34,183 nucleotides of DNA from Actinomycetota bacterium (GTDB lineage Bacteria; Actinomycetota; UBA4738; HRBIN12): the NCBI GenBank assembly GCA_021325015.1, contig JAJPHY010000042.1, positions 1 to 34,183 on the forward strand. The letters run 5' to 3'. Position 1 is the stretch's first letter; every line of letters begins with the position of its first letter. This document shows, in pieces, positions 1-34,183 of this stretch. Under the pieces are notes generated by a model. It ran no database searches. It was not told where the DNA came from and worked only from the letters and a program-made list of their open reading frames with translations. A program made the translations under genes and the position numbers.

Positions 1-704
1 ATCAGGATCGGGATCGTCTGGCACGAGGCGTCGGCGCAGAGCTGCTGCGAGATCACGAAGTTGTCGATCGCGGCGGCGAACACGATCGCCACGCTCGCGA
101 GGATCGCGGGCGTGAGCAGCGGCAACAGGACCCGGCGGAGCGCCTCGACCGGCGAGGCGCCGAGGTCCATCGCGGCCTCCTCGTACTCCTTGCCGATCGA
201 GAGCAGGCGCGCCCGCACGACGATCACCGGGTAGGCCATCTCGTACATCGACAGCCCCAGCACCTGCGCCGTGAACCCCGTTCCGATCCTGCCCACGAGC
301 TGCGTGAAGAACAGGAACAGGGCGACGCCGATCGCGATCTCGGGCGTGATGAACGAGAACAGCATGAGGAAGTTCTGGGTGCCCGAGCCCCGCCCGCGCC
401 AGCGGTCGAGGGCGAGCGCGAACGCGACTCCGAGCGGGACCGCGATCAGCACCGTGAGGGTCGAGAGCTTCAGGCTCTGCAGGAGCGCGGAGCGGAGCGC
501 GGGGTCGTTCCAGACCGAGCTCACGTCGCCGCCGTACCACCGCGTGGAGAACCCCTGCCACGACACGAGCGAGCGCGTCGCGTTGAACGAGAACAGCACG
601 GCGATCGCGACCGGCAGCAGCGTCCAGAGGACGTAGGCGATCGCGACGACCCACAGGAAGCGGGCCCTGGCCCAGGGGTTCGCGAGCCACGAGCGCGCGC
701 TCAC
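1..704 (-). CDS. potC: ABC transporter permease, PotC-like (3' end beyond window)
   Basis: Inner-membrane permease of a spermidine/putrescine-type importer, pairing with the PotB-like permease. My reading from the GTG at 704 gives about 234 residues: a first membrane helix near residues 17-37, an SFN motif after it, then further helices. The cytoplasmic EAA loop that docks on the ATPase reads EEAAMDLGASPVEALRRVLL near residue 180. The start overlaps the stop of the upstream permease in a GTGA, so the two are translationally coupled. The protein runs off the left edge after about seven eighths of the usual 260-280 aa. Polyamine specificity is inferred from order and family resemblance; spermidine, putrescine or a related solute are all possible. 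Confidence 0.88.
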   Translation of the reverse strand, partial: MSARSWLANPWARARFLWVVAIAYVLWTLLPVAIAVLFSFNATRSLVSWQGFSTRWYGGDVSSVWNDPALRSALLQSLKLSTLTVLIAVPLGVAFALALDRWRGRGSGTQNFLMLFSFITPEIAIGVALFLFFTQLVGRIGTGFTAQVLGLSMYEMAYPVIVVRARLLSIGKEYEEAAMDLGASPVEALRRVLLPLLTPAILASVAIVFAAAIDNFVISQQLCADASCQTIPIL

Positions 705-1630
705 GCGCCGAACCCTCCGGCGGCCGCACGCGAGGTCGAGCGCAGGTAGAGCAGCATCGGCACGATGAGCAGGGCGAGCAGGATCAGCACGAGCGAGGCG
801 CCGGTCTGTACGAGCGAGCTCTGCATCGAGCCGACGATCAGGTTGCCGATCATCGCCGTCCCGCGCGTGCCGGCGAGCAGCGTCGTCGTGAAGTAGTCGC
901 CGAACATCGGGAGCGCGACGATGACCACCCCGGCGAGGATCGCCTGTCGCGACAGCGGCAGCGTGACGCGCAGGAACGTCGAGAGCTGGCCGGCCCCGAG
1001 GTCCCGGCTCGCCTCCAGCGTCGAGACGTCGATGCGATCGAGCGAGCCGAACAGCGGCAGGATCATGTACGGGACGTAGCCGTAGGTGAGGCCGAGGATG
1101 ACCGTGATGGGCTTGCCGTTCAGCCACAGAATGGGGTCGTGGACGAGCCCGAGGCCCTGCAGCACGCGGTTCACGTAGCCGTTGGGCTGCAGGAGGTTGA
1201 TCCAGGCGAGTATCCGCATCATGTAGCTGATCCAAAACGGCGCGACGAACGCGACCAGGAACGGGGTGCGGAAGCGCCCGGCGTGCCGGGCGATGAAGTA
1301 CGCGACCGGGTAGCCGATCGCGAGGCAGAGCGCGGTCGCGGTGCCCACGAACAGCGCCGTGTGGACGAACGCCGCCCGGTAGACGGAGCCGCCGGCGACG
1401 ATCTGCGAGAGCACGTCGCGGAACGGCCCGAACGCCCACCGCACCGGGTTGTAGACCGGGACGGGCGTGAGGAAGATCGGGTCGAGGCGTCCGAACGCGA
1501 TCGACAGGATCACGTAGAACGGCACGACGAACAGCAGGATCAGCCAGATCGTGGCCGGCGCCGCGAACGAGGGCCAGAACCACCGGGGGAACCACGACCC
1601 CCTGGTCCCCGAGCCCGAGCCCTCAGGCAC
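701..1630 (-). CDS. potB: ABC transporter permease, PotB-like
   Basis: First permease of the polyamine-type importer, 309 aa with about six membrane helices; the first is near residues 27-47 after a Trp/Pro-rich cytoplasmic start. The EAA loop is visible as LEASRDLGAGQLSTFLRVTL near residue 205. The start is GTG at 1630, 55 nt after the binding-protein stop. The stop overlaps the next permease start by 4 nt. Binding protein, PotB and PotC form an operon-like block, but no ATPase (potA) is seen upstream in the window, so it may lie beyond the left edge or elsewhere. Confidence 0.88.
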   Translation of the reverse strand: MPEGSGSGTRGSWFPRWFWPSFAAPATIWLILLFVVPFYVILSIAFGRLDPIFLTPVPVYNPVRWAFGPFRDVLSQIVAGGSVYRAAFVHTALFVGTATALCLAIGYPVAYFIARHAGRFRTPFLVAFVAPFWISYMMRILAWINLLQPNGYVNRVLQGLGLVHDPILWLNGKPITVILGLTYGYVPYMILPLFGSLDRIDVSTLEASRDLGAGQLSTFLRVTLPLSRQAILAGVVIVALPMFGDYFTTTLLAGTRGTAMIGNLIVGSMQSSLVQTGASLVLILLALLIVPMLLYLRSTSRAAAGGFGA

Positions 1631-1685
1631 CGCGTCTCACCTGCCGGCGAGCCGCAGGGCGCACGGCCTCACGTCCGGCCCGCGC

Positions 1686-2942
1686 TCACGCCCCGCCGGT
1701 GACCTCCTGGTAGATCTGCTCGTAGAGCTGGTTGACGGCGGGGGCGAGCTCGAGCTCCTGCGTGCCCAGGCCGAAGTCCGACTCCTCGATCAGGATGTTG
1801 GCCAGGCTCTCCGGCACCAGGCCCTGCTTCAGGATGGTCTTCGGGGTGAGCGAGGTGATCGGCGGCTGGTATCCCTCGTAGCCGTAGTTGGTCGCGGCGT
1901 TCGTGGGATCGAGCAGGAAGTCGATCATCTTGTGTGCGAGCACGGGGTGCGCCGCCCCTCGCGGGATCGCGAAGACGTCGTTGCTGATGAGCCCCGGCGC
2001 CGGCTGGAGGTCCTTCGGCGGCCACACGTAGCTGAACGCGGTGATCGGAAGCCCCTTCGGCAGGTAGTACTGGTAGTACGAGACCTGCCCCGACCAGGCC
2101 TGGTGGATGTCCCACTGGCCGAGCTCGTTGTAGTCGGTGTGGTCGAACTTCCAGTTCATCGAGCGGACGCCGTCGAGCAGGCTCTGCTTCGCGTCGTTCA
2201 GGATCGTGCGGTTGGAGGTGTTCACGTCGGCGCCCATGCGAAGGAGCGCGGCGGCGAGCACGTCCCGGGCTCCGTTCAGCAGGTGCACCTGCCCCGCGTA
2301 GGTCGTGAGCCAGAACGCGTTGTACGGGTTCGTCATCGCGTCGATGTGCTCGGTCACGACGTCGTTTCGGTACGCGATGCCGGTCGTGTAGACGGTGTAG
2401 GGGACCGTGAACCGCGCGCCGACGTCGTAGAAGGGGCTCTGGAACACGCGCCACACGTTGGCCAGGTTCGGGATGTAGCTGTGGTTGAGCGGCTGGATCA
2501 GCTTGCCGAACGCGAGCTTGCCGACGTTCTCCAGGGTCACCGAGACGATCAGGTCGAAGTCGGACCCGCTCGACTGCATCTTCGCGACCATCTCCTCGGG
2601 CGTGTCGAACACCGTCCACTCGACCGAGGCGCCGTACTGCTCCTTGAACGCGTTCAGGACCTTCTTGTAGATGTAGTCGCTGTACCCGAAGATCTTGAGC
2701 GGCCCGGCCTCGGGCGGGAGCCCGTCGGCGATCGGCGGGTTGTCCTGGACCGGCAGCGTCACCGGATGATCGGGCCTCGCGAGCTGGAGCCCCCCAGACG
2801 TCGAGCCGCCCGAGCTCGAGGCCTTCCCGCACGCCGCCAGGACCGCGGCCAGGCTGGGGAGGGCGAGACCCGCGGCCCCGGCGCGGCGGAGGAACTCCCG
2901 CCTGCTGAGCGGTGACCTGCGATCCTTCGGGTGCTGCAGCAT
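1686..2942 (-). CDS. potD: Polyamine-type ABC transporter substrate-binding lipoprotein (Tat signal)
   Basis: Extracytoplasmic solute-binding protein, 418 aa, that should hand substrate to the PotB/PotC permeases. The N-terminus has a twin-arginine motif (SRREFL, residues 13-18), a hydrophobic stretch and a lipobox ending LAAC with Cys38, so it is probably exported folded by Tat and anchored as a lipoprotein. The mature part shows PotD/PotF-like blocks such as FGYSDYIYKKVLNAFKEQYG and a C-terminal helix region. I chose the ATG at 2942 over an upstream in-frame start because it has a GAGGAGG ribosome site 5 nt upstream and puts the Tat motif at the right place. Polyamine binding is inferred from family, not from specific ligand residues. 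Confidence 0.87.
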   Translation of the reverse strand: MLQHPKDRRSPLSRREFLRRAGAAGLALPSLAAVLAACGKASSSGGSTSGGLQLARPDHPVTLPVQDNPPIADGLPPEAGPLKIFGYSDYIYKKVLNAFKEQYGASVEWTVFDTPEEMVAKMQSSGSDFDLIVSVTLENVGKLAFGKLIQPLNHSYIPNLANVWRVFQSPFYDVGARFTVPYTVYTTGIAYRNDVVTEHIDAMTNPYNAFWLTTYAGQVHLLNGARDVLAAALLRMGADVNTSNRTILNDAKQSLLDGVRSMNWKFDHTDYNELGQWDIHQAWSGQVSYYQYYLPKGLPITAFSYVWPPKDLQPAPGLISNDVFAIPRGAAHPVLAHKMIDFLLDPTNAATNYGYEGYQPPITSLTPKTILKQGLVPESLANILIEESDFGLGTQELELAPAVNQLYEQIYQEVTGGA

Positions 2943-3050
2943 GCTCGCCTCCTCGCCACGCCGATGCAGGCAAGCTAACCCCAACCGACCGCCTTCGCGA
3001 CACACACGGGACTGACCGAAGGTCACTCGGGACATCGTGCGGAGGTCGAG

Positions 3051-4016
3051 TCACGACCCCCGCCGGCCGATCTGCTCCGCCCGCGCCACCACGTTCTCCG
3101 CCATGCGGATCGACGCGGCGTCGATCAGGCGGCCGTCGAGCGCGACGGCGCCGCGTCCCTCGGCCGCCGCCTCGCGCATGGCCTCGATGATGCGTCGGGC
3201 GCGCTCGACCTCGGCCTCGGTCGGCGTGAAGACCTCGTTCAGCGGCTCGATCTGCGAGGGGTGGATCGCCCACTTCCCCTCGCAGCCCAGGGCCGCCGCG
3301 CGCCGGGCCGACGCGAGGAGCCCCTCGCGGTCGCCGAGGTCGGCGTACGGTCCGTCGATCGCCCGGAGGCCGAACGCGCGGGCGGCGGCCACCATTCGCG
3401 ACAGCGCGTAGTGCCACTGGTCGCCCCAGTGCCGTTCGCGCTCGCCCGCGTCGTTCGGGTCGGTCAGCACGGCGTAGTCGGGGTTCGGCCCGCCGATGCT
3501 GGTCGTGCGCGCCCGGACCGAGGCCGCGTAGTCGCCGGGCCCGAAGACGAGCGCCTCGAGCCGGTCCGGGCTCGCCTGGGCGATCTCCTCCACGTTCACG
3601 ATCCCGAGGGCGGTCTCGATCAGGACGTGGAGGTTGACCGGGCGGCGCCCGTGGGCGCGCTCGACCTGGCCGCAGAGCGTGGCCACGAACTCCACGTCGC
3701 TGGCGCGACCGACCTTCGGGACGAGGATCGAGTCGACGATGTCGCCGGCGCGCTCGATGACCTCGACGACGTCCCGGTAGCACCACTCGGTGTCGAGCCC
3801 GTTGATCCGCACCGCTACCGAGCACCGGGACCAGTCCAGCCGCCGCAGCGCCTCGATCGCCTGCTCCCGGGCTCGATCCTTGTCGTCGGGCGCCACCGCG
3901 TCCTCGAGGTCGAGGAACACCACGTCGGCGCCGAGTCCCGGAGCCTTCTCCATCGCGCGGAGGTTGGTGGCCGGGACGGCGAGCTCCGTGCGGTGCAGTC
4001 GGTCTCGAACGGCCAT
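3051..4016 (-). CDS. HpcH/HpaI aldolase family CoA-ester lyase, malyl-CoA lyase-like
   Basis: TIM-barrel lyase of the CitE/Mcl family, 321 aa, expected to cleave or form L-malyl-CoA or beta-methylmalyl-CoA (acetyl-CoA or propionyl-CoA plus glyoxylate). Visible family blocks are FLDLEDAVAPDDKDRAR (residues 34-50), VRINGLDTEWCYRDV, the acidic metal-site block HVLIETALGIVNVEEI, LVFGPGDYAAS, and near the end AIDGPYADLGDREG and GKWAIHPSQI. The last two are typical of Mcl rather than citrate lyase beta subunit. No citrate lyase partner genes or glyoxylate-cycle genes are nearby; downstream is the polyamine importer. The ATG at 4016 lacks a clear ribosome site. Exact substrate is uncertain. Confidence 0.82.
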   Translation of the reverse strand: MAVRDRLHRTELAVPATNLRAMEKAPGLGADVVFLDLEDAVAPDDKDRAREQAIEALRRLDWSRCSVAVRINGLDTEWCYRDVVEVIERAGDIVDSILVPKVGRASDVEFVATLCGQVERAHGRRPVNLHVLIETALGIVNVEEIAQASPDRLEALVFGPGDYAASVRARTTSIGGPNPDYAVLTDPNDAGERERHWGDQWHYALSRMVAAARAFGLRAIDGPYADLGDREGLLASARRAAALGCEGKWAIHPSQIEPLNEVFTPTEAEVERARRIIEAMREAAAEGRGAVALDGRLIDAASIRMAENVVARAEQIGRRGS

Positions 4017-4041
4017 CGCGGTCGGCCGCGATCCCGCCGCT

Positions 4042-4554
4042 TCAGTCCTCGGCGATCCGGACGCGTTCGAGGACCACGTCGCCGGCCGGTCGGTCCTGCG
4101 GGTCCGTCGGCACCCGCGAGATCGCCTCGACCACCTCGTAGCCCGACGTGACCTCGCCGAAGATCGTGTGCTTCCCGGTGAGCCAGGGCGTCGGCGCCAC
4201 CGTGACGAAGAACTGCGAGCCGTTGGTGTTCGGCCCGCCGTTCGCCATCGCGAGGAGACCGGGGCGGTCGAACGCGGGGCCGTCCGGCGGGCACTCGTCC
4301 TCGAACCGGTAGCCGGGGCCGCCGGTCCCGGTTCCCGTGGGGTCGCCGCCCTGGATCATGAACCGCTCGATCACGCGGTGAAAGACCGTCCCGTCGTACA
4401 GCGGTTCCCGGCGGGCACGACCGTCGCGCGGGTCGGTCCACTCGCGCCCCCCGGTCGCGAGGGCGACGAAGTTCTCGACGGTCTTCGGGGCGTGGTCCGG
4501 CATGAGCCGCACCGTGAACGAGCCCATCGAGGTCTGGAACGTCGCCGTGGTCAT
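4042..4554 (-). CDS. Cyclophilin-type peptidyl-prolyl cis-trans isomerase
   Basis: Proline isomerase assisting protein folding, 170 aa, with no signal peptide, so cytoplasmic. The core shows [20 protein letters not shown], then [18 protein letters not shown] and [14 protein letters not shown], which supply the Arg, Phe, Gln, Trp and His expected in a cyclophilin active site. I chose the ATG at 4554: it has a GGAGGTGG ribosome site about 7 nt upstream, and the protein then begins with the usual first strand, whereas the longer open frame upstream is not protein-like. It lies 80 nt after bcp and 25 nt before the lyase, all on the same strand. Confidence 0.93.
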
Positions 4555-4634
4555 GAGTCCACCCACCTCCGGTCGCCGGACGCCGTGAGAACGAACGCCC
4601 AGTCTACGACCCGTGGAGCAGACCCCTGGCCGCG

Positions 4635-5108
4635 TCAGCCCTCGACGCCGAGAGCGGCGAGCGCGTTCGGGACGGTGTCCTCCGGGGCCACGTTGTACCA
4701 GGCCTCCTCGATGCGGCCCTCCTCGTCCACCAGGAACGAGGAGCGGATGATGCCCATGACCTTCTCGCCGGTGGAGCGCACGCGCTCGCCCCACACGCCC
4801 CAGGCCTCGGCGACCGCGTGGTCCTCGTCGGACAGCAGCGCGAACCCCAGCGAGTACTTGCGATCGAAGGCGGCCTGGTCTCCCGGCGGGTCGGGGCTGA
4901 CGCCGAGCACCTCCACGCCGAGATGGTTCAGCCGGTCCCTGGCGTGGCTGACCGCGATGGACTGGGTGGTGCAGCCCGGCGTGTCGGCCTTCGGGTAGAA
5001 GTAGATCAGGACCTTGCGTCCGCGCAGGTCCGACAGGCGGACCTTGCCGCCGGCCTGTCCGGGAAGGGTGAAGTCGGGCGCCGGATCGCCCCGTCGAAGC
5101 TCGGACAT
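4635..5108 (-). CDS. bcp: Peroxiredoxin, Bcp/PrxQ type
   Basis: Thiol peroxidase reducing hydrogen and organic peroxides, 157 aa, cytoplasmic. The thioredoxin-fold motif [11 protein letters not shown] carries the peroxidatic Cys46 with the expected Pro, Thr and Gly; a downstream Arg ([12 protein letters not shown]) completes the family pattern. It is the only cysteine: the second Cys found five residues later in many PrxQ proteins is Ile here, so this is a 1-Cys form needing an external thiol. The ATG at 5108 is preceded by TACCCT with a 6-nt spacer, suggesting a leaderless transcript. Confidence 0.94.
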
Positions 5109-5114
5109 GCCCTC

Positions 5115-5120
5115 AGGGTA
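5115..5120 (-). promoter_or_regulatory. Putative leaderless -10 box of bcp
   Basis: TACCCT on the minus strand, 6 nt before the ATG. It matches TANNNT, and no ribosome site fits between box and start. Confidence 0.5.
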
Positions 5121-5174
5121 CCGCGGGGTGGCGCGGACGTGGAGTTCCGGGGGAACGCGGCTGGGGGAGGCGCC

Positions 5175-5309
5175 ATGGGATACGGACGAACCGTCCCGAT
5201 CGACGACCCGGTCGCCGAGGCCGTCGCCAGGGTCAAGGAGGCCCTCAAGGCGCAGGGGTTCGGCAGGTTCACCGGGTTCCCGGCCGAAGTGCTACCTTCA
5301 TGTACATGA
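5175..5309 (+). pseudogene. Truncated DUF302 family gene (N-terminal fragment)
   Basis: A 44-residue frame with a strong ribosome site (GGGGGAGG, 5 nt before the ATG). It starts MGYGRTVPIDDPVAEAVARV and continues KEALKAQGFGRFT. This matches the first strand and helix of DUF302 proteins (typically MGYG..., EAVARVREALKAQGFGVLTEID), which normally run to about 125-150 aa. Here resemblance ends at GFGRFT; the frame goes on for about 14 unrelated residues and stops at 5309, inside the first codons of the antitoxin. The rest of the domain is absent, so I read this as the 5' remnant of a DUF302 gene interrupted when the toxin-antitoxin pair arrived or by a deletion. Confidence 0.65.
5293..5308 (+). 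promoter_or_regulatory. Toxin-antitoxin promoter and TGTACA palindrome
   Basis: TACCTT (5293-5298) is a TANNNT -10 box, followed at 5299-5308 by the perfect 10-nt palindrome CATGTACATG, whose core TGTACA is the element bound by YefM/Phd-type antitoxins. The palindrome overlaps the possible start codons at 5300 and 5306. The second ATG lies 7 nt after the -10 box, right for a leaderless start. Confidence 0.5.
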
Positions 5310-5578
5310 AGAGCACCGTTGGCATCGCGGAGCTGCGTCGCAACCTCAGTCGGTACCTTCAGCGGGTGGAGCGCGGTGAGCGGCTCACGATCACGGACCG
5401 GAACCGGCCCGTCGCCGAGCTCGGCCCCCCGATGAGCGACGGAACGGCGCTCGACCGGTTGATCGCGGAGGGCCGCGTGTCGAGGCCCACCCGTCGTGGC
5501 CTGCCGGAGGCGCTCCGCCTCGAGGGCGATCCGTACGCGCTCAGTCGCGCGCTCGACGAGGTTCGCGGCGAACGCTGA
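5306..5578 (+). CDS. Type II antitoxin, Phd/YefM family
   Basis: DNA-binding antitoxin that should neutralise the adjacent PIN toxin and repress its own operon. The Phd/YefM fold is visible at the N-terminus: a short strand, then VGIAELRRNLSRYLQRVERG, then ERLTITDRNRPVAELGP. The charged C-terminal part (from about residue 45) is the likely toxin-binding tail. I prefer the ATG at 5306 (90 aa) over the one at 5300 (92 aa), because a TACCTT box sits 7 nt before it and no ribosome site is present. The stop is 2 nt before the toxin start, so the genes are coupled. Confidence 0.85.
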   Translation: MKSTVGIAELRRNLSRYLQRVERGERLTITDRNRPVAELGPPMSDGTALDRLIAEGRVSRPTRRGLPEALRLEGDPYALSRALDEVRGER

Positions 5579-5580
5579 CC

Positions 5581-5991
5581 GTGGCGCTGTTCTACGTGGA
5601 TGCGTCGGCGCTGGTGAAGCTCGTTCGGGACGAGCCGGAGAGCTCCGCACTCCGCGCCTTCCTCACCGATGCCGACCTCGTCTCGTGCGAGCTGGTCCTG
5701 GCCGAGGTCCCCCGCGCGATCAGGCGGGCGGCCGCGCGCGATCCGCGCCTCCCTCTGGACCTCCTCGTCGACCGGACCGCCGACCTGCTGGACGCGGTGG
5801 CCCTGATGCCGCTGGATCGGTGGTTGCTGGCGGCGGCGGGAGCGCTCGATGAGCCGGCGCTGCGCGCGCTCGACGCGATCCACCTCACCGCGGCGGTCCA
5901 CGCCTCCCCGATCGACGCCTTCGTGACCTACGACGAACGTCAGGCGGCGGTTGCACGGCTGGCCGGCCTGCGGACCGCAGCGCCCGCCTAA
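5581..5991 (+). CDS. vapC: PIN-domain toxin, VapC family
   Basis: Predicted Mg-dependent ribonuclease toxin, 136 aa. The acidic cluster of the PIN active site is complete: Asp7 (FYVDASAL), Glu42 (LVLAEVPRAI), Asp98 (LRALDAIHL) and Asp118 (VTYDERQ). The start is GTG at 5581, 2 nt after the antitoxin stop. VapC toxins usually cut tRNA or rRNA, but the target cannot be read from sequence. Its TAA is 2 nt from the convergent stop of the next gene. The module sits behind a broken DUF302 gene, consistent with recent acquisition. Confidence 0.9.
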   Translation: MALFYVDASALVKLVRDEPESSALRAFLTDADLVSCELVLAEVPRAIRRAAARDPRLPLDLLVDRTADLLDAVALMPLDRWLLAAAGALDEPALRALDAIHLTAAVHASPIDAFVTYDERQAAVARLAGLRTAAPA

Positions 5992-5993
5992 GG

Positions 5994-8036
<2,043 letters not shown>

Positions 8037-8077
8037 GAGGCCAGTCTGCCGGTATCGGGCGGAATCGACATCCCGGC

Positions 8078-11000
8078 TCACCCGCCTGGGGCATCCACGC
8101 CCTCGAGATCGGCTCGCGCCCCAAGCGTCGCAAGGGCCTCTCGGGCTCGTCCGAGCGGTTCAGCCGCGGCGTCCGCCCGACCGGTCGCGCGCAGACATCT
8201 GCCCTCGCCGGCCAGCGCGAGCGCGTGCTCGAGCGCGGAGCCGTAGGCGAGCCAGCGCGCGCCCGCCTCCGCGTACCGCGCCCCGGCGTCCTCGAGGTCG
8301 CCCCGGGCCTCCGCCAGGATCGCGCGAGCCGTGACCAGGTCGATCCGGTGGCGCACCGAGACCGCGAGCGGCTCATCGGGGACGAGCGCCGCTCCGCGGT
8401 CAAGGCGGCCCAGGGCCGCCAGAACCCGGAGCACGTCGGGCAGGTAGTGGAGCCGGTAGCTCGGTGTGGCCTCGGTCGCGCGGGCGAACTCCTCTACGAG
8501 CTCGAGCGCCTCGGGGCCGCGACCCAGCGCGGATTCGATCTGCGCCGCGACCGCGAACGCGGGCGCCGTCACCTCCGCATGCTGCACCGCTCTCGCGAGC
8601 GGGAGGAACCGCTCGCGTAGGGCCTGCGCGTCCCCCATCCGGCCGCGGCGCACGTGCACCATCGCCGGGTAGAGCATGGCGAACACGCCGACGCGCGCGC
8701 CCCCGACCCGCCGTTCGGACTCCTCGATCTCGGCCGCGGCGTCGAGCAGCCCGTCCCAGCGGCCGAGGTCGAAGAGCACCTCGAGCTGACCGGCCTTGGC
8801 CCACAGCATCATGCTCGCGAACCCGCGCACGCGACAGAACTCCTCGGCAGCCTCCAGCACCTGGAGAGCGATCGCGGGGCCGTCGCGCAGCCAGAGCTGG
8901 TACGCGAGGTTCGAGTAGGTGACCGCGGTCTCCTCGCCGACGCCGAGATCCAGGCCCAAGCGGAGGGCTCCCCACAGGTCGGCCAGCCCGCCGTCGTCGC
9001 CGAGCTCGCAGCGCGCCGCCCCGAGGTACTGCCGTGCGCGCACCACCTCCTGCTCGAGCCCGAGCCTCTCGGCCAGGCCGAGCGCCCGCTCGGCGAGGCG
9101 CCGACTCTCCTCCCAGCGCGCCGCGAGCAGCGCCGCCCCGGCCTCGCGGCTGTAGGCGCGCGCGAGCTCCGGACCGGGCGGCTCGCGCTCGAGGATCTCG
9201 ACCGCCTGGCGAAGCAGCGCGCCGGAGCGTTCGGTGTCGCCCATCTGCGAGGCGGCGCGCGACCAGAGCGCGAGCGCCTCGCCGAGCCCGAGGGCGTCCT
9301 GGGCGGCCCGAAACCCGTCGATCGCCTCCGCATAGAGCGTGTCGGCCTCCCGGAAGCGCCCGGCGAGGGACACGGCTTCCGCCGTCCGGAGGAGCGCCCC
9401 CGGGCGCTCGGGATCGCCGGGCGCGAGCAGCTCCAGCGCCCGGCGGTAGGAGGCTTCTGCGGCCGGGAGGTTCAGCCGCAGGGCCCGGTCGCCGGCGATC
9501 CGCAGGTACCGCGCGGTGGCGCGCTCGAGATCGGGGACCTCCTCGGCTTCGCCGACCGTGCGCGCGAGCTCGAGCGCCCGCCCGTAGTGGTGCGCGAGGG
9601 CTTCCGCGCGCTCGGAGACCCGGTCGCCCACCAGGCTCTCGATCCACTGGGCGGCGACCCGATGCTTTCGTCCGCGCTCGGCTCGCGGGATCTGGCCGTA
9701 CGCGACGTCGCGGACGAGCACGTGCCAGAACGAGTACTCCTCCTGGTCCTCGACCGAGCTCGTTCGCACCGAGCGAACGAGCTCCTTCCGCGCGATCTCG
9801 TGGAGGCGGGACCGGACCTCGGCCTCGTCGGTGCCCTGCATGAACGCCAGGGCGCCCGACCAAAACACGGTTCCGAGCACCGCCGCGTCGTGGAGGAGGC
9901 CCTTGCTCTCGGGCGGCAGGGTGTCCAGGCGTGCGGCGATGAGGGCCTGGACCGACTCCGGCACGGCCACCTCGCCGTCCGCCTCGCCGCCGGGCGTCCA
10001 CCCGGTCTTTGGCGACCCGCGGTCGGCCAGCATGCGGACGAACTCCTCCGCGTACAGCGGGTTGCCCCCGGCCCGCTCGAGGAGCGAGCGCTGCGTCTCA
10101 GGCGGCAGGACGGCCCGGTCGAGCAGTCCCGAGATCAGCATGGCCGTCTCCGTCTCCGAGAGCGGGGGGAGGGCGATCGTGGTGGAGTTTCGCTTTCCGC
10201 CGCCCCAGCCCGGGTTGCGTTCGTACAGCTCGGGGCGCGCCGCGCAGATCACGAGGAGGGGCAGCGATGTCGCCCAGTCGACGAGGTGCTCGAGGAACTC
10301 GATCAGCGCCGGATCGGCCCACTGCAGGTCCTCGAACACGAGGACGGTCGCGTGCTGCGCGGCCATCGCCTCGAGGTACCGTCGCCACGCGTTGAACGAC
10401 TCGGTCCGGTCGGCGCTGGAGACGTCCTCGCCGAGGCCGACCAGCGGCGCCAGCCGGGCGAGCAGCCAGTCGCGCTCAGCGGGGTCCTCGACGAGCCTCG
10501 CCACCCCGCCCGCCAGCTTGGCCCGTGCTTCCTCGGGAGGGTCCGAGTCCAGGAGGTTGGTCTCGGCTTTCACGATCTCCGACAACGCCCAGAAGCTCCC
10601 GCCGTCGCCGTACGGCGGGCAGCGCCCCAGCCGCCAGCGGATGATCTCGGGCACCTCGTCGAGGTAGCCGGCGAGCTCGGCGATCAGCCGGCTCTTGCCA
10701 ACGCCGGGCTCCCCGGTGATCGTGACGAGCTGGACGGAGGGCTCGGCGACCGCGCGGCGGAAGGCCGCCCGCAGCATGGCCGACTCCTCAGCGCGGCCGA
10801 CGAACGGGGTGTGGGCGGTCTCGCGGACCAGTCGGCTCCGCGTCTCCACGGCCCGCCAGGCGGAACGGGGCGCGTCCCCGCCCGCGGACGGGAGCGGATC
10901 GAGCGGCTCGTAGACGAACAGGTCGCGCGTCGCGCGATACGTGGGCTCGCTGACGGCCACGCCCCCGACCGGGGCGGCGGCCTGGAGCACCCAGGCCAGC

Positions 11001-11479
11001 CGCACGACGTCACCGGCCACGCGCTCGCCGAGCTGCGGCCTGGGGCCGACCAAAACGGAGGCCTCGCCGGTCGCGACCCCGATCCGCACCGCGAGGGCGT
11101 GACCCCCGAGCTCCTCGCTCAGCGGGACGAGCGACTCGAGGATCGCGAACGCAGCCCGCACCGCGCGCTCCGGGTCGTCCTCGTGGGCGACGGGGGCGCC
11201 GAACACCCCGACGGCGGCATCGCCGACGAACGTGTCGAGCGTGCCCCCGGTCTTCTCGAGCTGACGCCTCAGCATCGCGTGGTAGGGGAGGAGCATTGCC
11301 TTCACGTCCTCGGGGTCGGCCCGATCCGAGCGGGCCGTGAAGCCCACCAGGTCGCACACGAGCACGGTGACGGTCTTTCGTTCCTCCGCCGCGGCGCGGG
11401 GGGCGAGGGGGGCGCCGCACGCCAGGCAGAAGCTGGCCCGCTCGGGGTTGCGCTCTCCGCAGACGGGACAGGTCTGCAC
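8078..11479 (-). CDS. Adenylate/guanylate cyclase-like AAA ATPase with TPR repeats; cyclase site degenerate
   Basis: A 1133-aa multidomain regulator. Order: zinc ribbon (CPVC at 4-7, CLAC at 18-21), class III cyclase domain (about 35-185), AAA/STAND ATPase with Walker A GEPGVGKS (256-263) and a [13 protein letters not shown] Walker B region, then about 450 residues of alpha-helical TPR-like repeats. Metal-binding Asp43 (CDLVGF) and Asp87 (VGDAAV) are kept. In the block usually written VVNxAxRL, the sequence is VVRLAWVL: the purine/ribose-contacting Asn is Arg160 and the transition-state Arg is Val164. Catalysis is therefore doubtful and the domain may only sense or dimerise. The start is GTG at 11479, 9 nt from a TACACT box, divergent from a response regulator. 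Confidence 0.88.
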
Positions 11480-11488
11480 GGTGGGAGC

Positions 11489-11494
11489 AGTGTA
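11489..11494 (-). promoter_or_regulatory. Putative -10 box of the cyclase-AAA-TPR gene
   Basis: TACACT on the minus strand, 9 nt before the GTG start, with no ribosome site between. Confidence 0.4.
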
Positions 11495-11555
11495 CGGATC
11501 GCGTGGGACCGCCGCGATTCAGGTCCGCGGCTCGACCGGCCGATGGTGTAGGCAC

Positions 11556-12227
11556 ATGGCCGATCCGGTCCGGGTGCTGGTCGTCGACGACCACGAGATG
11601 TTCGGGGAGGCGCTCTCGCTCCTGTTCGAGCGGGAGCCGGGACTGGAGCTCGTCGCGCGCCTGTCGAACGTGGAGCGCGCCGTCGACGTGTGCCGTGGCC
11701 GGCCGCCCGACGTGATCCTCATGGACGTCGACATGCGGGACGCCGGCGGGATCGCGGGGCTCGCGCGGCTTCGGCAGGCGTGTCCGTCGGCCCGGGTCGT
11801 GGTGCTCACCGCGCCGGGCAACGCGGCGCTCGTCGCGAACGCACTGGCGGCGGGAGCGAACGGCTACGTGCCGAAGGATCGCTCCCTCGACGAGCTGGTC
11901 GGCGTCGTCCGCCGCGCCGCCGACGGTGAGATCGTGATGCCGGCGAGCGACCTGGCCGGCGTGTTCGAGCACCTCCGCGGCCGGACACGCGGCGGACCCG
12001 CAGACGGCCTCGCGATCCAGAGGCTCACCGGGCGCGAGACCGAGATCCTGCGCGCGCTGGCGGAGGGCAGGGCCACGCCCGAGATCGCCGACGGACTCGG
12101 CATCAGCCCGCTCACCGTCCAGAGCCACGTGAAGAGCATCCTGGCCAAGCTCGGCGTCCACTCCAAGATCGAGGCGGTCACGCTCGCGTGGCGCCACGGT
12201 TTGGCGGAGGCCCCCCACCACTCCTGA
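11556..12227 (+). CDS. NarL/FixJ-family response regulator
   Basis: DNA-binding response regulator, 223 aa. The receiver domain has the acidic pair in VVDDHEM (residues 9-13), phospho-acceptor Asp57 in ILMDVDM, a Thr in VVVLTAPGN and a Lys in NGYVPKDRS. The C-terminal LuxR-type helix-turn-helix reads LTGRETEILRALAEG and ATPEIADGLGISPLTVQSHV. No histidine kinase is adjacent, so it is an orphan here. It is divergent from the cyclase-AAA-TPR gene across 76 nt, which hints at shared regulation but does not prove it. I chose the ATG at 11556 because the receiver fold begins there; a longer frame upstream overlaps the divergent gene. Confidence 0.92.
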   Translation: MADPVRVLVVDDHEMFGEALSLLFEREPGLELVARLSNVERAVDVCRGRPPDVILMDVDMRDAGGIAGLARLRQACPSARVVVLTAPGNAALVANALAAGANGYVPKDRSLDELVGVVRRAADGEIVMPASDLAGVFEHLRGRTRGGPADGLAIQRLTGRETEILRALAEGRATPEIADGLGISPLTVQSHVKSILAKLGVHSKIEAVTLAWRHGLAEAPHHS

Positions 12228-12252
12228 GCGCGGTCGTCCGCCGCACGGCTGC

Positions 12253-12258
12253 TAGGCT
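12253..12258 (+). promoter_or_regulatory. Putative -10 box of pheA
   Basis: TAGGCT, 10 nt before the ATG, with no ribosome site between. Confidence 0.4.
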
Positions 12259-12268
12259 CGCTCTCGCG

Positions 12269-13090
12269 ATGAAGGTCGCGTACCAGGGAGAGCCCGGCGC
12301 GTTCAGCGAGACCGCCGTGCGCGCGGTGTTTCCGGGGGCCGAGCCGATGCCCTGCGACACGGTTCGGATCGCGTTCTCCCGTGTGACGAGCGGCGAGGCC
12401 GACTTCGGCGTGGTTCCGGTCGAGAACTCGCAGGCCGGGTCGGTGAACGAGACCTACGACCTCCTGCTCGACAGCTCGATGGTCCGCATCCGGGGCGAGG
12501 TCGTGGTACGGGTGGACCACGCGCTCCTCGCACCGCCCGGCGCCCGCCTCGAGGGCATCGCGCGCGCGTATTCGCACTGGCAGGCGCTGGCCCAGAGCGA
12601 GGACTTCCTGGCCGTCCACCACATCCAGCCGGTGCCGGTCCACGACACCGCGGGCGCGGCGAGGCTGGTCGCCGAGGGCGGTCGGACCGACGAGGCGGCC
12701 ATCGCCAGCGTGGAGGCGGCGACGAAGTTCGGGCTCGCCGTGCTCGCGGAGCGCATCCAGACCTATCCGGACAACTTCACGAAGTTCGCGATCATCGGGA
12801 CCCGGGACGCGGGGCTCGGAACCCCGGACAAGACCTCGCTCGTGATGGCCGTACACGACCGGCCCGGGTCGCTGCTCAGCTCGCTCCGTCCGTTCGCCGA
12901 CCACGGGATCAACCTGACGAAGCTCGAATCGCGCCCGCGCCGCGGCGCGCCGTTCGAGTACCTCTTCTATCTCGACGTCGAGCGCGCGGCCGAGGACCCG
13001 GAGCTCCGGGCCGCGCTCGACGAGGTCCGTCTGCACACCTCGATGCTGAAGGTCCTCGGCTCGTATCCGGGGTCCAAGGGACCCGTCTGA
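12269..13090 (+). CDS. pheA: Prephenate dehydratase
   Basis: Converts prephenate to phenylpyruvate in phenylalanine biosynthesis; 273 aa, monofunctional, with no chorismate mutase domain. The catalytic domain begins VAYQGEPGAFSETAVRAVFP and includes VVPVENSQAGSVNETYDLL and the Thr-containing NFTKFAIIG. The C-terminal ACT domain shows DRPGSLLSSLRPFADHGINL and LTKLESRPRRG, the phenylalanine-binding motifs for feedback inhibition. The ATG at 12269 is where homology starts. It follows the response regulator by 41 nt on the same strand but probably has its own promoter. Confidence 0.95.
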   Translation: MKVAYQGEPGAFSETAVRAVFPGAEPMPCDTVRIAFSRVTSGEADFGVVPVENSQAGSVNETYDLLLDSSMVRIRGEVVVRVDHALLAPPGARLEGIARAYSHWQALAQSEDFLAVHHIQPVPVHDTAGAARLVAEGGRTDEAAIASVEAATKFGLAVLAERIQTYPDNFTKFAIIGTRDAGLGTPDKTSLVMAVHDRPGSLLSSLRPFADHGINLTKLESRPRRGAPFEYLFYLDVERAAEDPELRAALDEVRLHTSMLKVLGSYPGSKGPV

Positions 13091-13115
13091 GGCGCTCGGC
13101 GAGCTCCCCGGTTCG

Positions 13116-13140
13116 GACCGATCCCCGGCTAGGATCGGTC
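13116..13140 (+). promoter_or_regulatory. Inverted repeat overlapping the -10 box of the PQQ-like gene
   Basis: GACCGATCC (13116-13124) and GGATCGGTC (13132-13140) form a perfect 9-bp inverted repeat with a 7-nt spacer. TAGGAT (13130-13135), a -10 box 6 nt before the ATG at 13142, lies partly in the right arm. It could be an operator. As RNA it could fold at the end of a pheA transcript, but no T-run follows. Confidence 0.45.
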
Positions 13141-13141
13141 G

Positions 13142-14776
13142 ATGATCCGGCGCCGGGGGCGTCACGCCGCGCGGGCCCGCGTTCCGTTCGGACCCGTGCT
13201 CGTCGTGCTGGCCGTGGCGACGACCTCGGTCGTGGCCTGGCGACTCGGCGCCTTGCCGGGCGGGAGATCCGGTGAGGCGGCACCGTCCTCGAGCTCGTCG
13301 CCGACGTCCGTTCCGAGCCCGTCTCCGACGCCCTCGCCCCCGTCGCCGACGCCCTCGCCCCCGTCGCCTACGGCCGCCACCCCGGGCCCGATCAACACGT
13401 CGTTTCCGGGCCTCACCACGTTCCGCGGCAACGCCTCTCGGAGCTACTACGGCGAGGGTCCGGTGCCGGCCCACCCCGAGATCGTGTGGCGGTACCCGAC
13501 GAGCGGCGGCCTCTGCATGCAGTCGAGCGACCAAGACGGCGTGCGGACCTGGTGCGGAACCGGATGGACGGGGCAGCCGAACGTGATCGAGCACCCGGAC
13601 GGGACGATCGAGGTTCGGATCGGCGCGTACGACGGTCACTACCACTTCCTGAACGGCGTCACGGGCGAGCCGACGCGGCCCGACCTCGTCACCGGCGACC
13701 TCGCGAAGGGCTCGGCAACCTCCGACCCCGACGGATACCCGCTCTACTACGCCGGCTCCCGCGACAACCTCTTCCGGATCGTGGCCCTGGATCGCCCGCA
13801 ACCGACGGTGCTCTGGTCGATCGACGCCACCACCAGCGTCCCCGACCCGATGTGGAACAACGACTGGGACGGCGCCGCGCTCGTGGTGGGCGACTACCTG
13901 CTCGAGGGGGGCGAGAACTCCTGGCTCTACGTCGTCCGGCTGCACCGGGGCTACGACGCCGCCGGGAAGGTCACGGTGCATCCGAGGATCGTGGCCACGA
14001 TCCCCGGATGGGACGATCGCCTCCTGTCCGACCTCGGCGACACCGACGTCTCGATCGAGAACTCGGTCGCCTTCCGGGGTGGCGTCGTGTACTTCGCCAA
14101 CTCGGGGGGCCTCGTCCAGGGCTGGGACATCTCGAGCCTCCTGCGCGGGGGAACCCAGTACCGCCGCGTGTTCCGGTTCTGGGACGGCGACGAGACCGAC
14201 GCCTCGATCGTGATCGACGATCAGGGGTACCTGTACGCCGCCCGGCACCGCACGACGAACGTCCCGTCCCGCCCGATGACCAGGGAGCACGAGGTCGGTG
14301 ACCTGATCAAGCTCGACCCCCGTGACCCGAAGCATCCGGTGGTCTGGTCGGTCCAGCTCGGCGGATTCGAGCCGGACGGCGGTCTGCTCGGGACGCCGGC
14401 CCTGTTCGACGGGGTGGTGTACGCCACCTACACCGAGGGCGGGGTCGCCGCGGTCGACGCGACCACCGGCAGACTGCTGTGGAGACGTGCGCTCCCCGGG
14501 CCCACGTGGTCCTCGCCCGTCGTCGTCGACGGCCGGCTGCTCGTCGGGGACGGGGCCGGGTACCTGAGCTGCTTCGACGTCTCCCATCGCGGGCGGCCGC
14601 CCAGGCTCCTGTGGCGGCTCCAGCTCGGCGGGACGATCGAGTCGACCCCGGCCGTGTGGCGCGGCTGGATCTTCGTCGGCACCCGCGCCGGCGGCATCTA
14701 CGGGATCGCGGATCCGAGGACCGTCGCGCGGGCGACGCGCGGGGGATCGGCTACGACACCTCGACCGTCACCTTGA
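13142..14776 (+). CDS. Membrane-anchored PQQ-like beta-propeller protein
   Basis: A 544-aa extracytoplasmic protein: basic N-terminus, one membrane helix (about 15-34), a Ser/Pro-rich stalk (about 48-80) and a beta-propeller. Propeller blades are suggested by repeated GxLLWRRALPG- and YLSCFD-like segments and strand patterns ending GGIYGIAD. Conserved-looking blocks are TFRGNASRSYYGEGPVPAHP and WNNDWDGAALVVGDYLLEGG. It may be a scaffold or a quinoprotein-like enzyme; I see no clear cofactor or catalytic residues, so no function is assigned. The ATG follows a TAGGAT box by 6 nt. The 3' end overlaps the convergent lipoprotein gene by 26 nt. Confidence 0.82.
   Translation: MIRRRGRHAARARVPFGPVLVVLAVATTSVVAWRLGALPGGRSGEAAPSSSSSPTSVPSPSPTPSPPSPTPSPPSPTAATPGPINTSFPGLTTFRGNASRSYYGEGPVPAHPEIVWRYPTSGGLCMQSSDQDGVRTWCGTGWTGQPNVIEHPDGTIEVRIGAYDGHYHFLNGVTGEPTRPDLVTGDLAKGSATSDPDGYPLYYAGSRDNLFRIVALDRPQPTVLWSIDATTSVPDPMWNNDWDGAALVVGDYLLEGGENSWLYVVRLHRGYDAAGKVTVHPRIVATIPGWDDRLLSDLGDTDVSIENSVAFRGGVVYFANSGGLVQGWDISSLLRGGTQYRRVFRFWDGDETDASIVIDDQGYLYAARHRTTNVPSRPMTREHEVGDLIKLDPRDPKHPVVWSVQLGGFEPDGGLLGTPALFDGVVYATYTEGGVAAVDATTGRLLWRRALPGPTWSSPVVVDGRLLVGDGAGYLSCFDVSHRGRPPRLLWRLQLGGTIESTPAVWRGWIFVGTRAGGIYGIADPRTVARATRGGSATTPRPSP
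13325..13366 (+). repeat. Two tandem 21-nt direct repeats in the Ser/Pro stalk
   Basis: Two identical 21-nt units (13325-13345 and 13346-13366) encode PTPSPPS twice. They lie in the linker between membrane helix and propeller, where slippage would change stalk length without breaking the frame. Confidence 0.8.
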
Positions 14777-15176
14777 AGGGTCGGAGTGGAACGTCCCCAC
14801 CCAAGCCGTCCGACGGGTTCTCCGGGTCCTCGCTCGCCCGGTTGCACGGCGCCGCCACCGAGCCACAGACCGTCTTCATGATGACGAGCACCTGCCCGGC
14901 GCCGGGCGCCTCGGCGGCGAACTCGAACCGCCCCCGGCCGAGATCCGACGAGACGAGCGAGAGCACGCCGCGAGGATAGGCGGCCAGGGTCCACCGGCCG
15001 GTTCGCGGCGGCGCGCCGAGCGCCACCAGCACCCGGTCGCCCACCCTCACCGAGACGGTGGACCCGGCGTCGGACGCGCCGATCCGCACGGTGCCGGGTC
15101 CCCCAGCGCTCGACCCACGCGCGCACGCCGTGAGGAGCACGGCGAGGACGAGGGCACAGGCAGCGATCCTTCGCAT
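14751..15176 (-). CDS. Small secreted lipoprotein, possibly chagasin-like fold
   Basis: A 141-aa lipoprotein: signal peptide MRRIAACALVLAVLLTAC with lipobox LTAC (Cys18). The mature part is beta-rich: TVSVRVGDRVLVALG, a TGRWTLAAY segment, GAGQVLVIMKTVC and a last strand RPFKVTVEVS. The order (strand-G, TGxxW, GAG, RPF-strand) recalls chagasin-type I42 protease inhibitors, but similarity is weak and I treat it as a guess. It has a GGGAGGT ribosome site before the ATG and a TAAGGT box further up. It follows rhomboid on the same strand by 80 nt and overlaps the propeller gene end by 26 nt. Confidence 0.72.
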   Translation of the reverse strand: MRRIAACALVLAVLLTACARGSSAGGPGTVRIGASDAGSTVSVRVGDRVLVALGAPPRTGRWTLAAYPRGVLSLVSSDLGRGRFEFAAEAPGAGQVLVIMKTVCGSVAAPCNRASEDPENPSDGLGGDVPLRPFKVTVEVS

Positions 15177-15256
15177 GGGGGAACCTCCCGACCGCCTGAC
15201 CACCTTAGATGAGCGGACGAGCCCCCGGCGTTCCCCGGCGCCTCGCCGGGTTCCCG

Positions 15257-16150
15257 TCAGAGCCCGAGCTGGCCCCGCAGCTCGCCGGTGCGCCAGATCA
15301 CGAGCGCGATCCCGAGCGCGACGAGCGCTCCGAGGCCGACCAGGCGCACCACCGCCCGCTGCCGGGAGGACCCCCACCCTTCGGCGACGAACCCGGCGGC
15401 CACGCCCGAGACGAGGCCGCCCACGTGCGCCCGCCAGTCGATCGTGGACAGGCCGAGGGCGAGGAGCGCGTTCAGCACGATGAGCAGGACCGCGGTCCGG
15501 AGGTTGGCGGCGGCCATCGCGAGGTGACGGCGGCGGTAGTTGTAGGCGATGAAGGCGCCGAACACGCCGAAGATCGCGCCGGACGCCCCGACGCCGAGCT
15601 CGCCGACCGGGCCGAACGCGTACGAGGTCACGCTCGCCAGCAAGCCGGTCACGAAGAAGATCAGGGCGGTGGACAGCGAGCCGAACTCGTCCTCCACCAC
15701 GTTGCCGAACAGCCAGAGCGCGTACCCGTTGAACGCGATGTGCAGCAGCCCCGCGTGCAAGAACATCGCGGTGAAGAGCCGCCACCACTGGCCGAGCGCG
15801 ACGGCCGGCGGGTACAGCGCCCCGAGGTCGAACAGGCGCTGCGAGCTCGGCCCCTCGACGAGCGCGCGCGGACCGCCGGTCAGCACCTCGAGGGCGAACA
15901 CGGCGACGAGGGCGAGCAGCAGGGCCCGGGTCACCGACAGCCTTCGCCTGAAGGACGCGGGCCCCCGGCGGAACTCGCGCCGAGCCCGGCCGACGCAGTC
16001 CGGGCACTGGTAGCCCACCGGGGCCGGGATCATGCAGTCGGGGCAGATCGGTCGCCCGCAGCGGGTGCAGTGCACCCCCGTGCGGATGCCGGGGTGCCGG
16101 TAGCAGTACTCGATCGCCGGGGCGGGAACCCCGGCGTGCTCGTCGTGCAT
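15257..16150 (-). CDS. Rhomboid-family intramembrane serine protease with N-terminal zinc-binding region
   Basis: A 297-aa membrane protease. Residues 16-52 hold seven cysteines plus histidines (CYRHPGIRTGVHCTRCGRPI and PDCMIPAP...CPDC), a B-box/zinc-ribbon-like cap. Six or so membrane helices follow. Catalytic Ser190 lies in GVGASGAIFGVFGAF, and His242 in WRAHVGGLVSGV; the HAGLLHIAFNGYALW block is the family's helix-2 motif. Substrates are unknown. The ATG at 16150 is 6 nt from TACCAT and has no ribosome site, so a leaderless mRNA is likely; the longer open frame upstream is rejected. Confidence 0.93.
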   Translation of the reverse strand: MHDEHAGVPAPAIEYCYRHPGIRTGVHCTRCGRPICPDCMIPAPVGYQCPDCVGRARREFRRGPASFRRRLSVTRALLLALVAVFALEVLTGGPRALVEGPSSQRLFDLGALYPPAVALGQWWRLFTAMFLHAGLLHIAFNGYALWLFGNVVEDEFGSLSTALIFFVTGLLASVTSYAFGPVGELGVGASGAIFGVFGAFIAYNYRRRHLAMAAANLRTAVLLIVLNALLALGLSTIDWRAHVGGLVSGVAAGFVAEGWGSSRQRAVVRLVGLGALVALGIALVIWRTGELRGQLGL

Positions 16151-16156
16151 GGCGCC

Positions 16157-16162
16157 ATGGTA
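16157..16162 (-). promoter_or_regulatory. Putative leaderless -10 box of the rhomboid gene
   Basis: TACCAT on the minus strand with a 6-nt spacer to the ATG; no ribosome site fits. Confidence 0.5.
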
Positions 16163-16287
16163 CGGGCTGCGGGCGGGTGGACGGCGTTTCGGCGGCGGGG
16201 AACCGCCCGCCCTAGGTCCATGGACGGTCGGTCGCGGAGCCCCCGGCGCCGACCTTTGGAGTATGGCGCCGGGTCGACGGGTGAGAG

Positions 16288-16474
16288 TAGACTCGCGGCC
16301 GAGGTGATGGCGCCGTAGCCCAGCCCGCCGACAGCGAGGCGACCGCACCCATACCGCGGAGGCTGGTGGCGGCGCAGCAACCGCGCACGGGGCGGAGGGG
16401 CATCCCGGCAGCGCGGACGCCCGGATCGGGGCAAGTCGACCGGAACCGAACTGAGTCGATCCATGGAGGAGCGG
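16288..16474 (+). promoter_or_regulatory. Promoter and long structured leader of the glycosylphosphotransferase gene
   Basis: No gene is seen from 16151 to 16474. TAGACT at 16288-16293 is a reasonable -10 box; I see no clear -35. A transcript from about 16300 would carry a leader of about 175 nt. It begins with a strong stem: GCGCCG (16310-16315) and CCAGCC (16320-16325) pair with GGCTGG (16361-16366) and CGGCGC (16370-16375), separated by a small internal loop. A nested CGCC/GGCG hairpin lies at 16326-16341. I could not match it to a known riboswitch class. Confidence 0.45.
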
Positions 16475-17929
16475 GTGGCGGCAAAGGACACGGCGGCGCT
16501 GGTCGGCGGTCGGCTGCGGACGATCTCGCCGGCCGTCCCGAAGGAGTCCGCCCGCGCCCAGTACCGCCGCCTCTATCAGCTGATGGCGCTCAGCGACGGG
16601 CTGGCGGTCGCCCTGTCCGTGGCGGCCGGCTACTGGATCCGGTTCGGGGTTCGGCCGCTGCGCTCCGGCGTCGTGCTGATGATGATCGTGGCGCCGGCCG
16701 TCACGATCGCGATCTTCGCCGCCTTCCACCTATACGACGCGCACCGGGTGACCACGGCCGAGGAGTTCCGCCGCGTGATTCTGGCCGTGAGCGTCGAGGT
16801 CGCAGGTCTCGCCACGGTCGCCTTCTGGTCGGACGCGTCCACCTCCCGCCTCGAGGCGCTGTTCGCCTGGGCGCTCGCCCTCGTGCTCACGCTCGCCAAC
16901 CGGCGCCTGTGGCACGGATACGTGCGGAGGGCACGCGCCCGCGGGCGGCTCACGTTCCGCACCCTCGTCGTCGGGACCAACGAGGAGGCCGTCCAGCTCG
17001 CCCACGTGATGGAGAGCGAGCGGCTGGGCTTCGCCCCGATCGGCTTCCTCGGAACGGCACAGGGCTCCTGGAGCGGCTACGGGCCGACCGTGCTCGGGCA
17101 CATCCGCGACCTCCGCGAGCTGATCCGGCGCGAGTCCGCGGACTGCGTCTTCGTGGCCTCGAGCGCCGTCTCGGTGGACGAGATGAAGGACGTCGCCAAG
17201 GCGGTTCGACTGGAGGGGGTCGAGGTGCGCGTCACCGCGACGCTTCCCGAGGTCCTGGCCTCGCGTCTCTCGGTCCAGCCGGTGGGCGGGCTCATGTCGC
17301 TCTCGCTCCGTCCGGTGCGTCTGTCGGGAACCCAGGCGGTCGCCAAGCGCGTGTTCGACATCGCGGTCGCCGGGCTCGGCCTGATCCTCGTCTCACCGCT
17401 CATGATCGCGATCGCGGTCGCGATCAAGCTGAGCTCCAGGGGCCCCATCCTGTTCCGCCAGTGGAGGGTGGGACAGCGGGGCCGGCCGTTCGTGATCCTG
17501 AAGTTCCGCACGATGGAGGACGGCGCCGATGCCAAGGTGGAGGCTCTCCGGCACCTGAACGAGTCCGACGGGCCGCTCTTCAAGGTCCGGCGCGACCCCC
17601 GCGTGACGAAGGTGGGCCGCGTCCTCCGCCGCTGGAGCCTGGACGAGCTGCCGCAGCTTTGGAACGTGATCCGCGGCGAGATGAGCCTGGTCGGCCCCCG
17701 GCCGCCGCTCCCGGAGGAGGTCCGCGAGTACGAGGACTGGCAGTTCGACCGGCTGGAGGTCCGGCCCGGCATCACCGGGCTGTGGCAGGTCAGCGGGCGG
17801 AGCGACCTCTCCTTCGACGAGTACGTGCGGCGGGACCTCTTCTACATCGAGAACTGGTCGCTCGCCTACGACCTCTACATCGTCGCCAAGACCATCCCGA
17901 TCGTCCTGTCGCAGCGCGGCGCCTACTGA
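16475..17929 (+). CDS. Exopolysaccharide polyprenyl glycosylphosphotransferase (WcaJ/CpsE-like)
   Basis: Membrane enzyme, 484 aa, that transfers a sugar-1-phosphate to undecaprenyl phosphate, the first step of capsule or exopolysaccharide assembly. N-terminal helices (about 25-125) are followed by a CoA-binding-like Rossmann segment (LVVGTNEEAVQLAHVM) and, from about residue 288, the bacterial sugar transferase domain: KRVFDIAVAGLGLILVSPLM, KFRTM (near 343), SLDELPQLWNVI (near 388), LVGPRP (near 405), RPGITGLWQVSGR (near 429). I prefer GTG at 16475 to ATG at 16463 because GGAGGAG (16465-16471) lies just before it. No other polysaccharide genes adjoin it. The donor sugar is unknown. Confidence 0.93.
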   Translation: MAAKDTAALVGGRLRTISPAVPKESARAQYRRLYQLMALSDGLAVALSVAAGYWIRFGVRPLRSGVVLMMIVAPAVTIAIFAAFHLYDAHRVTTAEEFRRVILAVSVEVAGLATVAFWSDASTSRLEALFAWALALVLTLANRRLWHGYVRRARARGRLTFRTLVVGTNEEAVQLAHVMESERLGFAPIGFLGTAQGSWSGYGPTVLGHIRDLRELIRRESADCVFVASSAVSVDEMKDVAKAVRLEGVEVRVTATLPEVLASRLSVQPVGGLMSLSLRPVRLSGTQAVAKRVFDIAVAGLGLILVSPLMIAIAVAIKLSSRGPILFRQWRVGQRGRPFVILKFRTMEDGADAKVEALRHLNESDGPLFKVRRDPRVTKVGRVLRRWSLDELPQLWNVIRGEMSLVGPRPPLPEEVREYEDWQFDRLEVRPGITGLWQVSGRSDLSFDEYVRRDLFYIENWSLAYDLYIVAKTIPIVLSQRGAY

Positions 17930-17973
17930 CCATCCCGTCAAGGTTCCCGGCCCGGGTGCCGATACCGGTCGGG

Positions 17974-18156
17974 ATGAAGCTCGAGCGGACCATCGAGAAG
18001 ATCTCCACCGTGTTCGCTGAGGCGGTTGCAGCCGGCCGGTTCGCCGAGGCGGAGGGCTGGATCGCGGTCGCCCGGCTGGCCGCCGGGCGCGACTCCGGGC
18101 TCATCGCGAGCACGAACGTGCTCGTGCTGGAGCCGGAGCCCCGGCCGCCGGCCTAG
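17974..18156 (+). CDS. Small hypothetical protein, 60 aa
   Basis: Unrecognised protein beginning MKLERTIEKISTVFAEAVAA, then GRFAEAEGWIAVARLAAG, and ending in a short beta-like VLVLEPEP tail. The two predicted helices resemble a single TPR-like hairpin. It starts 45 nt after the glycosyltransferase stop on the same strand and could be co-transcribed. Codon third positions are GC-rich as in neighbouring genes, which favours a real gene, but there is no strong ribosome site. No function assigned. Confidence 0.5.
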   Translation: MKLERTIEKISTVFAEAVAAGRFAEAEGWIAVARLAAGRDSGLIASTNVLVLEPEPRPPA

Positions 18157-18195
18157 GCCGAAGGGCGAGATCTCGGCCCGGGAGCCTCCCCCTGC

Positions 18196-18239
18196 TTGCC
18201 TTGGTGCCCCTGCATGCCCTACACTCGGGGCTCCCCGAG
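18196..18239 (+). promoter_or_regulatory. Promoter and start-site hairpin of the secreted mini-protein
   Basis: TTGCCT (18196-18201), an 18-nt spacer and TACACT (18220-18225) form one of the best sigma-70-like promoters in the window. CTCGGGG (18224-18230) and CCCCGAG (18233-18239) form an inverted repeat at the expected transcription start. Confidence 0.55.
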
Positions 18240-18268
18240 AGGGGACGACGGGCAGAAGGAGCTCGTGC

Positions 18269-18517
18269 ATGAAGAGGCTTCTCGCAATATTCGTGGCGGC
18301 ACTCGCGTTCTGCGCCGTCGTGGCGGCGCCGGCGTTCGCCGGTTCGGAGATCCCGCCCCCGGGCGGGCCGCAGGTCAAGGGTACGGTGGTGCACGCGGGC
18401 GGCACCGCGTTCACCGGCGCGAACATCTCGCTCGGCGTCTTGTTCATGGTGGGCCTCCTGCTCGCCGGGGTCGCGATGCTCGTGATCGGCCGCCGGCGGG
18501 CGAGCGCCACCCGCTGA
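18269..18517 (+). CDS. Secreted mini-protein with sortase-like C-terminal tail
   Basis: An 82-aa protein with an AAGGAG ribosome site 8 nt before the ATG. Signal peptide with predicted cleavage after AFA (residue 24), a short Pro/Gly-rich middle, then TAFTGA (46-51), a hydrophobic helix (about 53-73) and a basic end GRRR. This order of pentapeptide, helix and positive tail is that of sortase substrates; actinobacterial class E sortases use LAxTG, and TAFTG is close to it. If cleaved at both ends, only about 25 residues would stay on the wall. Without a sortase it would be a small membrane protein. A promoter is upstream and a terminator downstream, so it is a single-gene unit. Confidence 0.75.
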   Translation: MKRLLAIFVAALAFCAVVAAPAFAGSEIPPPGGPQVKGTVVHAGGTAFTGANISLGVLFMVGLLLAGVAMLVIGRRRASATR

Positions 18518-18533
18518 TCTCGAACCGAACCTC

Positions 18534-18564
18534 GAGCCTCCGCCCCTCGGGCGGGGGCTCGTTT
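18534..18564 (+). terminator. Strong intrinsic-type terminator hairpin
   Basis: GAGCCTCCGCCC (18534-18545) pairs with GGGCGGGGGCTC (18549-18560) over 12 bp, one a G-T pair, with a 3-nt loop, followed by GTTT. It lies between the mini-protein and the convergent alkyltransferase stop and could serve both strands. Confidence 0.7.
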
Positions 18565-18583
18565 GCGTCCGGCTGCCGTCGCC

Positions 18584-19192
18584 TCAGCCCTGGAGCCACC
18601 CCTCCAGCCTGAGCAGCCACTCCTTGCGCCACTCGCTTCCGCCGTACCGACCGACCCCGCCGCTCGCCGGAACGACCCGGTGACAGGGGACCACGATCGG
18701 CACCGGGTTGTCGTGCAGGGCGTTTCCGGCGGCACGGGCCGCGCGAGGGCTGCCGGCGCGCTTGGCCATCTCGCCGTAGGTCGACACGGTCCCGTAGGGG
18801 ATCCGGGCCGTTTGCTCCAGGACCCTCCTCGAGAACCCCGACGGCGCGAGGGACCAGTCGACGCGGGTCTCGAAGCGGCGCCTCCGCCCCCGGAAGTACT
18901 CCTCGAACTGCCGGCGAACCGCGTCCATCCCCCGGGGGTCGGCGAGCACCCTGGGCGAGAGATCCGCGGCCAGCTCCTCGAGCACGGCCTCCTCCGGCTC
19001 CTCCGGGAAGGCGACGCGCACCACCCCGCGGGGCGTGGCCGCGACGAGGAGGGTCCCCACCGGGGAGTCCACGGTCGCGACCATGACGTCCTCCAACCGT
19101 TCGCGCCGGGCGCGTTCGACCACGCGTTCCGCGGCAAGCCGCGACGCGCGGTCCACGTCCGCCCGGCGAACCGGGTCGAGCTCTTGGATCAC
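18584..19192 (-). CDS. ogt: Methylated-DNA--protein-cysteine S-methyltransferase with N-terminal extension
   Basis: Suicide DNA-repair protein that takes the alkyl group off O6-alkylguanine; 202 aa. The C-terminal domain has IPYGTVSTYGEMA, then the active site VPCHRVVP with Cys170, then GGVGRYGGSEWRKEWLL. Residues 1-35 are a charged, helical extension (VIQELDPVRRADVDRASRLA onward) not needed for the enzyme fold. The GTG at 19192 overlaps the sigma-factor stop (GTGA) and has GGAGG just upstream, so translation is coupled. The extension and coupling suggest a regulatory link with the sigma factor, which is my inference. Confidence 0.92.
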   Translation of the reverse strand: MIQELDPVRRADVDRASRLAAERVVERARRERLEDVMVATVDSPVGTLLVAATPRGVVRVAFPEEPEEAVLEELAADLSPRVLADPRGMDAVRRQFEEYFRGRRRRFETRVDWSLAPSGFSRRVLEQTARIPYGTVSTYGEMAKRAGSPRAARAAGNALHDNPVPIVVPCHRVVPASGGVGRYGGSEWRKEWLLRLEGWLQG

Positions 19193-19686
19193 CTCGCACC
19201 TCCTGTCGCTTTCGGGGAGCCGTCGGGGGACAGCATCTCCCGGAGCTTGCGCCGGCCTTCGTACGCGCTCGCCCTCGCCGCCTCCTGCGAGCACCCGAGC
19301 GTCCGGGCGATGTCCGCGTAGGGCAAGTCCAGCACGTACCGCTGCAGGATCGCGGCCCGCTGTCGGGGCGGGAGCGACCGGACCGCGCGCCAGACCTCCG
19401 GCTCGCCGTCGGGCGACTCGGGCGCGCTCCAGTGGGGAAGGCGCTCGACCGGCACCGGGCGCCTGGCCCTCGCGCGCTCGTGGTCGATGACCTTCCGCGT
19501 CGCGATCGTGAGGACCCAGGCTCGCAGGTTGGAGTCCTCCCGCACCCGCGGGTAGGCGCGCAGGGCCGCCAGGAACGTCTCCTGGAAGCAGTCGTCCGCG
19601 TCGTGCGGCCCGACCGCGGCCAGGAGGAAGCGGTAGACCTGAGCGCGGTGCTCCTCCAGGAAGCGCGCGAACGGCGGAGGGCTCAT
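19189..19686 (-). CDS. ECF-type RNA polymerase sigma factor
   Basis: A 165-aa sigma-70 family factor. Region 2 reads FLEEHRAQVYRFLLAAVGPH followed by DADDCFQETFLAALRAY and LRAWVLTIATRKVIDHER. Region 4 reads LPPRQRAAILQRYVLDLPYA and IARTLGCSQEAARASAYEGR. No separate anti-sigma gene is next to it; instead the alkyltransferase with a helical extension is translationally coupled. The ATG at 19686 is chosen by the start of region 2; a longer frame upstream overlaps the SCO1664-like gene. It follows that gene by 43 nt on the same strand. Confidence 0.92.
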   Translation of the reverse strand: MSPPPFARFLEEHRAQVYRFLLAAVGPHDADDCFQETFLAALRAYPRVREDSNLRAWVLTIATRKVIDHERARARRPVPVERLPHWSAPESPDGEPEVWRAVRSLPPRQRAAILQRYVLDLPYADIARTLGCSQEAARASAYEGRRKLREMLSPDGSPKATGGAR

Positions 19687-19729
19687 CGCAGAGGAGAACG
19701 CCGGGAGCGCCCAGATCGTGAGACCCCGC

Positions 19730-20482
19730 TCATACGGCGGGCCAGGGGTAGGGACGGCCCGGGCCGGGTTCAGGGAACCGGCCCACCGCCAGCAGGCGCT
19801 CGAGGCGATGCCCAACGGCCGATTGCTCGGCCGGGCTGAGCAGGTCCTCCAGGGCCCGCCCGAGCCCTCCACGCCGCAGCTCGCCCGCAAGGCCCTCGAG
19901 ATCCTCCAGGAGCGGCTCGGGGACCGGCTCGCCGGCGAACTCCCAGATCACCGTGCGGAGCTTCGGCGCCTCGTGGAAGCACACGCCGTGGTCGATGACG
20001 AACAGCCGCCCGTCCTCCGAGAGCAGGCAGTGCCCGGCCTTGCGGTCGGCGTTGTTCACCACGACGTCGAAGAGGGCGATCCTGCGAAACTCGTCCCGGC
20101 GCCGCCCCTGGAGCGTGAAGTAGTGCTGGGCCGGGTCGAACGGCACGAAGAGCTGGATCGACCCCGGTCCCTCCGGTCCGTCGCGGAGCGTCGTCGGTGG
20201 CACCCACGGCCAGCCCAGCGCACGGGCGACGAGGTACGCGGCCGTCTCCCGGTTGCAGAGCGTCCCTTCGGGAAAGTCCCAGAGCGGAGCCTCGAGCGCC
20301 CTGGGCTTGTACACGGCGAGGGTCTCCGAGCGGCCGTCGCGCACGCGCGCGAGGAACGTGCCGTTCGAGGACCTCGGCAGCAGGCCGAGGATCTCGATCT
20401 CGCCCGCGGACAGGAGCGCCAGGGCGTCCTCGGCCGAACCGGTCAGGCCGACGGGCGACCGTGACCGTTCATCGCCGGACAC
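19730..20482 (-). CDS. SCO1664-like protein (PI3/PI4-kinase-like fold)
   Basis: A 250-aa protein of the actinobacterial SCO1664 family, distantly like phosphatidylinositol 3/4-kinases. Visible kinase-like elements are LAVYKPRALEAPLWDFPEGT (nucleotide lysine region), the catalytic-loop block DVVVNNADRKAGH and the metal-site block FVIDHGVCFHEAPKLRTVIW. Substrate unknown. The GTG at 20482 overlaps DUF3090 by 40 nt in another frame; no later start would keep the N-terminus intact. It belongs to a phosphatase-DUF3090-SCO1664 block that recurs in actinobacteria, often near mycothiol ligase mshC; here a sigma factor follows instead. Confidence 0.85.
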   Translation of the reverse strand: MSGDERSRSPVGLTGSAEDALALLSAGEIEILGLLPRSSNGTFLARVRDGRSETLAVYKPRALEAPLWDFPEGTLCNRETAAYLVARALGWPWVPPTTLRDGPEGPGSIQLFVPFDPAQHYFTLQGRRRDEFRRIALFDVVVNNADRKAGHCLLSEDGRLFVIDHGVCFHEAPKLRTVIWEFAGEPVPEPLLEDLEGLAGELRRGGLGRALEDLLSPAEQSAVGHRLERLLAVGRFPEPGPGRPYPWPAV

Positions 20483-20967
20483 GTGTGACCTTCCGGGTCG
20501 ATCGGGTTCCCGCAGAACTGGCACCGCGGCCGGCCGCGCGCGGCCACCGCGGCGCCGTGTCGGGACAGCGCCAGCATCTGCTCCCTCGTCGCCCACAGGC
20601 GGATCCGCTCGGCCTGCGGGAGCTCCGACGGCGTCTCCGCCTCGTCTTCGTCCTCGGGAACGAGCTCCTCGAGCTCCAGCATGATCAGGTCCCGGTCCTC
20701 CTCGTAGCCGATCGAGAGACGTCCGACCTGCCACACCGGCTCGAGGGGCTCCTCGAGCTCCAGCTCCTCCTCGCTCGGTCCGCTGGCCGTCTCCTTGTCG
20801 ATGCGGGAGAGGATGTCCAGGATCGAGGCGGCGAGCAGCTCCACCTGCTGCTTCTCGATGAGCACCGTGAACATCTCGGTTCCGCTGCGTGCCTGCAGGT
20901 AAAAGGTCCGGTGCCCGGGCTCTCCGACGGCTCCCGCGGTGATTCGATCGACGCGCTCGAGCTCCAT
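20443..20967 (-). CDS. DUF3090 family protein with C-terminal zinc-binding tail
   Basis: A 174-aa protein of unknown function found in actinobacteria and some Chloroflexi. The N-terminal half has a beta-rich start (TFYLQARSGTEMFTVLIEKQ) and a helix (ELLAASILDILSRIDKET), with an acidic middle. The end carries CQFCGNPIDPEGHTCPAMNG, a likely zinc site with three cysteines and histidine. It sits between the histidine phosphatase (4-nt gap) and the SCO1664-like gene (40-nt overlap), so the three products probably act together. The ATG has GGGAGGA upstream. Confidence 0.88.
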   Translation of the reverse strand: MELERVDRITAGAVGEPGHRTFYLQARSGTEMFTVLIEKQQVELLAASILDILSRIDKETASGPSEEELELEEPLEPVWQVGRLSIGYEEDRDLIMLELEELVPEDEDEAETPSELPQAERIRLWATREQMLALSRHGAAVAARGRPRCQFCGNPIDPEGHTCPAMNGHGRPSA

Positions 20968-20971
20968 CCGG

Positions 20972-21622
20972 CTATCCTCCCACCTTCGCCCGGCCCGCCC
21001 TCCGCCGCCTGCGCGGCTTGAGCGCGGAGAGGTCGCCGGTGTCGTTGACTTTGTGGATCACGCGGGGCCCGTCGCCGAGAGCGACCACCGACACCGAGGC
21101 CGGATCGACGACGAGGCGCTGGAACAGGTCCGGATGGATTCCCGCGAAGTGGGCGAGGAGCAGCCTGATCACGTCGGCGTGCGAGACGACCGCCACCGTG
21201 TCCCGCGGGTGGGCGAGCGCGATGCGCTCGACCTCGCGGAGCGCTCGGTCCTGGACCTCGAGGTAGCTCTCCCCGTCGGGGAATCGCACGGTCGAGGGGG
21301 CGGTCTGCACCGCCCTCCAGAGCTTGGTCCGGCGGAGCTGCGCGAGAGTTCGATCGGTCCACGCCCCGAACCGGATCTCCCCCAGGTCGTCCCGGCCCCG
21401 GACGGCCAGCCCCCGCGCCTCGGCGAGCGGGCGTGCGGTCTCCAGACACCGCTCGAGCGGGCTCGAGTAGACCGCCGCGATGGGGACGCCGTCCAGGCGC
21501 TCGGCCAGGCGCTCCGCCTGCTCGCGTCCGCGATCCGACAGGTGGACGCCCGGCAGCCAGCCGGTGAGCCGCCTGCCGGCGACGTCGGTATGCCCGTGTC
21601 GGACGAGCAGCAGGAGCGTCAT
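20972..21622 (-). CDS. Histidine phosphatase family protein (phosphoglycerate-mutase-like)
   Basis: A 216-aa phosphohydrolase of the branch that accompanies DUF3090 in actinobacteria. The phosphohistidine motif LVRHGHT is at residues 6-12; other catalytic elements are AAVYSSPLERCLETARPLAE, an Asp/Glu block LGEIRFGAW and the second His in VAVVSHADVIRLLLAHFAG. The tail is Lys/Arg-rich. The substrate is not clear; it is unlikely to be a housekeeping phosphoglycerate mutase. The ATG at 21622 is 6 nt from a TATCCT box with no ribosome site, so I rejected the longer upstream frame. Confidence 0.92.
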   Translation of the reverse strand: MTLLLLVRHGHTDVAGRRLTGWLPGVHLSDRGREQAERLAERLDGVPIAAVYSSPLERCLETARPLAEARGLAVRGRDDLGEIRFGAWTDRTLAQLRRTKLWRAVQTAPSTVRFPDGESYLEVQDRALREVERIALAHPRDTVAVVSHADVIRLLLAHFAGIHPDLFQRLVVDPASVSVVALGDGPRVIHKVNDTGDLSALKPRRRRRAGRAKVGG

Positions 21623-21628
21623 CGACGC

Positions 21629-21634
21629 AGGATA
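21629..21634 (-). promoter_or_regulatory. Putative leaderless -10 box of the phosphatase-DUF3090-SCO1664 operon
   Basis: TATCCT on the minus strand, 6 nt before the ATG at 21622. Confidence 0.5.
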
Positions 21635-21671
21635 GCGCCGGGTGGTGCCCGCGGCCTCAGGGCGAGGGCGG

Positions 21672-22046
21672 TCAAAACAGCACGCAGCAGCGAGACGGGT
21701 CGGGGCTGAGCTCGACGCGGAGGGCGTCCGACCCCAACCCGGAGAGCAGGGCCGTCGCGGGTTCGCTCCCCGAGCGTTCGAGCGCGACGGCAAGCAGTCG
21801 GGCCAGGAAGCGGTACCGCCTGGGCGGGAGGGAGACGTCCATCTCGAGCGCCGAGCGGCGGTGGAGCCAACTCGGTGCCTTCGCGGGAACCGCGCTCGCG
21901 ATCCCACCGGGCTGCTGGACTGGCTCGCAATGGTGCCCGGCTCCCGAAAGCGCCGCTGGGCCACCCGGCACAGCTCGCCCAGGTGGCGGCGCTCGCCGTC
22001 TTCGTGGTCGACGCCGTCGTGCGCTGGTCCGGACGCGGGCGGGTCC
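21672..22046 (-). other. Possible degenerate gene between phoR and the histidine phosphatase
   Basis: No intact gene is recognised here. On the minus strand two segments have GC-rich third positions typical of coding DNA, but in different frames: about 22020-21920 (protein-like GERRHLGELCRVAQRRFREP) and 21842-21672 (MDVSLPPRRYRFLARLLAVA to a stop at 21672, ending CCVLF). A frameshift between them would explain this. A 99-codon frame covers the second segment, but its first half has AT-rich third positions. I do not recognise a family. Confidence 0.3.
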
Positions 22047-23195
22047 TCACTCCGATCGGAGGACCGGCAGGCGCACGACGAACGTCGTCCCCCGACCGAG
22101 CTCGCTCCGAACGTGCACGGTGCCGCCGTGGTTCTCCACCACGTGCTTGACGATCGAGAGGCCGAGCCCCGTGCCGCCGGTCTCCCGAGACCGCGCCCGA
22201 TCCACCCGGTAGAAGCGCTCGAAGATGCGGGGGAGGTCGCGGCTCGGGATGCCGATCCCCGTGTCCTCGACCGACAGGACCATGAGCCCGTTCTCGGAGC
22301 CGACCGAGACCTCGACGGCTCCGCCGGGCCTCGTGTACCGGATGGCGTTGTCGACCAGGTTGCGGATCAGGAGCGAGAGATCGCGGGGAGACCCTCGGAC
22401 CCGCCCCACCGCCTCCGACCGGATCGAGAGCCGGATGCCGCTCTCCGCGGCCGCGCGCTGGAACCGCTCCGCCTCCTCGCGGAGCAGCGCGTCCAGCGCC
22501 ACCTCCTCGTCCAGGTCGCTCCCTCCCTCGAGACGGGACAGGTCCAGGAGATCCGACACGATGCGCGAGAGCCGTATGGCCTCGCGCTCGAGCTGCTCGG
22601 CAAAGCGCGGGACGGCCGCGGGGTCGTCCCGCGCCGACGTCCTGAGGGTCTCCGCGGCCGCGCGGATGGACGCGGCGGGCGTCTTGAGCTCGTGGGAGGC
22701 GTTGGCCACGAAGTCGCGGCGGATGCTCTCGGTCCGCCTGGCCTCGGTCACGTCCCTGACCACGAGCAGGACCGAGCCGTCCCCGACCGGGATCGCGGAG
22801 GCCCGGAGCCAGCGGCTCGGCGCTCCGGTCTCGAGCTCGAGCGAGTGGGTCTGGCCGTCGGCGGCTGCCCCCCGGATGATCGCCTGCAGCCCGAGGGGCG
22901 TGAGGCCGGATAGGGTCGCCGGACGCGTCCCCAGGTGGCGTTCCGCCGCCGCGTTGATGAGCCGGATCCCCCCGACCGGGCTCACGAGCAGCACGCCCTC
23001 CTCCATGGAGGACAGCACGGTCTCCATGGCCCGCCGCTCCTCGTCCAGGTCGGCGAGGCGGTTCGTCAGGTTCTCGACCCGTCGGCCGAGGGTCTCGGAC
23101 GAGCGCCGGGCGCGCTCGGAGGCTCGGAGCTGGGTGACGGCGAAGCCGAGCGCGAGGATCGCGAGGACCACGGCCACGGCGAGCAGCTTCTCCAC
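22047..23195 (-). CDS. phoR: Phosphate-sensing histidine kinase PhoR/SenX3-like
   Basis: Sensor kinase, 382 aa, that should phosphorylate the PhoB-like regulator encoded at the far end of the pst operon. One membrane helix (about 5-22), a coiled coil (26-63), a PAS domain (about 63-150), HisKA with His168 in VANASHELKTP, and the ATPase domain with NLVDNAIRYTRPGG, VEDTGIGIP and RETGGTGLGLSIVKH. A single helix with no large outer loop fits SenX3/PhoR kinases that sense through Pst-PhoU rather than an external ligand. The GTG at 23195 is 6 nt from CATACT; a longer frame upstream would run into the Pho-box region. Confidence 0.93.
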   Translation of the reverse strand: MEKLLAVAVVLAILALGFAVTQLRASERARRSSETLGRRVENLTNRLADLDEERRAMETVLSSMEEGVLLVSPVGGIRLINAAAERHLGTRPATLSGLTPLGLQAIIRGAAADGQTHSLELETGAPSRWLRASAIPVGDGSVLLVVRDVTEARRTESIRRDFVANASHELKTPAASIRAAAETLRTSARDDPAAVPRFAEQLEREAIRLSRIVSDLLDLSRLEGGSDLDEEVALDALLREEAERFQRAAAESGIRLSIRSEAVGRVRGSPRDLSLLIRNLVDNAIRYTRPGGAVEVSVGSENGLMVLSVEDTGIGIPSRDLPRIFERFYRVDRARSRETGGTGLGLSIVKHVVENHGGTVHVRSELGRGTTFVVRLPVLRSE

Positions 23196-23267
23196 GTCTC
23201 CAGTATGAAGAGGCGGACCCCGCCCCGACCGGCCCCGGGCGGAGGCCGCGCCGACCCTTCCGAGCCC

Positions 23268-23289
23268 GTTCACCTCCCGTTCATCCACG
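23268..23289 (+). promoter_or_regulatory. Tandem Pho-box-like repeats in the phoR-pstS intergenic region
   Basis: Two adjacent 11-nt units, GTTCACCTCCC and GTTCATCCACG, match the direct-repeat pattern bound by actinobacterial PhoP/RegX3-type regulators. A possible -10 box TAGCGT follows at 23317-23322. The site lies between the divergent phoR and pstS and could serve both. Confidence 0.65.
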
Positions 23290-23309
23290 GGCCAGCGGCC
23301 GGACAACGA

Positions 23310-23400
23310 GGCTCACTAGCGTGAGCCCCGATGACGGGCACGACCTGCAGGTCGATGACGGGAGAACGGCCGGCGCCCCCTCTCCGGGCCGTTCTCCCGT
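23310..23400 (+). promoter_or_regulatory. Three consecutive inverted repeats in the pstS leader
   Basis: GGCTCAC-N4-GTGAGCC (23310-23327) overlaps TAGCGT. CGACCTGCAGGTCG is a perfect 14-nt palindrome (23341-23354). ACGGGAGAACGGCC (23358-23371) pairs perfectly over 14 bp with GGCCGTTCTCCCGT (23387-23400) around a 15-nt loop. The last is as strong as a terminator stem but has no T-run, so I read it as a structured leader or attenuator. Confidence 0.6.
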
Positions 23401-23439
23401 TCGCTCGTCCGGTGGAGCCAGGTGGAGCGAGGAGGAGCG

Positions 23440-24573
23440 ATGGGTAGGAAGGGCAAGTGGGCGGTGGTGGCGGCCCTCTCGGCGTTTGCGGTCGTCGGTG
23501 CCGCGTGTTCGAGCAACAGCGACGCCGCATCGGGCGGGGGTGGTGGGAACGGCGGTGGATCCAGCCCGTTCGAGGGCGTCGCGATGACTGGCGCGGGGGC
23601 GACCTTCCCCGACCCGGTGTACGAGTACTGGTTCAAGACCTTCCAGAGCATGGAGCCCGGCGCCAAGATCAACTACCAGGCCATCGGCTCCGGTGGGGGG
23701 ATCGAGCAGCTCCAGCAGAAGACCGTGGACTTCGGCGCCTCCGACGCCCCACTGCAGAGCACGGACATCACCGGTTTCGGCAGCACGACGATCCTCCAGT
23801 TCCCCACGGTGCTCGGCGGAGTGGCCGTCGCGTACAACCTCAAGGATGTGAGCGATCCGCTCAAGTTCGACGGGTCCACCGTGGCGGACATCTTCCTCGG
23901 CAAGGTCAAGAGTTGGAACGATCCGGCGATCACGTCGCTGAACCCCAGCGTGACCCTCCCCGACAAGCCGATCCAGGTGTGCCACCGCGCCGACGAGTCG
24001 GGCACGACCTTCGTGTTCACCAACTGGCTGTCGCAGGAGAGTCCCGAATGGCAGTCCAAGGTGGGTGCCGACAAGGCGGTGCAATGGCCGGTCGGCAACG
24101 GTGGGAACGGCAACGACGGCGTGGCTGCCTGCATCTCCCAGTCCGACGGCGCCATCGGGTACGTGGAGTATCAGTACGCGGTGACGACGGACCTCGGGGT
24201 GGCGCTCATCAAGGGCAAGAACAGCAGCGACTTCGTGGCGCCGTCGGTCGAGTCGATCAGCGCCGCGGCCGGGGGGCTCACGCTGCCGATCCAGCCGACG
24301 ACGAACGTGCTGAACTCGGATGCCCCAGGGGCCTACCCGATCAGCTCCACCACGTACCTGTTGGTCCCTCAGGATCTGACCCCGCTGGGCAGGGACAAGG
24401 CCCAGACGCTCGTCGACTTCCTGTATTGGGCGCTCACGAAGGGCCAGTCGCTCGTGAAGGCACTCAACTACGCCCCGCTTCCAGACGCAGTGGCGCAGGC
24501 AGATCTGAAGCAGCTCGACCAGCTCGAGTTCGACGGGAGCACGCTGGCGCCGTCGGCGTCCGTGACGAGTTGA
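23440..24573 (+). CDS. pstS: Phosphate ABC transporter substrate-binding lipoprotein PstS
   Basis: High-affinity phosphate-binding lipoprotein, 377 aa. Signal peptide with lipobox GAAC (Cys23), a Gly/Ser linker, then the PstS core: GAGATFPDPVYEYWFKTFQ, IGSGGGIEQLQQKTVDFGAS (phosphate-contacting loop) and RADESGTTFVFTNWL. The ATG at 23440 has a GAGGAGGAG ribosome site just upstream and puts the signal peptide first, so I rejected the slightly longer start. First gene of the pst operon, behind Pho-box-like repeats and a structured leader. Confidence 0.96.
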   Translation: MGRKGKWAVVAALSAFAVVGAACSSNSDAASGGGGGNGGGSSPFEGVAMTGAGATFPDPVYEYWFKTFQSMEPGAKINYQAIGSGGGIEQLQQKTVDFGASDAPLQSTDITGFGSTTILQFPTVLGGVAVAYNLKDVSDPLKFDGSTVADIFLGKVKSWNDPAITSLNPSVTLPDKPIQVCHRADESGTTFVFTNWLSQESPEWQSKVGADKAVQWPVGNGGNGNDGVAACISQSDGAIGYVEYQYAVTTDLGVALIKGKNSSDFVAPSVESISAAAGGLTLPIQPTTNVLNSDAPGAYPISSTTYLLVPQDLTPLGRDKAQTLVDFLYWALTKGQSLVKALNYAPLPDAVAQADLKQLDQLEFDGSTLAPSASVTS

Positions 24574-24608
24574 AGGATCCGCAGCGGACTGGGATCGGCA
24601 GTCCCGTG

Positions 24609-25661
24609 ATGGGCGCATCCGACGCGCCGATCGTCGAGAAGGCGGGTGCGCCGGCACGCCGTCGCGGACGCACCCGCGTCGGCGATGCCGTCTTCAAGGG
24701 TATGACCAGGATCGTGGCGTTCGGCCTCGTGATGTTGCTCGTACTCATGATCGGGGTGCTCGCCGCCGACGGCGTGCGGCCCTTCCGCGAGTTCGGGTGG
24801 CGGTTCCTCATCGGTCGCAACTGGAACCCGGTGGCGGGTCGCCAGAGCTTCGGGGCCCTTCCGTTCATCTACGGAACGGTCGTGACCTCCACCATCGCCA
24901 TCGTCCTCGCGGTCCCTGTGGCCGTGGGTCTCGCACTCCTACTGAACGAGGTCGCGAGAGGGTGGCTTGCGAACATCGTCGCCGTCCTGGTCGATCTACT
25001 CGCGGCGATCCCGAGCGTCGTGTTCGGGCTGTGGGGGGTCTTCGTGCTCCAGCCGGCGATGGACCGGACGATCGAGCCGTTTCTCGCCAACACGGTTGGC
25101 AAGGTACCGCTTGTGGGCCCGTTGTTTCGGGCGAACGTGAGCGGGGGCTTTCAGGGCGGCGATGTGTTTACGGCCGGCGTGATCCTTGCGGTCATGATCG
25201 TGCCGATCGTGACCGCGGTGGGTCGTGAGGTCGTGTCCACGGTTCCCCGGGACCTCCGTGAGGCGGCCCTGGCCCTGGGGTCGACGAGATTCGAGATGGT
25301 CCGGATGGCGGTGCTGCCGTATTCGCGGAGTGGGATCGTCGGCGCCTCGATGCTGGGCCTGGGTCGAGCGCTCGGCGAGACGATTGCCGTGGCGATGGTG
25401 GTCGGCAACTCGCTCGGCATCCACGTCTCGTTGTTCAACGGCGGCTACACGATCCCGGCGGTCATCGCCAACGAGTTCAGAGAGGCGAGCAGCGAGGGGC
25501 TGCACAAGGCCTCACTCCTCGCCCTGGCGCTCATCCTGATCGCGATCGCGCTCATGTTCGCAGCGCTCTCACGGCTGTTGGTGCGGCGCTCGGCGGCGTT
25601 GGTGTCGGGAGGGCCGGCGCCCCCGGCGACCGAGCTCGCCCGGCTCGAGGGGGCCGCGTGA
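24609..25661 (+). CDS. pstC: Phosphate ABC transporter permease PstC
   Basis: Inner-membrane permease, 350 aa, forming the phosphate channel with PstA. A basic cytoplasmic start is followed by about six helices. The EAA-type loop reads [20 protein letters not shown], with [18 protein letters not shown] after it, a PstC hallmark. The ATG at 24609 is 35 nt after pstS; the small inverted repeat GGACTG/CAGTCC (24586-24604) lies between. No strong ribosome site is seen, so the start could also be the GTG at 24606. The stop overlaps pstA in a GTGA. Confidence 0.95.
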
Positions 25662-26533
25662 TTCCCGCGGCCGGCGTCGTCCGTTCGCCCGGGGTCAGCC
25701 GCGCACGCAGGATCCGCGACCGCGCGTTCACGGCGGGCGTCTGGGCCTGCGGGGCGATCGCCCTGCTGCCGCTCATGCTGATCTTCGCCTTCGTGATCGG
25801 GAAGGGAGCTGCCGCTCTCAATCTCGACTTCTTCACCAAGGAGCCCAATCCCCCAGGCGTCCCGGGCGGCGGCATCGTCCAGGCCTTCATCGGGACCGGA
25901 ATGATCATGGGGCTCGCGATCGCGTTCTCGGTTCCGCTTGGCCTGCTGACGGGCATCTACCTCGCCGAGTACGGACGGGGGAGGACGGCGGGCTTCGTGC
26001 GATTCATTGCCGAGATCCTCCTGTCCACCCCGTCGATCGTGGCCGGCGCTTTCGTTTGGGCGGTGGTCGTCGTGGCGATGGGGACGTTCTCGGCGATCGC
26101 CGCCTCGATCGCGCTGACCGTGCTCATGTGGCCGATCCTCACGAGAGCGACGGAGGAGATTCTCCGCCTGGTGCCGGACGACCTGCGCGAGGCGGGCCTG
26201 GCCCTCGGTCTGGCACGGTGGCGGGTCATCCTGAGGGTGGTGGTTCCGACAGCCGGCTCCGGCATCTTCACCGCGATCATGCTCGCCGTCGCCCGCGGGA
26301 TGGGCGAGACGGCGCCGATCCTGCTCACGGCCCTGGGGAACGACTTCGTGAACACCAATCCGGGAGCTCCGACCGATGCCGTCCCGCTCCGCATCTACTT
26401 CTACGCGGGCTCGCCGGTCGTCCAGTTCCACGCGCTCGCCTGGGGCGGCGCCATCACCTTGCTCGCCGCGGTGCTGGTACTGTCCATCACGGCTCGAGTG
26501 CTGTCGCACCGACAGCTGAAGAGGGTCCACTGA
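25658..26533 (+). CDS. pstA: Phosphate ABC transporter permease PstA
   Basis: Second permease of the phosphate importer, 291 aa, about six helices. Family blocks: [33 protein letters not shown], the EAA loop [20 protein letters not shown] and [17 protein letters not shown]. Its GTG start overlaps the pstC stop by 4 nt and its TGA overlaps the pstB ATG by 1 nt, so the whole block is translationally coupled. Confidence 0.96.
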
Positions 26534-27393
26534 TGGAGAGAGATGGTTCGATGACCGATTCCGTGGTGATGCGGGCGAGCGACCTCGAGAACTGGTCGAC
26601 GGGAGCGCCGGACGGCGCGAGGGTGCGAAACGCTCCTGCCGGCGACATCGAGGTCGTGGACCTGAATGCCTGGTTCGGCAATCATCGAGCGCTGAGGGAC
26701 GTCAACCTCTCGATCAATGGACGCGCCGTCACCGCGATCATCGGACCGTCTGGCTGCGGGAAATCCACTCTCGTCCGGTGCCTGAACCGCATGCACGAGG
26801 AGGTGCGGGGAGCCCGGGTCGAGGGCAAGGTGCTCTTCGACGGGCGCGACATCTACGCACCCGACGTCGACCCGGTCGAGATCAGACGACGCATCGGCAT
26901 GGTCTTCCAGCGTCCGAACCCGTTTCCCACGATGAGCGTTCTCGACAACGCGGTTGCCGGGCTCAAGCTCGTGGGCGGGCTCAGCCGATCCGAGCTCCGC
27001 GAACGCGGGGAGTGGGCGCTCCGTGCGGCCGGTTTGTGGGAGGAGGTCAAGGATCGTCTGCACGAGCCGGGTGCTCGCCTGTCCGGAGGTCAGCAGCAGC
27101 GTCTGTGCATCGCCCGCGCGCTCGCGGTCGAACCGGAGGTGCTGCTCATGGACGAGCCGGCCTCGGCGCTGGATCCGGCCTCGACGCTTCGGATCGAGGA
27201 GCTCGTCCAGGAGCTGAAGGAGCGGTACACCGTCGTGATCGTGACCCACAACATGCAGCAGGCGGCTCGCGTCTCGGACTGGACGCTCTTCATGCTGTAC
27301 GGCGAGGTGGTGGAGTTCGGGCCAACGTCGAAGCTGTTCACCCGACCCGACGACCAGCGAACCGAGGACTACGTGACGGGGCGGTTCGGCTGA
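26533..27393 (+). CDS. pstB: Phosphate ABC transporter ATP-binding protein PstB
   Basis: ATPase driving phosphate import, 286 aa. Walker [10 protein letters not shown] (71-79), Q-loop FQRPNPFP, signature LSGGQQQRL, Walker [13 protein letters not shown] and switch His in VTHNMQQA are all present. The ATG at 26533 overlaps the pstA stop by one base; a second in-frame ATG at 26551 is possible because the first 35 residues precede the conserved core. The stop overlaps the phoU start by one base. Confidence 0.96.
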
Positions 27394-28091
27394 TGCCCGC
27401 GATCCGGAGCCACTTCCACGAGGAGCTCGACGCCCTGGAGCTCGACATCCTCGCGATGGGCGAGCTCGCCGAGCGGTCGGTCGGCCGGGCCGTCGAGGCC
27501 CTGGCCCGGAACGATCGCGACGAGGTCGAGGCCGTCGTCGCCGGCGACGACGAGATCGACGCCAGGTACCTGTCCGTGGAACAGCGCATCGTCGAGCTGC
27601 TTGCGCTCCAGACGCCGGTCGCGAGCGACCTCCGGCTCATCACGTCGATGCTCCACGTCAACCTGCACCTGGAGCGGATCGGCGACATGGCCGTCAACAT
27701 CGCGAAGACCACCCGCTCGATCCTGGACCTGCCGAGCTCGGGAGCCATCCTCGCGCACATCCAGGAGATGTCGGACGTCGTCCGTCCGATGATCCGAACG
27801 GCCATGGAGGCGTTCCGGACGCGCGACCTCGACCTGTGCCTTCGCCTGCCGGCGATGGATGATCCGGTTGACCGCCTGAACCTCGGCATGTACAAGGAGG
27901 TCGCGGCGCTCGCCGGGGATCCGGATGCGCTCAACTGGGGGCTCAGGATGATCCTGATCGCCCGGCAGCTCGAGCGGGTGGGCGATCACGCGGTCGATAT
28001 CGGCGAGCAGATCGGGTTCCTCCTCACCGGCGAGTTCAGGGAGTTCACGGATGCCTCGCACCCCGTCCACCTCACTCCCGACGCCGGCTGA
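27393..28091 (+). CDS. phoU: Phosphate signalling regulator PhoU
   Basis: A 232-aa all-helical protein that links Pst transport state to PhoR, normally damping the Pho response. Two PhoU repeats are visible: LHLERIGDMAVNIAKTTRS in the first and RQLERVGDHAVDIGEQIGF in the second, carrying the E/RxGDxAxxI metal-binding motif. The start codon overlaps the pstB stop by 1 nt and the end overlaps phoB by 41 nt. Confidence 0.96.
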   Translation: MPAIRSHFHEELDALELDILAMGELAERSVGRAVEALARNDRDEVEAVVAGDDEIDARYLSVEQRIVELLALQTPVASDLRLITSMLHVNLHLERIGDMAVNIAKTTRSILDLPSSGAILAHIQEMSDVVRPMIRTAMEAFRTRDLDLCLRLPAMDDPVDRLNLGMYKEVAALAGDPDALNWGLRMILIARQLERVGDHAVDIGEQIGFLLTGEFREFTDASHPVHLTPDAG

Positions 28092-28779
28092 GACGGCGCG
28101 CATCCTGGTCGTCGAGGACGAGGAGTCGTTGGCGGACACCGTCCGCTACAACCTCGAGCGCGAGGGCTACGCCGTCACCGTCGCCACCGACGGACGCCGG
28201 GCGATCGAGCGCTTCCGGGCAGAGTCGCCCTCGCTGATCATCCTGGACCTGATGCTGCCCGAGATGTCGGGGCTCGACGTGTGCCGGGTGATTCGCGCGG
28301 AGTCGACCGTGCCGATCATCATGGTCACCGCGAAGGACTCGGAGGCGGACAAGGTCGCCGGTCTCGAGCTCGGCGCCGACGACTACGTCACCAAGCCGTT
28401 CTCGGTGCGGGAGCTGATCTCGAGGGTCCGGGCCAACCTGCGCCGGGCCCGGCCGCAGGCGCTCGTGCCCGTTGCGGAGGAGCAGCTCGAGAGCGGTCCC
28501 GTGAGGATGGACGTGACCCGGCACGAGGTGCTCGTGCGCGGGGAGCCCGTCGCCCTTCCCCCGAAGGAGTTCGAGCTGCTCGAGACCTTCCTGCGCCGAC
28601 CGGGACGCCTGCTCACGCGGGACTTCCTGATCGAGGAGGTCTGGGGCCCGGATTACTTCGGCGACACCAAGACCCTCGACGTGCACGTGAAGCGTCTCCG
28701 CCAGAAGATCGAGGTCGACCCGCACCACCCCGAGCACCTGCTCACCGTCCGGGGCCTCGGGTACAAGTTCGTCGCCTGA
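28051..28779 (+). CDS. phoB: PhoB/RegX3-family response regulator
   Basis: OmpR-family transcription regulator, 242 aa. Receiver: acidic patch VEDEE (residues 21-25), phospho-acceptor Asp66 (LIILDLMLP), Thr in MVTAKD and Lys in DDYVTKPFS. C-terminal winged helix: LPPKEFELLETFLRRPGRLL, IEEVWG, TLDVHVKRLRQKIE and VRGLGYKF. The ATG at 28051 has AGGGAG 7 nt upstream and lies inside the phoU end. Partner kinase is almost certainly the divergent phoR, although the two are split by the pst operon. It should bind the Pho-box-like repeats before pstS. Confidence 0.95.
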   Translation: MPRTPSTSLPTPAETARILVVEDEESLADTVRYNLEREGYAVTVATDGRRAIERFRAESPSLIILDLMLPEMSGLDVCRVIRAESTVPIIMVTAKDSEADKVAGLELGADDYVTKPFSVRELISRVRANLRRARPQALVPVAEEQLESGPVRMDVTRHEVLVRGEPVALPPKEFELLETFLRRPGRLLTRDFLIEEVWGPDYFGDTKTLDVHVKRLRQKIEVDPHHPEHLLTVRGLGYKFVA

Positions 28780-28809
28780 GATCGACGGCGCCGTGCCGGT
28801 CGCCTGAAG

Positions 28810-28820
28810 GTTCACCCACG
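28810..28820 (+). promoter_or_regulatory. Pho-box-like unit downstream of phoB
   Basis: GTTCACCCACG, followed by G, differs by one base from the second pstS unit GTTCATCCACG with its following G. A GGTCACC lies exactly 44 nt (four 11-nt steps) further on at 28854-28860; units between them are degenerate. I see no clear -10 box after it. Confidence 0.4.
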
Positions 28821-29354
28821 GACGCCCTCCGCGTTCCCTCGCCGTCGGGTCGCGGTCACCTTGGATCTCTCGGACTCTCCCGACGGGCGGTGCACCGCCG
28901 CCCCCGGGAGAGAGGAGGCTCGGATGGGAAGGTCGCTCTCGCGCTTCCGAACGAGGACCCGATCTCCGATCTCAGCCGCTTGTCGCGGGATCGGTCTTCG
29001 GTCTGAGGCTGGGCAAGAACGGGAGCGCTCCCGGAGCCGACTGCCGTCAGGGGACCAACACCGGGCCTGGGACGTGGGTCGCCATTCGCAGCTCGCCCGA
29101 CCCCGACTCGCGAGCCGCCGCCGCCTCGCTCGGCCTGACGGAGGACTACCGCCCCGAGGACATCGAGGTCGGCCGCCCCCCGCTCTCGGCCGGCAAGGCA
29201 ACGGAGGCTCCGGGATGACCCGGGGCCTTTGTTGCGTGTGCGTTCCCCCGCGAGTGGACAAACGGCCGCGGCCGCCGATAGGTTGCGTCCGGCCGCCGAG
29301 CTGCTTCGGTCGAGGGACCGGGGCCGCCTCGAACGACAGAGGGGGAGCAGCGGA
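28821..29354 (+). other. Region of about 575 nt without an intact gene between phoB and DUF47; candidate small transcription unit
   Basis: From 28780 to 29354 no recognisable gene is intact. The region has a nested hairpin: CTCTCCCG/CGGGAGAG arms at 28875-28882 and 28905-28912, enclosing the palindrome GGCGGTGCACCGCC. Next come a strong ribosome site AGGAGG (28913-28918) and an ATG (28924), then coding-like stretches in two other frames: protein-like VALALPNEDPISDLSRL near 28930-29003, and SSPDPDSRAAAASLGLTEDY to a TGA at 29216. A terminator follows. It may be a broken small gene with two frameshifts or a structured RNA. Confidence 0.4.
29206..29233 (+). terminator. Intrinsic terminator
   Basis: GGCTCCGGG (29206-29214) pairs with CCCGGGGCC (29219-29227) over 9 bp, one a T-G pair, with loop ATGA, then TTTGTT. 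It ends a plus-strand transcript before the DUF47 gene, although no intact gene is recognised just upstream. Confidence 0.65.
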
Positions 29355-29972
29355 TTGCCGTTCCGGGTCATCCCGCGCGAGCAGGCCTTCTACGACCTGT
29401 TGGAGCAGGCCGCCGACGGTGTCGCGGCCGGGGCCGAAGAGCTTCTGGCGCTGGTGGACGACTTCGACCATGCGGAGGCGCACGGCCGGCGAATCCTGGA
29501 GCTCGAGCGCGATGGCGACGAGCTGACGCACCGCATCATGGGCCTGCTGAACACCACGTTCGTCACGCCCATGGACCGGCACGACGTCCACCACCTCGCG
29601 TCGTCGCTCGACGACGTGCTCGACGGCCAGGAAGCCGTCTCGGACCTCCTGATCCTCCACCACGTGCGGGAGCCGATCCCGCAGCTCCGGCAGCAGGCCG
29701 AGATCCTCCTCGGTGCCACCAGGGCGGCAGCTCGCGCGGTGCGCGAGCTGCGGTCGCCGCACGCGACCGGGCGCCCGTGGGTCGAGATCCTGCGGTACGA
29801 GCGAGACGGCGACCACGTCTTCCGGCGCGCCGTCGCCGCCCTGTACTCGGGCGACTACAAGGCGATGGACGTCCTCAAGTGGAAGGACATCCTCGAGGAG
29901 ATGGAGTCGGCGATCGATCGATGCGAGGACATCGCCAACACCGTGGAGTCCATCGTTGTCAAGCTCGCGTGA
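29355..29972 (+). CDS. DUF47 (PhoU-like) protein, partner of Pit
   Basis: A 205-aa helical protein of the PhoU-like DUF47/TIGR00153 group, thought to regulate Pit-type phosphate transporters. It reads VIPREQAFYDLLEQAADGVA, then ERDGDELTHRIMGLLNTTFV, TPMDRHDVHHLASSLDDVLD and near the end MDVLKWKDILEEMESAIDRC. I chose TTG at 29355: GGGGGAG lies 7-8 nt before it, and the length then matches the paralog at 31205-31828 (207 aa). A longer frame from 29229 is Arg-rich and not homologous. It is 6 nt before pit. Confidence 0.9.
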   Translation: MPFRVIPREQAFYDLLEQAADGVAAGAEELLALVDDFDHAEAHGRRILELERDGDELTHRIMGLLNTTFVTPMDRHDVHHLASSLDDVLDGQEAVSDLLILHHVREPIPQLRQQAEILLGATRAAARAVRELRSPHATGRPWVEILRYERDGDHVFRRAVAALYSGDYKAMDVLKWKDILEEMESAIDRCEDIANTVESIVVKLA

Positions 29973-29978
29973 GCCCGC

Positions 29979-30971
29979 ATGAGCGCCGCCGTCGTCCTCA
30001 TCATCGCGGTGGCGCTCGCCTTCGACTTCTTCAACGGGTTCCACGACGCGGCCAATTCGATCGCGACCGTGGTCTCGACGCGGGTGCTGACGCCTCGGCT
30101 GGCGGTCGCCTGGGCCGCGTTATTCAACTTCGCCGCGTTCGTGATCTTCGGCACCGCGGTCGCGAGCACCATCGCCAAGGACGTGGTGCTCCAGAGCGTG
30201 CTGTCGAACGGCGTGATCTTCGCCGGGCTCGTGGGCGCGATCGCCTGGGACATCATCACGTGGTGGCTTGGCCTGCCCACCAGCTCGTCGCACGCGCTCG
30301 TCGGGGGGATCGCCGGCGCGGCCGTCGCGCGGGCGGGGTGGAAGGCACTGATCGGCGTCGGGCTGCAGAAGATCGCGGTGTTCATCGTGCTCTCGCCGAT
30401 CGTCGGCTTGCTGCTCGGCTTCACAATCATGGTGATCGTGTTCTGGCTGTTCCACCGGTACCGGAAGGTGGACCGGCTGAACCGAGCGTTCCGGCGCACG
30501 CAACTTTTGTCCGCGGCCGCGTTCAGCCTCGGGCACGGCGCCAACGACGCCCAGAAGACGATGGGCGTGATCCTCGCCCTCCTGATCGCGAACCACGTCG
30601 TCCCGGCCACGTCCAGCGTGCCGCTGTGGGTGGTGCTCTCCGCCCACACCGCGATCGGGCTCGGCACGCTGTTCGGAGGCTGGCGCATCGTCCACACGAT
30701 GGGCTCGCGGATCACCAAGCTGAACCCCGTCGGAGGGATGAGCGCCGAGCTGGCGGCCGCCTCGACCCTGTTCTTCACCGCCCACGCGGGGATCCCGGTT
30801 TCGACCACCCACACGATCACGGGGGCGATCGTCGGCGTGGGGACGACCCAACGGCTGGCCGCCGTCCGGTGGGGGATCGCCGGGCGCGTGGTCTGGGCCT
30901 GGATCCTCACGATCCCAGGAGCCTTCGTGGTGGCGTGGCTCACGTACCTGCCGGTGAGGGCGCTCGCGTGA
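29979..30971 (+). CDS. pit: Low-affinity inorganic phosphate transporter Pit
   Basis: Membrane transporter of the PHO4/PiT family, 330 aa, moving metal-phosphate with protons (or sodium). Both inverted PiT signatures are present: FNGFHDAANSIATVVSTRVL near residue 14 and SLGHGANDAQKTMGVILALL near residue 185. Other blocks are GLPTSSSHALVGGIAGAAVA and HAGIPVSTTHTITGAIVGVG. About ten membrane helices. It follows DUF47 by 6 nt, and its stop overlaps the next small gene in a GTGA, so three genes are co-translated. Confidence 0.95.
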   Translation: MSAAVVLIIAVALAFDFFNGFHDAANSIATVVSTRVLTPRLAVAWAALFNFAAFVIFGTAVASTIAKDVVLQSVLSNGVIFAGLVGAIAWDIITWWLGLPTSSSHALVGGIAGAAVARAGWKALIGVGLQKIAVFIVLSPIVGLLLGFTIMVIVFWLFHRYRKVDRLNRAFRRTQLLSAAAFSLGHGANDAQKTMGVILALLIANHVVPATSSVPLWVVLSAHTAIGLGTLFGGWRIVHTMGSRITKLNPVGGMSAELAAASTLFFTAHAGIPVSTTHTITGAIVGVGTTQRLAAVRWGIAGRVVWAWILTIPGAFVVAWLTYLPVRALA

Positions 30972-31165
30972 GGATCGGGCGCCGGCCGCTGTTCTTCCTG
31001 GGCGTGGCGGTCCTGTGCCTGCTGCTCAGCCCGGTGACGCCGGCCGAGTTCCGCTGGCTCGACTACGCGATGGCCGGGCTGGCCGCGTTCTGGGCGCTCG
31101 CCCTCGGGCTCGAAGAGGTCGTGACCTCCCGCGACGCCGAGCGCCGCCGCCGAATGGGCGGGTGA
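30968..31165 (+). CDS. Small two-helix membrane protein coupled to pit
   Basis: A 65-aa protein, start GTG overlapping the pit stop. Two hydrophobic segments: about residues 8-22 (LFFLGVAVLCLLLSP) and 28-44 (WLDYAMAGLAAFWALALGLE), ending in a basic tail AERRRRMGG. I know no named family. The overlap with pit suggests it acts with the transporter. Confidence 0.7.
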   Translation: MRIGRRPLFFLGVAVLCLLLSPVTPAEFRWLDYAMAGLAAFWALALGLEEVVTSRDAERRRRMGG

Positions 31166-31204
31166 GGCGCGAGGCCCGGGAGGGTTCGAGGGCCGGGCGC
31201 CGCA

Positions 31205-31828
31205 CTACGCGTGCTTGAGCACGATCGACTCGATCACGTTCGCGACGTTCTCCAGCCCGTCGAGCGCGTCCTCAAGGTTCTCGATGACCTCCTTCCAGCG
31301 GAGGACGTCCATCGCCCGGTACTCGCCGGAGAACAGGTCCGCCACCGCGTGGCGGTAGAGCTGGTCGCCCTCGTTCTCGAGCGTGTTGATCTCGATCCAG
31401 TAGGGCTCGAGGTGGTCGCGGTTCATCTTCGGCAGGAGCTTGAGCGCCTCCTCGGTCTGCTGCGCGGCGCGCAGGAGCACGTCGATCTGCTGCTTCATCT
31501 GGGGGAGCGGTTGCTCGATCTGGTGGAGCAGGAACAGGTCGGACACGGCCTCGATGGAGTCGAGCACGTCGTCCAGGGCGGTCGCGAGCTGGTAGATGTC
31601 CTCGCGGTCCATCGGCGTGATGAACGAGGTGTTCAGGCGCCGGATGATGGAGTGAGTGACCTGGTCGCCCTCGTGCTCGCGATCGGAGATCCGTTTGGCC
31701 TTCAGGTCAACGTCGCGATAGTCCTCGACGAGGTCCTTCAGCAGTTCGGTCGTCTCGCGCAGGTTGCGGGCCGACTCGACGAACAGGTCGAAGAACTCCT
31801 CCGCCCGCTGCGAGATCTTGAGCTTCAC
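31205..31828 (-). CDS. Second DUF47 (PhoU-like) protein
   Basis: A 207-aa PhoU-like protein facing the pit operon. It reads ISQRAEEFFDLFVESARNLR, ISDREHEGDQVTHSIIRRLN, FITPMDREDIYQLATALDDV and MDVLRWKEVIENLEDALDGL, parallel to the paralog at 29355. The start is GTG at 31828 with GGAGGAGG just before it. Two DUF47 copies around one pit gene suggest either that each answers a different transporter or that they form a heteromer; both are inference. The 40 nt to the convergent gene hold only a weak GCCCGG/CCGGGC stem. Confidence 0.92.
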   Translation of the reverse strand: MKLKISQRAEEFFDLFVESARNLRETTELLKDLVEDYRDVDLKAKRISDREHEGDQVTHSIIRRLNTSFITPMDREDIYQLATALDDVLDSIEAVSDLFLLHQIEQPLPQMKQQIDVLLRAAQQTEEALKLLPKMNRDHLEPYWIEINTLENEGDQLYRHAVADLFSGEYRAMDVLRWKEVIENLEDALDGLENVANVIESIVLKHA

Positions 31829-31893
31829 GTCGCCTCCTCCGGGCTTGCGAGCCCGCCCGGCCCGGGTTCGTCGGGCCGGTGCGCCCGCCGCAG

Positions 31894-31909
31894 ATCATAC
31901 GGGGGTATG
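31894..31909 (-). promoter_or_regulatory. Promoter and inverted repeat upstream of the second DUF47 gene
   Basis: TATGAT (minus strand, 31894-31899) is a near-consensus -10 box. It overlaps CATAC-N4-GTATG (31896-31909), a perfect 5-bp inverted repeat with a GGGG/CCCC spacer. No clear -35 is seen. The rest of 31910-32043 shows nothing I can name. Confidence 0.4.
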
Positions 31910-32043
31910 GGATCCGCGCGTTGGCGCCGGCCGTCGGGAGGGACAGGGCCCCTCAGATCGCCCGGAGCGTGCGTCGGGGGCCCGCCAGAGCCGGAGCAGG
32001 GGCTCGAACCCGTGAGGGCGCGGAGCCCTCCGACGCCCTGCGG

Positions 32044-32049
32044 TAGGCT
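32044..32049 (+). promoter_or_regulatory. Putative leaderless -10 box of the CorA-like gene
   Basis: TAGGCT, 8 nt before the ATG at 32058, with no ribosome site between. Confidence 0.4.
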
Positions 32050-32057
32050 CGCCGCCG

Positions 32058-32459
32058 ATGATCACCTGCCGAACCTACCGCGACGGCGGGCTCGAGGGCG
32101 AGCGCCCGTTCGACCCGACGGCGATCGAGCGCGGGAGGGCGGAGGGACTCCGGCTGTGGCTCGATGTGGTCGACCCGACGACGGATGAGCTCGAGGAGCT
32201 GCGGCGGACCTTCGGGCTGCATCCCCTGGCCCTCGAGGACAGCCGCAACTGGGGTCAGCGGGCCAAGGTCGAGTTCTACACGGAGGCGGGTCACCTGTTC
32301 GTTGTGGCCCATGCGCTTCCCATGGACGAACGGGGTCAGGTGGTCGACCGCGAGGTGCATCTGTTCGTCGGGCAGCGCTCCTACCTGATCACGGTGCGTC
32401 GGGAGCCGGCCTCCGCCCTCGTCCTGTACGTGCTGTTCAAGCGGCGGGATTGGCTGTAG
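32058..32459 (+). pseudogene. CorA-like protein with large internal deletion
   Basis: A 133-aa frame. Residues 1-117 follow the N-terminal cytoplasmic domain of CorA Mg/Co transporters: LWLDVVDPTTDELEELRRTF, FGLHPLALEDSRNWGQRAKV, HLFVVAHALP and SYLITVRR. The last 16 residues, ASALVLYVLFKRRDWL, look like the extreme C-terminal helix and basic tail of CorA. The long stalk helix, the first membrane helix and the GMN filter (about 180 residues) are missing, and the frame is kept across the junction near 32405-32415. The product cannot form a channel; it could be a regulatory fragment or a pseudogene. It starts from a TAGGCT box. Confidence 0.6.
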
Positions 32460-32461
32460 CG

Positions 32462-32797
32462 ATGTGCCGGGCGCTCACGGTGCTGTGCGTCGCCGAGGAC
32501 GCGGAGTCTCTTCTGGCGCTCAAGCGCGCGGCGGTCTCGGCCGACTGGGAGCTCGCCCCCGGGGCGTGCTCGGAGGCCGAGGCGCTCGAGCAGCTCGAGT
32601 CCGAACACCCGCACGTCGTGGTCGTGTTCGGGGCGTTCGGGCCGCTCGTCGAGGCCATCCGCGATCGGGTCCCCTACGTCCGGATCGTGGCGGACCGGGA
32701 CCTCCCGGGCGCGAACGCCGTCGTCGCCTCGCTCGCGGAGGTGCGGGCGGCCGTCACGGGTCTCCCGCGCCCGGGCGGTCCGGTCCGTGGGGGGTGA
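32462..32797 (+). CDS. Hypothetical protein, pseudo-receiver-like
   Basis: A 111-aa protein, ATG 2 nt after the CorA remnant stop, so translation is probably coupled. It alternates strands and helices like a response-regulator receiver: TVLCVAEDAESLLALKRAAV, then ACSEAEALEQLESEHPHVVV. The position where the phospho-acceptor Asp would follow the third strand is VVVVFGAFG, with no Asp. It ends in a Pro/Gly-rich tail. Function unknown; it may be a signalling-dead receiver or another Rossmann-like fold. Confidence 0.6.
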   Translation: MCRALTVLCVAEDAESLLALKRAAVSADWELAPGACSEAEALEQLESEHPHVVVVFGAFGPLVEAIRDRVPYVRIVADRDLPGANAVVASLAEVRAAVTGLPRPGGPVRGG

Positions 32798-32798
32798 A

Positions 32799-33275
32799 TC
32801 AGGCGCACCCCCAGGCGCCCCAGCCGTCCTCGTGGGCCATCCGGATCGACACGATCACGTTCGCACGCCCGTTGAACACGGACCGCTTGGGGAACCCGTA
32901 GGACGTGGCCCGTTCCGGCCAGTAGCGGGTCGACTGCTGGAACACGCCAGCGTATCCGCCGGTGTTGTAGGCCTTCGGGTTGAGACCGGACTCGCACGAT
33001 GCGACGTCGACCGCCTTGGCCGGGCCTCCGGAGACCTTCCACCGGTGCGCCGCGCATCGGATCAGCCGTTTGACCTGGCCCTTGCCCCGGCGCCAGGGAT
33101 AGTCGCAGACCCACCCCGGAACCGTGCGCGCGGAGCTCGATCGGACCCGGGCCGGTCCGCTCCCGAGCCCACCCGTGGGTCGTGCCGCCCCCGCGGCCCC
33201 GATCGGGAACGCGAGGAGCGCCGTGAGCGCGAGCGCCGTGACGACGGCGCGGCGCCGTTGGTTGGAATGTGCCAT
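32799..33275 (-). CDS. Secreted lysozyme-fold (transglycosylase-like) protein
   Basis: A 158-aa secreted protein: signal peptide RRRAVVTALALTALLAFP with likely cleavage near residue 31, a short linker, then a soluble-lytic-transglycosylase-like domain. The catalytic Glu is Glu95 in VASCESGLNPKAYNTGGYAG, followed by VFQQSTRYWPERA and a C-terminal GWGAWGCA. Four cysteines (57, 74, 94, 157) could form two disulfides. It resembles small actinobacterial cell-wall enzymes related to Rpf and SLT proteins. The ATG at 33275 has only GGGGGTG upstream and sits behind a long structured leader. It converges with the pseudo-receiver gene. Confidence 0.82.
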   Translation of the reverse strand: MAHSNQRRRAVVTALALTALLAFPIGAAGAARPTGGLGSGPARVRSSSARTVPGWVCDYPWRRGKGQVKRLIRCAAHRWKVSGGPAKAVDVASCESGLNPKAYNTGGYAGVFQQSTRYWPERATSYGFPKRSVFNGRANVIVSIRMAHEDGWGAWGCA

Positions 33276-33536
33276 TGGTGGTCTTCACCCCCGCGGCGGA
33301 CCGTGACTGGCGGCCAGGTCCCGTCGGCCGGAGCGGGCGCGCCCGGCCGACCCGCGGCAGGTCGCGGGTGCTCCATCACCTCCTTGGGCTCGTGTGTCCT
33401 CGACCCGTGACCGCTCGGGCGCTCGGTCCCGGCGCCCGCCGCCGGGCGTGCGCCATCCGCTCCTGGGCTTGGAGGGAGGTCGCACCGGGACGGCGGGAGG
33501 ATCGGATCGAGCGTCCGATCGGTCGGGGCGAACCTA
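33276..33536 (-). promoter_or_regulatory. Long structured leader of the lysozyme-like gene
   Basis: TAGGTT on the minus strand (33531-33536) is a likely -10 box, giving a leader of about 250 nt. At its 5' end GATCGGA/TCCGATC (33500-33506, 33514-33520) forms a hairpin. GGTGC and ACCTCC (33486-33475) can pair over a distance with GGAGGT and GCACC (33383-33378 and 33371-33367); that GGAGGT is part of AAGGAGGTGAT, a perfect anti-16S match (33385-33375). Nearer the gene, GTCGGCCGG/CCGGCCGAC (33323-33331, 33343-33351) forms a 9-bp stem. Shape and target class suggest a riboswitch, but I could not match the c-di-AMP (ydaO) consensus. Confidence 0.5.
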
Positions 33537-33579
33537 GCAGCGGCCGCCGACACCCGAGAACGCACCGAAGGGCAACGCC

Positions 33580-33614
33580 GCTGACCCCGGGTCAGCTCGA
33601 CGGCCGGGTACGAT
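33580..33614 (+). promoter_or_regulatory. ispH promoter with inverted repeat in the -35 area
   Basis: TACGAT (33609-33614) lies 6 nt before the GTG start, again a leaderless arrangement. GCTGACC-CCG-GGTCAGC (33580-33596) is a perfect 7-bp inverted repeat where the -35 box would be, so it may be an operator. Confidence 0.5.
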
Positions 33615-33620
33615 GGGACG

Positions 33621-34183
33621 GTGCCGACGAAGGTCCTGCTTGCGGCTCCGCGCGGCTACTGCGCCGGCGTGGAGCGCGCCGTGGACGCGGTCGAGCGCGC
33701 CCTGGCCGCGCACGGGGCGCCCGTGTACGTGCGCAAGCAGATCGTCCACAACCTGCACGTCGTCCGCGATCTCGAGGCTCGGGGCGCCGTCTTCGTGGAG
33801 GAGTTGAGCGAGGTCCCCGACGGTGGGGTCGTGGTCCTGTCGGCCCACGGAGTCGCGCCGGCCGTCCACGAGGAGGCGCGCGCTCGGCGGCTCGCCGTGC
33901 TCGACGCGACGTGCCCCCTCGTGACCAAGGTGCACCTCGAGGCGCGCCGGTTCGCCGAGGCCGGACGAACGATCCTGCTGATCGGCCATGCCGGGCACGA
34001 GGAGGTCGTCGGCACGACCGGGCAGGCGCCCGAACGAACGATCCTGGTGCAAAGCGTCGAGGAGGCGCGCACCGTACAGGTTCCCGACCCCGAGCGGCTC
34101 TCGTATCTCACGCAGACCACGCTGTCGGTCGACGAGACCGAGGAGATCGTGGCGGTGCTTCGCGAGCGGTTCCCCGGGATCCA
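33621..34183 (+). CDS. ispH: 4-hydroxy-3-methylbut-2-enyl diphosphate reductase, partial (3' end beyond window)
   Basis: Last enzyme of the non-mevalonate isoprenoid pathway, making IPP and DMAPP with an iron-sulfur cluster. The first 187 residues are present. Cluster ligands Cys14 ([11 protein letters not shown]) and Cys98 ([10 protein letters not shown]) are visible; the third Cys should be beyond the window. His43 ([10 protein letters not shown]), His76 (LSAHGVAP) and His123 ([10 protein letters not shown]) are the expected substrate-site histidines. The GTG at 33621 is 6 nt from TACGAT. Confidence 0.96.

Follow-up and report, generated by a model that had tools for sequence, protein, structure and literature searches.

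The phoB-DUF47 gap of the Pho cluster

The phosphate genes of the window (the whole 34,183-nt stretch of DNA that was analyzed) include a phoB-type response regulator gene (28051-28779, forward strand; Pfam Response_reg and Trans_reg_C), a DUF47/PhoU_div gene (29355-29972, forward strand; Pfam PF01865, E 2.6e-23) and, after the DUF47 gene, pit, which encodes a PHO4-type phosphate transporter (29979-30971; Pfam PF01384, E 2.1e-92). The phoB stop (28779) and the DUF47-pit start (29355) are separated by a gap of 575 nt. A second DUF47 gene (31208-31828, reverse strand) is convergent to pit and gives the cluster two DUF47 genes; several relatives keep both, and there the second sometimes points the same way as pit.

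The phoB-DUF47 gap of most relatives is 44-153 nt. The gaps of G011 and G060 are about 600 and 740 nt, respectively, with extra bases (G011:C41, about 6436-7036; G060:C8, about 3568-4310) that are unrelated in sequence to those of the window. PhoX remnants, of the type described below, are absent from these two long gaps, both of which were checked. Since the G011 and G060 gaps are long and of unrelated sequence, the phoB-DUF47 gap seems to be a place where extra DNA is repeatedly gained and lost. An earlier note proposed an orphan transcription unit for the gap; apart from the coding part, the relatives do not share this interval, their gaps being either short or, in G011 and G060, unrelated.

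A PhoX-like remnant within the gap

Positions 28947-29197 are, with high probability and as judged by sequence comparison, what remains on the forward strand of a gene of the PhoX/DUF839 family (PF05787); this remnant is collinear with the family and shifted in frame. The main piece (28964-29197, frame 2), recovered by homology search and by profile, is equivalent to residues 262-339 of a 489-residue protein of the relative G009, which it matches at E 2.3e-16 and with 51% identity over 76 aligned codons. The first piece (28947-28976, frame 0) encodes PNEDPISDLS, aligned to PGADPITSLS of the same intact relative, and is collinear with the main piece; the match behind this 30-nt upstream piece is short (p 0.004), with 0.4% of shuffles scoring as well.

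A profile of six intact relatives (G009 plus five others) detects 28964-29197 at E 2.2e-18 as the sole match among 570 six-frame pieces of the window. When applied to the whole genome (a draft of 169 contigs, 96.5% complete), the same profile has the remnant as its sole match (E 8.4e-16), and neither a second PhoX copy nor other pieces of the gene occur elsewhere in the assembly. Pfam's own PF05787 model has no match anywhere in the genome, the remnant fragment alone falling short of it. Assignment to PF05787 is instead by significant, collinear homology to members of the family.

Intact relatives of the remnant

When 60 related genomes are searched at the DNA level, one match worth following appears, in G009, which belongs to another genus of the same family. 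The match falls within a 489-aa ORF, the product of which is a PF05787 protein (E 1.4e-12), on a contig (VAYX01000023.1) that also carries a pst-phoU-phoB-DUF47-pit cluster. The intact gene is located in this same Pho cluster, about 1.2 kb beyond pit and beyond the second DUF47 gene, whereas the window remnant lies between phoB and DUF47. In G009, a GNAT-like acetyltransferase gene sits on one side of the PhoX-like gene, and a partial copy of the 3' end of this acetyltransferase gene sits on the other (L029 2056-2886 and 4704-4955); the position of this partial copy suggests that the DNA around the PhoX gene was duplicated locally.

Five further intact relatives, all from other phyla, come from a scan of about 85,000 species genomes, and all six intact relatives match PF05787. 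The closest intact relatives (L068-L072) are from genomes labelled Chloroflexi, Thiobacillus, Gammaproteobacteria and Sulfopaludibacter and have 39-63% identity, while few actinobacterial relatives carry the subfamily. Because of this rarity and the distant taxa in which the intact relatives reside, the sequences hint at horizontal transfer of the PhoX subfamily.

The six-relative profile matches the solved PhoX of Pseudomonas fluorescens in the PDB (3zwu/4amf, E 1.5e-5); used alone as a PDB query, the G009 protein returns no match, and the six-member profile is needed. By profile, the P. fluorescens enzyme (3zwu, 4amf) is thus a distant homologue of the intact relatives, which are about 490 residues long and divergent from it, and the phosphatase activity of the subfamily is putative. 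Arg385 of the RPE motif is named as an active-site residue of PhoX (PMC11098088). The window piece spans the stretch with this motif, but nearly all of the fold is missing.

Decay of the gene

About 90 of the about 490 codons of the gene remain (about one sixth), equivalent to residues about 253-339 of 489, and about 250 and 150 codons are missing from the two ends. One clear frame change is found inside the homologous part, near 28976 (frame 0 to frame 2), as the ten residues before the main piece continue the homology in frame 0. Over the main piece, 22 of the 32 invariant columns are kept in the window and 10 are changed; each intact relative, when left out in turn, keeps 32 of the 32-35 columns that are invariant in the other five. 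The remnant and G009 differ at 30/20/40 of codon positions 1/2/3 over 76 codons. Among the intact proteins, the three nearest pairs show 22-25/16-20/47-51 over 86-90 codons, and the third-position bias of the remnant is weaker than in these pairs. The piece is therefore a disabled gene in being truncated, out of frame and depleted of invariant residues; the full-length beta-propeller, metal ligands and export signal of a functional PhoX phosphatase are not what it presents. The earlier suggestion of a small gene broken by two frameshifts holds as to a broken gene and fails as to scale, the sequence being an internal piece of a large PhoX-type gene that lost both ends and has one clear frame change.

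Coding-like segments in two different frames, as first described from the letters alone, are also seen by codon usage. The main frame (frame 2) is open for 136 codons, a length common at this G+C content, and is without ATG, GTG or TTG; CTG at 29003, or some other codon, could conceivably start a short product. A caveat to decay is the third-codon-position GC of the remnant, which is still 88%; thus, the loss may be recent, or the decay may be hidden by base composition.

Signals around the remnant

A Pho-box-like half-site, GTTCACCCACGG, occurs 31 nt past the phoB stop (28810-28821, forward strand). It differs by one base from GTTCATCCACGG of the Pho box upstream of pstS, and the 12-mer claimed to be common to the two sites is real. 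The Pho box of Streptomyces coelicolor is composed of two direct repeats, each of 11 nt and with GTTCACC as its core (PMC4415409). With this actinobacterial box the window shares one perfect 7-nt unit at 28810 (7/7 to GTTCACC), but the second unit at 11-nt spacing is lacking, the partner matching at 3/7. Two 7-nt units at this spacing are hence not found at 28810, and the combination (7/7 + 3/7) is equalled by 28% of shuffles, which is not above chance. The box upstream of pstS scores 7/7 + 7/7 and is equalled by 0/300 shuffles.

The DUF47-pit promoter (29255-29284, forward strand) consists of TGGACA, 18 nt and TAGGTT and is conserved at the equivalent place in relatives. In eight relatives of the same family (G001, G003, G004, G005, G009, G011, G013 and G016), the sequence before DUF47-pit has TGGACA followed, after about 17-18 nt, by a TANNNT-like element. 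Upstream of the promoter, four of these (G001, G003, G013 and G016) carry a Pho-box-like repeat that is stronger than the window half-site and near the equivalent place; in G016, the second unit of the repeat is 32 nt past the phoB stop. The window half-site is about 440 nt from the DUF47-pit promoter. Because the repeats of the relatives lie upstream of the promoter and the G016 spacing is close to that of the window, the remnant and hairpins possibly separate a former Pho box from the DUF47-pit promoter.

Two hairpins, both ranking in the top ten of the window by stability, bracket the remnant. The upstream hairpin (28875-28912, forward strand) is nested, encloses the 14-nt palindrome GGCGGTGCACCGCC and is without a U-tract; its predicted fold (-31 kcal/mol, z -4.3 versus shuffled sequence) bears out its original description. 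The downstream hairpin (29198-29235, forward strand) starts where the phoX homology ends (29197) and has 17 bp, a 4-nt loop (ATGA) and a predicted fold of -34 kcal/mol (z -7.2), which ranks it about second in stability among the 8,535 46-nt stretches sampled from the window. Other 46-nt stretches of about this stability are 33325-33370 (the most stable sampled in the window) and 29725-29770. As a repeat family, the 17-bp hairpin shows no surplus over a control pattern. The hairpin shares a long G+C-rich stem, a short loop and a T-rich 3' side with intrinsic terminators but differs in its short, interrupted U-tract (TTTGTTG), which is weak and mostly inside the stem, and it is missed by a terminator consensus scan. 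Its earlier designation as an intrinsic terminator thus agrees with the very stable fold and not with the U-tract or the scan. The hairpin is a likely terminator that probably ends the pst-phoU-phoB transcript, an assignment kept at this strength because the U-tract is weak. The last coding-like frame stops within its loop (29216-29218), much as had been noticed.

AGGAGG and ATG (AGGAGG-N5-ATG) are present at 28913-28926 (forward strand), and the pattern is commoner in the window than by chance (8 versus 0.9 expected), an excess anticipated because real ribosome sites carry it. The ATG opens frame 1, which is neither coding-like nor the frame of PhoX homology: codon-usage scores are negative throughout, and the ORF from 28924 would reach 29526, inside the DUF47 gene.

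Origin of the gap and alternative explanations

The gap is very likely, for the most part, the middle piece of a dead PhoX-type gene with ordinary regulatory flanks. A PhoX/DUF839-family phosphatase gene would once have been part of this Pho cluster, its intact ancestor presumably encoding a functional phosphatase at this position. The gene would then have lost both ends to large deletions and acquired substitutions and at least one frame change, with about 90 mid-gene codons (28947-29197) left. The 17-bp hairpin directly after the remnant would stop transcripts from pst-phoU-phoB, while the DUF47-pit operon would start at its own conserved promoter (29255-29284). The remnant is probably not translated and would itself yield no product. 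The orphan transcription unit thereby comes apart into a Pho half-site only, an AGGAGG-ATG in the wrong frame, a terminator that is most simply that of pst-phoU-phoB, and a promoter that is that of DUF47-pit.

A phosphate-regulated small RNA, whose transcription would begin at the Pho-like site (28810) and stop at the downstream hairpin (29198-29235), had been offered for the same features, and the half-site, two strong hairpins and terminator-like structure do bracket about 400 nt. However, a sigma-70 scan reveals no promoter-like element in 28700-29500, the Pho box is incomplete and the interval is mostly protein-coding in origin. The phoB-DUF47 intervals of relatives have no similar noncoding sequence, which argues against a conserved small RNA, and Rfam searches of the whole window, plus a loose-threshold search of the region, give nothing near gathering scores and no family. 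A relative is thus found for the protein-coding part only, with neither conserved RNA sequence or structure nor a known RNA family, and a small RNA of this type is very unlikely. Equally slim is the chance that the remnant is reused in a long structured 3' UTR of the pst-phoU-phoB transcript that would release a phosphate-responsive RNA with its end at the same hairpin.

Slightly less probable still is a short functional protein, carved from the old gene and translated from 28924 or a nearby start. The AGGAGG and ATG are well spaced, and the main frame is open to the 29216 stop with third-position G+C still high; however, the 28924 ATG belongs to frame 1 and to neither of the PhoX frames (0 and 2). 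The codon-usage scores of frame 1 are negative throughout, its ORF would extend as far as 29526 within the DUF47 gene, frame 2 is devoid of ATG, GTG and TTG, and roughly one in three invariant residues has been lost. Just as improbable is an assembly artefact that breaks a gene intact in the organism, even though the draft is in 169 contigs and frame changes can be errors of sequencing or assembly: stretches of about 250 and 150 codons are missing, both flanks are a normal Pho cluster in normal order, many invariant residues are changed, and the assembly holds no other piece of the gene.

Implications

With a decayed PhoX-type gene at its center, an odd intergenic stretch is explained without inventing a new RNA. 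An AGGAGG-ATG, hairpins and a Pho half-site around a dead gene can mimic a transcription unit. The region also points to a conserved DUF47-pit promoter, which is accompanied by a Pho box in some relatives, and it adds one case in which a PhoX-type phosphatase gene was very probably lost from the Pho cluster of a little-studied actinobacterial lineage.
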